NCBI GenBank assembly: GCA_902577515.1
Contig: CACGZJ010000007.1
Location: 1 to 64,000, forward strand
Length of the DNA: 64,000 nucleotides
DNA from: an uncultured Bacteroidota bacterium
Lineage (GTDB): Bacteria; Bacteroidota; Bacteroidia; Flavobacteriales; Flavobacteriaceae
Direction: 5' to 3'
Part shown: positions 1 through 64,000 of the stretch, in pieces
Layout of the letters: every line of letters begins with the position of its first letter
Position numbering within the stretch: the first letter of the stretch is position 1
The notes under the pieces: generated by a model
Told to the model about the DNA's origin: nothing
What the model saw: the letters and a program-made list of their open reading frames with translations, nothing else
Databases searched by the model: none
Program-made: the position numbers and the translations under genes

Positions 1-1617
1 GAAAACTATCTAAATTTTGATACATTATCATCGATTGAAACCAGAGAAGTTCTTCTGACTAATATTATTTTAATAATAGGCGCTTCCTTAATATCAGGTT
101 TCTTTACTTTTTTAATGAGGCAGACTATAATTAATGTATCAAGATATATAGAATATGATGTAAAGAATGAAATTTTTACCCATTACCAATCTCTTGATCA
201 GAAATTTTATAAAAGAAACAGGACAGGTGATTTAATGAATAGAATAAGTGAGGATGTTAGTAAGGTAAGAATGTACTATGGGCCAGTCATAATGTACGGA
301 ACTAATGCAATAGTTCTTTTTATTGTAATAATTACATATATGTTTAGTGTTGCTCCTAAGCTAACTGTTTTCAGTCTAATACCTCTTCCGATTTTATCAA
401 TTTTTATATATAAAATAAGTAATATTATAAATATAAAAAGCACAAAAGTTCAAGAGAGCTTATCTGACTTGTCTACATATTCTCAAGAAAGTTTTAGTGG
501 GATTTCTGTTCTAAAGTCATTTAATATCCAAGATATAATTTTCAATAAGTTTGATGGATATGCATTAATGAGTTTTAAGAATAATTTAAGCCTTGCTAAG
601 ATTCAAGCATGGTTTTTTCCAATAATTCTTTTTTTAATTGGACTCAGTAATTTAATAGTAATTTTTATTGGTGGAAGAGAATTTATTAATGGGAATATAG
701 AAATTGGAGTAATAGCAGAGTTCATAATTTATGTAAACATGTTAACATGGCCTGTAACACTTGTAGGATGGGTTACATCAATAGTTAAACAAGCAGAAGC
801 ATCTCAAAAAAGAATTAATGAATTTTTAGATTCAAAATCATCTCTAAATGATGGTAAAAATAGTTTAAAAGATAAAAATTCAAAAAATATTGAATTCAAG
901 GATGTTTCATTCACATACCCTCAAACTGGAATAAAAGTTTTTAATTCATTTAACCTTAAAATTGATAAAGGAACAACGCTTGGAATAGTTGGAAAAGTAG
1001 GTTCAGGAAAGACTACATTATTAGATCTTATCTGTAGGGTATATGATCCAGATGAGGGATTAATATCATATGAAAAAAATGATATAAAATCATTTAAGAT
1101 TAATAACCTAAGAGAACTTTTTAGCTATGTTCCACAAAATAATTTTTTGTTTTCAGAGAGTATACTTAAGAATATTCAATTTGGTAATCCAAATGCAACA
1201 GAAAGCGAAGTTAAAAGAGCTGCAAAGTTATCTGAAATTGATTCTGAGATTGCCAAATTTGAAAATGGATATCAAACAATACTTGGTGAAAGAGGTGTTA
1301 CATTATCAGGAGGTCAGGTCCAAAGAGTTTCAATAGCAAGATCCTTTGTTAAAGATTCAGCACTTTACCTTTTTGATGATTGCTTTTCATCTCTAGATAC
1401 AGATACTGAGGAAAGGCTAATTAAAAACTTAAAAAATAATTTTAAGAATAAATCAGTTATAATTGTTAGCCACAGAGTTTCATGTGTTAAGCATGCTGAT
1501 AAAATTATTGTTCTTGAAAAAGGAAAGATTATACAAGAAGGGACCCACAAAAACCTAACTAAAATTGATGGTTATTATAAGGAGTTATACAAAAAGCAAA
1601 ACAGTGAAATTACTTAG
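1..1617 (+). CDS. ABC transporter, fused permease/ATPase (MsbA/lipid exporter-like), 5' partial
   Basis: Frame is open to window base 1 (upstream of the 115 ORF start); Walker A GKVGSGKTT, signature LSGGQ, Walker B LYLFDDCFSSLD, H-loop VSHR. Confidence 0.93.
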   Translation, partial: ENYLNFDTLSSIETREVLLTNIILIIGASLISGFFTFLMRQTIINVSRYIEYDVKNEIFTHYQSLDQKFYKRNRTGDLMNRISEDVSKVRMYYGPVIMYGTNAIVLFIVIITYMFSVAPKLTVFSLIPLPILSIFIYKISNIINIKSTKVQESLSDLSTYSQESFSGISVLKSFNIQDIIFNKFDGYALMSFKNNLSLAKIQAWFFPIILFLIGLSNLIVIFIGGREFINGNIEIGVIAEFIIYVNMLTWPVTLVGWVTSIVKQAEASQKRINEFLDSKSSLNDGKNSLKDKNSKNIEFKDVSFTYPQTGIKVFNSFNLKIDKGTTLGIVGKVGSGKTTLLDLICRVYDPDEGLISYEKNDIKSFKINNLRELFSYVPQNNFLFSESILKNIQFGNPNATESEVKRAAKLSEIDSEIAKFENGYQTILGERGVTLSGGQVQRVSIARSFVKDSALYLFDDCFSSLDTDTEERLIKNLKNNFKNKSVIIVSHRVSCVKHADKIIVLEKGKIIQEGTHKNLTKIDGYYKELYKKQNSEIT

Positions 1618-1649
1618 TAGTTTTGATTATATTTGACTAAAATTAAATT

Positions 1650-2057
1650 ATGGAAAACCAAAATGAATATAATGCTGAAGAAATTTTCTCAAAAGCATTA
1701 AGAGCCGGAAGAAGAACTTATTTTTTTGATGTAAGAGAAACAAAGGCTGGAGATTATTATTTAACAATAACTGAAAGTAAAAAGTTTACAAATGAAGATG
1801 GAACATTTTACTACAAAAAGCACAAAATTTATTTATACAAAGAGGATTTTGATGAATTCAATAATTCACTTAAAGAAACATGTGACTTTATAATAGATAA
1901 AAAAGGTTCTGAAGTAATCAGTGAAAAACACGACAAAGATTTTGATTCAAAAAAAGAAAAAGAGAAAGAAAAAGAAAAGGATGAATCTTCAGAATCTGAT
2001 AATAACGATGAAGAAAAAGACTTTGCTGATGTTGACTTTGAAAACGACGATCAATAA
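1650..2057 (+). CDS. DUF3276 / PUR-alpha-like nucleic-acid-binding protein with acidic/KE-rich tail
   Basis: N-terminal 'SKALRAGRRTYFFDVRETKAGDYYLTITESKK' typical of Bacteroidota DUF3276; KEKEKEKEKDE tail. Confidence 0.85.
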   Translation: MENQNEYNAEEIFSKALRAGRRTYFFDVRETKAGDYYLTITESKKFTNEDGTFYYKKHKIYLYKEDFDEFNNSLKETCDFIIDKKGSEVISEKHDKDFDSKKEKEKEKEKDESSESDNNDEEKDFADVDFENDDQ

Positions 2058-2070
2058 ATAAAAAACCATT

Positions 2071-4584
2071 ATGAAAAAACTCTTATTACTTTTAATTCCA
2101 TCACTGTTTTTAAATGCCCAGGTTGGTCTTGATTATTACCTTGGGGATCTTAGTGAATATAACAAGTCTATACCTACTCCCTTAAGCGTAATTGGACATG
2201 AGGTTGGAGAATTCCATATAAGCCATGACAAATTAAGTCATTATATTCAAGAGATTTCAAAATCATCTGGTAGAGTTAAACTAGTAAATAGAGGTAAATC
2301 TTATGAAAATAGAACGTCTTGGTTAATGATAATTACCAGTGAGTCAAATCATTCAAGATTAGAAGAAATAAGAAAAAAACATTTAGAACTTTCAAATTCA
2401 AAGGATAAAGATATTGATGTATCTAATATGCCAATAATTGTATATCAGGGATTCTCAGTTCACGGTGACGAAGCAAGTGGTTCTAATGCTGCTTTACCCT
2501 ACATGTACCATATGCTAGCTAGTGATTCTGAAGAAACAAAAGAATTATTAGATAATGTAATAATACTTCTAGATGCAAGCTTAAACCCAGATGGTCTTCA
2601 ACGATTTTCTCAATGGGCTAATAGTAATAAGAATCAAAGCTTAAATCCTGATCCAAACGATAGGGAATATAATCAATATTGGCCAAGAGGTAGAACTAAC
2701 CACTATTGGTTTGATCTAAATAGGGACTACCTTCCTAATCAGCTTATTGAGACTAATGCAAAAATTCAAACTTACACAGAATGGTTACCAAACATTTTAA
2801 CAGATCATCATGAGATGGGTACAAACTCATCTTTTTTCTTTCAACCTGGTGTTCCTGAAAGAAAGAATCCTCTTATTTCTGATTTGAATCAAGAACTAAC
2901 TCGAGAGATTGGGACATATCATGAAGAGGCTCTTAATGAAATAGGTTCTCTTTATTATTCAGAAGAAGACTATGATGATTTCTACTTCGGTAAAGGTTCA
3001 ACATATCCAGATGCAAATGGAGGTATTGGAATCTTATTTGAGCAGGGGAGCTCAAGAGGTCATATACAAGAGAGTGTTAACGGAATTCTTACATTCCCAT
3101 TTACTATCAGAAATCAACTTACAACAGCATTTTCAACTATAAAGGCTGCAAAAAATATGAGAGTCAAGCTTTTAAATTATATGAAAGATTTTTATGATGA
3201 TCAAATTGAGTTGAATCCAAAGTCAAGTGATAATATAGTTTTTGGAAAGCTTAAAGATGAGTCAACTGTTTATCATCTTGCAGATTTATTAAATAGCCAT
3301 AAAATCAAGTTCAATAAAATATCTGAAGATATTGTTTTAAATGGAAAAAAATTCACAAAAGATAACAGTTTTATAATCCCAATGAATCAACCAAAAAGAA
3401 CTCTTATAAAGAGTATGTTTAATACTCAGACTAAATTTAAGGATAGTATATTTTATGATATTTCAGGATGGACATTCCCTTTAGCATTTAATGTTAGCTA
3501 TTCATATACAGATAACCTTAATAAATCTAGTGTTTCCAAGTTGTTTGGAGAAGAAGTTAAAGAAACAAAAAAACCAATAGGAAATGTAGATTCTAAATCT
3601 AATTATGCATATTTATTTGAACCACATGAATATTATGCACAGGCTGCTTTATATTATTTAATTAAAGAGGGTTTAAGAGTTAAAACTGCAACAAAAAAAT
3701 TCTCAATTAAGGGTAAAGAGTTTGATTATGGAACTTATCTTATCCCTGTTCAAAACCAAATTATGAACTCTGAGGATATTTATAATAAACTTTTAGAGAT
3801 ATCTAAAAAATATAATATAAACTTTGAATCTCAATCTACTGGCATAACTTCAGGTATTGATCTTGGATCAGATTACTTTATTATTGTAAATGAACCTAAA
3901 ATAGGATTAATTGTTGGTGATGGCATAAGAAATTATGATGCAGGTGAAATATGGCACCTACTTGATACAAGGTATAATATACCTATAACTAAACTTGATG
4001 TAGATGATCTTAGAGATATAGATCTAGTTAAATATTCTCATATTATTCTTCCAGATTACGATGGATCAAAGCTAAGTGCTGAACAACTAAAGAATTATGT
4101 TATTGAAGGTGGTAACCTTATTGCTTACAGAAATTCTGTAAAATGGATATCTAATAATATATATGAGTTAGAGTTTTTATCTAATAATTTAATAGCTTCA
4201 GAAGTTTCTTTTTCAGATAAAGAAAAGTTTTATGGAGCACAAGAAACAGGTGGTGCGATATTTGAATCAAATATTGACAAAAGTCACCCTGTAAATTATG
4301 GAATCGAATCTAATACTCTGCCATTATTTAGGAATTCAAATGTGTATATGTATAAAAGTGAACAAAGTTTTAGTAATCCTATATCATATACATCCAATCC
4401 TTTAATGAGTGGATATATTTCAGAAGAAAACTTGTCAATATTAAAAAATTCTGTTCCATTTAAAGTTATAGATAGTGGAAAAGGTAAAATTTTATTGATG
4501 ACTGATAACACAAATTTCAGAGCATTTTGGTTTGGCACGAACAGAATTTTACTTAATATGTTATTTCACTCAAATATTATGTAG
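2071..4584 (+). CDS. Secreted M14-family zinc carboxypeptidase-like protein
   Basis: Signal peptide; SVHGDEASG Zn motif, NPDG, TDHHEMG. Confidence 0.88.
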   Translation: MKKLLLLLIPSLFLNAQVGLDYYLGDLSEYNKSIPTPLSVIGHEVGEFHISHDKLSHYIQEISKSSGRVKLVNRGKSYENRTSWLMIITSESNHSRLEEIRKKHLELSNSKDKDIDVSNMPIIVYQGFSVHGDEASGSNAALPYMYHMLASDSEETKELLDNVIILLDASLNPDGLQRFSQWANSNKNQSLNPDPNDREYNQYWPRGRTNHYWFDLNRDYLPNQLIETNAKIQTYTEWLPNILTDHHEMGTNSSFFFQPGVPERKNPLISDLNQELTREIGTYHEEALNEIGSLYYSEEDYDDFYFGKGSTYPDANGGIGILFEQGSSRGHIQESVNGILTFPFTIRNQLTTAFSTIKAAKNMRVKLLNYMKDFYDDQIELNPKSSDNIVFGKLKDESTVYHLADLLNSHKIKFNKISEDIVLNGKKFTKDNSFIIPMNQPKRTLIKSMFNTQTKFKDSIFYDISGWTFPLAFNVSYSYTDNLNKSSVSKLFGEEVKETKKPIGNVDSKSNYAYLFEPHEYYAQAALYYLIKEGLRVKTATKKFSIKGKEFDYGTYLIPVQNQIMNSEDIYNKLLEISKKYNINFESQSTGITSGIDLGSDYFIIVNEPKIGLIVGDGIRNYDAGEIWHLLDTRYNIPITKLDVDDLRDIDLVKYSHIILPDYDGSKLSAEQLKNYVIEGGNLIAYRNSVKWISNNIYELEFLSNNLIASEVSFSDKEKFYGAQETGGAIFESNIDKSHPVNYGIESNTLPLFRNSNVYMYKSEQSFSNPISYTSNPLMSGYISEENLSILKNSVPFKVIDSGKGKILLMTDNTNFRAFWFGTNRILLNMLFHSNIM

Positions 4585-6714
4585 TTAATTTGAAACATCG
4601 TTAAGAAATTTTATTCTGTATAGTCTAAGTTCTTCTTCATCATATTCTCCATCAAACTCTTTCAGAGCGATTGAGATGTCTTCACTCTCAGACTTTAAAA
4701 AGTAATCCTTTAGTTCCTCTTGTTGATCTTCGTCAAGTATTTCTTCTAAATAGTAATCAATATCTAGTTTTGTACCAGAAAAAACAATACTTTCAAGTTC
4801 TACTAATAACTCATTGAACTCAATTCCTCTTGAATCACTAATTTCATCTAAAGGTATTTTTTTATCAATATTTTGGATAAGAGAAAGCTTTTTCGATGAT
4901 TTTTCACCTGATGTTCTTAGTACTAAGTCATCTGATTTTTGTATTTGATTCTCTTCAATGTATTCTTTTATAAGTTTAACGAAATAATTACCAAACTTAT
5001 TGACTTTTCCCTCACCCACACCATTTATATTTTTAAACTCCTCTAGTGATGTTGGATACTTGTATGTCATATCTTCTAAGGAGAATTCTTGAAGAATAGC
5101 ATATGGAGGTAAAGAATTCTTTTTTGCAATATCTTTTCTTAGTATAATTAATTTGTCCATTAATTTAGCATCAACTATTCCTGTTTTAATACTATTATGC
5201 CTAGGTTTATTTTCAATACTAAAATCGTTATCAATAGATATGTCAAACTTATCTTCATTATCTAGATATTTTTTTCCATAATCAGTTATCTTCAAAGATC
5301 CTATATCATTTATATCTCTTATTAATATTCCATCTACAATACAATGTGTAATTAAAGTTTTCCAAAAATCTCTATTAATTTCATTTTTTTCCTCAATAGG
5401 TAAAGTGTTAACCAATTCTTTAAACGAAATTTTTTTATCAGACTTAAAAAAGTTAAAAATTAGAAATTTGAGTTTTTCAATAGCATTTATTTTTTCTTTA
5501 GGATTCTTTGAGTTATCATCCATACTTAAGTCATTATGAATTTTAGGATCATACTTTTCCCCAAAATAACTTAATAAATATTTTCTTCTAGAAATTGAGG
5601 ACTTTGCAAAATTTTTGACTTCTTTTAAAAGCATTATTGCAATCTCTCTTTCAGAGGATTTCTTTTTCGACAATAACTTTTCCAGTTTATCTGCGTCTTC
5701 ATCTGAATAATACATTAGACAATGGCTATCGACTCCATCTCTTCCTGCTCTGCCCGTTTCTTGATAGTAACCTTCAATACTTTTAGGAATATCATAATGA
5801 ATTACGAATCTTACATCAGGCTTGTCTATTCCCATTCCAAAAGCAATTGTTGCAACTATAACTCTACAATCGTCATTTAAGAATTTATCTTGATTTTCTT
5901 CTCTTATTTTTTTTTCTAACCCTGCATGATAGGGTAGACTTTTAACTCCATTAATATTTAGTAATTTAGATATATCCTCAACTTTTTTTCTTGATAGACA
6001 ATAAATTATTCCAGACTGATTAGATTTTGTTTTAATAAATTTTAATAATTCTAAATCTGTTAATTGATTTTTACCCCTTACTTCGTAAAATAAGTTTGGC
6101 CTATTGAATGATGATTTAAAAACTTTTGAGTTATTAATCTTTAAATTTTTAACTATATCATCTTGTACTTTTGGAGTTGCTGTTGCTGTAAGAGCCATTA
6201 TTTTCAACTCAGGATCAATTAATTCTATTATATCTCTAATCTTTCTATACTCTGGCCTAAAATCATGCCCCCACTCAGAAATACAATGAGCTTCATCTAT
6301 AGCTAAAAATGAAATTTTAATTGATTTTAAAAAATCTATAGTTTCATTTTTAGATAAAGTCTCAGGGGCTATATACAGTAGTTTAGTTTTGTTGTTTATA
6401 ACATCCTCTTTCACATTAATAACTTGCTGTTTTGTTAAAGTTGAGTTTAAAACGTGAGCTATTGAATGATGTGAACTACTTGCTCTAATTAGATCAACTT
6501 GATTCTTCATAAGAGCAATAAGAGGGGATATTACAATTGCTGTTCCCTCCATTATTAATGCAGGCAATTGGTAACAAAGAGATTTCCCCCCCCCTGTTGG
6601 CATAATTACAAAGGAATCATTTCCTTCAAGAAGATTTTTTATAACAGATTCTTGATGGTTTTTAAATTCATTGAAACCAAAGTGCTTATCTAAACCTATT
6701 TTTAAGTTATACAA
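4585..6714 (-). CDS. recQ: ATP-dependent DNA helicase RecQ
   Basis: MPTGGGKSLCYQLPA, DEAH, QETGRAGRDG, C-terminal HRDC-like region. Confidence 0.95.
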   Translation of the reverse strand: MYNLKIGLDKHFGFNEFKNHQESVIKNLLEGNDSFVIMPTGGGKSLCYQLPALIMEGTAIVISPLIALMKNQVDLIRASSSHHSIAHVLNSTLTKQQVINVKEDVINNKTKLLYIAPETLSKNETIDFLKSIKISFLAIDEAHCISEWGHDFRPEYRKIRDIIELIDPELKIMALTATATPKVQDDIVKNLKINNSKVFKSSFNRPNLFYEVRGKNQLTDLELLKFIKTKSNQSGIIYCLSRKKVEDISKLLNINGVKSLPYHAGLEKKIREENQDKFLNDDCRVIVATIAFGMGIDKPDVRFVIHYDIPKSIEGYYQETGRAGRDGVDSHCLMYYSDEDADKLEKLLSKKKSSEREIAIMLLKEVKNFAKSSISRRKYLLSYFGEKYDPKIHNDLSMDDNSKNPKEKINAIEKLKFLIFNFFKSDKKISFKELVNTLPIEEKNEINRDFWKTLITHCIVDGILIRDINDIGSLKITDYGKKYLDNEDKFDISIDNDFSIENKPRHNSIKTGIVDAKLMDKLIILRKDIAKKNSLPPYAILQEFSLEDMTYKYPTSLEEFKNINGVGEGKVNKFGNYFVKLIKEYIEENQIQKSDDLVLRTSGEKSSKKLSLIQNIDKKIPLDEISDSRGIEFNELLVELESIVFSGTKLDIDYYLEEILDEDQQEELKDYFLKSESEDISIALKEFDGEYDEEELRLYRIKFLNDVSN

Positions 6715-6776
6715 AATATGGTTGTTTCAAATTTTATAAATTTGTAGTATATATAATTTATAAAAAAAATCCCATT

Positions 6777-7748
6777 TTGACTAATTCTGAAATAATTAAA
6801 AAAACTGCACTGGATACATTAAATCTTGAATCTAAATCTGTTTCAAATCTCTCAAAAATTATTGACACAAACTTCTGTAAAATTGTTGAATTATTGAAGG
6901 ATTGTAAAGGTAAGATAGTCCTAACAGGTATTGGTAAAAGTGCAATTATTGGAATGAAAATATCAGCAACTTTAAATTCTACTGGATCAAAATCAATTTT
7001 TTTACATCTTGGAGATGCACTTCATGGAGACATGGGGGTTATAGGAAATGAGGATATGGTAATTTGTCTGTCAAAAAGTGGTGAATCAAGTGAAATAATT
7101 TCTATTTCAAATTACTTAAATAAAGCCAAAATTAAACTGATTGGTATATCTTGTCAAAAAGGTTCATCTTTAGAAAAAATGTCTGATATGTTTATTCATA
7201 CAGAGATAGAAAAAGAAGCATGTCATAATAATTTAGCTCCAACAACCAGTTCAACTTGTCATCTCGCTATTGGAGATGCAATTGCAATGTCAATTCAAAA
7301 ATTAAAAGGTTTTTCTCCTAATGAATTTGGAGAATATCATCCATCTGGTAGTCTAGGAAAGAAGCTTAATCTTTCATTAAATAGTCTAGTTGATAAGAAC
7401 AGAATACCTATTGTAGATCCACTATCATCCTTTGCAGAAGTTATAAATGAAATTTCATCTAAAATGTATGGAGCCACAGCAGTTTTAAAAGATGATAAAA
7501 TTGTTGGAATTATTACCGATGGGGATATTAGAAGAGTAATTGAAAAAAGAAAGAATATAGAGAATATAGTAGCTTCTGAATTTATGAGTAACAACCCAAA
7601 AGTATTAAACTCAGATATTTTAGCCACTGAGGCTCTAAAAATTATGAAAAAAAATAATATAAGTCAGGTTTTAATTTCTGATAATAATAGTTTTATTGGA
7701 ATCGTTCATATTTTAGATATAATTAAACAAGGCATTAATGATGAGTAA
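6777..7748 (+). CDS. kdsD: KpsF/GutQ-type arabinose-5-phosphate isomerase (SIS + CBS domains), TTG start
   Basis: GIGKSAIIGMKISATLNSTG, LGDALHGDMG, EYHPSGSLGKKL, two CBS repeats. Confidence 0.92.
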   Translation: MTNSEIIKKTALDTLNLESKSVSNLSKIIDTNFCKIVELLKDCKGKIVLTGIGKSAIIGMKISATLNSTGSKSIFLHLGDALHGDMGVIGNEDMVICLSKSGESSEIISISNYLNKAKIKLIGISCQKGSSLEKMSDMFIHTEIEKEACHNNLAPTTSSTCHLAIGDAIAMSIQKLKGFSPNEFGEYHPSGSLGKKLNLSLNSLVDKNRIPIVDPLSSFAEVINEISSKMYGATAVLKDDKIVGIITDGDIRRVIEKRKNIENIVASEFMSNNPKVLNSDILATEALKIMKKNNISQVLISDNNSFIGIVHILDIIKQGINDE

Positions 7749-8538
7749 TTTAAAAGATATGTCTTTTCTTGATCATCTTGAAGAATTAAGATGGCATATT
7801 ATAAGATCTACAATAGCTATTTTATTAGTAGCAGTTGTAGCTTTTTTAGCAAAGGATATAATTTTTGATCAAATAATATTTGGACCTAAAAGAGGAAACT
7901 TTATTAGTTATGAATTATTTTGCTCCATTTCTCAGTCATTTGGTGGTAGTGCCTTTTGTTTTGAAGAACTTCCATTTAGAGTTCAAAGCAGAACTGTATC
8001 AGGACAATTTTCTGCCCACCTTTGGACATCTATTTTAGCGGGTTTTATTATTTCATTTCCTTACGTAATTTATGAATTTTGGAAATTTATAAGCCCTGGT
8101 CTATACAGAAAGGAAAAAGAAGGTGCAAGAGGCTTTATTTTCATTTCATCAACACTTTTTTTTATTGGTGTTCTATTTGGATATTATATAGTAACTCCCT
8201 TATCTATAAATTTTCTTGGCAATTATACAATTAGTTCTGAGGTCTTCAATGATTTTGATTTAAGTAGCTATATTGGCCTTTTAAGAGCATCAGTTTTAGC
8301 ATCTGGTTTAATATTTGAACTTCCAATTATTATACATTATTTAACAAAAGTAGGTTTAGTCACACCGAATTTTTTGAGAAGAAATAGAAAGTTTGCTCTT
8401 GTGATAGTATTAAGTCTTTCTGCAATAATTACTCCACCTGATATAGCGAGCCAAATTATAGTAAGTATACCAATCTTGATACTCTACGAAATAAGTATTA
8501 TAATTTCAAAAATTGGATATAAAAAATTAAATACATAA
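7738..8538 (+). CDS. tatC: Twin-arginine translocase subunit TatC
   Basis: MSFLDHLEELRWHIIRS, FWKFISPGLYRKE, multiple TM segments. Confidence 0.95.
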   Translation: MMSNLKDMSFLDHLEELRWHIIRSTIAILLVAVVAFLAKDIIFDQIIFGPKRGNFISYELFCSISQSFGGSAFCFEELPFRVQSRTVSGQFSAHLWTSILAGFIISFPYVIYEFWKFISPGLYRKEKEGARGFIFISSTLFFIGVLFGYYIVTPLSINFLGNYTISSEVFNDFDLSSYIGLLRASVLASGLIFELPIIIHYLTKVGLVTPNFLRRNRKFALVIVLSLSAIITPPDIASQIIVSIPILILYEISIIISKIGYKKLNT

Positions 8539-8548
8539 TATTTGTCAA

Positions 8549-9283
8549 ATGATTTTAAGTGCAAGAGAAATATCAAAATCTTACAGAGGAAGGAAAGTAG
8601 TAAACAATATTTCAATTGAAGTAAATCAAGGAGAAATTGTTGGTCTACTTGGTCCGAATGGTGCTGGTAAAACTACATCATTTTATATGATAGTTGGAAT
8701 TATTAAGCCAGAAAAAGGGGATATTTTTCTTGATAAAGAAGTTATATCTACATATCCAATGTATCAAAGAGCTCAAAAGGGTATAGGATATCTTGCACAA
8801 GAAGAATCAGTATTCAGAAAACTTTCTGTTGAAGACAATATTCTGGGTGTTCTAGAATTTTCAGACCTTTCAAAAAATAGACAAAAAGAGAAAGCTCAAC
8901 AGTTAATGGAGGAATTTGGATTAATTAATATTAGAAAAAATAGAGGAGATCTTCTTTCTGGTGGTGAAAGAAGAAGAACCGAAATTGCTAGAGCTTTAGC
9001 AAATAATCCTAATTTTCTATTATTAGACGAACCTTTTGCTGGTGTTGATCCAATAGCAGTAGAGGATATTCAATCAATTATTTCTGTTTTGAAAAAGAAA
9101 AATATTGGAATACTTATAACAGATCATAATGTTCAAGAAACACTTGCTATTACAGACAGAACTTATTTAATGTTTGAAGGTAAAATTCTAAAGGAAGGTA
9201 TACCGGAAGATCTTGCAAAAGACGAATTAGTCAGAAAAGTATATTTAGGTAAAAATTTTGAATTTAAAAGAAAAAAAATATAA
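8549..9283 (+). CDS. lptB: LPS export ABC transporter ATPase LptB
   Basis: GPNGAGKTT, LSGGERRRTEIARALA, DEPFAGVDPIAV. Confidence 0.94.
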   Translation: MILSAREISKSYRGRKVVNNISIEVNQGEIVGLLGPNGAGKTTSFYMIVGIIKPEKGDIFLDKEVISTYPMYQRAQKGIGYLAQEESVFRKLSVEDNILGVLEFSDLSKNRQKEKAQQLMEEFGLINIRKNRGDLLSGGERRRTEIARALANNPNFLLLDEPFAGVDPIAVEDIQSIISVLKKKNIGILITDHNVQETLAITDRTYLMFEGKILKEGIPEDLAKDELVRKVYLGKNFEFKRKKI

Positions 9284-9290
9284 TTTCTTG

Positions 9291-10049
9291 CTATATCAAA
9301 GACCAAAGGTTCCTTATTACATTTAAAAAGAGGTAAAGTATAATTATTAGACAAAATCCTCCAATACCAAAGATTAAAATTATTGGAATACTTAAAACTA
9401 TAGTAAGAATTTTAAAAATATTATAATCATATTTTCTTAATGAAATTCTTAATGAAAATAGTCTAAAAGGAACATTCATTAGAATAAAACTTGATACTAC
9501 CAAAATAATTAAAGTATAATTATTAAGAAAATATTCTTTAGACTCAAGAAAATAGTAATGTTCCATCAAAATTGGAAATGAGGCAAAAAATAAAGCATTA
9601 GCAGGAGTTGGCAGACCTTCAAACTCATCAGTATAGTCAATAATATTAAATTTAGCTAATCTAAGAGCAGAACCTAGAGTAATAACAAAAGCTATAAATG
9701 CAATAGGAGAGACTGAGAAAATCAGATCTAAATTTACTAATGGCTCTAAGTCTAATTCCAAATTAAAATCTGTAACACGATTTCCTGACAATTTAAATAA
9801 CTGATATACAATAATTCCAGGAACAACTCCACTTGTAACAATGTCAGAGAGAGAATCTAGATGCTTTCCAAATTCTGTTTCTGCATTTAATGCCCTAGCT
9901 ATAATTCCATCTAAGTAGTCAAAAAAGACTCCTAATAATACAAGAATTAAAACTACTTCAAACTGAAATTGGAATGCGAAAGCAATTGAAAAACAACCAC
10001 ATAGAAGATTAAGTGCCGTTAGAATATTAGGAATAAAGGCTTTTATCAT
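9291..10049 (-). CDS. pssA: CDP-diacylglycerol--serine O-phosphatidyltransferase
   Basis: DYLDGIIARALNAETEFGKHLDSLSDIV CDP-alcohol phosphotransferase motif. Confidence 0.92.
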   Translation of the reverse strand: MIKAFIPNILTALNLLCGCFSIAFAFQFQFEVVLILVLLGVFFDYLDGIIARALNAETEFGKHLDSLSDIVTSGVVPGIIVYQLFKLSGNRVTDFNLELDLEPLVNLDLIFSVSPIAFIAFVITLGSALRLAKFNIIDYTDEFEGLPTPANALFFASFPILMEHYYFLESKEYFLNNYTLIILVVSSFILMNVPFRLFSLRISLRKYDYNIFKILTIVLSIPIILIFGIGGFCLIIILYLFLNVIRNLWSLI

Positions 10050-10117
10050 GATATTTGTGTTTCCAATTTATAAAAAAATTGTAATATTAATATTACAAAG
10101 TATTTAAACTTATAAAA

Positions 10118-11725
10118 GTGAGTAGACTTCTCATTTATTCCATACTCTCAGGTATTTTATTAGCTTCTTCATGGCCAATAAGTGGATTCACACCGTTAAT
10201 ATTTATAAGTCTAATTCCCTTGCTTTTAGTTGAAGACATAATTAGTAAGGACAGCTATGATAAAAAGAATATTAGATTATTCTTTTACTCTTATTTTTCA
10301 TTTCTAATATGGAATCTTTTAACAACATGGTGGATTGTATATACAACTATACCTGGTGCAATTTTTGCTAATGTTGTAAACTCATCATTTTATTCAATCA
10401 TATTCATATTATATAGCAGAGTAAAGAGAAAGATTGATTACAAAGCAGGAATTTTATTCTTAATAACTTTCTGGATTTCTTTTGAAAAATTTCATCTAAA
10501 TTGGGAGTTCTCATGGCCATGGCTAAATCTAGGAAATGTATTCTCTGAAAGAATAAATTGGATACAATGGTACGAATTCACGGGAAGTTTTGGAGGTAGC
10601 CTGTGGGTCTTATGCTCTAATGTCCTTCTTTTTAGTATTATAAGAAGATTCCATCAATTTGATGATAAAAGAAGATTTTACGTAAGATTATTTGCTAGAA
10701 CAATTTTGATTTGTATTCCAATCTTAATTTCATTAATAGTTAAACCTTCAATTAAATTAGGTGAAGAGTTTAAAGTTTTACTAACTCAGCCACGTATAGA
10801 CCCATGGGCTTCAAAGTATGGTAATTCATCAACAAATCTTGATTATTTTGAAATATTTAAAGAGCTAACGTTTAATGAACTAAAATCAGATCAATATGAT
10901 TTTGTTATTGCACCAGAAACATATTTTTCTGAAGGATATGGCGAGAATTTAGAATATTTTGAATACACCAAACTTCACGATAGTCTCAGTAAATTTCTTA
11001 ATGAATTTAAAAATACAAATCTTATTTCTGGTATTCAATTTTTTGAATTATATCAAAATGAAGAAGATAAGCCCTCAAAAACAGCAAATTTTGTTAGAGA
11101 TAAGTTGTGGGTAGATTACTATAATTCTTCAATAAACTTTTCCGCAGATCAGGGATTTGAATACAATCATAAAGCTAAATTAGTGGTCGGTAGTGAATAT
11201 ATGCCTCTTAAGTCTTTTCTAGAGCCATTGCTTGGAAATGTAATGATTGATTTAGGTGGAACTACTGTCTCAAAAGGTATTCAACATCCATCAGAGAGAA
11301 AATTATTTAAACATTCAAATAAAGATTTAAAAACTATACCCATAGTTTGCTATGAAACTATATATGGAGAGTATGTTGCTGACTATGTTAATTTAGGTGC
11401 AAATTTTATTACTGTAATAACTAATGATGCGTGGTGGTATGATTCTCCAGGGCACAGACATCTTGTGAGTTATGCCAGACTAAGAGCTATAGAAAATAGG
11501 AGATATATTGTAAGAAGTGCAAATTCAGGTGTTTCAACTATTATAAATGAAGTTGGAGAGTATAAAGCTAAGTTACCTTTTGATGATAAAGGCACTTTAT
11601 CAGGAAAAGCATCTACAATTGATAAAAGAACTTTTTACAGTAAAAATGGAGATTATATTGCAAGAGTTAGTATTCTAATTTCAGTTTTACTTCTACTTAT
11701 TTCATTTTCTAAGCTAAAAAAATAA
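10118..11725 (+). CDS. lnt: Apolipoprotein N-acyltransferase (GTG start)
   Basis: C-N hydrolase E-K-C motifs: APETYF, KLVVGSEYMP, PIVCYETIYGE; N-terminal TMs. Confidence 0.92.
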   Translation: MSRLLIYSILSGILLASSWPISGFTPLIFISLIPLLLVEDIISKDSYDKKNIRLFFYSYFSFLIWNLLTTWWIVYTTIPGAIFANVVNSSFYSIIFILYSRVKRKIDYKAGILFLITFWISFEKFHLNWEFSWPWLNLGNVFSERINWIQWYEFTGSFGGSLWVLCSNVLLFSIIRRFHQFDDKRRFYVRLFARTILICIPILISLIVKPSIKLGEEFKVLLTQPRIDPWASKYGNSSTNLDYFEIFKELTFNELKSDQYDFVIAPETYFSEGYGENLEYFEYTKLHDSLSKFLNEFKNTNLISGIQFFELYQNEEDKPSKTANFVRDKLWVDYYNSSINFSADQGFEYNHKAKLVVGSEYMPLKSFLEPLLGNVMIDLGGTTVSKGIQHPSERKLFKHSNKDLKTIPIVCYETIYGEYVADYVNLGANFITVITNDAWWYDSPGHRHLVSYARLRAIENRRYIVRSANSGVSTIINEVGEYKAKLPFDDKGTLSGKASTIDKRTFYSKNGDYIARVSILISVLLLLISFSKLKK

Positions 11726-11754
11726 TTTTTGCTTGGAATATTGAAGTTTTAATA

Positions 11755-11762
11755 TATTTTTG
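11755..11762 (+). promoter_or_regulatory. -7 element TATTTTTG with TTG 19 bp upstream (11733-11735)
   Basis: Matches Bacteroidota TTG-N19-TAnnTTTG; 13 nt before ATG of DUF2795 gene. Confidence 0.55.
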
Positions 11763-11775
11763 AAAAAAAATTATC

Positions 11776-11997
11776 ATGTATTGGACATTAGAATTAGCCT
11801 CCTACTTAAGTGATGCGCCTTGGCCAGCCTCAAAGGATGAGCTTATTGACTTTTCAATTAGAACTGGTGCTCCTTTAGAAGTAGTAGAAAATCTTCAATC
11901 TCTTGAGGATGAAGGTGATGTCTACGAATCAATAGGAGAAATTTGGCCAGACTATCCCACAGAAGAAGATTACCTCTGGAATGAAGATGAGTATTAA
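11776..11997 (+). CDS. DUF2795 family small acidic protein
   Basis: MYWTLELASYLSDAPWPASKDELIDFSIRTGAPLEVVENLQ...; conserved small protein in Bacteroidota. Confidence 0.85.
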   Translation: MYWTLELASYLSDAPWPASKDELIDFSIRTGAPLEVVENLQSLEDEGDVYESIGEIWPDYPTEEDYLWNEDEY

Positions 11998-12029
11998 TCT
12001 TATTTAAATATAATTGGTTTTTTTTTTGA

Positions 12030-12037
12030 TAAATTTG
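12030..12037 (+). promoter_or_regulatory. -7 element TAAATTTG upstream of secA
   Basis: Exact TAnnTTTG, 13 nt before secA ATG. Confidence 0.5.
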
Positions 12038-12050
12038 AAAAAAAATTGAC

Positions 12051-15000
12051 ATGTCCATTGTTAACTCACTTTTAAAGGTTTTTCTTGGAGATAAATCAGG
12101 TAAAGATCTTAAAAAGCTTACTCCACTTGTTGATGAAATAAACAAACATTTCATCGAAATGTCATCTTTATCAAATAATGAATTAAGAGATAAAACAAGC
12201 ACTTTTAAGAAGATTATATCTGAAAAAACTTATGGATTAGTTTCTTCACTCAAAAAATTAAATGAATCAATAACTAATGAATCCTCAAACATTGAAAAAG
12301 AAAAACTTTTTAGCGAGGTAGAAATAGTTGAGAAAGAGCTTACAGAGACAAAAGCTCAGATTCTTGACGAAATATTGCCAGAAGCATTTGCAGTAATTAA
12401 GGAAACAGCTAGGAGATTTTATGAAAATGAATCTGTAAAAGTTTCTGCTTCAGAATTTGATAAAGAGATAGGTTCAAAAAAATCATATGTTAATATTGAT
12501 GGTGAAAGTGCCATATGGAGAAATTCATGGGATGCTGCGGGTAAGAATGTATTATGGGATATGATTCACTATGATGTACAACTTATTGGTGGCATAGTTC
12601 TTCATCAAGGTAAAATTGGAGAAATGCAAACAGGTGAGGGTAAAACACTTGTTTCTACTTTGCCAATTTATCTTAATGCTTTAACAGGGGATGGAGTTCA
12701 TCTTGTAACTGTAAATGATTACCTGGCTAAAAGAGATAGTGCATGGATGGGCCCAATATTTGAGTTTCATGGACTAAGAGTAGATTGTATAGATCATCAT
12801 AAACCTAATTCACCAGAAAGAAGGAGAGCATATAATGCAGATATTACATACGGAACAAATAATGAGTTTGGATTTGATTATCTAAGAGATAATATGTCTC
12901 ACTCTTTGGATGATATCGTTCAAAGAAAACATAATTATGCTATTATTGATGAGGTTGACTCTGTTTTAATTGATGATGCTAGAACTCCATTGATAATATC
13001 AGGTCCAACCAAGGACGGTGACAGACATGATTTTGATAACCTGAAGCCCAAAATTCAAAATCTTGTTTCTCTTCAAAAAACATATTTATCTACCAAATTA
13101 GCTGAGGCAAAATCCTTAATTAATAGTTCTGATATAGAAAAAGGTGGGTTCTTTCTATACAGAGTGTTTAGAGGTTTACCAAAGAATAAGGCTTTAATTA
13201 AATTTTTGAGTGAGGAGGGTGTTAAGCAGATTCTTCAAAAAACAGAGAATTTTTATATGCAAGATAATAACAGAGAAATGTATCAGATTGATGAGGAACT
13301 CTATTTTACAATAGATGAGAAAATTAATCAAATTGAATTGACTGAAAAGGGTATAGAAACATTATCAAAAGATCTTGATGACAAGGACTTCTTTATAATG
13401 CCAAATATAGCTTCTGATATTGCAATTATTGAGAATAAAGGTCTTAAGCCAGAAGAAGAGGCAAAGGAGAAGAATGATCTTTTTAATGAATTTAATATTA
13501 AAAGTGAAAGAATTCATACTATAAACCAGCTACTAAAGGCATTTACCCTTTTTGAAAAGGATGTTGAATATGTTGTTGTTGAGAATAAGGTTATGATTGT
13601 TGATGAACAGACTGGAAGGATTATGGATGGTAGGAGATATTCTGATGGACTACACCAAGCAATTGAAGCAAAAGAAAATGTCAAGATAGAGGCAGCTACT
13701 CAAACTTTTGCCACCATTACTCTACAAAATTATTTTAGACTATACTCTAAATTATCTGGTATGACTGGTACAGCTGTTACTGAGGCAGGTGAATTCTGGG
13801 AAATTTATAAGCTTGATGTAACAGAAATTCCAACAAATAGACCAATAGCAAGAAAAGATCAGGATGACTTAATATATAAATCTAAGAGAGAAAAATATAA
13901 TGCTATTATAGATGAAGTAATTAATCTTAGGAATCAAAAAAGACCTATTTTAATAGGTACTACTTCTGTTGAAATTTCTGAGCTATTAAGTAAGATGTTA
14001 AATAGATCAAATATAAATCATAATGTTCTGAATGCTAAACTTCATAAAAAAGAAGCTGATATAGTTGCCGAAGCAGGAAATCCTGGAGTAGTAACTATAG
14101 CAACTAATATGGCTGGTAGAGGTACTGATATTAAGCTAAGTAAAGAGGTTATTGATGCTGGTGGTCTTGCAATTATTGGAACAGAAAGACATGACTCTAG
14201 AAGAGTTGATAGACAGCTTAGGGGAAGATCTGGAAGACAAGGTGATCCTGGTAGTTCACAATTTTATGTTTCTTTCGAAGATAATCTAATGAGACTTTTT
14301 GGACAGGATAGAGTTGCAAATATAATGGATAGAATGGGTCTAAAAGATGGTGAAAATATTCAACACCCAATGGTTACAAAATCAATAGAAAGAGCCCAAA
14401 AGAAGGTAGAAGAAAATAATTTTGGTATAAGGAAAAGATTATTAGAATATGATGACGTAATGAACTCTCAGAGAAATATAATTTATACTCTTAGAAAAAA
14501 TGCTTTAAGAGGTGATAAACTTCAAATTGATATTTCTAATATCATGTTTGACACAATTGATGAGATAGTAAGGGCTAACAAAGCAACAAATAACTATAAA
14601 AATTATGAATTTGAATTAATTACTACTTTTTCAATGACATCTCCTATTGATGAAAATGAATTTTTAGAATCAGATGAAGAAATAATTATAAATAAGCTTT
14701 TTGATGAGTTAAAAACATTCTATGCTAATAAAAAAGAGCTTAATAGAGTTATAGCTCTGCCTGTAATTAAAAATGTATACGAAAATAAAAGCAACTCATT
14801 TAAAAGGATTGTAGTTCCATTTACCGATGGAAAGAAAGTAATAAATATTGTTACCGATTTAGAGAAATCATATGAAAGTAATGGAGAGAATTTAATTGAG
14901 GATTTTGAGAAAAGTATATCACTTGCAATAATTGATGAAAAATGGAAAAATCATCTTAGAAAAATGGATGAATTAAAACAGTCAGTCCAACTAGCAGTTC

Positions 15001-15410
15001 ACGAGCAAAAAGATCCTCTTTTAATATATAAATTTGAAGCTTATGAACTTTTTAAATCAATGATTCATGTTCTAAATAAAGAATTACTTTCTTTCTTATT
15101 TAAATCAAATCTTCCAAATAATCAAGGAAATATAAAAGATGCTGGATCAAATATGAATTCTAGTAATGATTACAAGACATCAAAAGAAGAAAGCTTAAAT
15201 AGTGACCAATTAGCTGAAAGAGCAAGAAGTATTGGTGCAAGTGCAAGTCAAAACTCTCAAAAGGTTGAAACTATAACAAGGGAACTTCCAAAGATTGGCA
15301 GAAACGAAAAAGTTGAAATACAAAACTCTTCAACAGGCGAAACAAGAATGCTAAAGTTTAAGCAAGCTGAAAAACTTCTACAAAACGGTGAATGGGAGAT
15401 TAAAAAGTAA
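12051..15410 (+). CDS. secA: Preprotein translocase ATPase SecA
   Basis: GEMQTGEGKTLVSTLP, DEVDSVLIDDARTPLIISG, TNMAGRGTDIKL. Confidence 0.97.
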   Translation: MSIVNSLLKVFLGDKSGKDLKKLTPLVDEINKHFIEMSSLSNNELRDKTSTFKKIISEKTYGLVSSLKKLNESITNESSNIEKEKLFSEVEIVEKELTETKAQILDEILPEAFAVIKETARRFYENESVKVSASEFDKEIGSKKSYVNIDGESAIWRNSWDAAGKNVLWDMIHYDVQLIGGIVLHQGKIGEMQTGEGKTLVSTLPIYLNALTGDGVHLVTVNDYLAKRDSAWMGPIFEFHGLRVDCIDHHKPNSPERRRAYNADITYGTNNEFGFDYLRDNMSHSLDDIVQRKHNYAIIDEVDSVLIDDARTPLIISGPTKDGDRHDFDNLKPKIQNLVSLQKTYLSTKLAEAKSLINSSDIEKGGFFLYRVFRGLPKNKALIKFLSEEGVKQILQKTENFYMQDNNREMYQIDEELYFTIDEKINQIELTEKGIETLSKDLDDKDFFIMPNIASDIAIIENKGLKPEEEAKEKNDLFNEFNIKSERIHTINQLLKAFTLFEKDVEYVVVENKVMIVDEQTGRIMDGRRYSDGLHQAIEAKENVKIEAATQTFATITLQNYFRLYSKLSGMTGTAVTEAGEFWEIYKLDVTEIPTNRPIARKDQDDLIYKSKREKYNAIIDEVINLRNQKRPILIGTTSVEISELLSKMLNRSNINHNVLNAKLHKKEADIVAEAGNPGVVTIATNMAGRGTDIKLSKEVIDAGGLAIIGTERHDSRRVDRQLRGRSGRQGDPGSSQFYVSFEDNLMRLFGQDRVANIMDRMGLKDGENIQHPMVTKSIERAQKKVEENNFGIRKRLLEYDDVMNSQRNIIYTLRKNALRGDKLQIDISNIMFDTIDEIVRANKATNNYKNYEFELITTFSMTSPIDENEFLESDEEIIINKLFDELKTFYANKKELNRVIALPVIKNVYENKSNSFKRIVVPFTDGKKVINIVTDLEKSYESNGENLIEDFEKSISLAIIDEKWKNHLRKMDELKQSVQLAVHEQKDPLLIYKFEAYELFKSMIHVLNKELLSFLFKSNLPNNQGNIKDAGSNMNSSNDYKTSKEESLNSDQLAERARSIGASASQNSQKVETITRELPKIGRNEKVEIQNSSTGETRMLKFKQAEKLLQNGEWEIKK

Positions 15411-15526
15411 TCTTAATATAATTTCCAATGATTTATGCATTTAGTATGAATATTTCATTTTTTTAATGCTTTTTTTATCATTTTAATAATTATTTATCAA
15501 TTATAATTTGTTTAACATACATAGAT

Positions 15527-15556
15527 TTTGTCAATAAATTCATAATTATACATTTG
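15527..15556 (+). promoter_or_regulatory. Promoter TTTG-N18-TACATTTG upstream of gltB
   Basis: TTTG 15527-15530, TACATTTG 15549-15556; ATG at 15567. Confidence 0.65.
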
Positions 15557-15566
15557 TAGGTCACTT

Positions 15567-18500
15567 ATGAAATTAAAAGACCAAGGACTCTATTTATCTG
15601 AATTTGAGCATGACAATTGTGGCGCAGGTTTTATTTGTAGCTTAAACGGTGAAAGAACTAATACTATTATTAGTAAAGCATTAAATATACTTACCTGTCT
15701 AGAACACAGAGGTGCTGTTAGTTCAGATGGTCGAACAGGAGATGGAGCTGGAATTTTAATTGAAATACCTCATAATTTTTTTAAAAAAAAATGTGATTTC
15801 AACTTACCAAAAGCAAATGAATATGCAGTTGGGATGGTATTTCTTCCTAATAAAATCAATCAATCAAATTATTGTATTAAAATATTTGAAGATGAAATCA
15901 AAAAACAAGAGCTAGAAATTATTGGATGGAGAGATGTTCCAGTAAATTCTAAAGTTGTAGGTTCTATTGCTAGTAAGACCCAGCCAACAATCAAACAAGT
16001 CTTTATTAAATCAAAAGATTCTAAATTGAATGAAAAGCAGTTTAATTTAAAGCTTTTTGTAGCCAGAAAGATTAGTGAAAATATTATTTATAACTCTGAG
16101 CTGTCTCAAAGTGATTTTTTTTACTTTTCAAGTCTTAGTTTAAGAACTATTATATACAAGGGTCTGCTAATCCCAGAGGATATTGAAAGATTCTACACCG
16201 ATTTAACTAACAAAGATTTAGTTACTAAACTTGCACTTGTTCATCAAAGATTTTCAACAAATACATTCCCAACATGGGATCTTGCTCAACCATTTAGATA
16301 TATGTGTCACAATGGTGAGATAAATACTTTTAAAGGAAATATAAGTAGAATGAAATCCAGGGAGGAGCTTTTTGAGTCTTCTGAAATCTCTGATGGTGAT
16401 ATGAAAAAGATTTTACCAATAATTGTTCCAAAAAAATCTGACTCAGCGTCTATGGATATGGTTGTTGAATTGTTATTAATGACAGGCAGATCGCTTCCTG
16501 AAGTAATGATGATGCTTGTCCCTGAAGCCTGGGAGAAGCATAATTCTATGAGTAAAAGTAAAAGGGCTTTCTATAATTATAATAGTTGTATTATGGAACC
16601 TTGGGATGGACCAGCCTCTATTCCATTTACAGATGGAAAATTCATTGGAGCTCTTCTTGATAGAAATGGTCTTAGACCATCAAGATATACTGTGACAAAA
16701 GATGGTTATGTAATTATGTCATCAGAGACAGGTGTAGTTGACATAAAACCAGATAATATCCTGTCTCATGGAAGATTGGAACCTGGTAAGATTTTTTTAG
16801 TTGATATGGAAGAAGGCAGGATAGTTAATGATGATGAAATCAAAGAGGATATTGTCTCTAAGAGACCCTACGAGGATTGGATAAATAAAAATATTCTTCA
16901 ATTATCAGATGTACCTTATACAGGAAACAGAACTCCAGATGAAAAACTAAGTTTAGAAACAAGATTGAAAATATTTGGCTATACAAAGGAAGATTTTAGA
17001 AAAATAATAATTCCAATGTGTCAAACTGGTAAAGAGGCTATAGGATCTATGGGAACAGATACTCCTCTGGCAGTTCTCTCTAAAAAACCTCAACTTATTT
17101 ACAACTATTTCAAACAGTTATTTGCTCAAGTTACAAATCCACCATTAGATGGTATAAGAGAGGAGATTATAACAGATACAAGCCTTTCACTTGGAAGAAA
17201 TTATAATTTGTTTGAAATAGATGAAGAGCACTCAATAAATCTGACTATTAAAAATCCTATCATTTCCAATGAAGATCTTGATAAGATTAAATATATAAAT
17301 CATAAAAATTTCAAAGCAAGTTCAATTAAATGTTTATATGAATTCAAGAAAGGTCACAATGGAATTGAAGAGGCTTTAGACAAAATTGTTTTGAAAATAG
17401 AAAAGTGTATTGATCAGGGAAGTAATATAATAATTTTAAGTGATAGACTTGTTTCTAAAAAAATGTCTCCTATTCCTATTCTTCTCGCCTGCTCTTATGT
17501 TCACCAGACAATGATAAAGAAAAAGAAAAGATCTAAATTTGGTATAATAATTGAATCAGCTGAGCCTAGAGAGCCTCACCACTTCTCAATGCTTTTTGGA
17601 TATGGTGCAAGTGCAATAAACCCATATTTAGTAAATGAGGTGATTGAATATCACTACAATTCAGGACATTTGAATAATGTTTCAATAGATTCTGCTATTT
17701 CTAATTTTAATGATGCAATTGCAAAAGGGATTCTAAAAATTATGAATAAAATTGGTATTTCAACACTAAATTCATATAGGGGATCACAGATTTTTGAAGC
17801 ACTTGGACTTAAAACAAATTTTATCAATAAATATTTTCAAAACACCCCTTCAAGAATTGAAGGAGTTGGTCTATATGTTATTGAAAAGGAAATCAGTGAA
17901 AGAATAAATTATGCATTTAACTCTGAATCTGACTTCTCGTCAATAGAAACTGGTGGTGATTACAGATGGAGAAGAGATGGAGAGAGTCATATGTTTAATC
18001 CATCAACAATTTCTAAACTTCAAAATTCAGTAAGAACAGAAAGCTACTCCTCTTACAAAGAATATTCCGATATAGTAAATAAACAAGAAGAGCAATTAAT
18101 GACAATAAGAGGTCTTCTGAAGTTTATAGATTTTAATCCAATTCCAATTGAAGAAGTGGAACCGTGGACTGAGATTGTTAAAAGGTTCAAAACAGGTGCT
18201 ATGTCATATGGGTCTATTAGTAAAGAAGCTCATGAGAATCTTGCTATCGCAATGAATAGAATTGGAGGTAAAAGTAATTCTGGTGAAGGAGGTGAAGACT
18301 CTAGTAGATTTAATAAGGATAAAAATGGTGACTTAAGGAATAGTTCAATTAAACAAGTTGCTTCTGGTAGATTTGGGGTTAGCTCATACTATTTATCTAA
18401 CGCTGATGAAATACAAATAAAAATGGCACAAGGTGCTAAACCTGGAGAGGGTGGACAACTTCCAGGACCTAAAGTAAACCCATTAATTGCTAAAGTGAGA

Positions 18501-20072
18501 AATTCTACTCCATATGTAGGACTTATCTCACCTCCACCACACCATGATATTTACTCAATTGAAGACTTAGCTCAACTAATTTTTGATTTGAAAAATGCTA
18601 ATAGAAATGCTCGAATTAATGTTAAACTTGTCTCTGAAGTTGGAGTTGGTACAATTGCTGCTGGAGTGGCAAAAGCCAAAGCTGATGTTATTTTAATTTC
18701 TGGTTATGATGGAGGAACTGGAGCTTCTCCTTTAACTTCATTAAGACACGCTGGATTACCATGGGAACTTGGAGTTGCAGAAGCACAACAAACCTTAGTT
18801 TTAAATAATTTAAGAAGCAGAGTTGTTTTAGAGTGTGATGGACAATTAAAAACTGGTCGTGATGTGGCAATTGCATGTTTATTGGGAGCTGAAGAGTTTG
18901 GTTTTTCAACTGCACCTCTGGTTGCATCTGGATGTATAATGATGAGAGCATGTCATTTAAATACTTGTCCAGTTGGTATAGCAACTCAGGATCCTGAGTT
19001 AAGAAAAAACTTTAAAGGTAAACCTGAGCATGTCATTAATTTCATGTATTTCGTTGCTCAGGAATTAAGAGAAATAATGGCTAATCTTGGCTTTAGAAGT
19101 ATTGACGAGATGGTTGGTCAGACACAAAAACTTAAAGCTAAGACTGGAATTGATGATTATAAAGTCAAAGGTATTAATTTGGACAAATTACTTTATAAAC
19201 CTCTATCTGGAGATGATGATAAGCTAAGAAATACTTCAAAACAAAATCACAACTTAGATAGTGTGTTAGACTTTAAAATATTAAAAGTTGCAAAATTGTC
19301 TGTTAATAATAAGGTGAAATCTTCATTTGAATTTAATATTATGAATACCGATAGAGCTGTTGGAGCACTATTAAGTAACGAAATTTCAAAGATTCATGGT
19401 GAGAAAGGGCTTCCAAAAAACACTTTAAAAATAACTTTTAATGGTTCTGCTGGTCAAAGTTTTGGCGCTTTTTCTGTTAGAGGATTAAATATGACAGTCT
19501 ATGGAAACACAAATGACTATTTTGGTAAAAGTTTATCTGGTGCAACACTTGCTGTTAGAGTTCCAAAAGAGTCAAGTATTGTTTCAAATGAAAACATTAT
19601 AATTGGAAATGTTGCTCTTTATGGTGCCATAAGTGGTGAGGCCTACATTAATGGTATTGCAGGTGAACGTTTTTGTGTAAGAAATTCTGGAGCAAAGGCG
19701 GTAGTTGAGGGTGTAGGTGATCATGGATGTGAATATATGACCGGTGGAACTGTTTTAATTCTAGGTAAGATTGGAAGAAACTTTGGAGCTGGAATGAGTG
19801 GTGGTATTGCTTATATTTATAAAGAAGATAAAAGGTCAGTCAAGAATTTTAATATTGAAATGATTGATCTTGAAACACCCAATATCCAAGATGAAGATAT
19901 AATTTATGAAATGCTAGAAAACCACTTTTCTAACACAAATAGCGAAATAGCAGAAAAAATATTATCAAATTGGAAGAATGAAAAGAAAAACTTTATCAAA
20001 GTAATGCCTAAAGAATACAAAATAGCTTTAGAAAGGATAGCAAAAGAAAAAATAGATCAGTTAATTCAATAA
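15567..20072 (+). CDS. gltB: Glutamate synthase large subunit
   Basis: N-terminal CGAGF (Cys nucleophile), [29 protein letters not shown]-terminal GXGXG repeats. Confidence 0.97.
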
Positions 20073-21523
20073 TGGGAAAGGTTAAAGGTTTTAAGGACTA
20101 TGATAGAATTGACGAGAAGTATATTCCCGTTAGAAAAAGGTTAAAGAACTATAAAGAGTTTACAATATCTCCAAAAAATAAAGAATTAAAATCCCAAGCT
20201 GCAAGATGCATGGATTGTGGTGTCCCTTTCTGTCATAGTGGCTGTCCATTAGGTAATTTGATTCCTGATTTTAATAACCTAGTTTATAATAATAAATGGA
20301 GAGAAGCTCTTGATGTTCTTCATTCAACCAATAATTTCCCTGAATTTACTGGGAGACTTTGTCCAGCACCATGTGAGGCTGCATGTGTTTTAGGAATTAT
20401 TGATCCACCCGTTTCAATTGAATTGATAGAAAAGCATATAGTGGAAAAAGGCTTTAGTGAAAACTGGATAGTACCTAGAATTCCTAGTAAAAGGACAGGT
20501 AAAAAAGTTGCTATTGTAGGTTCTGGTCCAGCTGGTCTAGCAGCCGCACAGCAATTAAATTCAGTTGGCCATAAAGTTACTGTATATGAAAGAGATGATA
20601 AAATTGGAGGTTTACTTAGATACGGTATTCCAGACTTCAAGCTTGAAAAGAATGTAATTGATAGGCGTTTAAAAATTCTAGAAAAGGAAGGTGTTACTTT
20701 CAAATGTAATTTAGAGATCGGAAAAGATATTGATATTACTGACCTTGAATCTAAATACGATAGCATTTTATTATGTACGGGGTCTACTATAAAAAGAAGT
20801 CTTGATATCCCAGGTATTGATTTACCTGGTGTTATTCAAGCTATGGATTTTTTGACTCATAATAATCGTTTCGTTGATAATCAATTAAGTGATCATCTCG
20901 AATGCTACAATGCAAAAGGAAAAAACGTTATTGTTATTGGAGGTGGAGATACAGGTTCAGATTGTATAGGTACTTCCAATAGGCACGGAGCAAAAAATGT
21001 AATAAATTTTGAACTTGCTTCAAAACCTCCAACTGACAGAAGTGAAGAGAATCCATGGCCTTATTGGCCTTTCACACTTAAAACATCATCTTCTCATGAG
21101 GAAGGAGTTGAAAGAGAGTGGAGTATATTAACTAAAGGATTTGTTAGCGACTCTGATAATAATCTAATTGGTCTTGAGACAGTAAATGTTAAATTTGATT
21201 CTGACAAAAAAGAGTTCATTGAAATATCTGGTTCAACTAAAACATGGGATTGTGATTTAGTTATTTTAGCTCTTGGATTTACAGGACCTGAAACTGATCT
21301 TCCAAATAAATTTAATCTTGAAATTAATAAACGAGGTAATATAAGCTCAAACTCAAACTACCAAACTAAGAGAAATAATGTTTTTACTGCAGGTGATTGT
21401 AGAAGAGGCCAATCACTGATTGTTTGGGCTATATCTGAGGGAAGAGAAGCTGCTCACCACATTGACAAGTTCTTAATGGGAAGTTCTAACTTACCTCAAA
21501 AAAGCACGTTAGGAGACCTATAG
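20072..21523 (+). CDS. gltD: Glutamate synthase small subunit
   Basis: CMDCGVPFCHSGCPLGNLIPDFN, dual NAD(P)H/FAD Rossmann motifs; start overlaps gltB stop. Confidence 0.97.
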   Translation: MGKVKGFKDYDRIDEKYIPVRKRLKNYKEFTISPKNKELKSQAARCMDCGVPFCHSGCPLGNLIPDFNNLVYNNKWREALDVLHSTNNFPEFTGRLCPAPCEAACVLGIIDPPVSIELIEKHIVEKGFSENWIVPRIPSKRTGKKVAIVGSGPAGLAAAQQLNSVGHKVTVYERDDKIGGLLRYGIPDFKLEKNVIDRRLKILEKEGVTFKCNLEIGKDIDITDLESKYDSILLCTGSTIKRSLDIPGIDLPGVIQAMDFLTHNNRFVDNQLSDHLECYNAKGKNVIVIGGGDTGSDCIGTSNRHGAKNVINFELASKPPTDRSEENPWPYWPFTLKTSSSHEEGVEREWSILTKGFVSDSDNNLIGLETVNVKFDSDKKEFIEISGSTKTWDCDLVILALGFTGPETDLPNKFNLEINKRGNISSNSNYQTKRNNVFTAGDCRRGQSLIVWAISEGREAAHHIDKFLMGSSNLPQKSTLGDL

Positions 21524-21546
21524 ATATATTTCCATAAATTAGTATT

Positions 21547-22662
21547 ATGAATTCAGAGAGGATTAAATTCCTAGTAATTTCAAGTGCCTATCCCTATAGA
21601 GGAGGTATTTCAGATTCTACTCATTCTTTTTGTAATGAGCTTATTGATTCAGGAGTATCTAATGAAGTTTGGACCTTCTCATTATTATACCCAAGTTTTC
21701 TTTTTCCTGGAAAAACCCAATATAGCAAAGAGAGATATAAGCAGAAATTTCAAATTAAAAGAAAGATTAATACTATTAATCCCTTTAATTGGTTAATGGT
21801 TTCCAAAAAAATTAACAAATTAGATCCAGAAGTAGTAATCTTTAGATATTGGTCTCCAATTTTATGTTTACCCTATTATTTTATTAGTTTTTTTTTAAGT
21901 AAAAAAATAAGAGTTATTGGTATTGTAGATAATTGGAAAAATCATGAAAAAATTCCTTTTGAGGGTATCCTAAGAAAACTTTTTCTAAAATCATGTTCAA
22001 AATTTATTTCATTTTCTGAAAATATTGCAGAAATGATTCGTTTTAACACTAGAAAAGAGGTGTTATCTCTATATCATCCAATAAACACAAATCTTCCCAT
22101 ACTTAAAAAGAAAGCAAAAGCAAAAAATGATTTAAACTTGAAAGACTATAAGTATGTAACATTTGTTGGACTTATCAGAAAATATAAGGGTGTTCAAACA
22201 TTTATAAAGTCTATTAACTATATAAAAGATGATAATATAAAATTCATAATTGCAGGAGAGTTTTATGATTCATTAAATGAGTGCATACAATTAATTGATG
22301 AACTTAATCTGAGTGAAAAAATATTAATTGACAATAACTTTCTTGAGCTTGATAGGATAAGAGATTATATATGTGCAAGTGAATTAATAGTTCAGCCTTA
22401 TATTAATGCAAGTCAAAGTGGAATTACACCTCTTGCCTACTTCTATAATAAACCTTTAGTTGTTTCAAAAGTTAGAGGATTAAAAGAAATAATAAATAAA
22501 GATCAAAGCGGCGAAGTATTTGACAAAACTCCTGAAAATTTAGCAAAAGCAATTCTAAATTGTATTGACGAAAAAAGAAATCAACTATATATCTCAAATA
22601 TTATTAAAGCAAAAAATTATTATTCTTGGTCAACTTTTGTTGAGAAAATTAAAACTATATAG
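21547..22662 (+). CDS. Glycosyltransferase (GT4-like)
   Basis: YPYRGGISDSTHSF; VTFVGLIRKYKGVQTFI; QSGITPLAYFYNKPLVVSKVRGLKEII. Confidence 0.85.
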   Translation: MNSERIKFLVISSAYPYRGGISDSTHSFCNELIDSGVSNEVWTFSLLYPSFLFPGKTQYSKERYKQKFQIKRKINTINPFNWLMVSKKINKLDPEVVIFRYWSPILCLPYYFISFFLSKKIRVIGIVDNWKNHEKIPFEGILRKLFLKSCSKFISFSENIAEMIRFNTRKEVLSLYHPINTNLPILKKKAKAKNDLNLKDYKYVTFVGLIRKYKGVQTFIKSINYIKDDNIKFIIAGEFYDSLNECIQLIDELNLSEKILIDNNFLELDRIRDYICASELIVQPYINASQSGITPLAYFYNKPLVVSKVRGLKEIINKDQSGEVFDKTPENLAKAILNCIDEKRNQLYISNIIKAKNYYSWSTFVEKIKTI

Positions 22663-23214
22663 GTATATCTTATATATAACAATTGCATTTATAGTCCCAA
22701 AAACTGCACCTACTAAAATATCAATTGGGTAATGTACACCAAGATAAATTCTACTATATGAAATTAAAAATGCATATATGGCAAATAATAGAATTAATAA
22801 TCTATTTGATGATCTTAATAATAGACCGAAAAAGATTGCCAATGAAAAAGAATTTGATGCATGAGCTGAAAAGAATCCATATCTTCCACCACATGACTCT
22901 TTCACAAGCCTTAATGAGTCAGCAATTAGTTCATTATAACATGGTCTAAGCCTTTGAAAGGAATCTTTAAATAAATTTGAACTTTGATCTGAAATGGTTA
23001 TAAGTATAGCTATAGCAATAATTAAACGAAATAAAATTTTAGTCCTTTTTTGATTATTAATTGAATATATATAGGCAATTAGTATTAGTAAATAGACTAT
23101 TACATTAGCTTCAGTTTGTGAAAGAAACATCCAGAAATTATCAAAAAATGGGTTACCTAGATTATTAAAGTATAAGAATAAGTCTGAATCAAGTTTTAAA
23201 ATTTCCTCAATCAT
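22630..23214 (-). CDS. PAP2-family phosphatase, membrane
   Basis: KDSFQRLRPC, GFFSAHASNSFSLA, YSRIYLGVHYPIDILVG. Confidence 0.9.
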   Translation of the reverse strand: MIEEILKLDSDLFLYFNNLGNPFFDNFWMFLSQTEANVIVYLLILIAYIYSINNQKRTKILFRLIIAIAILITISDQSSNLFKDSFQRLRPCYNELIADSLRLVKESCGGRYGFFSAHASNSFSLAIFFGLLLRSSNRLLILLFAIYAFLISYSRIYLGVHYPIDILVGAVFGTINAIVIYKIYLYSFNFLNKS

Positions 23215-24598
23215 TAAGTCTTATTATTTTTCTAGAAAGATAATTAAATCTTAAAAATAGAAACAAAGAGGAAGAAAATAAACCAGACAAAAGTCCTAGC
23301 CATATTCCAACCATTGATAAACTTGTATAAAAGCCAAGATAATATGATATTGGAAATCCAATAACACCATATGAAAGAAATATAATTATTGCGGGCTTAT
23401 TAACATCCTGCATTCCTCTTAAAGCTCCAAGAACTACTGCTTGTATACCATCAAAAAGCTGGAATACACCTGCCACAATTAATAATTTTGATGCAATCTC
23501 TAATACATGATTAACATCAGTTAAATTTGAAGGATTACTGGGGTCCAAATAAAGAAGAGGTAAAGAATCATTAAAAAGTAAAAAAATCATACAAAAAATT
23601 ACATCAATAGATATTATAAGTAGAATAGTTGATAAAGCAACTTCTCTTAGTTTTTTAAAATTCATCATACCCCTTTGATTTCCTACTCTAATCATAGCTG
23701 CAACTCCAACACCTAGAGCAACCATATATGTCATTGAAGAAAGGTTAAGAGCAATCTGGTTAGCAGCTTGAGAATTTTTACCAATGAATCCTGACATCCA
23801 AACTGCAGATATAAAGAATGCTACCTCAAAAAAACTGTGAAGAGCAGATGGAAGACCTAAATAGAGAATTTTTTTCAATCTTTTAATCTCTACTTTAGAT
23901 GGAAAAAATCTTTTTAAATAGACAGATAATTTCTTATGAAGCTTGAGATAAAAAATAATAAATAATAGCATACAGAATCTAGCTATTAAAGTACCTATTG
24001 CTGCCCCCTCTACCCCAAGCTTTGGAAAAATCCAATAACCAAAAATTAGAAAGAAGTTTAAAGCAACATTAATGATATTTCCTACAATAGTTGAATACAT
24101 TGCAGCTCTTGTAAAAGACATACCATCAGCAAATTGTCTAAAAGCTTGGAAGTTTACTGTAGCTATTAGAGATATCGATACCCAAAAAAGATATGGCGAA
24201 GCAAGTTTAACAACCTCTTGTGGTTGATTCATAGAGTATAACAGATTCCTATTTAAAAAAACTATTAAGAACAAGAATAAACCTAAAAATAAGCAGATTA
24301 AAAAACTATGCTCAAATATTCTTGATATATCATTATTTTTTTTTGCACCGTCTGCTTCAGCAATTAAAGGAGTAATAGCCTGAGAAAATCCAATACCTAA
24401 AGACATTGCGATAAAAACAAAACTATTTCCTAAAGAAATAGCAGCAAGCTCAGCAGTACCTAATTGCCCTACCATTACATTGTCAATAAATTGAACAAAT
24501 GTATGACCTAGCATACCTATCATTACCGGGTATGCTAACTTTAGGTTATACTTGAATTCTTTACTGTAATTTCTGAACCTTTTGATTATTTGGTTCAT
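23207..24598 (-). CDS. MATE-family efflux transporter
   Basis: 12-TM pattern, VMVGQLGTAELAA, NIALNFFLIFG. Confidence 0.93.
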   Translation of the reverse strand: MNQIIKRFRNYSKEFKYNLKLAYPVMIGMLGHTFVQFIDNVMVGQLGTAELAAISLGNSFVFIAMSLGIGFSQAITPLIAEADGAKKNNDISRIFEHSFLICLFLGLFLFLIVFLNRNLLYSMNQPQEVVKLASPYLFWVSISLIATVNFQAFRQFADGMSFTRAAMYSTIVGNIINVALNFFLIFGYWIFPKLGVEGAAIGTLIARFCMLLFIIFYLKLHKKLSVYLKRFFPSKVEIKRLKKILYLGLPSALHSFFEVAFFISAVWMSGFIGKNSQAANQIALNLSSMTYMVALGVGVAAMIRVGNQRGMMNFKKLREVALSTILLIISIDVIFCMIFLLFNDSLPLLYLDPSNPSNLTDVNHVLEIASKLLIVAGVFQLFDGIQAVVLGALRGMQDVNKPAIIIFLSYGVIGFPISYYLGFYTSLSMVGIWLGLLSGLFSSSLFLFLRFNYLSRKIIRLND

Positions 24599-24600
24599 GA

Positions 24601-25998
24601 TTAGAGCTTATAATTATCCATAAGATAGACTATAGAGGCCATTGTAGCAGCTCCAAGCTCTAGTTCACGCTTGTTAATTTTATCGAAAGTATCAGATGCT
24701 GCATGATGATAATCAAAATATCTTTGGGGGTCAGGCCTTAATCCAGCTAAAATAATATTACCATCTTTTAAAGGACCAATATCAGCTCCACTTCCACCTT
24801 GAAGAAAGCTTACCCCATAATCATTAAAATATTTCTCAAACTTTTTTAGGGATTTAAACTCCGTATCAGATGTATCAAAACTAATTCCTCTAGGAGTAAA
24901 ACCTCCTGCATCAGATTCAATGGCAAAAAAATGTTTTTCATTTTTGAGTTTTGCAACTTCAGAATATTTATTTCCACCTCTTAGTCCATTTTCTTCATTA
25001 GCAAATAAAACTACTCTAATAGTCCTTTTAGGGATATAATCTAAAGATTTAAAAATTCTTAGCACTTCCATTGATTGAACAATTCCTGCACCGTCGTCAT
25101 GACTTCCATCTCCTAGATCCCATGAGTCAAGATGTCCACCTACAACAATTATTTCATCAGGCTTTTCTGACCCCGTAATTTCACCAATTACAGTATGATT
25201 TAACACATCAGGAAAGTTTCTAGAATTCTGTCTAAAAAAGAACTTTATTTTTGGATTTAAGGATAACATAGAACTTAAAAGTTCAGCACCATTAGTACTA
25301 ATTGCAGCAGCAGGTATTCTCTGACTTATTGATAAGCCTTCATAATACATAGAACCTGTGTGAGGATAATTATCTAAAGTTGTAGTCATTGATCTGACAA
25401 TAACACCTACAGCTCCTAGTTTAGCTGCTTGAACAGCCCCTTGTGTCCTTTGATTAACACTTCCGCTATATGCTTGAAAAGTGTTAATCAATGTTACATC
25501 CATTGGACGATTAAAAAAAACTATTTTTCCACTAATTGAGTCTCTTCCTATATCTCTTAACTCCTTAAAGCTTTTAACTTCAACTATATTTGCAGAAATT
25601 CCAATTGATGGAGTTGAAATTGAACCGCCTAATGCTACAATTGGAACAGAGATATTATTTCCTGGTCTTGTTTCTATATGTGCATATTCAGGAGCACCCC
25701 TAACCCATTTTGGTACCATAACTGGTTGAAGCCATACTGAATCGATTTCTAAAAGATTAAGTTCTTCTTTACCCCATTTTACTGACCTTTCATAATTAAT
25801 AGATCCTGATAGTCTTCCTCCAATTTGGTTAGATAAATAGTCTAGCCATTCATAAGATTTTCCATTTGACAGAGCTTCATCATATATTTTATCAATAAAA
25901 ACAGAATTTTCTTGAGAAGTTTGAGAATTACTAAAATTTAATGTAAGTAGTGAGACTAGAATTATTAAGAATCTCATATTATTATTTTTTTGAAGCAA
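24601..25998 (-). CDS. Secreted M28-family metallopeptidase
   Basis: VGGHLDSWDLGDGSHDDGAG, FANEENGLRGG, HHAASDTFDKIN. Confidence 0.9.
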   Translation of the reverse strand: MLQKNNNMRFLIILVSLLTLNFSNSQTSQENSVFIDKIYDEALSNGKSYEWLDYLSNQIGGRLSGSINYERSVKWGKEELNLLEIDSVWLQPVMVPKWVRGAPEYAHIETRPGNNISVPIVALGGSISTPSIGISANIVEVKSFKELRDIGRDSISGKIVFFNRPMDVTLINTFQAYSGSVNQRTQGAVQAAKLGAVGVIVRSMTTTLDNYPHTGSMYYEGLSISQRIPAAAISTNGAELLSSMLSLNPKIKFFFRQNSRNFPDVLNHTVIGEITGSEKPDEIIVVGGHLDSWDLGDGSHDDGAGIVQSMEVLRIFKSLDYIPKRTIRVVLFANEENGLRGGNKYSEVAKLKNEKHFFAIESDAGGFTPRGISFDTSDTEFKSLKKFEKYFNDYGVSFLQGGSGADIGPLKDGNIILAGLRPDPQRYFDYHHAASDTFDKINKRELELGAATMASIVYLMDNYKL

Positions 25999-27148
25999 AT
26001 AAACTTACGTCATCCTTTGATATAGTTTCACCTCCTAAAATAATTAACCGCTCAACTACATTTCTTAATTCTCTTACATTACCTGACCAGTTATAATCTT
26101 CTAGAAGTTTCAGTGATTCTTTACTGAACTTTTTTGTTTCAATTCCTTGTTCCTTTGAAATTATATTAGAAAAATGATCTACAAGAACTGGAATATCTGA
26201 CTTTCTCTTACTCAATTCGGGTACTTTAATCACAATAACAGCTAACCTATGGTATAAGTCCTCCCTAAAATTACCATCGTCTATTTCTTTTTTTAAGTCC
26301 TTGTTTGTAGCAGCTAGAACTCTAACGTCAACACTTATGTCTTTTTGACTTCCTACTCTTTGAATTTTATTTTCCTCTAAAGCCCTTAAAACTTTAGCTT
26401 GTGCAGCAAGACTCATGTCTCCTATTTCATCTAAAAATATAGTTCCATTATTTGCAGCTTCAAACTTACCCTCCCTATCCTTTACAGCAGAAGTAAAAGA
26501 ACCTTTAAGATGCCCAAAAAGCTCGCTTTCAATTAGTTCTGAAGGAATAGCAGCACAGTTTACTTCAATAAATGGGGATTTAGCTCTACTACTTTTCTCA
26601 TGAATATTATGGGCAACAAGCTCCTTTCCAGTTCCGCTTTCTCCAGTTATCAATACTCTTGCCTCAGTCTTAGCAACCTTATCAATCATTGCATGTATTT
26701 CCATAATGGACTTTGAATTGCCAATTATTTCATATTTTTTGGCAACTTTTTTTCTTAAGATTTTATTTTCAGCTACTAGTTCTTTTTTCTCTAGAGCATT
26801 TCTTACAGAATTAATAAGTCTATTTAGATCTGGGGGTTTAGATATAAAATCATATGCTCCAAGCTTCATAGATTCTACAGCAGTTTCAATGTTTCCATGA
26901 CCGGTTAACATAATAAAAGGAACAGTAGAGTTAGTCTTTCTAGTTCTTTGAAGTAGCTCAATACCATCTACTTTAGGCATCTTTATATCGCAAAGAACAA
27001 GATCATAGGAATCATTCTTAATAAGATCAAGGCCTTTCTTTCCATCAGATGCTTCATGAATTTCAAAACTAGAGTCCTCATCTGTAAGTATTCTTACTAG
27101 AACTCTTCTGATTGGTTCCTCATCTTCAATTATAAGGATTTTGCTCAT
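25982..27148 (-). CDS. Sigma-54-type response regulator (NtrC family: REC-AAA-HTH)
   Basis: Receiver D (LCDIKMPKVDG), GESGTGKELVA, ELFGHLKGSFTSA, FLDEIGDMS. Confidence 0.93.
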   Translation of the reverse strand: MSKILIIEDEEPIRRVLVRILTDEDSSFEIHEASDGKKGLDLIKNDSYDLVLCDIKMPKVDGIELLQRTRKTNSTVPFIMLTGHGNIETAVESMKLGAYDFISKPPDLNRLINSVRNALEKKELVAENKILRKKVAKKYEIIGNSKSIMEIHAMIDKVAKTEARVLITGESGTGKELVAHNIHEKSSRAKSPFIEVNCAAIPSELIESELFGHLKGSFTSAVKDREGKFEAANNGTIFLDEIGDMSLAAQAKVLRALEENKIQRVGSQKDISVDVRVLAATNKDLKKEIDDGNFREDLYHRLAVIVIKVPELSKRKSDIPVLVDHFSNIISKEQGIETKKFSKESLKLLEDYNWSGNVRELRNVVERLIILGGETISKDDVSLFASKK

Positions 27149-27182
27149 TTTAAGATTATTAGATGGTCTAAGATAAAATTAT

Positions 27183-28295
27183 TTATGCAAACATATCTCT
27201 AACTTTTTCAAAAAAGGACTTTTCAGATTTTTTAGGGTTTGGCTTAAAATTATCATCATCTAGCATTTCTTTAAAGAAGTCTTTCTGTTTTTTATTTAAA
27301 GTCTTAGGTGTCCAAATATTTACATGAACTAATAAGTCCCCTTTAGAATATCCATTCAGATCTGGGATCCCTTTATTTCTTAATCTTAGTGTTTTTCCAG
27401 ATTGAATTCCTGACTCCAGCTTTATTCTAACTTTTCCATCAATTAAGTGAATGTCTTTTGAAACACCAAGTGCAGCTTCTGAAATACTTATATACAGATC
27501 ATAGTGAAGATGCTTTCCGTCCCTAGTAAATAGATCATTATTTGATTCCTCTATTAATACTAAAAGGTCTCCAGGAATACCGTTAGGGTTATTAGAATCA
27601 TTTCCTTTAGCTGATACTTTAAGTTGCATTCCTTCCTCAACACCTGGAGGAATTTTAATTGAAACTGTTTCTTCAAAATTTAGCATTCCATTAGAATCTG
27701 ATCCTGCACCTCTAGATGTAATTGATTGACCTGCACCATTACAGTTTGGACATATTGAAGTAGACTGCATTCTACCTAAAATTGTATTTGTAATTCTAGA
27801 AACTTGGCCAGAACCATTACAAGTTGTACATGTCGAAAATTTAGAATCAGGTGAAAGAGTTTTTCTTTTAACCTTGATTTTCTTCTCAACACCATTCACA
27901 ATTTCTTCTAGTGTTAACTTTACCCTTATTCTAAGATTTGAACCCTTTGAAACCCTTTGACCTCCTCCTCCAAATCCACCAAAAGATGAACCAAATGCAC
28001 TACCAAAAATATCTCCAAATTGACTGAAGATATCATCCATGTTCATGCCACCTGCACCAAACCCACCTGCACCATCAAAAGCACTATGACCAAACTGGTC
28101 GTATTTTGCTTTCTTATTAGGGTCACTAAGAACTTCGTATGCTTCAGCAGCTTTTTTAAAATTTGCTTCTGCAGTTTTATCTCCAGGATTTTTATCGGGG
28201 TGATATTGAATAGCTTTTTTTCTATATGCTTTTTTTATCTCAGCAGTAGAAGCGCTTTTTGATACACCCAATATTTCGTAATAATCTTCTTTCAT
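27183..28295 (-). CDS. dnaJ: Chaperone DnaJ
   Basis: J domain with HPD, G/F region, two CxxCxGxG motifs. Confidence 0.96.
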
Positions 28296-28301
28296 AACTT
28301 T

Positions 28302-28805
28302 TTATTGAGCAACAACAACTTTTGGGAATTTTATAACCTGATCACCTAATTTATAACCTCCTTCGATTATATCAATTATTTTTCCCTTTTGATCATCATT
28401 TTGAGCAGGAATTTGACTAATTGCTTCGTGAATTTCTGAGTCAAATGAATCACCAATCTTAACTTCCAATTCTTCAAGACCTTGGTTTTTTAGAGTTTCT
28501 ATAAGCTTATTGTAGATTAACTGGATGCCTTGATTATCCTCCTGATTTGCATCCTCCTGATTTAAAGCTCTTTTAAAATCTTCAACAACAGGTATCAAAC
28601 TAGATAGAACTTCTTTACCTGCTGTTTTAAATAAATCAATTCTTTCTTTTGCAGTTCTCCTTTTATAGTTTTCAAATTCAGCAAATAATCTTACATATTT
28701 ATCCTTCTCATTATTTATTGTTTCATTTAACTCTTTGACCGAAGGTGATTTCTTCTTAGTAGTACTTGATTTAGCAGTTTTAGTTTCAGTTTTCTTTTTG
28801 TTCAT
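28302..28805 (-). CDS. grpE: Nucleotide exchange factor GrpE
   Basis: AEFENYKRRTAKERIDL, LIPVVEDFKRAL, HEAISQIP; upstream of dnaJ. Confidence 0.94.
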   Translation of the reverse strand: MNKKKTETKTAKSSTTKKKSPSVKELNETINNEKDKYVRLFAEFENYKRRTAKERIDLFKTAGKEVLSSLIPVVEDFKRALNQEDANQEDNQGIQLIYNKLIETLKNQGLEELEVKIGDSFDSEIHEAISQIPAQNDDQKGKIIDIIEGGYKLGDQVIKFPKVVVAQ

Positions 28806-28863
28806 GAACTATTTTACGTTATTATAAGCAATTTTTTTGCCATCTTAATTTTATGTCAGAATG

Positions 28864-29778
28864 TCATATATTTTTTGATAGGTCTTTCAAAGCATCATCA
28901 ATATATTTAAACGAAAAGTCAGACTCACTAAGTTTAATCGATTTTACTTTTTGACTAGAAAGAATAACCTCAGACATTTTACCAAATACTGACTTAATTA
29001 TAAAAGAAGGTATGTTAGGAAATATAACTCTTGACTTATTAAAAATTGCAATTTTATTTATCAACTCATTTTGTTTAACTGGATTTGGAGCAACTAAATT
29101 ATAAGTTCCCCTCCAGGAATTCTCACAGCTTGATAAAATAATTTTAGCAGCATCTTTTTCGTGGATCCATGATTGCCACTGATTACCATTTCCAACAGGA
29201 GAAAGTATGAATAATTTTGATAGCATCTTACATATTTTATATAGCCCACCTGACTTTGATAAAACAAGCCCTATTCTCATTATGGAAAATGAAATATCAG
29301 GAAGTTTACTTTCAAATTTTTTAACTTCATTTTCCCACTTTACAACAACTTGATTAATAAATGAATTAGGATTATCGATTGAATCATTTTCAGAAGATGT
29401 AAAATCTGAAGAGTCTCTGTATGCAGATATTGCAGAAGCATTAACGAAAGATTTAATTTTAATTTTTTTCTTTAAAATAATATCTAAAATAAAATTTGTT
29501 GACCCTACTCTACTTTCGAATATTTTAGTTTTATTGGCTTTTGTCCATAGATTAAATACAGAAAAACCTGCAAGATTTATTACGCAATCAACATCATTGA
29601 AACAATCTAAGTCAATATCCTCTTTTTTAGGATTCCAATAATAGTATTTTAACTGTGGATTATGGGATTTTAAATTTTTATTTCTAGTTAGAATATTAAC
29701 CTCGTATTTTTTCTTGAATACAAGATTTGCAATTTCTTTACCTAAAGTCCCTGAACCACCTGTAATTAATACCTTCAT
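28864..29778 (-). CDS. TIGR01777-type NAD-dependent epimerase
   Basis: ITGGSGTLGKEIA, VINLAG, WQSWIHEKD, NLVAPNPV. Confidence 0.88.
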   Translation of the reverse strand: MKVLITGGSGTLGKEIANLVFKKKYEVNILTRNKNLKSHNPQLKYYYWNPKKEDIDLDCFNDVDCVINLAGFSVFNLWTKANKTKIFESRVGSTNFILDIILKKKIKIKSFVNASAISAYRDSSDFTSSENDSIDNPNSFINQVVVKWENEVKKFESKLPDISFSIMRIGLVLSKSGGLYKICKMLSKLFILSPVGNGNQWQSWIHEKDAAKIILSSCENSWRGTYNLVAPNPVKQNELINKIAIFNKSRVIFPNIPSFIIKSVFGKMSEVILSSQKVKSIKLSESDFSFKYIDDALKDLSKNI

Positions 29779-29806
29779 ATTGATTTTTTAATTATCTTCG
29801 AATTCT

Positions 29807-30856
29807 ATGAAAATGATTAAATCTAAGAGTACAAAAATAAATGATGTAAACTTCTCTACTATAAAATTTGGAGAAATATTTACAGATCATATGTTTGAGT
29901 GCAATTATGATAATGATAAATGGGAAGATCCAGTAATTAAGCCCTACAGTTCAATTAATCTTGATCCCTCAACACATGTTTTTCATTATGGCCAAGCTAT
30001 ATTCGAGGGAATGAAAGGATACAAGGATAAAAATGAGGATTTATGGTTGTTTAGACCTAAAGATAATTATGAAAGAATTAAAAAATCTTGTGAAAGGATG
30101 CATATTCCAATATTACCTGAGGACTATTTTTTTCAAGGCTTAAACAAACTAATAAGTCTCGAGAGAGATTGGGTTTCAAATGAGCCAGGATCTTCAATTT
30201 ACATTAGGCCTTTTGTTTTTTCTTCATCAAAAATGCTTGCTGCAAGTCCTTCAAAAAAATATAAATTTTTAATTATTTGCTCACCTGGTGCAGCTTATTA
30301 TTCAAAGCCGCTGAGTGTTTACATAGAAGATAAATTTAGTAGAGCTGCTCCAGGAGGTGCAGGTTATGCTAAAGCAGCTGGAAATTATGGTGCAGCATTT
30401 TACCCAACATCTATAGCAATATCAAAAGGTTTCGATCAAATAGTCTGGACTGATTCTTCCACTCATCAAAAAATTGAGGAAGTTGGAACAATGAGTGTAG
30501 TATTCAGAATTAATGATAAACTTATTACTCCACTTACAAGTGACACAATTTTAGATAGTGTAACAAGAAAAAGTGTAATACAAGTTGCAAAGGATATTGG
30601 AATTGAAGTAGAAGAAAGAGATATAACTGTGAAAGAACTGATTTCAGAGTTTAAGTCAGGTAATTTAAAAGAAGTTTTTGGATGTGGAACAGCTGCAGTG
30701 ATAGCTCCAATTAATTCATTTGGCTATAAAGATGAGAAATTTCAACTTGAAGAATTAGACAACAACTTTGCTTCAAAAATTAAAACCGCTATTATTAATA
30801 TTCAACAAAATATTTCTGATGACACTCACAATTGGAGATATAAAATTACTGAGTAG
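29807..30856 (+). CDS. ilvE: Branched-chain amino acid aminotransferase
   Basis: HYGQAIFEGMKGYK, GGAGYAKAAGNYGAAFYP, EEVGTMSVVF. Confidence 0.93.
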   Translation: MKMIKSKSTKINDVNFSTIKFGEIFTDHMFECNYDNDKWEDPVIKPYSSINLDPSTHVFHYGQAIFEGMKGYKDKNEDLWLFRPKDNYERIKKSCERMHIPILPEDYFFQGLNKLISLERDWVSNEPGSSIYIRPFVFSSSKMLAASPSKKYKFLIICSPGAAYYSKPLSVYIEDKFSRAAPGGAGYAKAAGNYGAAFYPTSIAISKGFDQIVWTDSSTHQKIEEVGTMSVVFRINDKLITPLTSDTILDSVTRKSVIQVAKDIGIEVEERDITVKELISEFKSGNLKEVFGCGTAAVIAPINSFGYKDEKFQLEELDNNFASKIKTAIINIQQNISDDTHNWRYKITE

Positions 30857-30857
30857 T

Positions 30858-31247
30858 TTACTTTTCTAGAATTGATTTTATATTAGGCTTAAAATAATTC
30901 GGTCCTTTTAAAATTTTACCATCTTCCCTTATTACAGGTGTTCCATCTGCACTAAGCTTACTCATATTGCTCCTTTGAATTTCATCAAATACTTCTACAA
31001 TTTTATCTTGAAGTCCATGTGCAAGTATTGTTCCACAGAGAATATAAAGTTTATCTCCAAGTGCATCTGCAATTTCAACTAAATCCTTTTTTCTTGCTGC
31101 TTCTAAATACTCATCATTTTCTTCTTGCATTAGTCTATATCTTAACTCAATTGTAGATTCATCAAGGTCTGCTTTTTGATTTTTTGAGTACTTTATTTTA
31201 AAAGCTTCATTAAATTCTTTTACTGCATCAATAGCATTAGTTATCAT
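30858..31247 (-). CDS. MazG-like nucleotide pyrophosphohydrolase
   Basis: LMQEENDEYLEAARKKDLVEIADALGDKLYI (EEXXE..EXXD pattern). Confidence 0.82.
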   Translation of the reverse strand: MITNAIDAVKEFNEAFKIKYSKNQKADLDESTIELRYRLMQEENDEYLEAARKKDLVEIADALGDKLYILCGTILAHGLQDKIVEVFDEIQRSNMSKLSADGTPVIREDGKILKGPNYFKPNIKSILEK

Positions 31248-31295
31248 AATTGTTAATTTTATATTAGAAAAGTTTGATTAAAATAAATTTAATTA

Positions 31296-31481
31296 ATGTT
31301 TACTAAAGGACAACTAATTTTTGCTATAATATTCATTATATTATTTTCTCTGATAATTGGATACTCTTATATAAAGGATTCAAGACTTCACAATGTTTAT
31401 TATAAGAATTCGTATGTAATCTTAATTGTATTTATTGTTTTTATTTCAATAATTGCTACTTACAGTAATCTTTTTAGATAA
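31296..31481 (+). CDS. Small two-TM membrane protein, unknown function
   Basis: 61 codons, two hydrophobic segments, abuts crcB. Confidence 0.6.
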   Translation: MFTKGQLIFAIIFIILFSLIIGYSYIKDSRLHNVYYKNSYVILIVFIVFISIIATYSNLFR

Positions 31482-31482
31482 A

Positions 31483-31854
31483 ATGAAAGAGTTATTTCTT
31501 GTTTTTTTGGGAGGAGGTTTGGGATCTGCAATAAGATTAATTTTAAATAGATTAGTTCCAAGTGATTCCTTTCCATATTCAACATTAACAGTTAATTTAA
31601 TTGGCAGTTTTTTGATTGGACTAATTATAAGTTATTTAATTAATTCCAATATGTTAAAATCTGATTATTACTACTTCCTTGTTGTTGGAATATGTGGAGG
31701 TTTGACTACTTTCTCAGCATTTTCAATAGAGAATCTAAATTTTATTAAGTCTAGTGAAATATTAAACTCATTTATATACATTTTTATTAGTGTATCTTTA
31801 TGTATAGCGTTAGCCTATTTGGGCTTTCTAACTATGAATAAAATATTTAATTAA
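31483..31854 (+). CDS. crcB: Fluoride channel CrcB/Fluc (start moved from TTG 31453 to ATG 31483)
   Basis: FLGGGLGSAIRLIL, TLTVNLIGSFLIG, GICGGLTTFSAFSIE. Confidence 0.93.
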   Translation: MKELFLVFLGGGLGSAIRLILNRLVPSDSFPYSTLTVNLIGSFLIGLIISYLINSNMLKSDYYYFLVVGICGGLTTFSAFSIENLNFIKSSEILNSFIYIFISVSLCIALAYLGFLTMNKIFN

Positions 31855-31855
31855 A

Positions 31856-33454
31856 ATGAGAAAAAATCTATTATTTACATTATGTGTATTATTTTCTATT
31901 AATCTGAGCTCTCAAGAAAAAAATCTTTCAGAAGGACCTTTTGAGCAACTGATTATAAGAGGAGTAACTTTAATTAATGGAAATGGTAGTCCACCATTAG
32001 GACCAGTTGATATTGTAATAGAGAAAAATATCATTAAGTCTATTAAAACTGTTGGTTATCCTGGAGTTGAAATTAATGAGCGAAGAAGACCTAAACTAAA
32101 AAAAGGTGGACGTGAAATTGATGCTACTGGAATGTATTTACTTCCTGGATTTATCGATATGCATGGACATATTGGAGGTGTTGCTCAAGGTGCTGAACCT
32201 GACTATGTTTTTAAACTTTGGTTAGCACATGGTGTTACAACTGTTAGAGAACCAGGTGGAAGAGGTATTGACTTTAGTCTAGATTTAAAAAATAAGAGTA
32301 TCAAAAATGAAATTATAGCTCCAAGACTTGTTATTTATTCAGGTTTTGGTTCAGGTTATACTAATGAAATAAGCAATCCAGATCAAGCTAGAGAATGGGT
32401 AAGATTTAATGCTAAGAAAGGTGCAGATGGTATTAAGTTTTTTGGAGCTGAACCTGATATAATGATTGCAGCTTTAGATGAAAATAATTCATTAGGACTT
32501 GGCTCAGCTATGCATCATGCACAACTAAATGTAGTAAGATGGAATGTATTAAATTCAGCTAGGGCTGGACTGACATCAATGGAACATTGGTATGGTTTAC
32601 CAGAAGCACTCTTTGATGATAAAATAGTACAGGATTATCCTTATTACTATAATTATTCTAATGAGCAACATAGATTTGAAGAAGCTGGTCGACTTTGGGA
32701 TCAGGCTGCAAAACCTGGTTCAAAACACTGGAATGATGTAATGAATGAATTAATTGAACTAGATTTTACACTAGATCCAACTTTTAATATATATGAGGCT
32801 AGTAGAGACCTTCAAAGAGCTAGAAGAGCCGAATGGCATGAAGAATACACTTTACCAAGTTTATGGGAATTCTATCAACCAAGCAGAATATCCCATGGAT
32901 CCTACTGGCATTTTTGGGGCACAGAGCAAGAAGTAGCATGGAAAAAGAATTTTAATCTTTGGATGAATTTTGTTAATGAATATAAGAATAGAGGAGGTAG
33001 AGTTACAGTTGGATCAGATTCTGGGTTCATTTTCCAACTCTATGGATTTGCTTACATAAGAGAATTAGAGTTATTAAGAGAGGCAGGGTTCCATCCGCTA
33101 GAAGTTATTATGTCAGCTACGTTAAAAGGTGCAGAAGCACTAGATATGGATAACGAAATTGGTTCAATAGAAATAGGTAAAAAAGCTGACCTTATTCTAG
33201 TTGAAGAAAATCCACTTGAAAATCTTAAGGTTTTATATGGGACTGGAGCTATAAAGCTCAATAAAGATAATCAAGTCGAAAGAGTTGGAGGTCTAAAGTA
33301 TACAATTAAGGATGGTATTGTCTACGATTCAAAGCTTCTATTAGAAGATGTTAGAGAGATGGTTAGAGAAAGTAAGGATGAGTTAAATTATGAAATATAT
33401 CAACCTGGAGAGGAAAAAGATTGGACCTTAAATAAGGAAAGAAATATAGATTAG
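31856..33454 (+). CDS. Secreted amidohydrolase-family protein
   Basis: Signal peptide; LLPGFIDMHGHIGG, GSDSGFIF, IGSIEIGKKADLILV. Confidence 0.88.
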   Translation: MRKNLLFTLCVLFSINLSSQEKNLSEGPFEQLIIRGVTLINGNGSPPLGPVDIVIEKNIIKSIKTVGYPGVEINERRRPKLKKGGREIDATGMYLLPGFIDMHGHIGGVAQGAEPDYVFKLWLAHGVTTVREPGGRGIDFSLDLKNKSIKNEIIAPRLVIYSGFGSGYTNEISNPDQAREWVRFNAKKGADGIKFFGAEPDIMIAALDENNSLGLGSAMHHAQLNVVRWNVLNSARAGLTSMEHWYGLPEALFDDKIVQDYPYYYNYSNEQHRFEEAGRLWDQAAKPGSKHWNDVMNELIELDFTLDPTFNIYEASRDLQRARRAEWHEEYTLPSLWEFYQPSRISHGSYWHFWGTEQEVAWKKNFNLWMNFVNEYKNRGGRVTVGSDSGFIFQLYGFAYIRELELLREAGFHPLEVIMSATLKGAEALDMDNEIGSIEIGKKADLILVEENPLENLKVLYGTGAIKLNKDNQVERVGGLKYTIKDGIVYDSKLLLEDVREMVRESKDELNYEIYQPGEEKDWTLNKERNID

Positions 33455-34236
33455 CTTCTCTTATCTATAAACTCAAGCATCTTTAAATTAAAAATATTAG
33501 GTTTTTCAACATTAACCACATGACCACAATTTGGTATTACAAAAAGCTTAGAGTTCTTATGATTTTTTACTAGTTGCTTTACTGATGGTAAAAACATGTA
33601 GTCCTGGTCACCCATTATGTAATAAGTTGGTATTTGTATCTCAATTTGTCTAAAAAATTTCAATAAGGGAACTAATTCAGTAGTTAATTGAAACCATCTT
33701 TTAAACTCTTTTTGATAAAGCTTTTTTGCTTCCTTGACAAATAAGAGTCTAGATTCTTTATGGTTGATATTAGGCATTACAATAAATGCAAAAAGTTTAT
33801 ATATCCACATATATGGAAGAATTGATTTAGTAGAGTTCCCCAAAAACATAAGCACTTTTGATCTAAAATTTAATTTCATAATTGCTCCACCCATTATTAA
33901 ACTTTTTACTCTAGTTGGATTTCTTTCAGCAAAATTCCTAATCAGAATTGATCCTAAAGAGATACCAACAAAATGAGATTTTTTAATTTTTTCAGCATTT
34001 ATAACCTCAAGAATATCATTAGTGATTGAATTAAATGTATATTTTTTCTTAAACGGATTAATTGGAATTGATTTTGATTTTCCATGACCTCTTAAATCAA
34101 GTAGTAATAAATTATATTTTTTTGAAAAATATTTTATTTGCTTAAACCATATTGTAGAACTTCCTCCTGCACCATGAACAAAAGTGATCCAATCTGCATC
34201 TTTATTTTTACATAGAAATTTAGTATAATGAATCAT
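33451..34236 (-). CDS. Alpha/beta hydrolase
   Basis: HGAGGSSTIW, DLRGHGKS, GISLGS nucleophile elbow, terminal GHV. Confidence 0.88.
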   Translation of the reverse strand: MIHYTKFLCKNKDADWITFVHGAGGSSTIWFKQIKYFSKKYNLLLLDLRGHGKSKSIPINPFKKKYTFNSITNDILEVINAEKIKKSHFVGISLGSILIRNFAERNPTRVKSLIMGGAIMKLNFRSKVLMFLGNSTKSILPYMWIYKLFAFIVMPNINHKESRLLFVKEAKKLYQKEFKRWFQLTTELVPLLKFFRQIEIQIPTYYIMGDQDYMFLPSVKQLVKNHKNSKLFVIPNCGHVVNVEKPNIFNLKMLEFIDKRS

Positions 34237-34238
34237 AA

Positions 34239-35060
34239 TTATAGTGCATTAATATACTCTTCCATTTGATCTTTAATTTTTTTCGCTTCCTTAGCTGCAC
34301 ATTCAGCAAAATTATCATTATCTGATGCATAAATAATTGATCTTGAAGAATTGACTATCAACTTTAAATTTTTATCTAGACCATGTTTACATATTTCAGC
34401 CATATCCCCTCCTTGAGCACCAAATCCTGGGATTAACAAATAAGAATCAGGAACCATATTTCTTATTTTACCAATCTCTTTAGTGTTTTTTGCGCCAACA
34501 ACATACATAATTCTTTTGCTATTCTTCCAAGTTTTTGATGTTTCAATTACTTTTTGATAAAGCTTGTTATTGTCATCTAAATTAAGTTCTTGGAAATCAT
34601 TTGAACCAATATTTGAAGTTAATGCTAGAAGAAAAACAAGCTTATCTTCAATACTCAAAAAAGGTTCAACAGAGTCTGAACCCATATATGGTGACACAGT
34701 TATTGAATCAAAGTTAAGTTCCTTTAAAAAGGCATTAGCATACATTTTTGAGGTATTACCAATATCACCTCTCTTTGCATCAGCTATAGTAAATATTTCA
34801 GGGTAACTTTGATTAAGATAGTTTGCAATTTTATTAAGAGATTTAAAACCATCTGAACCATAAGCTTCAAAAAATGCAATATTCGGTTTATAAGCAATCG
34901 CATATTCATTCGTGGAATCAATAATTCTCTTTGCAAATTCAAATATAGGGTCGTCCAATTCTAAAATTGATTTAGGAATTTTATTTTTATCAATATCAAG
35001 ACCAATACAAAGAAATGATTTCTTTTTGTTTATTTGATCTTGTAATTTATTCATTATCAT
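34239..35060 (-). CDS. pyrF: Orotidine-5'-phosphate decarboxylase (long form)
   Basis: [29 protein letters not shown]. Confidence 0.94.
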
Positions 35061-36133
35061 ACTTCTCCGGCTTCTTTAAGTCTTTCAGTGTTGATATACA
35101 ATTTAATCTCATCAATTAGTTTAGAAACATCTCCGTCTAAAATTTTTGGCAGGTCATAAAGTGTCAAGCCAATTCTATGATCTGTGACTCTTCCTTGAGG
35201 ATAATTATATGTTCTAATTTTTGCTGATCTATCTCCAGATTTTACTAGCTCATTTCTTTTTTTAGAATCAGACTCCATTCTTTTATTAAGCTCAATCTCA
35301 TAAAGTCTTGATCTTAAAACTTTCATGGCTTTTTCTTTATTTTTATGTTGAGATTTTTGATCTTGACATTGAGCAACAACTCCTGTTGGCTCATGAGTTA
35401 ATCTAACCGCAGAGTATGTAGTATTAACAGATTGACCTCCTGGACCAGACGAACAGAAGTAGTCAACTCTAACTTCGTTCATGTTAACCTCAACATCAAA
35501 TTCTTCAGCTTCAGGTAGAACCATCACAGTTGCTGCAGATGTATGAACTCTTCCTTGAGTCTCGGTTTGAGGAACTCTTTGAACCCTATGAACTCCTGAT
35601 TCATATTTTAACTCACCATATACTTCCTCCCCCGCTATTTCAAATATGACCTCTTTGAATCCCCCTGCAGTTCCCTCACTAGTGTCAACAATATTTAGAT
35701 TCCATTTTTTTTCTTGTGCAAATTTTGTATACATCCTAAATAAATCACCTGCAAAAATACTCGCTTCATCTCCACCAGTTCCTGCTCTAATTTCCACTAC
35801 AACATTTTTTGCATCATCCGGATCTTTTGGAATTAGAAGAATTTTAATTTCATCTTCAAGTTTTTCTATTGATTGTTTTGAGATTTCCAATTGTTCCTTA
35901 GCCATCTCAACCATATCTTTATCATCAGAAGATTTTATATAACCCTCAGCTTCATCTTTTTGATCTATTGCTTCTTTATATAGTTTTCCTTTATTTACAA
36001 GAATACTAAGCTCCTTTAGCTCTTTATTTAGCTCAATATATTTTTTTTGATCAGCAATGATTTCTGGATTACTAATCATTTGATATATCTCATCATATCT
36101 TTTTTTAACAATATCTATTTTTTCTGTAAGCAT
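35057..36133 (-). CDS. prfA: Peptide chain release factor 1
   Basis: GGQ motif in [32 protein letters not shown]. Confidence 0.96.
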
Positions 36134-36141
36134 AATGAGTT

Positions 36142-37308
36142 TTAATAATCAAAATTACCTAATTCTGATTGAATACTAAGTTTCTTAACATCTGATTCAA
36201 TTACTTCACCAATAATTTTAGCATCTATGCCAACTGATTTTGAGATATTAATGACATTAGATGCATTTTCGGGATCTAAATATATTTCCATTCTATGTCC
36301 CATATTAAAAACCTTATACATCTCCTTTGGATCTGTGTTTGACTCATTCATTATTAGTTTAAAAATTGGAGGAATTTCAAAAAGGTTATTTTTCAATACT
36401 TGTAAATTCTCAATAAAATGTAAAATTTTTGTTTGACCACCACCAGTGCAATGAATAATTCCATTTATTTTATCTCTTCCAATTTCATCAAAAATTAACT
36501 TTAAAAGAGGTGCATAAGATCTTGTTGGAGATAAAAGCATTTTTCCTATATCAATATTGAACCCATCTAATTTATCTGTTAAATTCTTTGAACCACAATA
36601 AGCCAACTCGTTAGGAAGCTCGTTATCATATGACTCGGGGTATTTTTCTTTTATGTATTGAGACAGTACGTCATGTCTAGCCGATGTAAGTCCATTACTT
36701 CCAATACCTGAGTTATATTCTTTGTCGTAAGATGAGGTACCTGAAGATGATAATCCAACAATAACATCTCCTGCTTGTATATTTGAGTTATCAATTATTT
36801 GACTCTTTTTGATTCTAACTGTCATACAAGAGTCTACTATTATTGTTCTTACAAGATCACCCACATCAGCAGTTTCTCCTCCCCCACTATGAATATTTAT
36901 TCCTAAACCTCTATAAAAATTTAATATTTCATCAGTCCCCGAAATTATATTTGATATTACCTCACCGGGAATCTTATTTTTATTTCTTCCAATTGTAGAA
37001 GAGATTACAATGTTATCAGTTGCTCCAACGCAAGCAATATCATCAAGATTCATCACAATGGAATCTTGAGCTATATCTTTCCATACAGAAATATCTCCTG
37101 TTTCTTTCCAATAAATATATGCTAGAGATGATTTGGTTCCAGCACCATCTGAATGGATAATTAATGCATGATCATCAGAATTTGAAATTAAATCAGGAAG
37201 TATTTTACAAAAAGCTCTTGGATATAAACCTTTATTATGATCTTTTATTGCATTGTGGACGTCTTCTTTATCAGAAGAAACACCTCTTAATTTGTATCTA
37301 TTGGTCAT
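36142..37308 (-). CDS. purM: Phosphoribosylformylglycinamidine cyclo-ligase / AIR synthase (start at MTNRYKL)
   Basis: [44 protein letters not shown]. Confidence 0.9.
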
Positions 37309-37621
37309 TATTCTGAACAAAGTTATCAAAAAAAAATCTTAATAAGTTTTTAATAAATTACCATTAACAAATAAGCTTAAATTTTCTAATTAATTTAATT
37401 TAGAATTCATGTTTTTATACCTGATTATTAATTTATTATATAAAAATTAAAAATGGTTTATTATAATGCATTTTTCTCAATTTTTAATTCAATTTTATAT
37501 GTATTTAATAATTTTTATTCGATAAAATAATAGATTAATAAAAGTTCTTTAAAACTGAGGTTATCAACATCTATAAAATTTAAAAAAAATTAAATTGGCG
37601 CACTAACAAAAAATAATAACT

Positions 37622-38626
37622 ATGAGCAAATCTAAATTAGAATATATATGGCTTGATGGGTACAAACCAACTCAAAGCCTTAGAAGTAAAACTAAAGTCG
37701 TTTCAGACTTTGACGGTAAACTTTCTAGCTGTCCCATGTGGTCTTTTGATGGTTCTTCGACTCTTCAAGCTCCAGGTGGATCTTCAGATTGTTTACTTAA
37801 ACCAGTAGCAATATACCCAGATCCTGAAAGAAAAAATGGGTTTCTAGTAATGACTGAAGTATTAAGTGCAGATGGGAGTCCACATGAATCAAATGGTAGA
37901 GCAACTATTGATGATAGTGATAATGACTTTTGGTTTGGCTTCGAACAAGAATATTTCCTTTGGGATACTGAGACTAACTTACCTCTTGGTTTTCCAAAAG
38001 ATCAAACTCCCCAGGGACAGTTTTATTGTTCAGTAGGAGGTGCAAATACCTTTGGACGTGAAATAATGGATCGTCATCTTGATGTATGTCTAGAGGCTGG
38101 AATTAATGTTGAAGGGACAAATGCTGAAGTTGCAGCAGGCCAATGGGAATTTCAAACATTCGCTAAAGGAGCTCAGCAGGCAGGTGATGAAATGTGGGTA
38201 GCTAGATATTTATTAGAAAGAATAGCAGAAGATTATGCTATTAAAATTGAATATCATCCTAAACCTCTTGGAGCAACTGACTGGAATGGGTCAGGTATGC
38301 ATGCAAACTTCTCAAATAATACTCTAAGAACTTGTGGATCTAAAGAGACATATGAAAAAATATGTGAGTCATTTAGACCTGTTGTTAATGAATGTATTGC
38401 AGTTTATGGTGCATACAATGATCAAAGATTAACAGGTGATCATGAAACACAATCAATCACTGAGTTTAGCTATGGAGTTTCAGATAGAGGTGCATCTATT
38501 AGAATTCCAATAATGACTGTTGAAAGTGGATGGAAAGGGTGGTTAGAAGACAGAAGACCTGCATCAAATGCTGACCCTTATAAAGTAGCAGCAATAATTG
38601 TCAAAACAGTAAAGAGCGTATCCTAA
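37622..38626 (+). CDS. glnA: Type II (eukaryotic-like GSII) glutamine synthetase
   Basis: WSFDGSSTLQA, FGFEQEYF, AAGQWEFQ, NGSGMHANFSN, DRGASIRIP. Confidence 0.94.
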   Translation: MSKSKLEYIWLDGYKPTQSLRSKTKVVSDFDGKLSSCPMWSFDGSSTLQAPGGSSDCLLKPVAIYPDPERKNGFLVMTEVLSADGSPHESNGRATIDDSDNDFWFGFEQEYFLWDTETNLPLGFPKDQTPQGQFYCSVGGANTFGREIMDRHLDVCLEAGINVEGTNAEVAAGQWEFQTFAKGAQQAGDEMWVARYLLERIAEDYAIKIEYHPKPLGATDWNGSGMHANFSNNTLRTCGSKETYEKICESFRPVVNECIAVYGAYNDQRLTGDHETQSITEFSYGVSDRGASIRIPIMTVESGWKGWLEDRRPASNADPYKVAAIIVKTVKSVS

Positions 38627-38638
38627 AGGATAAGTATC

Positions 38639-39580
38639 TTAATTTAGTATTAAAGGGATTATAAAAATTAAATATAATGTTAATATAATAATCCCTTTTT
38701 TTCTTGTCAAAATATTTCTTCTTTTCAAATAAGCCAGTGGAAGAATTACAGCTGAAAAAAGTATTACCCATAACATATCATTAAATATTATTTTAGAGTC
38801 AATTTGTTCTATTGGAAATACAGTAGATGTAATTCCAATAACTACCAGTAGATTAAATATATTAGATCCAATAAGATTACCTATTGAAATATCATTTTGT
38901 TTTTTAATTGAAGCTACAACAGATGCAGCTAATTCAGGAATACTTGTTCCAATAGCAACCATTGTTATGCTAATTACTCTTTCTGAGATTTCGTATTTGT
39001 TGGCTACAGTTATAGCAGATTTTATTAAAGTTTCAGAGCCAAGCCATAATAGTAATCCGCTAAACAAAACATAAAAAATTGATTGAGGAATAAAAATTTT
39101 AGAAGTATCACCTATATCCGAGAACTCTGAAATACTCTTCTTTTGATATAAAAATAAATAAATAAGTATTAGAGAAATTGAAACAAGGAGTATAATACCT
39201 TCAACTCTAGTTATTTTATTGCCAGTTATTAATAGTAAATAAAATAAAAAAGTTGAAAGCATTAGTAGAGGAAAATCTGATGTATAAAATCTTTGTTGTA
39301 AAGTAATTGGGTAAATAATTGTTATTATTCCAAGAACTAGCCCAATATTAGCAATATTTGATCCTATAACATTACCTATAGCAAAATTCGAAAATCCATT
39401 TAGAGTTGCATTTAAGCTAACAATTAGCTCAGGAGCAGATGTAGCAAATGATACAACTGTCATGCCAATTATAATTTTAGGAACAGAAAACTTTAATGAT
39501 ATATCAACAGAAGATTTTGTAAGCATATCACCGCCATACGACAGAAGAATAATTCCAAATAAAATACCTAAAAAATCCAA
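38639..39580 (-). CDS. Calcium/sodium antiporter (CaCA family)
   Basis: Duplicated alpha-repeats ATSAPELIVS..GNVIGSNIANIGLV and GTSIPELAASV..GNLIGSNIFNLLVV. Confidence 0.93.
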   Translation of the reverse strand: MDFLGILFGIILLSYGGDMLTKSSVDISLKFSVPKIIIGMTVVSFATSAPELIVSLNATLNGFSNFAIGNVIGSNIANIGLVLGIITIIYPITLQQRFYTSDFPLLMLSTFLFYLLLITGNKITRVEGIILLVSISLILIYLFLYQKKSISEFSDIGDTSKIFIPQSIFYVLFSGLLLWLGSETLIKSAITVANKYEISERVISITMVAIGTSIPELAASVVASIKKQNDISIGNLIGSNIFNLLVVIGITSTVFPIEQIDSKIIFNDMLWVILFSAVILPLAYLKRRNILTRKKGIIILTLYLIFIIPLILN

Positions 39581-39594
39581 AATTTAATATTAGA

Positions 39595-39666
39595 GGGCAA
39601 TGGAGGACTCAAACCCCCATCTGAAGAGCCGTAATCTTCTGTTCTATTCAGTTGAACTAATTGCCC
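39595..39666 (-). tRNA. tRNA-Arg(ACG)
   Basis: Cloverleaf on minus: acceptor GGGCAAT/ATTGCCC, D stem GTTC/GAAC, anticodon arm GAAGA-TTACGGC-TCTTC, T arm GGGGG-TTTGAGT-CCTCC. Confidence 0.85.
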
Positions 39667-39674
39667 ATTTCATG

Positions 39675-39682
39675 CAAAAATA
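39675..39682 (-). promoter_or_regulatory. -7 element TATTTTTG for tRNA-Arg
   Basis: Minus-strand TAnnTTTG 8 nt upstream of mature 5' end. Confidence 0.5.
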
Positions 39683-39757
39683 TATATATATAACGAGATT
39701 AATAATTAATCTAGATTAAAATTTAATATCTTAGTTATGATTTAAAAATTTATTAAG

Positions 39758-39823
39758 ATGGATTGTAACTGCGTGAAATGTAATTGTACAAATAATTGCG
39801 ATTGTACTTGTTGCAATTGCTAA
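39758..39823 (+). CDS. Putative 21-aa cysteine-rich micropeptide MDCNCVKCNCTNNCDCTCCNC
   Basis: ATG..TAA, 9 Cys of 21 residues; not in supplied ORF track; followed by a terminator-like hairpin + T tract. Confidence 0.5.
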   Translation: MDCNCVKCNCTNNCDCTCCNC

Positions 39824-39857
39824 AAAAACAAATTTAAGTAATTGATAATCAATCTCT

Positions 39858-39899
39858 TACTAAAAGTTATTAACAATTTAGTATTTAAGGTTTTTTTTT
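39858..39899 (+). terminator. Putative intrinsic terminator after the Cys-rich ORF
   Basis: Stem TACTAAA (39858-39864)/TTTAGTA (39877-39883) then T tract at about 39891-39899. Confidence 0.45.
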
Positions 39900-39924
39900 C
39901 TCAATTATTTTTTTACATTTACAT

Positions 39925-40105
39925 AAGTAAGTGAAAGAGACGGAAAAATTCGCCGTAACGTTCAAAGCGAAAGCAGAGATTAAACTTACAAAACTCTAAA
40001 CATTAAAAAGTAGTCAAATTAACTACTATTTGAAATAAAATTCAATCGTGAGTAGAGAATTAGAAAGCCTGGCGCACCTAGTGAGTCAGGCTTTCGAATT
40101 TTATA
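39925..40105 (+). ncRNA. Candidate structured non-coding RNA of unknown class
   Basis: No plausible ORF; TACATTTA (-7-like) at 39914-39921; helices 39927-39932/39984-39989, 39940-39943/39953-39956, 40009-40014/40022-40027 and a long 3' hairpin 40058-40100 followed by TTTTAT. Confidence 0.45.
40058..40100 (+). terminator. Long near-perfect hairpin AATTaGAAAGCCTGGCgCAC-CTA-GTGaGTCAGGCTTTCgAATT; terminator or RNA 3' domain
   Basis: 4+11+3 bp interrupted only by single mismatches; triloop CTA. Confidence 0.65.
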
Positions 40106-40118
40106 AAACTTTTGATAG

Positions 40119-40877
40119 TTAATTAATATTATGCATTTTAGAGTATGATTTATATGGTAGATCAATAAGTGAAATAATTTCAAAGATTTTTGCTTCAGAT
40201 ATTATTTCAATACTGATTGATAACTCATTATCTACTATTAAAAAATCTCCTGCATTATAAGTTTCTTCTTTTAATTTGATGATTCCTGATTGTATAAAAA
40301 TTGAGTGGAATCTATCTTTATATATATCATGGACATATTTACCTTTAGATAATTTATGCTGATATATCTCAATAGACTCAGACTTTAAATCTATTTGATT
40401 GTTAATGTCCGAAATAATTTTTGTTTCCTTTAAATCCTGCTTTCTAATAGAAAAGTTATCTGATTTATAGTCGCTGTATTTTGCTTCTTCATACAAAGAT
40501 TCGTTAAGATTGGGATCAAACCATATTTGAAATATCTCAGAACCTTTTTTTAATTTTTCTGAATGAGATATTCCTTTACCTGCTTTAATAACCTGAACAT
40601 CACCTTCTTTAAGAGTTATCCATCTATCTAAAAGAGTGTCATAATGCTCAATTTCACCCTTTAGAACAAAACTACATATTTCAAATCCTCTATGAGGGTG
40701 AAGACCTATGACACTGTCTTTTTTTGACGCCCAAGCATGAGCCCAGTAGAATAAATTAGAATATGGTTTTAAGATACCTCCATCATGAGGGAATCCAATT
40801 GGTTTTTTTTCAAGAATTTCATCTCCATTAAAATTACCATTAGCCTGATTATCTTTCTTAAAAATTGTAATAGCCAT
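40119..40877 (-). CDS. Pirin family protein
   Basis: GLHPHRGFEICSFVLKGEIEHYDTL, GDVQVIKAGKGISHSE, FQIWFDP. Confidence 0.9.
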   Translation of the reverse strand: MAITIFKKDNQANGNFNGDEILEKKPIGFPHDGGILKPYSNLFYWAHAWASKKDSVIGLHPHRGFEICSFVLKGEIEHYDTLLDRWITLKEGDVQVIKAGKGISHSEKLKKGSEIFQIWFDPNLNESLYEEAKYSDYKSDNFSIRKQDLKETKIISDINNQIDLKSESIEIYQHKLSKGKYVHDIYKDRFHSIFIQSGIIKLKEETYNAGDFLIVDNELSISIEIISEAKIFEIISLIDLPYKSYSKMHNIN

Positions 40878-40913
40878 AAAAGATTTTAGAGGTCAATATT
40901 GTTGATAATTTAC

Positions 40914-41093
40914 TCAAAGATTTTGAATTGTTTTTAAGAACTTATCATCAATCCTAAAATAGTATCCATTTTCTTCATGTATACTACCATCAGGTTTTCC
41001 ATTATAAGTATGATACATAATAATATGTTCTTTAAAAGCTTTAATATCCTGAACTATATATTCATTACCATATATGTCAGTTAATTTAGCCAT
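40914..41093 (-). CDS. Hypothetical small protein (start at MAKLTDIYGNEY)
   Basis: ORF, start trimmed to internal Met; overlaps upstream gene by 8 nt. Confidence 0.55.
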   Translation of the reverse strand: MAKLTDIYGNEYIVQDIKAFKEHIIMYHTYNGKPDGSIHEENGYYFRIDDKFLKTIQNL

Positions 41094-41589
41094 AAACTGG
41101 TGAGGCAGCGGCAGACTCTGCAACTTGCATCCTTCTCATTATAAATAAACCATAAATAATTAAGTCTAATCTAGAATTACTTAAATCAATTTTCTCAATC
41201 TCTATATTTTCTTTCCACTTTTTGAATGAGTAATTAATTGATAGAACTGGTTTTGTCCCATCTTCTAAAAGAGTATATAGTTTTTCAATTCTCCACATTC
41301 CACCCGTATTTGATTGAGATAATGAATATGCTTTATTTGAATCATTCAGAATAAGTGAGTATCCTCCTGTTTTCCATTTATAATTAAATACACCGATAAT
41401 TTTACTTCCCCGGAAAATATTATAAGATGAACTCCAAAAACTTTTCTTTTTTATCTGGTAAGTTCTACTGTTATAAAAAAAATTTATTTGACTTGAATAC
41501 CACTTAGGCTTTATTCCTCTAATCAAAACTTCTTGTTTTTCAATAATTTGAAAATCTTTATTATTCTTCTCAATATTTACCTTAATCAT
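41086..41589 (-). CDS. Hypothetical protein (LURP-one/Tubby-like beta-rich, tentative)
   Basis: Beta-rich, W/Y-rich ORF of 167 aa; no catalytic motif recognised. Confidence 0.6.
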   Translation of the reverse strand: MIKVNIEKNNKDFQIIEKQEVLIRGIKPKWYSSQINFFYNSRTYQIKKKSFWSSSYNIFRGSKIIGVFNYKWKTGGYSLILNDSNKAYSLSQSNTGGMWRIEKLYTLLEDGTKPVLSINYSFKKWKENIEIEKIDLSNSRLDLIIYGLFIMRRMQVAESAAASPVYG

Positions 41590-41621
41590 TATTAAAAATC
41601 TGAATTATAATTAAATCTAAT

Positions 41622-42281
41622 CTAGTGTTCATTTTTTATTTTAACGTAGTTAGATGCCTTTTTCTTGAATTTATTAAATCTAGGTATTGAAACATTTTGA
41701 ATGTATGGGCTATAAGGATTCTTTTTTTCAAAATCTTGATGATATTCTTCAGCATGATAAAAATCTGTTATTTCTTTAACTTCTGTAATAATTTTTTTAC
41801 CAAAAATTGAATTTGTAGATAGAAAATCAATATAATTTTTGATTTTATTCTTTTCATCAACATTTGAATAAAAGGCAATTGACCTATAGTGAGATCCATA
41901 ATCTGGTCCCTGCCTGTTAGGTGTGGTAGGATCATGAGAATCAAAGAAAACCTTAAGAAGAGTTTCAAAGGAAATAATGTCACTATCATAGATAATTTCA
42001 ATAGCTTCAGCATGACCCGTTTTACCTGATATAACCTGATAATAGTTAGGATTAATAGTTGATCCTCCTGCATAGCCTGAATAGACTTCTTTTACACCAT
42101 CAAGGCTTTCATAGATTGTTTCAACACACCAAAAACATCCTGAGGCAAAATATGCCCTATTCATCTCATTATATTTTACATCGTTAATTTGATTTACTGG
42201 CATACTGTTATCATAAGCTTTCTGAGAACTAATATCACAAGCAGATATTATCAAAAGAAAGGTTATTATATATTTTTTCAT
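41622..42281 (-). CDS. msrA: Peptide-methionine (S)-S-oxide reductase, lipoprotein-like leader
   Basis: ASGCFWCVETIYESLDGVKEVYSGYAGG; YHAEEYHQDF; N-terminal SACD lipobox. Confidence 0.94.
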   Translation of the reverse strand: MKKYIITFLLIISACDISSQKAYDNSMPVNQINDVKYNEMNRAYFASGCFWCVETIYESLDGVKEVYSGYAGGSTINPNYYQVISGKTGHAEAIEIIYDSDIISFETLLKVFFDSHDPTTPNRQGPDYGSHYRSIAFYSNVDEKNKIKNYIDFLSTNSIFGKKIITEVKEITDFYHAEEYHQDFEKKNPYSPYIQNVSIPRFNKFKKKASNYVKIKNEH

Positions 42282-42338
42282 ATTAATTAAATCTATGCAA
42301 AGATAATATCATATAAGATTATTAAAATATCGCCAAAG

Positions 42339-43169
42339 TTAATTTTTATCTAAAAATTTATTAATTAAAATTATGTCATCCTTCAAAGTAAGATCTGGTA
42401 CATGTTCACAAATTTTAAAAACTTTGACAGATCCTTTTCCGTCATTAATCATATTTTGAATAGCTGTAGCAATCTCTTTTTCTCCCCTCTCTTCATTAAT
42501 TTCACAATTGGCTAGATATTTATAAACTTGTTCTCCAATAAATGAGAAAATATTCATACTAACATACTTTTCCGTGTAATAATTTTTTAAAGTCTCTCTG
42601 TCAGGCTTTTCAATAATTTTAGATAGAAAATCATTTTTAATTTCTAAAATTGAAAAAGATGAAATCTTTTCTTCTTTATACTCAAGACATCTAAAATCAT
42701 AGCCAATCATAGAATTATATAGATACTCATCTTTAAGAGTTTTAATAGCTTTTGGAGAATATAGATTATCAGAATTACAAATTAAAAATCTTATTTTTTT
42801 TAATTCTGGAAATTGATTCATAGTTTGAAAAATCGCATCAGCAGTACCAAGTGGTTTAGAACTTCCATAAAAGTCTTGAAAAGCAAATTTTATATCAACC
42901 GATAGTTCTTTTGCAATTTTATTTAGATAATTTTGAAATTTAAGTGAGTCTTGAGATAATATTATATAGAATTCGTTAATATCTGCAATAAGAGAATTTT
43001 TAATTATATGATATATAATTGTTTCATTTTTTTTACCAACTTCTATGAATCCCTTAGCTTTAGAGTTAGATTGTTTAATTTGATCTTTTGAAATATTAGT
43101 ATTGCTTTTAGAAGATTTCATTCTAGAAGATACTCCAGCAGCCATTATAATTAGAGGAGTATTATTCAT
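42339..43169 (-). CDS. Nucleotidyltransferase (sugar-1-phosphate NTP-transferase-like)
   Basis: IIMAAGVSSRMKSS; FLICNSDNLY; overlaps upstream GHMP kinase by 8 nt. Confidence 0.8.
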   Translation of the reverse strand: MNNTPLIIMAAGVSSRMKSSKSNTNISKDQIKQSNSKAKGFIEVGKKNETIIYHIIKNSLIADINEFYIILSQDSLKFQNYLNKIAKELSVDIKFAFQDFYGSSKPLGTADAIFQTMNQFPELKKIRFLICNSDNLYSPKAIKTLKDEYLYNSMIGYDFRCLEYKEEKISSFSILEIKNDFLSKIIEKPDRETLKNYYTEKYVSMNIFSFIGEQVYKYLANCEINEERGEKEIATAIQNMINDGKGSVKVFKICEHVPDLTLKDDIILINKFLDKN

Positions 43170-44241
43170 AATTAATAGTTGGACCTTTACCTAGATTAGC
43201 AATAAAGGCATCTTTAACACCATAACTTTTTAATTCATCAACAATTTTTGACGAAGCTGATCTATCTTTTGAAAGACATACAATTGACCCTCCACCGCCG
43301 GATCCTACAATTTTGGAACCTATAGATCCAAATTCCTTAGCTATATCTATCATATCATCAATTTCTGGAGTGGTGATCCTCAAGTCATTTTTTAAGAAAT
43401 TATGATGAATATTCATTAAATCAGCAATTTTCTCAATATTTAACTGCTCTTTTTGAAATTCATATTTTGCATCCATTGTAGTTTTATAATTACCAACAGC
43501 AGCTCTAAAATATGGTTTCATATTTTCATCAAGAAATTCAAGACACTCATCCAGATTAATATTTTTAATGTTTTTAAAACTAAAACCACTTACATTTTTA
43601 TTTACTATCTCGATAGACTTAGATGCGTTTTCTTTAAGTATTTTTAAAAGTCCCTGCGTATCTTTACTTTGGTTTGAAACACCAATAACCATATCACACA
43701 AATTGTGATCAAAAGTCTTGATATTGTCAGTAATAGTATCCAGATATATTGTTTTACCGTTAGCTATAGTGTATTGATCCATTTTTCCTCCAGAACCACC
43801 TATCTCTAAAACCTCAATCCTATATGATATTTCTGCCAATAAATTTGAAGTTATTTCATAATTAGTAAACGTAGTAAGAAGAAAATTTACCCATGCTACA
43901 ATTAATGCTGACGAACTAGATAGACCAGAATTTATTGGAATTGTACTAGTAATTGTTATATCATATCCAAATTTAGGAATACAGTCATAGTCTCTTAAAA
44001 CATTTAGTGCAATCTTTAGAAAGTCACTTTCATCTTTATCAAATTCTTTATTTAATGGTATTATATCTACTAATCCTAGATCTTTTTTATTGATTTTAAA
44101 TTCATTAGAGCTGTTTTTTTTAGCTTGTATCTTAATTTCATTATTTATTGTAGTAGCAATTATTGGTAGTCCCAAATAATCTTGATGATCACCAAATAAG
44201 CAGACTCTTCCTGGAGCTTTAGATACTACTTTTTTATACAT
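43162..44241 (-). CDS. GHMP-family sugar kinase
   Basis: APGRVCLFGDHQDYLG; PINSGLSSSSALIVAW; GSKIVGSGGGGSIVCL. Confidence 0.87.
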   Translation of the reverse strand: MYKKVVSKAPGRVCLFGDHQDYLGLPIIATTINNEIKIQAKKNSSNEFKINKKDLGLVDIIPLNKEFDKDESDFLKIALNVLRDYDCIPKFGYDITITSTIPINSGLSSSSALIVAWVNFLLTTFTNYEITSNLLAEISYRIEVLEIGGSGGKMDQYTIANGKTIYLDTITDNIKTFDHNLCDMVIGVSNQSKDTQGLLKILKENASKSIEIVNKNVSGFSFKNIKNINLDECLEFLDENMKPYFRAAVGNYKTTMDAKYEFQKEQLNIEKIADLMNIHHNFLKNDLRITTPEIDDMIDIAKEFGSIGSKIVGSGGGGSIVCLSKDRSASSKIVDELKSYGVKDAFIANLGKGPTINYE

Positions 44242-44291
44242 TTATTTTAATTTTTTAGTAATTTAATTTAATAAAAACAATTATAATTGGA

Positions 44292-45242
44292 ATGATTCCG
44301 AAAAATAATCATAAAGAAATTCCTGGTAATCCATCAACGGCCAAAAGTTCTATTAAAAAGCTTAGAACTGAAGCTACTGAAGATTCTTTAAGAGTCCTGA
44401 CGATTGAAGATTGGAAATTTTGGAGAGATAATGGATATATAGTAATAAAAAATGCTGTGCCCAGAGAGCAAGCTTTAGAAACTGCTGAATTTATATGGGA
44501 ATTTGATGAAAAGGATCCTAAAGATCCTTCAACATGGTACGCTGATGCAAGAGCAGAAATGCAAATGAAAGAACTTGCAGGTACTGGAATGGTTGAAGTA
44601 TATAATACTCAGCACTTATGGAATAACAGACAATATCAAAAGATATATGACGCATTTGTTGATATATGGGGGACAGAGAAACTGTGGGTAACTATTGATA
44701 GGGCTAATCTTAATTTTCCAATAAGGCCAGGATTTGAATATAAAGGATTTATTCATTGGGATTATGATCCTGATACAAAACCCCAAAATGTTCAAGGTGT
44801 TTTAGCATTGTCAGATCAGACTGATCAGAATATGGGAGGATTTCAATGTATTCCATGGTTATATAGAAATTATGATACTTGGAAACTTTCTCAGCCGGAG
44901 GATAGAGATAAATTTAAACCAGATATTACAGGACTTGAAGATAAACTGGTTAAGGTTTCTCTTAAAGCAGGTGATTTATTAATTTTTAACAGCACACAAC
45001 CACACGGAATTAGACCTAACAATTCAAAAGATAAAGTTAGAATTGCACAGTATATTTCTATGATGCCTGCTCAAGAAGATGATAATGCTCTTGTAGAATG
45101 GAGGATTAGTTCATGGAAGAATAGAATTGCACCTGAAGGTTATGCTTTTCCAGGAGATCCAAGAAATTGGGAGCAAACAAAGTATAAAACTGCTGAATTA
45201 TCTCCCCTAGGAAGAAAAGTTCTTGGTTTAGATAAGTGGTAA
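44292..45242 (+). CDS. Phytanoyl-CoA dioxygenase (PhyH) family protein
   Basis: HWDYD (HxD), distal HGIRPN, KAGDLLIFNST. Confidence 0.87.
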   Translation: MIPKNNHKEIPGNPSTAKSSIKKLRTEATEDSLRVLTIEDWKFWRDNGYIVIKNAVPREQALETAEFIWEFDEKDPKDPSTWYADARAEMQMKELAGTGMVEVYNTQHLWNNRQYQKIYDAFVDIWGTEKLWVTIDRANLNFPIRPGFEYKGFIHWDYDPDTKPQNVQGVLALSDQTDQNMGGFQCIPWLYRNYDTWKLSQPEDRDKFKPDITGLEDKLVKVSLKAGDLLIFNSTQPHGIRPNNSKDKVRIAQYISMMPAQEDDNALVEWRISSWKNRIAPEGYAFPGDPRNWEQTKYKTAELSPLGRKVLGLDKW

Positions 45243-45257
45243 AAAATAAAAGATAGA

Positions 45258-46043
45258 TTGAATCTTAATTTAAAAAATAAAAAGGTATTTATTTCAGGAT
45301 CAACTAAAGGTATTGGCTATGAAACAGCTAGATTATTTCTAGATGAAGGAGCCTTGGTTATTATTAATGGAAGAACAAAATCTAGTGTAGATAACGCACT
45401 ATTAAAACTTAATAATAAAAATGCCAGTGGAATAATTACTGACTTTATAGATGATTCTCAAGTTGAAAAACTTATAGATGAAATTCCGGATGATATTGAT
45501 ATCCTCATAAACAATGTTGGAATCTTTAGAGGTAAAAACTTTTTTGATGAAACAACAGAAGACTGGGATGATCATTTTAAGGTAAACCTAATGAGCGGAG
45601 TTAAATTATCAAAATATTTTCTACCTAAAATGATTAAAAAAAATTGGGGAAGAATTATTTTTATTTCATCTGAATGCTCAACACTTGTTCCAGGTGATCT
45701 ATTGAGTTACAGTGTATCTAAAGCTTCTGTAAGTATATTTTCAAGTGGTTTGGCTAAACTTACGAAAGGATCTAATGTTACAGTAAATACTATAGTACCA
45801 GGATCTACATTATCTGAAGGATCAGAAGAATTTCTTACTGAAACTGCAAAAAGAGAAAATAAGACAAAAGAGGAGGTAGAAGAAAGCTTTTTTAAGAATA
45901 TTAGAGATTCTTCATTAATCTCAAGATTCTTAACTGTTAGTGAAGTTGCAAATACTATTTTGTACTTTTCAAGCCCTCTTTCTTCAGGAACAAATGGTGC
46001 ATCAATTAGAGTTGATGGAGGAAGTATGGGTTCAATTATATAA
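45258..46043 (+). CDS. SDR-family oxidoreductase (TTG start)
   Basis: ISGSTKGIGYETA, NNVGIF, YSVSKAS. Confidence 0.9.
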   Translation: MNLNLKNKKVFISGSTKGIGYETARLFLDEGALVIINGRTKSSVDNALLKLNNKNASGIITDFIDDSQVEKLIDEIPDDIDILINNVGIFRGKNFFDETTEDWDDHFKVNLMSGVKLSKYFLPKMIKKNWGRIIFISSECSTLVPGDLLSYSVSKASVSIFSSGLAKLTKGSNVTVNTIVPGSTLSEGSEEFLTETAKRENKTKEEVEESFFKNIRDSSLISRFLTVSEVANTILYFSSPLSSGTNGASIRVDGGSMGSII

Positions 46044-46073
46044 AAAAACCCACTAAATAAAGTGGGTTTTTTT
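46042..46073 (+). terminator. Bidirectional intrinsic terminator AAAAAAACCCACT-AAATAA-AGTGGGTTTTTTT
   Basis: Perfect 13-bp stem between convergent genes, flanked by A and T tracts. Confidence 0.9.
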
Positions 46074-46093
46074 AAAAAATAAATAATAGACGA

Positions 46094-46582
46094 TTATTCC
46101 ATTTCTGCATCCCATTGGTTTACACGGAATACTTTACCATCACGAATAAAAATCCTATCAATTATTCTAAGATTTTCTTGAGAACCATCTTTTAAAAATC
46201 TATTTTCAGAGAAAACAACTGTTACTCTAGTAAAGTCTTGACCCTCTTTTGTCAATGGCACCGAATTCCAAATAGTTCTTTTTATAGAATCGTATGGTGA
46301 GTGTAACTGCATTACAACATCAGATACTTGATCATTTGACATAGTCATTGAAATACCACCTTTTGGAGGAGCATATGTAACACTGTCAGCCATCATTTCA
46401 GCCATATAATCAACGTTTTTATCAGCGTAGGCCATAACAAGATCCATTGCAATTTGATTATCTTCATCAGATCCAAGAATGTAACTTGAACCATTCCTAT
46501 CGTATCCGGCAGATTTCTCTACGATTGTTGATTCACAACCAATAAATGATATAGCTGCTAATAATAATATATATTTTTTCAT
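46094..46582 (-). CDS. Putative lipoprotein, SnoaL/NTF2-like fold
   Basis: MKKYILLLAAISFIGC lipobox; NTF2-like length and YADKNVDYMAEMMADSVTY. Confidence 0.68.
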   Translation of the reverse strand: MKKYILLLAAISFIGCESTIVEKSAGYDRNGSSYILGSDEDNQIAMDLVMAYADKNVDYMAEMMADSVTYAPPKGGISMTMSNDQVSDVVMQLHSPYDSIKRTIWNSVPLTKEGQDFTRVTVVFSENRFLKDGSQENLRIIDRIFIRDGKVFRVNQWDAEME

Positions 46583-46602
46583 AATTATAATTCAGCATTA
46601 AA

Positions 46603-47145
46603 TTATTCAGAACCTGAAGCAGCTTGAGCTGCAGTTAATTCAGTTAGGAATCCTTTTCCATCAACATGAATGTTATGATAAATAATTTTACCTTCATCAT
46701 TCCATCCATAATTTAAATGAATAAATTGTGTGACTTGATTACCTGTGAATTTACCTGTACCTGTCCAAGTCCCCCAATAATGGGTCCAAGTTCCAAATTC
46801 ATCGTAATAATTTGTATGTAATCCACCTCCAGTTCCATCATCTGCGCCTGGCATCCACATTGAAATATTATCAAATAGAGCATGGTGTTGCGAATCAGTT
46901 TCTAGAAAAGAATCTTTATTTACCTCAAAACCAGGTATAGAGTTATTTCCTTGAAGATCATCTGAAATTATTGATTGATCATAATTAGGATCATAACTAT
47001 CAGTACCGTAGGCCATATAGTTTTCAAACATTTTTTGTATTGCTTGAGTTTTGTCGTCATCAACTTTAACTGATGCTATAGAATCAGAAGGCTGTTGACA
47101 TGCAACAAATAAAATCGCTGCAAATAATAAAATAAATTTTTTCAT
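46603..47145 (-). CDS. Putative lipoprotein, SnoaL/NTF2-like fold
   Basis: MKKFILLFAAILFVAC lipobox; terminal HLNYGWNDEGKIIYHNIHVDG. Confidence 0.66.
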   Translation of the reverse strand: MKKFILLFAAILFVACQQPSDSIASVKVDDDKTQAIQKMFENYMAYGTDSYDPNYDQSIISDDLQGNNSIPGFEVNKDSFLETDSQHHALFDNISMWMPGADDGTGGGLHTNYYDEFGTWTHYWGTWTGTGKFTGNQVTQFIHLNYGWNDEGKIIYHNIHVDGKGFLTELTAAQAASGSE

Positions 47146-47235
47146 GTTTTAAATTTTAAATTGATTTATAATCTGAAGATAAAAAAACCTCTTCACTTTG
47201 CAATGAAAAGGTTCTAAGATTTTTTAAATGGTAAT

Positions 47236-47721
47236 TTATTCTTGATCAGGCATTACTGACATGACAAGACCTGTAGCATCACCAAAGTCGGCACCATTAA
47301 TAATTTTACCTTCTTCATTAAAAGTTAAATAGTGATACCATAAACCTCTAAAGGTTTTACCTGATGCAGTATTAGTTCCAGACCAATATCCATAAGTTCT
47401 AACACTTCCGTTTGGAATTCCAGTTTCTGGATCAGCTCCAGGAAGATAATTTTCTGCTTCCCAAGTGATATCCTCCATAGCATCTTGCCAACCTTTAAGA
47501 TATTCTCTAGTCTGTTCTTTGTTCATTATAGGTCCTTGATAAAATGCACTTTGATATTCAATCTCATCTGCATAAAAATCCATAGTTGCATCAAGATCTT
47601 CAGTAACAAATACTTCAAACCACTGTTTCGTAGTCTCAAGATTTTTTGCATAATCTGGGTGTTGAATATTAGAACATGATATGAAAAGCCCTAAAGTGAT
47701 TAATAATAAAAATTTTTTCAT
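47236..47721 (-). CDS. Putative lipoprotein, SnoaL/NTF2-like fold
   Basis: MKKFLLLITLGLFISC lipobox; FVTEDLDATMDFYADEIEY, WYHYLTFNEEGKI. Confidence 0.7.
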   Translation of the reverse strand: MKKFLLLITLGLFISCSNIQHPDYAKNLETTKQWFEVFVTEDLDATMDFYADEIEYQSAFYQGPIMNKEQTREYLKGWQDAMEDITWEAENYLPGADPETGIPNGSVRTYGYWSGTNTASGKTFRGLWYHYLTFNEEGKIINGADFGDATGLVMSVMPDQE

Positions 47722-47825
47722 AATAGATTAGTTTAAGTCATCAAGATACAAAAAAACAATTCCTTTATTAAAAAGAGAGGTTTTTAAATTTATAATTGGT
47801 ATAGTTCAACCTAATATGAAAGAAA

Positions 47826-48431
47826 TTAAAGCTCTAATCTATTATGATCTAATGCCCAGCGCTTTACTTTTTGAACTAGACCTGTAGAAGAACCGACAAG
47901 TTTTGCTGTTCTTCTAATACTTTCACCACGTTTTAAATGTCTTAGAATATTAATGTTTTTGGCTTTATCAAAAAACTCATCAACAGATTCTAATTGTCTT
48001 CCTCCTACTCCCTTATATCTTCCTAATTCTTTAGCTTGCTGTACACCAAAACGATGAGACTCAACTCTATTTTGATATTCCATATTTGCAAGAGATCTAA
48101 ATAGATTCAAGAATAATATTGTATCAGGTTTAACTCGTCCATAATCATCAGTAGTTTCCAATTTTTCCAAATTAGAAATTAATGAAACATCATTTTGAAT
48201 AAAAAAATCAATTGAATTTAGGACATCAATCTGATTTCTGCCCAGAACTGATATACTTGGCACAATTACTTTCGTAATTTTCTTTTGTTTAATTAAGGCA
48301 AATAATAAAGAGCCTTTCTCCCTCTTTGGAAAGGGAATTATACTTGAACATAGATCAACATATACATTTTCTCTTTTAGATAAACTTTCTGCCTCTAAAT
48401 TATCAGTTGTTTGAAAATAAGAAATAATCAC
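47826..48431 (-). CDS. Serine-recombinase/resolvase-like protein with degenerate catalytic motif and C-terminal HTH (GTG start)
   Basis: Resolvase-type layout: ISVLGRNQIDVL, NLFRSLANMEYQNRVESHRFGVQQAKELGRYKG, Hin-like HTH ILRHLKRGESIRRTAKLVGSSTGLVQKVKR; catalytic YxRVS replaced by YFQTTD. Confidence 0.8.
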   Translation of the reverse strand: MIISYFQTTDNLEAESLSKRENVYVDLCSSIIPFPKREKGSLLFALIKQKKITKVIVPSISVLGRNQIDVLNSIDFFIQNDVSLISNLEKLETTDDYGRVKPDTILFLNLFRSLANMEYQNRVESHRFGVQQAKELGRYKGVGGRQLESVDEFFDKAKNINILRHLKRGESIRRTAKLVGSSTGLVQKVKRWALDHNRLEL

Positions 48432-48439
48432 CGTGCTTT

Positions 48440-48455
48440 ATTAATATGTATTAAT
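48440..48455. promoter_or_regulatory. Dyad site 1 ATTAATATGTATTAAT
   Basis: 7-bp inverted arms around TG, 8 bp upstream of the recombinase-like start codon. Confidence 0.4.
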
Positions 48456-48469
48456 TATACATTATTATA

Positions 48470-48477
48470 CAAATATA
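48470..48477 (-). promoter_or_regulatory. -7 element TATATTTG for recombinase-like gene
   Basis: Minus-strand TAnnTTTG 38 nt upstream of GTG. Confidence 0.45.
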
Positions 48478-48587
48478 AATATTATATTTAAATTAAAAAA
48501 TTTAGAATATAGAAGTTATAAAACATAAAATTGATAATAATTATTAAAATTGTTTATTTATTCTTTATATAATAATACACTTTGAAA

Positions 48588-48601
48588 ATAATACGTATTA
48601 A
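48588..48601. promoter_or_regulatory. Dyad site 2 ATAATACGTATTAA (perfect core TAATACGTATTA)
   Basis: 12-bp perfect palindrome; 12/14 match to site 1; 147 bp centre to centre. Confidence 0.4.
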
Positions 48602-48624
48602 TAAATTAATTATATAAAAAACAC

Positions 48625-48632
48625 TAAATTTG
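48625..48632 (+). promoter_or_regulatory. -7 element TAAATTTG for 28-aa ORF
   Basis: Exact TAnnTTTG, 14 nt upstream of ATG 48647. Confidence 0.5.
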
Positions 48633-48646
48633 AAAAAAATAAATAT

Positions 48647-48733
48647 ATGGGTGTAGGAGGAATATTTATAGGAACATTAGCATTAATATTTGCTATTGTT
48701 ATTATAGTGGAAATTAACCAGCGAATATTTTAA
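48647..48733 (+). CDS. Putative 28-aa single-TM microprotein MGVGGIFIGTLALIFAIVIIVEINQRIF
   Basis: Hydrophobic helix + polar C-terminus; good -7 element upstream; absent from ORF track. Confidence 0.5.
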   Translation: MGVGGIFIGTLALIFAIVIIVEINQRIF

Positions 48734-49806
48734 TCTAAGAAAACAGTATTTGATTTTTTTACTGCTTCATCACATGCAAGGGCAATCTGCAAACTTTTAT
48801 ATGCATCTTCCATGTGTGACTTTAGGTCTTCATCATTAACTATAGAGTTATAAAAAAATTCTTGTTCGTTGTCACATAGATCTTGATGAGATGGATCTTC
48901 ATCATATACAATCTTTTTATTAGGCGATATGAACTTATGATTTTCATCTAATTCAGAACTATGAATTTTTAGACAATTATTTTTAGTATGATTCTCTAAA
49001 TTATCAGAATCTTTTTCAAATACATCATCATCAGATACAATTGAAACTGATCCTTTAGGACCAATCACATCTTTTACAAAGAAAGCTGTCTCACTAATCA
49101 TTGGACCCCAACCAGCTTCATACCATCCAACAGATCCATCTTCAAATCTAATTTGTAATTGCCCATAGTTATAATTATCATTTGGTACTTCATCTGATAA
49201 TCTTACTCCAATTGCAGAGACGCTTAAAGGTTTTGACTCTGTCATTTGACACATAACATCCAAATAGTGAACACCACAATCAACAATGGGACTTAATGAA
49301 GCAAGAAGACTTTTATGGACATCCCACGTACCTCCTGAGCTTTGTTGGTTTAAATTCATCCTCATTGCAAGGGGTTTCCCAAGTTTCTTTGATTCTTTTA
49401 TAAATTCTTTCCATATAGGGTGGTGCCTTAATATGTAACCTACAACTAGCTTTTTGTTTTTTTCCTCTGCTTTTTCAATAATTTTTCTTGAACCAATTAA
49501 ATCAGCTGCAATTGGCTTTTCTAAAAAAATATGACAGTTATTATCAAGAGCAAATAATGAAATTTCTTCATGTGTATCTGGATATGTTGATATACATACT
49601 GCATCAGGTTTAGTAATTAAAATTGCTTCTTTGAAGTCGGAAAATAGGGGATAATTAGAACCTAGGCATCTATTCAAGTCTTCTTTACTTTTTCCCCTTG
49701 AAACTAGTCCACATATTTCAAAGCCATCATGATTGTGATACGCAGTAGCATGAGAGCCACCCATGTTACCACAACCGATAACTAAAACTGAAATTTTATT
49801 ACTCAT
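48730..49806 (-). CDS. Gfo/Idh/MocA-family oxidoreductase
   Basis: VIGCGNMGGSHATAY, FLEKPIAAD. Confidence 0.92.
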   Translation of the reverse strand: MSNKISVLVIGCGNMGGSHATAYHNHDGFEICGLVSRGKSKEDLNRCLGSNYPLFSDFKEAILITKPDAVCISTYPDTHEEISLFALDNNCHIFLEKPIAADLIGSRKIIEKAEEKNKKLVVGYILRHHPIWKEFIKESKKLGKPLAMRMNLNQQSSGGTWDVHKSLLASLSPIVDCGVHYLDVMCQMTESKPLSVSAIGVRLSDEVPNDNYNYGQLQIRFEDGSVGWYEAGWGPMISETAFFVKDVIGPKGSVSIVSDDDVFEKDSDNLENHTKNNCLKIHSSELDENHKFISPNKKIVYDEDPSHQDLCDNEQEFFYNSIVNDEDLKSHMEDAYKSLQIALACDEAVKKSNTVFLD

Positions 49807-49873
49807 ATTTTAAATTTTCATAATTATAATTCAAACTTATGTATTAACAAAATTTTTTCATATTTTAATACTG

Positions 49874-51187
49874 ATGAAAAACCATTTAACTGCAGTAGGA
49901 TTAATTCTATGCCTATCTTCTAATATTTATAGTCAAACTGAAGAAAATCCATGGTTATTTGGTGTTGGGTTTAATTCTGTCAATGCTAAGAGTTCTGAAG
50001 GCACAAACTATAGATTACCATCATTAAGTTTATCTAGGTATATATTTGAAAACTTTTCAGTTGAGATTAACTATTCTGAAAATGACGTTAAAATATCAAA
50101 TCAAGACCTTTACTATTATTCAATTGATGGAATAATTAAATATACTATTCCTGGTGAATCTAAAATACTTGGAGTGGATGCTGACCCTTATCTTTTTGCA
50201 GGTTATGGTCTTTCTAATTATGGTGAAAGTGATGTTTCATTTGGATCATTAAACACCTCTTATGGCCCATCTTTTGGTGCAGGTATTAACTTTCAACTTT
50301 CAAAAAATATTGCCTTAAACACAGGTTTAAGCTATAAATCTTTGGATGAAAAAAATGCCTACAGCAATCTTCAACATGTTGTTGGTATTAAATTTAATTT
50401 TGGAAAAGGAGATTCAGATGGGGATGGAGTTCCAGATAAAAAAGATCACTGTCCAGATCTACCTGGATTAGTTGAATTGAATGGGTGTCCTGATAGTGAT
50501 GGAGATGGAATAAAAGATGAAGATGATCAGTGCCCAAATTTACCTGGCTCTATATCTATGGGTGGCTGTCCTGATAGTGATGGAGATGGGGTATCTGACC
50601 CTAATGATCCATGCCCTAATAGTTCTGGACTTAATGGTCAACCGTGTCCTGATAGTGATGGAGATGGACTAACAGATGATTTAGATAATTGCCCTAATGA
50701 GTTTGGACCAAAATCTAATGGAGGTTGTAAGTTACCTGATCTTGATAATGACGGTGTCCCTAATACACTTGACAGGTGTCCTAACGAACCTGGTTCAGTA
50801 GAGCTAAATGGATGTCCAGGTCTTCCTGAGTCATTATCATCTTATTTAAATAGTTATGGTGAAATATTCTTTGATTTTGACAGCTTTAAGCTTAATTCTG
50901 AGCAAAAAATGAACCTAACAAACCTTAGTGAATTACTTAAAAAATATGAACATATTGTTCTAAATATAGATGGTCATGCCTCATATGAGGGCGAGTCAGA
51001 CTACAATATGTTACTTTCTGAAAAAAGATCTAAAAGCGTAAAAGAGTCATTAATTACAGATGGTATTCAAGATAACAGATTGAATAATAGGTCATTTGGT
51101 GAAAACAACCCCAACTATGCTAATCTTCCTATTAGTGAAAGAAAAAAGAATAGAAGGGTAAAAATATCAGTAAATAAAGATCTTTAG
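49874..51187 (+). CDS. OmpA-family outer-membrane protein with thrombospondin type-3 repeats
   Basis: Beta-barrel-like N-term, repeated DSDGDGxxDxxDxCPN, C-terminal OmpA domain (FDFDSFKLNSEQ...DGHASYEGESDYNMLLSEKRSKSV). Confidence 0.93.
   Translation: MKNHLTAVGLILCLSSNIYSQTEENPWLFGVGFNSVNAKSSEGTNYRLPSLSLSRYIFENFSVEINYSENDVKISNQDLYYYSIDGIIKYTIPGESKILGVDADPYLFAGYGLSNYGESDVSFGSLNTSYGPSFGAGINFQLSKNIALNTGLSYKSLDEKNAYSNLQHVVGIKFNFGKGDSDGDGVPDKKDHCPDLPGLVELNGCPDSDGDGIKDEDDQCPNLPGSISMGGCPDSDGDGVSDPNDPCPNSSGLNGQPCPDSDGDGLTDDLDNCPNEFGPKSNGGCKLPDLDNDGVPNTLDRCPNEPGSVELNGCPGLPESLSSYLNSYGEIFFDFDSFKLNSEQKMNLTNLSELLKKYEHIVLNIDGHASYEGESDYNMLLSEKRSKSVKESLITDGIQDNRLNNRSFGENNPNYANLPISERKKNRRVKISVNKDL
50412..50819 (+). 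repeat. Tandem TSP3 calcium-binding repeats (DNA-level near-repeat gatagtgatggagatgg x3)
   Basis: DSDGDGVPD / DSDGDGIKD / DSDGDGVSD / DSDGDGLTD / DLDNDGVPN. Confidence 0.9.
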
Positions 51188-52623
51188 ATATTTAAATCCC
51201 AGGCTTCTCTGTAATTTCTAGTTAAAAACTGATTTGCTATGTCAAGATTAGTAATCTCCATCTTTTTACTATCATACATAAGTTTCTTCCTTCCAATAAA
51301 CACATTACTTCTAGGAGATCTTTTAAGAAAACTACTCCTAATAGCAGTATTACCAAGAAGAACAATCTCACTTAAAGGACCAGCAAAGTCAAAGTTAGAA
51401 GTTAGATTTTTATGTTCTTCACTTCCATAACCAGCTCTTATGGCATCAACCCAGTATTTTTGGTGGCCAAACTCTACAGAATTAATTTCAGATATTTTTC
51501 CTTTTTCAACAACTCCATCTTTTCCTTTAACATATAATCGTGCATTTATCCCATAATTATCGCTCCAAATAATTCCATTTTCACCAATCATTAATACTCC
51601 ATTTTCACCAATATCATCTTTATCTGTAATTAATTCAGGTTGAGAAGGACGAATTCCTCCATCCATCCAAATCATTTTTACTTCTGAATCATTTAATTCA
51701 GAGGCTCTAAACTTATATGTTACATATGAACTTGGTGGACAAGACTCCTCATAAATTGGAGCTGGAGTATAATCTGCAATATATGGTACTCTTGGAACAC
51801 TTGCCTCTATGCTATATGGCTCATATATACCCAATGCTTTAATTGGAACATCCATTATATGACAACCCATATCACCTAATGAACCTGTTCCATAATCCCA
51901 ATACCCCCTCCAGCTAAAAGCGTGAAGACCTGGGGTGTATCCATTATTCTTAGCGGGGCCAATCCATAAATCCCAATCCATTCCTACAGGTTTTTGGGAA
52001 GGATCAGGCTTTGGCATAGGAGAGCCTTGAGCCCAAACAGGTCTATTAGTCCATGTGTAAACTGTATCAACTTTACCTATCCTTCCATCTTTAATCCATT
52101 TTTGTATCATTTTTTGCTCCGGATTTGAACCACCTTGGTTCCCCATTTGAGTTACAATCTTATGTTTTCTTGCTAGCTCAGTTAACATTCTTGCTTCTTT
52201 AACATTGTGAGTTAATGGCTTTTGAACATATACATGAATACCTTTTTCCATGGCAACTTTAGATATATTTGCATGAGTATGGTCAGGAGTAGAGATTGTT
52301 ACACCATCTAAATCTTCTTTATCAATCATTTCCCTATAATCAGTGTAAAATTTTGCATTTGGAAAGTTTTTTGCAGCTTCTTGTGCACCATATGCACCTT
52401 GATGTACATCACACAATGCAACGACATTTTCTCTGCCTCCTACACTTGAGTGAAGTATATCTGATTTGCCTTTTCCATGAAGTCCAATACCTGCAAGATT
52501 TAACTTATCACTTGGTGAGGTATAACCTTTACCACCAAGCACATGTCTTGGGACGATAAATAATGAGGAGGCTAATGCTGAATTTTTTATGAATTTTCTT
52601 CTAGATTTGTTAGTTGAGGACAT
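51184..52623 (-). CDS. Exported Gfo/Idh/MocA oxidoreductase with Tat-like signal
   Basis: SRRKFIKNSALASSLFIVP signal; YVQKPLTHN; Bacteroidota Tat-secreted oxidoreductase architecture. Confidence 0.9.
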   Translation of the reverse strand: MSSTNKSRRKFIKNSALASSLFIVPRHVLGGKGYTSPSDKLNLAGIGLHGKGKSDILHSSVGGRENVVALCDVHQGAYGAQEAAKNFPNAKFYTDYREMIDKEDLDGVTISTPDHTHANISKVAMEKGIHVYVQKPLTHNVKEARMLTELARKHKIVTQMGNQGGSNPEQKMIQKWIKDGRIGKVDTVYTWTNRPVWAQGSPMPKPDPSQKPVGMDWDLWIGPAKNNGYTPGLHAFSWRGYWDYGTGSLGDMGCHIMDVPIKALGIYEPYSIEASVPRVPYIADYTPAPIYEESCPPSSYVTYKFRASELNDSEVKMIWMDGGIRPSQPELITDKDDIGENGVLMIGENGIIWSDNYGINARLYVKGKDGVVEKGKISEINSVEFGHQKYWVDAIRAGYGSEEHKNLTSNFDFAGPLSEIVLLGNTAIRSSFLKRSPRSNVFIGRKKLMYDSKKMEITNLDIANQFLTRNYREAWDLNI

Positions 52624-52651
52624 ATTTTTTTAGATTTTTATTGTTAGAAAT

Positions 52652-53674
52652 TTAATAATTATTTTTTAAATACCATTGCTTAACCCTAAGTTTTGCATTC
52701 TCACTTATATCAAGCCAAAATAAATTAATGTCTGCAAAGTGATAGCTTTTTATGGGTTTTAAAAAAAGTTTACCTGGGACATTAGGTAAAGATGCCCAAA
52801 CAATTCCGTCTATTAGTTTAATATTAATATTATTAGGGAATATTTTCATATTTCGATAAAGAAGTCCTTTATGAGATTCTTTCTCTGCTACCTTTGACTC
52901 GTCCCATGTAATTGGATTTGATGTAACACCTCCTCTAAACCAGTCCTCATATGTACCCTTCTTTGGATATTTATTGAACTTATATGAATTCCAAGAGACA
53001 AAGCCTCCGATTTCATCAGGATTATTCATGGGTTTAATATATTTAAATTCATCTTTCTTTACCTTAATTCCAACAAGATAGGCTGCGATTAGTTTTTTTT
53101 GAAGCTCTTTTCCATCAATAAACTCTGAGATTAATCGTTTAGCATGAACTGTCCCTTGGCTATGAGAAGCAATAATAAATGGCTTATTATCATTAAAATT
53201 ATTCAAGTAATAAATAAATGCGCTTTTAATATCTTTATATGCAAGATCTAATGCCTTTTTTCCTTCATCTTTAAACTTTTCATTAAAAACTCTGATATGT
53301 GCTTGTCTGTAGAATGGTACATATAGATTTGCAGCATCCATCCATGCAGAAGCTTGATATTTTACAGGTCGATTAATTACATCATATCTTATATCGGTAT
53401 CCCAAATATTTGAATTCCATTCTTTTTGATTTTTACCATCTATTAAGGTTGGGTAAATAAAGAAGACATCTGCTTTCTTTTTATCTTGTGATTTGCTTAG
53501 AAAAGCAATTTCATTTGGTAAGTTATCAGGAAGAACAGCCCAACTATCTTTTTTACTGTAATCAGGGACTTCGATATTTGGACTATCTTCAAAATCATAT
53601 GTTTTGTAGGAAATTTTACAACCTGAGATAAACCAAAGAAGCACATAAACTTTTATTAGATTTCTTTTAAACAT
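52652..53674 (-). CDS. DUF3089-type lipase-like lipoprotein
   Basis: ISGC lipobox; IIASHSQGT nucleophile elbow; DVFFIYPTL. Confidence 0.82.
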   Translation of the reverse strand: MFKRNLIKVYVLLWFISGCKISYKTYDFEDSPNIEVPDYSKKDSWAVLPDNLPNEIAFLSKSQDKKKADVFFIYPTLIDGKNQKEWNSNIWDTDIRYDVINRPVKYQASAWMDAANLYVPFYRQAHIRVFNEKFKDEGKKALDLAYKDIKSAFIYYLNNFNDNKPFIIASHSQGTVHAKRLISEFIDGKELQKKLIAAYLVGIKVKKDEFKYIKPMNNPDEIGGFVSWNSYKFNKYPKKGTYEDWFRGGVTSNPITWDESKVAEKESHKGLLYRNMKIFPNNINIKLIDGIVWASLPNVPGKLFLKPIKSYHFADINLFWLDISENAKLRVKQWYLKNNY

Positions 53675-53682
53675 TTTATATT

Positions 53683-53690
53683 TAAATTTG
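53683..53690 (+). promoter_or_regulatory. -7 element TAAATTTG for SOD gene
   Basis: Exact TAnnTTTG only 4 nt before ATG. Confidence 0.45.
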
Positions 53691-53694
53691 TATC

Positions 53695-54237
53695 ATGAAA
53701 AATTTCAAAACTAAATTAATTATATTTTCATTATTACTAACTTCAGTTGCATGTAATACAGAAAATAATACGATCATAATAAAGAAAGGAATTAAACCTA
53801 TAAATAATTCATCAATTTCAGGTACGATTACATTTACCCAAAATAATGATTCTGTTTCTATTGAAGCACACGTATTTGGTATAGATCCTGGCACAAAGGC
53901 AATCCATATTCATGAATTTGGTGACTGTTCATCAGATGATGGACTAAGTACAGGCGGACATTGGAATCCATATAATACAAAGCACAGTAAATGGGGTGAT
54001 ACAACAGGGTTTCATCTTGGTGCTATTGGCAACTTTGAAGTTGATAGTATAGGACACGGTATGTTAAATTTTAAAACTGATTTATGGTGCATAGGTTGTA
54101 AAGAAGAAAATGATATATTAAATAAAGCTGTAATTATCCATAATGGAGCTGATGATTATGTTTCTCAACCTTCAGGAGCGTCAGGAATGAGAATAGGGTG
54201 TATGGAAATTAAAATTCCTGAAGAAGTTAATCTATAA
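53695..54237 (+). CDS. Cu/Zn superoxide dismutase-like lipoprotein
   Basis: TSVAC lipobox; AIHIHEFGDC, GGHWNP, FHLGAIGNF, IIHNGADD, GCKEE. Confidence 0.9.
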   Translation: MKNFKTKLIIFSLLLTSVACNTENNTIIIKKGIKPINNSSISGTITFTQNNDSVSIEAHVFGIDPGTKAIHIHEFGDCSSDDGLSTGGHWNPYNTKHSKWGDTTGFHLGAIGNFEVDSIGHGMLNFKTDLWCIGCKEENDILNKAVIIHNGADDYVSQPSGASGMRIGCMEIKIPEEVNL

Positions 54238-54934
54238 TTTTCTCTAGTTCTAAAGTAATCTCATCTACAGATTTAGAATATATATTATTTGGAAGAGGTT
54301 TTCCGATTTCAATTGAAAAAGGTATCTTTCTGTTAATTATTTTCAAACCATTTCTCTGAAATACTTTGTTAAATCCTGAAATTTTAACAGGTATTACTAT
54401 AGGATTATTATTTTTAATTATATGAGCAGTCCCCTTTCTAACAGGTTTACTATTATCAGTTGTTCCTCTGGGAAAGGTTATAACCCATCCATCATTCAAG
54501 GCAAGTTTAATTTTATTTGGATCCTCGGATCTAATTTCTCTACTTATATCTTCACCTGATTCTCTCCAACTTCTTTGAACTAAAACAGCTCCTGCATATG
54601 TCAAGAGCTTTGTTAAAAATGTTTTTTTCATTGTTTCAAATGATGCAATATAATATAGATTAGTTTTAGGATTCACCAAATATTTTGGTTTTTTTACAGT
54701 ATCAATTCTTCCCTTAACAGAAGAATTTAATACATGTAACATAGCTATTACATCATAGAAATACGTTTGATGATTACTTACAAACAATACATTTTCTTCA
54801 GGAATATTATTTAAAAATTTAGAACCGATAATTTCAAATCTTTTACTCTTAAATATTCTGTGAGTAAAAAGACCAACAGTTGCAATTATAAATCTCTTAA
54901 TTAAAATGTTTTGACCAAAAATATTTTTTTTCAA
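54227..54934 (-). CDS. 1-acyl-sn-glycerol-3-phosphate acyltransferase (PlsC-like)
   Basis: VSNHQTYFYD (HX4D), FPRGTTDNSKPV (EGT variant), AHIIKNNNPIVIPV. Confidence 0.88.
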   Translation of the reverse strand: MKKNIFGQNILIKRFIIATVGLFTHRIFKSKRFEIIGSKFLNNIPEENVLFVSNHQTYFYDVIAMLHVLNSSVKGRIDTVKKPKYLVNPKTNLYYIASFETMKKTFLTKLLTYAGAVLVQRSWRESGEDISREIRSEDPNKIKLALNDGWVITFPRGTTDNSKPVRKGTAHIIKNNNPIVIPVKISGFNKVFQRNGLKIINRKIPFSIEIGKPLPNNIYSKSVDEITLELEKIID

Positions 54935-55017
54935 CCGAAAAATTTAAAATCAAATATAAAAACATATAAGATATTTGTATTTAACATTTTTTTTAAAAAT
55001 AATAACATTATTTTATT

Positions 55018-55025
55018 TAGTTTTG
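55018..55025 (+). promoter_or_regulatory. -7 element TAGTTTTG for oxyR
   Basis: TAnnTTTG 23 nt before ATG. Confidence 0.4.
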
Positions 55026-55048
55026 AAAATTAATAAGTTAATCTTATA

Positions 55049-55981
55049 ATGACTATTACACAATTAAAATATACACTTGCAGTAGCTGAGTATGGTAATT
55101 TTACTACTGCTTCAGAAAAATGTTTTGTAACCCAGCCAACCCTTAGCATGCAAGTTCAAAAGCTCGAAGAGGAACTTGGCGTTACAATTTTCAATAGGTC
55201 AACTAAACCTCTCCAGGTAACTGAAGTGGGAAAAAAAGTATTAATTCAGGCAAAGAAAATAGTAGAGGAATCTTCAAGAATGAATGATGTTATATCTGAA
55301 GAAAAAGGCATAATAGGTGGGTCCTTAAAGGTTGGTATTATTCCTACTGTTAGTCCAACCTTACTCCCACTATTTCTAAATATTTTTATTAAAAAGCATA
55401 AAAATGTAGAGCTTAAAATAGAAGAATACAATACTGATATCATTAGTAAAAAACTTGAAGACAATACAATTGATTGTGCTATTGCTGCAACTCCATTAAA
55501 TAACTCTAGGATTATTGAGAGACCTCTTTATTACGAACCTTTTGTCGCTTATGTACCTAAACATCACTTCTTATCTGGTAATAAATCTCTCGAGATTTCT
55601 GATCTATCAAATAGTGATTTGTTAATCCTTGAAGATGGACATTGCTTTAGAAATCAGGTTTTAAACCTATGTACCTTAGAAGATTTAAATAAACAGTACG
55701 AGTTAAAAAGCGGAAGCTTTGAGACCTTAATCAACTTATCAAATAACGGCCCATGGATGACTATAATCCCATATCTTCACTCAAATAATTTATCGACAAA
55801 CAATATTCAAAACATTATTCCATTTGATGATCCTGCTCCTGCAAGAGAAATAAGTATGATATATTCTAAAAGTCAACTTAAACTTCCTGTAATTAAAGCA
55901 TTAATGTCTACAATTTCATCTGTAATTAGAGGTCAGATTAAGTACAATGATATTAAAATTATGTCTCCGGCTGTAGTTTAG
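55049..55981 (+). CDS. oxyR: LysR-type peroxide sensor OxyR
   Basis: N-term HTH; EDGHCFRNQVLNLC reproduces the Cys-x8-Cys redox pair of OxyR. Confidence 0.92.
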   Translation: MTITQLKYTLAVAEYGNFTTASEKCFVTQPTLSMQVQKLEEELGVTIFNRSTKPLQVTEVGKKVLIQAKKIVEESSRMNDVISEEKGIIGGSLKVGIIPTVSPTLLPLFLNIFIKKHKNVELKIEEYNTDIISKKLEDNTIDCAIAATPLNNSRIIERPLYYEPFVAYVPKHHFLSGNKSLEISDLSNSDLLILEDGHCFRNQVLNLCTLEDLNKQYELKSGSFETLINLSNNGPWMTIIPYLHSNNLSTNNIQNIIPFDDPAPAREISMIYSKSQLKLPVIKALMSTISSVIRGQIKYNDIKIMSPAVV

Positions 55982-55998
55982 TTTGCATAATAAATTTG

Positions 55999-56029
55999 TT
56001 TGGCTAGAAATATTTTAAGCTTATATTTG
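55999..56029 (+). promoter_or_regulatory. Promoter TTTG-N19-TATATTTG for tRNA-Pro(TGG)
   Basis: TTTG 55999-56002; TATATTTG 56022-56029; tRNA begins 56041. Confidence 0.7.
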
Positions 56030-56040
56030 CATCTCATTTT

Positions 56041-56115
56041 CGGGGTGTAGCGTAGCCCGGTTATCGCGCCGCGTTTGGGACGCGGAGGTCGCAGGTTCGA
56101 ATCCTGCCACCCCGA
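56041..56115 (+). tRNA. tRNA-Pro(TGG)
   Basis: CGGGGTG/CACCCCG acceptor, anticodon arm CCGCG-TTTGGGA-CGCGG, GGTTCGAATCC T arm. Confidence 0.97.
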
Positions 56116-56120
56116 CTTTA

Positions 56121-56160
56121 TTAACCAATTAACTGTTATCATTTAATTGGTTTTTTTTTT
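56121..56160 (+). terminator. Intrinsic terminator AACCAATTAA...TTAATTGGTT + T tract
   Basis: 10-bp perfect stem followed by T tract, between the two tRNA-Pro genes. Confidence 0.9.
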
Positions 56161-56162
56161 GA

Positions 56163-56170
56163 TACTTTTG
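56163..56170 (+). promoter_or_regulatory. -7 element TACTTTTG for tRNA-Pro(GGG)
   Basis: TAnnTTTG 5 nt before mature tRNA 5' end, directly after the terminator T tract. Confidence 0.5.
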
Positions 56171-56175
56171 TTTTT

Positions 56176-56253
<78 letters not shown>

Positions 56254-56277
56254 TCAGGTTTATTGTATATTTATTTT

Positions 56278-57345
56278 ATGAGAATTAGTAAAAAATTAAT
56301 ATCTAAGAAAAAACCTTTCTACGCTATTTCAGAAGAGCTTAAACTTTTTCTAAAAGATCATGACAGATGGATGGAAGATGTTATTTCATATGATGACCTA
56401 TTAAGGTATTCTGATTCAATAAATCTTTATGATAAAAATAATAAAGATACTTTGTGGGTTAGACTTATTTTTAATGAAAGTGAGAGAAAAGAGATAGATA
56501 AAAGTTTAAAAATCATATATACACTCCTTCATTCTGACGGGAATCCTTCATCAATACCGTACCTAAATATTGATTCAGTTGACTATTGCACATTTGGAAA
56601 TTCAAAACCATTTAGAATAAAAATAAGAAATATAGTTAATGACAATTTTACATATTTCTATGTAAAAAAAACTGATGCTTCCAGAGTATATGGAATAGAA
56701 TTTGAGCATATGTTGTCTCCAAGAAATCTTAACTTTTTAGTTAATGATTCCTCTTTAATTGAAGAGCATATTGCTGGAATTCCAGGAGATATTTTCATTG
56801 AGGAATATTTACCAAAATGTACAGAGCTTCAAAAATCTCAAATCGCAAAGGAGTATGTAAAATTTAATGAAAGGTGCATGATAAGATTACTAGGAGACAT
56901 GAGATCTTATAATTACGTGGTAATACCTATTCATGATTTTGATCAAGTAATTTATAAAATTAGAGCTATTGATTTTGATCAACAGTGCTTTGAGGGTAAG
57001 TTTTCAGTTTATAGACCTCAGTTTTTTAAAGAAAATAAACCAATGATGGATATAGTTAGAGATAAATTAAAAACAGACTCAATTATACAGTATAAAATTG
57101 AGGAGAGATCAACTATTTCAAGGAGGCTAATTATTTCAGATGAAAGAATGAAGCTCTTAATTAATATTATGAAAAAAGATAGAGTGAGTAATAAAGAAAA
57201 TATTGAAAATTTAAAAAATGAAATTTATAAATTCACCAATGGTGAAAACTTTAAAAAATGCAAATCTATGGGTGAGCTTATGGAGCAGACATTAGATTAT
57301 TTAAAAAGAAATTATCAAAATGTAAGTTTAATTGACTTGATATAA
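56278..57345 (+). CDS. Conserved-looking hypothetical protein with kinase/APH-like motifs (start at MRISKK; the ORF-track start at 56182 runs through the tRNA)
   Basis: GDMRSYNYVV (DxxxxN) followed by IRAIDFDQQ (DFD). Confidence 0.7.
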   Translation: MRISKKLISKKKPFYAISEELKLFLKDHDRWMEDVISYDDLLRYSDSINLYDKNNKDTLWVRLIFNESERKEIDKSLKIIYTLLHSDGNPSSIPYLNIDSVDYCTFGNSKPFRIKIRNIVNDNFTYFYVKKTDASRVYGIEFEHMLSPRNLNFLVNDSSLIEEHIAGIPGDIFIEEYLPKCTELQKSQIAKEYVKFNERCMIRLLGDMRSYNYVVIPIHDFDQVIYKIRAIDFDQQCFEGKFSVYRPQFFKENKPMMDIVRDKLKTDSIIQYKIEERSTISRRLIISDERMKLLINIMKKDRVSNKENIENLKNEIYKFTNGENFKKCKSMGELMEQTLDYLKRNYQNVSLIDLI

Positions 57346-57387
57346 AAAAAACTTTATTGAGTGATTAAATTATTTTAAATTCGAACT

Positions 57388-58533
57388 ATGAAAAAGACTG
57401 GTCTAATTTTATCAATTATATTTTTTAGCATATCTTCAGCTTGCTCTCAAAAAGAGAATTACCCTCCTATTCAGGATTTTGACGAAAACTCATTTGAATT
57501 AGTTAAAATTGTTGACGGAATTGATATTCCATGGGGTCTTGCATTCACTGATAAATCTTCATTTTTAGTTACTGATAAGAAAGGGATTTTATACTACGTT
57601 GAAGATGGTAAAAAAAAGATAATTAAAGGTATCCCTGAAATTATATTTTCAAGACAAGGTGGCTTGTTAGATGTAGCAGTAGATGAGAACTTTAGTTCTA
57701 ATAAGATAATTTATTTTACAGCAAGTGTTTCTGACTCAACAAAAGGCTCAAATACCTCATTATATTCGGCTAAACTAGATGAAGATAGTTTAGTTAATCT
57801 AAAGCAACTTTATAAAGCTTCCCCTGATTCTGAAGAGCAAAGACATTTTGGTGGCAGTATTCTATTAAAGAATCAACACATTTACTTTACCATAGGTGAT
57901 AGAGGAAATAGAGATATTAACCCACAAGATCTAAATTTAGATGGAGGAAAAGTTTACAGATTGAATCTTGATGGTTCTATTCCAGATGATAATCCATTTT
58001 ATGATATAAATAACTCAAAAAAGGCTATTTGGAGTTACGGTCATAGAAATCCTCAGGGAATAGTTAATGGTTTTAACGATAAAGAGATATGGATTCATGA
58101 ACATGGTCCTAGAGGTGGAGATGAAATAAATATTATAAAAGATCCAAAAGCAAATGAAGATCCAATTCGAGATAGAAATTATGGCTGGCCAAAAGCAACA
58201 TACGGTATAAACTATAGCGGTAGTGAAATAACAAAAAATAAAACCTTAGAAGGGGTTACTGACCCATATTATTATTGGACCCCATCTATTGCTCCTTCTG
58301 GAATGGTAATGATTAAAAGTTCAGAAATTTATAGTGATTGGAATAATACTTTATTAATAGGGTCTTTAAGCTTTAGATATCTTGAGAGATTAGAATTTGA
58401 TAATTCTGGAATAATAATGAGAGAGAAACTTTTTCCTAGAATAGGTAGAGTTAGAGACGTAAATGTAAGTCCTGATGGTTATGTTTTTATAAGTGTTGAA
58501 GGAGAGGGTATCTTTAAAATTTTACCAAAGTAG
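57388..58533 (+). CDS. PQQ-dependent sugar dehydrogenase-like (GSDH) lipoprotein
   Basis: SSAC lipobox; IPWGLAF, GGSILLKNQHIYFTIGDRG, GHRNPQGI, EHGPRGGDEIN. Confidence 0.92.
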   Translation: MKKTGLILSIIFFSISSACSQKENYPPIQDFDENSFELVKIVDGIDIPWGLAFTDKSSFLVTDKKGILYYVEDGKKKIIKGIPEIIFSRQGGLLDVAVDENFSSNKIIYFTASVSDSTKGSNTSLYSAKLDEDSLVNLKQLYKASPDSEEQRHFGGSILLKNQHIYFTIGDRGNRDINPQDLNLDGGKVYRLNLDGSIPDDNPFYDINNSKKAIWSYGHRNPQGIVNGFNDKEIWIHEHGPRGGDEINIIKDPKANEDPIRDRNYGWPKATYGINYSGSEITKNKTLEGVTDPYYYWTPSIAPSGMVMIKSSEIYSDWNNTLLIGSLSFRYLERLEFDNSGIIMREKLFPRIGRVRDVNVSPDGYVFISVEGEGIFKILPK

Positions 58534-58538
58534 ATTCA

Positions 58539-58856
58539 ATGAGTGATTTTTTTAAGAAACTAAAATCTCTAATAGGCAAAAGCTATTTTAAATATTTAAT
58601 TATATTACTCGCATTCATATTCTGGATGACTTTTCTAGATACAAATTCACTTCTCATTCATGCTGAATTAAATAGAGAAATAAAAAAATTAAAAAAGAGA
58701 AAAGATGCACTCACAGAAGAGATAGTAAAAGACCAAGGGCTAATAAAAAGACTTGAAAATATGGATAGTTTAGAACACTATGGAAGAGAAAAATTCAACT
58801 TGAAAAAACAAAATGAGGATATATTTATTATTGAATATAAATCAGAAAATGAATAA
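58539..58856 (+). CDS. Septum formation initiator (FtsB/DivIC family)
   Basis: Single TM + coiled coil + REKFNLKKQNEDIFIIE. Confidence 0.88.
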   Translation: MSDFFKKLKSLIGKSYFKYLIILLAFIFWMTFLDTNSLLIHAELNREIKKLKKRKDALTEEIVKDQGLIKRLENMDSLEHYGREKFNLKKQNEDIFIIEYKSENE

Positions 58857-58859
58857 TTA

Positions 58860-59630
58860 ATGGCAAAGATAATTTCAATAGCTAATCAAAAAGGTGGAGT
58901 TGGCAAAACAACTACCTCTGTCAATCTTGCTGCTTCTCTAGGTGTTCTTGAAATGAAAGTTTTAATTATTGATGCAGATCCTCAAGCAAATGCTTCTTCT
59001 GGACTTGGATTTGATCCAAATGATAATGATCATTCTCTTTATCAAGTTTTTTCTGAGTCTATAAAAATTAGTGAGGTAATAAAAAAAACCGAATCCCCTA
59101 ATCTTGATATAATTCAATCAAGTATTGATCTAGTTGGTGTTGAAATAGAATTAGTTGAGGTTGAGAATAGAGAATATAAACTAAAAGAGCAGATTGAAAG
59201 CATAAAAGCTGATTATGATTTTATTTTGATTGATTGTGCTCCTTCTCTTGGATTAATTACACTTAATGCTTTAACATGTTCAGATTCAGTAATAATTCCA
59301 ATTCAATGTGAATATTTCGCACTTGAAGGACTAGGCAAGCTTCTAAACACTATTAAAAGCGTACAAAAAATACACAATCAAGAACTAGATATTGAAGGAA
59401 TTCTATTGACTATGTATGATTCACGTTTAAGGCTTTCAAATCAGGTTGTTGATGAAGTAAAAAAACATTTTGAGGAAATAGTATTTAAAACAATTATTCA
59501 GAGGAATATTAAACTTGGAGAAGCACCTGGTTTTGGAAAAGATATTATAACTTACGATGTGACTTCTAAGGGAACGAAGAACTATCTTTCTCTTGCTGAC
59601 GAAATAATTAAAAAGAATGTAAATGTCTGA
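58860..59630 (+). CDS. parA: Chromosome partitioning ATPase ParA
   Basis: ANQKGGVGKTTTSVNLAASLG, DADPQANASSGLG. Confidence 0.96.
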   Translation: MAKIISIANQKGGVGKTTTSVNLAASLGVLEMKVLIIDADPQANASSGLGFDPNDNDHSLYQVFSESIKISEVIKKTESPNLDIIQSSIDLVGVEIELVEVENREYKLKEQIESIKADYDFILIDCAPSLGLITLNALTCSDSVIIPIQCEYFALEGLGKLLNTIKSVQKIHNQELDIEGILLTMYDSRLRLSNQVVDEVKKHFEEIVFKTIIQRNIKLGEAPGFGKDIITYDVTSKGTKNYLSLADEIIKKNVNV

Positions 59631-60504
59631 TAAAAAACAGAAGAGAGTTTTAGGAAGAGGACTTGATGCTCTTCTAGGTAGCTCAAATAATGATGATAAT
59701 AACTTAAAGTCTCTTGGTAATATTAATTCATTTGAAATCGATATTAATAAGATAGAAGTTAATCCAAATCAACCAAGATCAAATTTCGATAATGCTGAAC
59801 TTAATAGTCTTTCAGATTCTATAAAAGACCTTGGAATTATTCAGCCAATAACTGTAAGGAGGATAAACTCATCTAAATATGAGATAATATCTGGAGAGAG
59901 AAGGTATAAAGCAACAAAGAAGGCAGGCCTAACTTCAATTCCTTGTTATGTAAAAGGAGTTGAAAGTGAATCTGATATTCTTAAGATGTCATTAGTTGAG
60001 AATGTCCAGAGGGTTAATCTAGATCCAATTGAGATTGGATTAAGTTATGAGAGATTAATCTATGAATATAAGCTTGATATTGATTCTATTTCAAGAATAG
60101 TTGGCAAAGATCGATCAACAATTTCCAATTATATAAGGTTGCTTAAACTTGATCCAATCATTCAATCAGGAATAAGAGACAGGTTCTTAACAATGGGACA
60201 TGGAAGAGCTCTTATAAATGTTGATGATAAAAAAAATCAATTAGAAATTTATGAGCAAATAATATCAAAAAATTTATCTGTAAGACAAACTGAAAAAATT
60301 GTAAAAGAACTGAACATTAAAAAAGTTAATTCAAATGTCAGTTCTGATGTTTCTAAAATCTATATTGATGCTACCAATAAATTTGAAAAATTATTTGGTT
60401 CAAAAGTAAAACTTAAAGAAGATTCATCTGGTAAAGTTTCATTATCAACTACTTTTAAAAGTCTTAATGATTTATACTCAATTTTAAAAAAATTATCAAC
60501 TTGA
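59623..60504 (+). CDS. parB: Chromosome partitioning protein ParB
   Basis: LGRGLDALLG; GERRYKATKKAGL; LVENVQRVNLDPIE. Confidence 0.95.
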   Translation: MSDKKQKRVLGRGLDALLGSSNNDDNNLKSLGNINSFEIDINKIEVNPNQPRSNFDNAELNSLSDSIKDLGIIQPITVRRINSSKYEIISGERRYKATKKAGLTSIPCYVKGVESESDILKMSLVENVQRVNLDPIEIGLSYERLIYEYKLDIDSISRIVGKDRSTISNYIRLLKLDPIIQSGIRDRFLTMGHGRALINVDDKKNQLEIYEQIISKNLSVRQTEKIVKELNIKKVNSNVSSDVSKIYIDATNKFEKLFGSKVKLKEDSSGKVSLSTTFKSLNDLYSILKKLST

Positions 60505-61058
60505 GAAATTTTTTTTTATCAATATTAGTGTTATTTTCATTCAATTCTTATTGCCAATCCGAATTAGATTCATTATATATAAGCCCAAGGAAACAAAGAT
60601 TAATTGATGACCCTTTGACTCCATCAAAAGCTGCATTTTATTCTTCAGTAGTCCCGGGACTGGGTCAAGTTTATACAAGAAGATATTGGATGGTTCCAAT
60701 TATATATGGCGGATTAGGAACATCAGCCTACTATTTCAATTACAATCAAAAAGAAATGAATAAATATAGGACAGCATATAAAAGAAGGTTAGCTGGATAT
60801 TTTGATGATGAATATATTGATATAATTCCCGAAAACGAAAAATTATTAGAGGGTATGAAATTTCACAGGAGATACAAAGACTTTGCATTTATGTTTTTAG
60901 TTGGCACTTATGTTTTAAATATTATTGATGCAAATGTAGGAGCTCATTTACTTCAATTTAATGTAAGTGAAGATCTATCTCTTAGACCATTTATTGAAAG
61001 TGATTATTTTGATTTTTCTCAAAATGCAGGAATTAAACTAAAAATTAATTTAGACTAG
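60501..61058 (+). CDS. DUF5683 domain protein (TTG start)
   Basis: PSKAAFYSSVVPGLGQVYTRRYWMVPIIYGGLG; downstream of parB. Confidence 0.85.
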   Translation: MRNFFLSILVLFSFNSYCQSELDSLYISPRKQRLIDDPLTPSKAAFYSSVVPGLGQVYTRRYWMVPIIYGGLGTSAYYFNYNQKEMNKYRTAYKRRLAGYFDDEYIDIIPENEKLLEGMKFHRRYKDFAFMFLVGTYVLNIIDANVGAHLLQFNVSEDLSLRPFIESDYFDFSQNAGIKLKINLD

Positions 61059-61059
61059 A

Positions 61060-62751
61060 ATGAGTTTTATTGAGTGGATTTATTTTTTCTTGATTTATAA
61101 TGGGTTAATTTTTGCTGGCTCTCAGAAGCTATTTAAACTAGCTGGAGTTCCTGGCTGGCATGCAATTATTCCATTTTATAATATCATAAAACATTTAGAT
61201 ATAATTAAAAGACCTAGATGGTGGATAATACTTGTTTTTATCCCAGTAATTAATCTTCTTATGATACCCGTTGTTTGGATAGAATTTATTAAAAGGTTTA
61301 ATCATAACTCCAAGATTGACAGAATACTAGTAATACTAACTATTGGGTTTTATTTTTTTTATATAAGCTATGTTAGTAGCAAAACAAAATTAGTTAAAGA
61401 GATCTCTTTCTCTGGATTTGAAAGATCCATTGGCTCATTAATTTTTGCTATAGTTATAGCAACAATTGTACATAATTATTTTCTACAACCTTTTGTAATA
61501 CCAACTGGGTCGTTAGAGAAGACTTTAAGAGTTGGTGATTTTTTATTAGTAAGTAAGTTTCATTATGGAGCTAGGGTACCATCCACTGTTATTACCCTTC
61601 CTATGGTTCATGATACAATACCCCTTATTAAAACTAGATCTTATTTAAAAGGTCCTCAATTACCATATATCAGGATTCCTGGTTTCCAAGAGATAAAAAA
61701 TAATGATATTGTGGTTTTTAATTGGCCAGCAGATACAGTTAGAAGATTTTTTGTAAAGGAGAAAGGAGTCATTAAGCCAAGAGATAAAAAATCTAATTAT
61801 GTTAAAAGAGCACTTGGAATTCCTGGCGATACAATTGAGATTAAAGATGGAATTGTTTTTATAAATGGCAAAAAAAATGTCTTACCAGATAGAGCTAAAC
61901 CAATTTTTACATATAATATAAAATCAAATAAAGGAGTTTCATCTAATAAACTTAAAGAATTAGGAATTAATGGATTTGTTAGAAAATTTATTATAAAGAA
62001 TCTAACTCAAAGATCTTATGAAGAGATATCTAGTAATATCCTAAGTATCTCCAACACTAAAGATGATGAATATTTAGTTTACACAGATGACTCTGGAATA
62101 CCTTTTGAAATTATTAGAGAGAATAATTTGATTATTAATGAGCTAATTGATACTACAAGAGAAATTAGTTTAACCTATGAAGATGCTTTTAAAGTTGAAA
62201 ATTCTAATTTGTTTGACACTATTTATAGAGTAACTCAGAGTAAAGGTGTATCTAACTTAAATTTCTTTCCAAATAATAATAATTTTAAATGGAACAATGA
62301 CTATCTAGGTCCTATTTATATACCGAAAAAAGGAGATAAAATTGATTTGAGTATAGATAACCTTCCACTATATAAAAAAATAATAAAAGACTATGAATTC
62401 AATAATTTAGAGATTTCAGATGGCAGAATTATTATAAACAATAAAGAACAAGACTCATACACATTTAAACAAGATTATTATTGGATGATGGGAGACAATA
62501 GATATAACTCAGAAGATTCAAGAGTGTGGGGTTTTGTTCCATTTGATCATGTTTTAGGTAAACCAGTTTTTATTTGGATGAGTATTGATGGACTATTTAA
62601 TGGGATTCAAAACTGGAAATTTAGATGGGATCGAATTTTCACAACTATTGGACTAGATGGAGAACCAAGATCTTATCTTCCGCATTTTATAGTATTCATA
62701 TTCTTATGGCAACTATATGTTTTTATCAAAAGAAGAAAATCTAAAAGTTAA
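61060..62751 (+). CDS. lepB: Signal peptidase I (long Bacteroidota form with insertion)
   Basis: IPTGSLEKTLRVGDFLLV (catalytic Ser), NYVKRALGIPGD (catalytic Lys), MGDNRYNSEDSR. Confidence 0.94.
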   Translation: MSFIEWIYFFLIYNGLIFAGSQKLFKLAGVPGWHAIIPFYNIIKHLDIIKRPRWWIILVFIPVINLLMIPVVWIEFIKRFNHNSKIDRILVILTIGFYFFYISYVSSKTKLVKEISFSGFERSIGSLIFAIVIATIVHNYFLQPFVIPTGSLEKTLRVGDFLLVSKFHYGARVPSTVITLPMVHDTIPLIKTRSYLKGPQLPYIRIPGFQEIKNNDIVVFNWPADTVRRFFVKEKGVIKPRDKKSNYVKRALGIPGDTIEIKDGIVFINGKKNVLPDRAKPIFTYNIKSNKGVSSNKLKELGINGFVRKFIIKNLTQRSYEEISSNILSISNTKDDEYLVYTDDSGIPFEIIRENNLIINELIDTTREISLTYEDAFKVENSNLFDTIYRVTQSKGVSNLNFFPNNNNFKWNNDYLGPIYIPKKGDKIDLSIDNLPLYKKIIKDYEFNNLEISDGRIIINNKEQDSYTFKQDYYWMMGDNRYNSEDSRVWGFVPFDHVLGKPVFIWMSIDGLFNGIQNWKFRWDRIFTTIGLDGEPRSYLPHFIVFIFLWQLYVFIKRRKSKS

Positions 62752-63548
62752 TCATTATTAGAATTCTTAAACAAAAAATCCTTCTCACTCTTACTTAAAC
62801 TTTCGTATCCAGATTTACTTATTTTGTCTAATATGTTATCGATCTTTTTTTGATTATCTCGATTTTCTTTAGGTTTAGACTTAAAATTATTTATCAATTT
62901 AAATATGAAGTCAAATGGTGAGTTTGATGAGTTAAAGTTCTTTGCATAGTAAAAACCATAAAAAGCACCACCCAAATGTGCAATATTTCCACCAGCATTA
63001 CTAAAGGGTATTTGAATTAAACTTAATAAAACATAGAAAAGACCTAAATATTTCAATTTAATATCAAAAAAAATAAGGTTTACTCTAGTGTTTGGCGTAT
63101 ATGAACAAGCAAAAATAAGTACAGCATACACAGCAGCTGATGATCCTATCAAAGGTGAAAAAGCATTTTTAAATACTGGGAAAATATTATATGAAATCAC
63201 AAAGAATAGACCTCCCATAAGTACACCATAAAAATATATTTCTATTAATTTTTTATTTGTTAGAAAATTTAAAAAATATTTACAAACAATAAACAGAATC
63301 AACATGTTCCAGAATATGTGAAAAAAATCAATATGAAAAAAAGAATATGATATTAGAGTCCAAGGACTTCTAATAATATCTCCTATTCCTGGGTGAAGAT
63401 CAAAATAATTGATAAGGCTAAATTGTTTTAAATTGAAAAGAAATAAAAATGTATTTACAACAAGTGGAAGCAGAAAAACAATAATATTGATTATTATAAT
63501 TTTTTTAAAAAAAGGCTGATTTAAAAAATATCTAAACCCTAATTCCAT
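62748..63548 (-). CDS. Rhomboid-family intramembrane serine protease
   Basis: IDFFHIFWNMLIL, LIGSSAAVYAV, NIAHLGGAFYGF. Confidence 0.9.
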   Translation of the reverse strand: MELGFRYFLNQPFFKKIIIINIIVFLLPLVVNTFLFLFNLKQFSLINYFDLHPGIGDIIRSPWTLISYSFFHIDFFHIFWNMLILFIVCKYFLNFLTNKKLIEIYFYGVLMGGLFFVISYNIFPVFKNAFSPLIGSSAAVYAVLIFACSYTPNTRVNLIFFDIKLKYLGLFYVLLSLIQIPFSNAGGNIAHLGGAFYGFYYAKNFNSSNSPFDFIFKLINNFKSKPKENRDNQKKIDNILDKISKSGYESLSKSEKDFLFKNSNND

Positions 63549-64000
63549 CTTTTATTATTAAACTGATTTTTTTTCCAGTACCACATCATTATAAATCCAG
63601 TAATTGCTCCCCCAATGTGAGCAAAGTGAGCAATTGGGCCAACTGAATATGAAGTGAATCCAAAGAAAAGGTCAAATAAAATTAGAAGAGGCACTAAATA
63701 TTTAGCTTTAATGGGTATTGGTGGAAAAAGAAGCATTAGTTGAACATTTGGAAATAACATAGCAAAACCAACTAGTATACCATAAAGAGCTCCAGATGCA
63801 CCCACCATAACTGCCTTATATGATTGAATTCCTGAAGCAAGGTTTGCTTCGCCTAATGCCTGTATTAAACTGGTATTTAGTCTGCCTGTTTCAAAAAAAC
63901 TATTTATCTCATTTTTTGATAAGCCATTATCAATTAATAATTGTGTTACAGATAAAACATCATAATGATATACTAGAGTTTGAATAAGAACTGCACCAAA
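63539..64000 (-). CDS. Rhomboid-family intramembrane serine protease (5' end beyond window)
   Basis: VGASGALYGIL catalytic GASG, AHFAHIGGAITG; frame open to window edge. Confidence 0.92.
   Translation of the reverse strand, partial: FGAVLIQTLVYHYDVLSVTQLLIDNGLSKNEINSFFETGRLNTSLIQALGEANLASGIQSYKAVMVGASGALYGILVGFAMLFPNVQLMLLFPPIPIKAKYLVPLLILFDLFFGFTSYSVGPIAHFAHIGGAITGFIMMWYWKKNQFNNKRWN

Follow-up and report, generated by a model that had tools for sequence, protein, structure and literature searches.

A 21-residue peptide with nine cysteines, MDCNCVKCNCTNNCDCTCCNC, is encoded by an unannotated open reading frame (ORF) in the 64-kb stretch of flavobacterial DNA that was analyzed here (the window). 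Sequence comparisons indicate that this ORF is genuine and conserved and that its cysteines, in their exact spacing, are under purifying selection. We consider it likely (probability about 0.7) that the peptide is a stand-alone micropeptide of the cytosol that holds metal through its thiolates, in the manner of a minimal, single-domain metallothionein; from the features described below, we infer both its translation and its metal binding. The ORF had been read by a first-pass annotation, and its letters are exactly as claimed (Table 1). The cysteine spacing, C-x-C-x2-C-x-C-x3-C-x-C-x-C-C-x-C, was matched only once when both strands of the window were scanned and in 0 of 100 dinucleotide shuffles of the window, in keeping with the earlier statement that such a pattern is unlikely to arise by chance. 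A family profile search found a single copy of the peptide in its own genome. The annotation had also held that no plus-strand gene follows and, indeed, no plus-strand ORF of ≥60 aa occurs before the minus-strand pirin gene at 40119-40877.

Table 1. Positions of the micropeptide ORF and of the features that flank it in the window.
Feature	Position	Strand	Remarks
tRNA-Arg (ACG)	39593..39666	-	Always next to the peptide in the genus; shown for context, outside the peptide gene
Divergent intergenic region, tRNA-Arg (-) / peptide (+)	39667..39757	.	Likely to hold the promoters of both genes
Micropeptide ORF, 21 aa, nine Cys	39758..39823	+	ATG...TAA; conserved at 18/18 orthologous loci; Cys codons change at the third base only
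Non-coding block AAAGTTATTAACAATTT	39863..39879	+	After the peptide; near-invariant, 97% identity in the genus versus 59-61% in surrounding sequence

The host genus comprises small-genome flavobacteria in which the peptide is fixed at one chromosomal place. The exact nine-cysteine pattern was present in 18 of 25 genomes of the genus, counting the peptide's own, and the reversed pattern was matched in none of the 25. Gene order was the same at all 18 loci, i.e., a CaCA-type antiporter gene (-), the divergent tRNA-Arg(ACG) gene and the peptide (+), followed by pirin (-) wherever the contig extends far enough. Since the seven genomes without the peptide also lack the antiporter, the locus is probably unassembled in them; all nine cysteines are kept in 18/18 orthologous loci, which is to say in every genome with the locus assembled. 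One member of the genus is deposited as Cryomorphaceae bacterium SI034_bin14 (JABGTW010000040.1). Pairwise differences between genomes at the cysteine codons numbered 498 at position 3 and 0 at positions 1 and 2, and each of the nine codons occurs as both TGT and TGC. At the remaining codons, 555, 451, and 802 differences were counted at positions 1, 2, and 3, respectively, reflecting free variation of these residues. Start and stop codons are conserved in 17 of 18 relatives and also in phages; in genome G004 the frame begins with ATA instead of ATG. Loss of the frame or replacement of its cysteines in relatives, which the first-pass annotation had named as evidence against the gene, was therefore not seen, the one ATA start apart, and the synonymous bias that it had suggested looking for is confined to third positions. 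The orthologous-locus count and the half-pattern scans described below are the less biased figures, as the pattern itself was used to find the loci behind most of the other counts. At 12 of the 18 loci, a conserved 119-aa ORF ends ~24-30 nt before the peptide; it lacks a clear Pfam match and is modeled, with low confidence, as all-helical. Because this ORF is missing from the window genome and five others, it was rejected as an obligatory partner of the peptide.

Within the divergent intergenic region, the plus strand carries TATCTTAG at about 39728-39735, one mismatch away from the flavobacterial -7 element TAnnTTTG, and it is by comparison with the Bacteroidota consensus that the region is taken as the probable promoter of both genes. 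Downstream, the AAAGTTATTAACAATTT block may be an operator or an upstream element of the RNA that follows. It overlaps a TACTAAA/TTTAGTA hairpin (39858-39864 and 39877-39883) that, with a T tract at 39891-39899, had been proposed as the peptide's own terminator, ending a discrete short transcript. All of these letters are present; however, the fold showed no extra stability over shuffled sequences (z -0.3 to -0.5) and relatives do not preserve the ends of the stem, so that the proposal was not upheld. A strong terminator hairpin (z -5.7 versus shuffles) lies at 40063-40095, ~200 nt past the peptide, and it ends a structured RNA candidate at about 39922-40105 (+). For this candidate, 47 pairs were predicted over eight genomes, 19 of them with compensatory double changes; it has hairpin loops of the AAAATTA type, is preceded by AAAGTTATTAACAATTT and TAnnTTT promoter-like motifs, and had no match in Rfam. 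It is probably a gene separate from the peptide.

The peptide is also encoded by viruses. Using the forward pattern on IMG/VR with TGT repeats filtered out, we found at least 191 viral loci with a stand-alone peptide ORF of 20-23 aa, comprising at least 127 distinct peptides in at least 99 gene-neighbor contexts, near-duplicate contigs included. These numbers indicate that selection acts on the peptide as such. Since the raw pattern also matches TGT repeats in other genomes, matches were filtered for varied non-cysteine residues and short, stand-alone frames; a control pattern yielded none after the same filter, and a TGT-repeat artifact was accordingly rejected. Reversed spacing followed by a stop codon matched 26 stretches across the whole of IMG/VR, with no genuine peptide among them. 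In scans that fixed just the first half of the pattern (MKC[ND]CxxCxC), 70 of the 73 distinct ORFs among the matches listed carried the complete second half and 67 ended exactly at residue 21; only two single-cysteine variants, Cys to His and Cys to Tyr, occurred among the matches listed in the half-scans. The phage consensus is MKCNCKVCNCGTSCDCTCCNC, and one viral contig (L225, minus strand) encodes an extended peptide with an additional N-terminal cysteine block, MRNRQNCNCENCKCQKACNCMKCNCSKSCDCACCDC.

In the commonest phage context, a T4-type terminase large subunit is encoded 2-4 kb downstream of the peptide. Its best isolate match is from Flavobacterium phage immuto (59% identity), to which a second frequent neighbor is also closest (75%). 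The peptide-carrying phages look T4-like and, judging from these two gene similarities, are probably phages of Bacteroidota. No cultured phage that was tested encodes the peptide: it is missing from immuto, which has two small membrane-like ORFs at the site instead, and from Microcystis phage Mel-JY01, Rhodothermus phage RM378, Melnitz, HTVC008M, and C48C1. Two uncultured huge-phage records lack it as well. Downstream phage neighbors belong to at least 57 families. Two of these are the commonest: a COG2509-like FAD dehydrogenase, at no fewer than 42 loci, and a zinc-ribbon-like protein of 163 aa, at no fewer than 30. The predicted fold of the FAD protein resembles VP0956 (3nlc) and phage COG2509 proteins to which no function is assigned. 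In phages, the gene immediately before the peptide often has a start like MKRVLSYNEFVNES or MKHIKLFEQYINEA, which we take to be reminiscent of the capsid-targeting sequences of T4 internal head proteins. A different phage group, represented by at least seven viral contigs, has an 11-aa ORF with six cysteines, M[KN]C[DE]CC[NS]C[TN]CC, in four versions, mostly located after a Shine-Dalgarno-like sequence and before a gene for a small membrane protein; this is possibly an even smaller, putative metal-binding peptide.

Among bacteria, the peptide's own genome was the sole match in 396 sampled genomes of the phylum, and 400 genomes of the family gave matches only in the same genus and in a second one, g266. 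In g266, 2 of 22 genomes carry the peptide, at two different places, and both copies adjoin a tRNA gene; such tRNA-side places would fit horizontal acquisition in the past. In these copies the peptide's stop codon directly abuts the ATG of a small ORF (TAAATG), which encodes either a 79-aa, cysteine-containing, lipoprotein-like product or a 44-aa membrane product. Recent prophage insertion in the bacterium is unsupported, as the locus is syntenic throughout the genus and the residues differ from those of the phage versions: the site that is mostly G-x-S in phages is T/N/Q/D-[KN]-S in the bacterial peptides.

The composition of the peptide had already been likened to that of metallothioneins, and the larger set of sequences agrees with this description. 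Nine of the 21 residues are cysteines, arranged in CxC, CxxC, and CC motifs, and this register is invariant in 146 distinct peptides. The other residues are N, S, K, D, T, G, and E, with few V, Q, and I; F, W, and Y do not occur at non-cysteine positions in any of the 146. The first cysteine is preceded by one to three residues, and there is no leader, signal peptide or hydrophobic core. A metallothionein-like buffer is favored because the geometry of nine thiols is the sole fixed feature, which is how metallothioneins are built. The unfolded peptide would present its thiols in this fixed register and, upon binding d10 ions such as Zn(II), Cd(II) or Cu(I), would wrap into a single cluster, for which the stoichiometry favors M(II)3Cys9 or several Cu(I). 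Metal could thereby be buffered or stored, and thiol-reactive species trapped; in this view, the peptide is a vertically inherited chromosomal gene in the flavobacterial genus and a small accessory gene in T4-like phages. The Cys to His variant keeps another metal ligand in that position. Against this reading stand the Cys to Tyr variant, since tyrosine is not a typical metallothionein ligand, and the lack of a constant neighbor coding for a metal transporter or regulator, the CaCA-type antiporter being on the other strand and beyond the tRNA gene.

A further point against the metallothionein-like reading is that a role in Fe-S binding or redox chemistry would yield much the same conservation. 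The thiols could conceivably ligate an Fe-S cluster or serve as an electron and thiol partner, perhaps of the phage FAD dehydrogenase, whose rank as the commonest downstream neighbor speaks for this view. However, most phage contexts and the bacterial locus lack that enzyme, and its family alignment contains no invariant CxxC redox pair, Cys252 being the only invariant cysteine. To our knowledge, the nine-cysteine CxC/CC pattern resembles no known Fe-S motif, and we regard this role as unlikely. Less likely still is a disulfide-rich or enzymatically modified peptide, i.e., a RiPP core, a bacteriocin or an inhibitor of a host enzyme. Such peptides are likewise small, rich in cysteine, and found in phages, but disulfide pairing is disfavored by the odd number of cysteines, the lack of a signal or leader ahead of the first cysteine, and the cytosolic location. 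Aromatic residues are lacking and hydrophobic ones are scarce; moreover, neither the bacterial locus nor the recurrent phage neighbors examined include a constant modifying or export gene. With neither a leader nor a recurrent maturase at these places, the peptide was not assigned to the RiPP precursors.

The very dense run of cysteine codons ahead of a conserved non-coding region also brings to mind a leader peptide through whose translation the supply of cysteine would govern a downstream gene. The first-pass annotation had thought a cysteine attenuator unlikely and we concur, placing it below the readings above: no cysteine or sulfur gene lies downstream on the same strand within the window, the hairpin is not significant and no antiterminator structure was found, the genes that follow the peptide in phages are of at least 57 different families, and a leader would not need a fixed, indel-free register of residues. 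That the ORF is untranslated, being a chance frame or a purely nucleic-acid element, is scarcely credible. The ATA codon in G004 points in this direction, but the restriction of cysteine codon changes to third positions and the retention of start and stop codons in the other 17 relatives and in phages speak against it, and a chance ORF is rejected by the shuffles and the reversed-spacing control.

Taken further, the metallothionein-like reading leads to a broader proposal, for and against which we see about equal weight: the 20-23 aa peptides would form a new metallothionein family, the smallest known and the first to be widespread in phages, serving T4-like phages as an infection gene that controls host metal or thiol chemistry and having a fixed chromosomal counterpart in flavobacteria. 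If metal is bound, the natural size limit of metallothioneins would drop to 20-21 residues with nine ligands, and genes for metal buffering, dropped by annotation pipelines because they are so short, would be common in T4-like phages. Phage handling of host Zn and Cu during infection would then be directly testable with a cheap synthetic peptide. More generally, register-conserved cysteine patterns recover gene families that are invisible to Pfam and PHROGs; the earlier reading of the window had missed the phage reservoir, the structured RNA next to the peptide, and the occurrence in a second bacterial genus.

Searches of Pfam, PHROGs, NCBIfam, PDB, and INPHARED (tblastn) gave no match to the peptide, nor did PF02069, a 21-aa query having little power in such comparisons. 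The PF02069 profile, which did match the Synechococcus elongatus control, identified no protein in any of the genus's 25 genomes. The mammalian metallothionein beta domain uses nine cysteines for three divalent ions, is rich in CxC, and has no aromatic residues; it differs from the peptide in being part of a eukaryotic, two-domain protein of ~60 residues, in its cysteine spacing, and in lacking a CC pair. SmtA, BmtA, and PmtA (PF02069) are, like the peptide, prokaryotic and cytosolic, with Cys-thiolate clusters of the kind predicted here, but they are at least about twice as long (the Pfam model has 51 positions) and have His ligands and a zinc-finger fold (PMC7387436, PMC10612145). The metallothionein of Pseudomonas fluorescens Q2-87 forms a Zn3Cys9His cluster, which makes three zinc ions on nine cysteines chemically reasonable (PMC7387436). 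The Cu-thioneins of Neurospora crassa and Agaricus bisporus, once regarded as the shortest metallothioneins, have 26 residues and seven cysteines spaced CxC-x5-CxC-x3-CxC-x2-C (PMC4755600). They resemble the peptide in being very short, single-domain, cysteine-rich, and CxC-based, with no folded core; however, they are eukaryotic and have no sequence link to it, and its 21 residues and nine cysteines (CxC-x2-CxC-x3-CxC-x-CC-x-C) are spaced differently, so that it does not belong to the Neurospora type. In the open-access papers that we consulted, a partial coverage of the literature, no phage metallothionein was described. Given this, the lack of a PF02069 match and the non-fungal spacing, the peptide is best regarded as metallothionein-like and as representing a new family, whose likeness to the known metallothioneins is, as far as sequences can tell, one of composition and motif type and not of homology.
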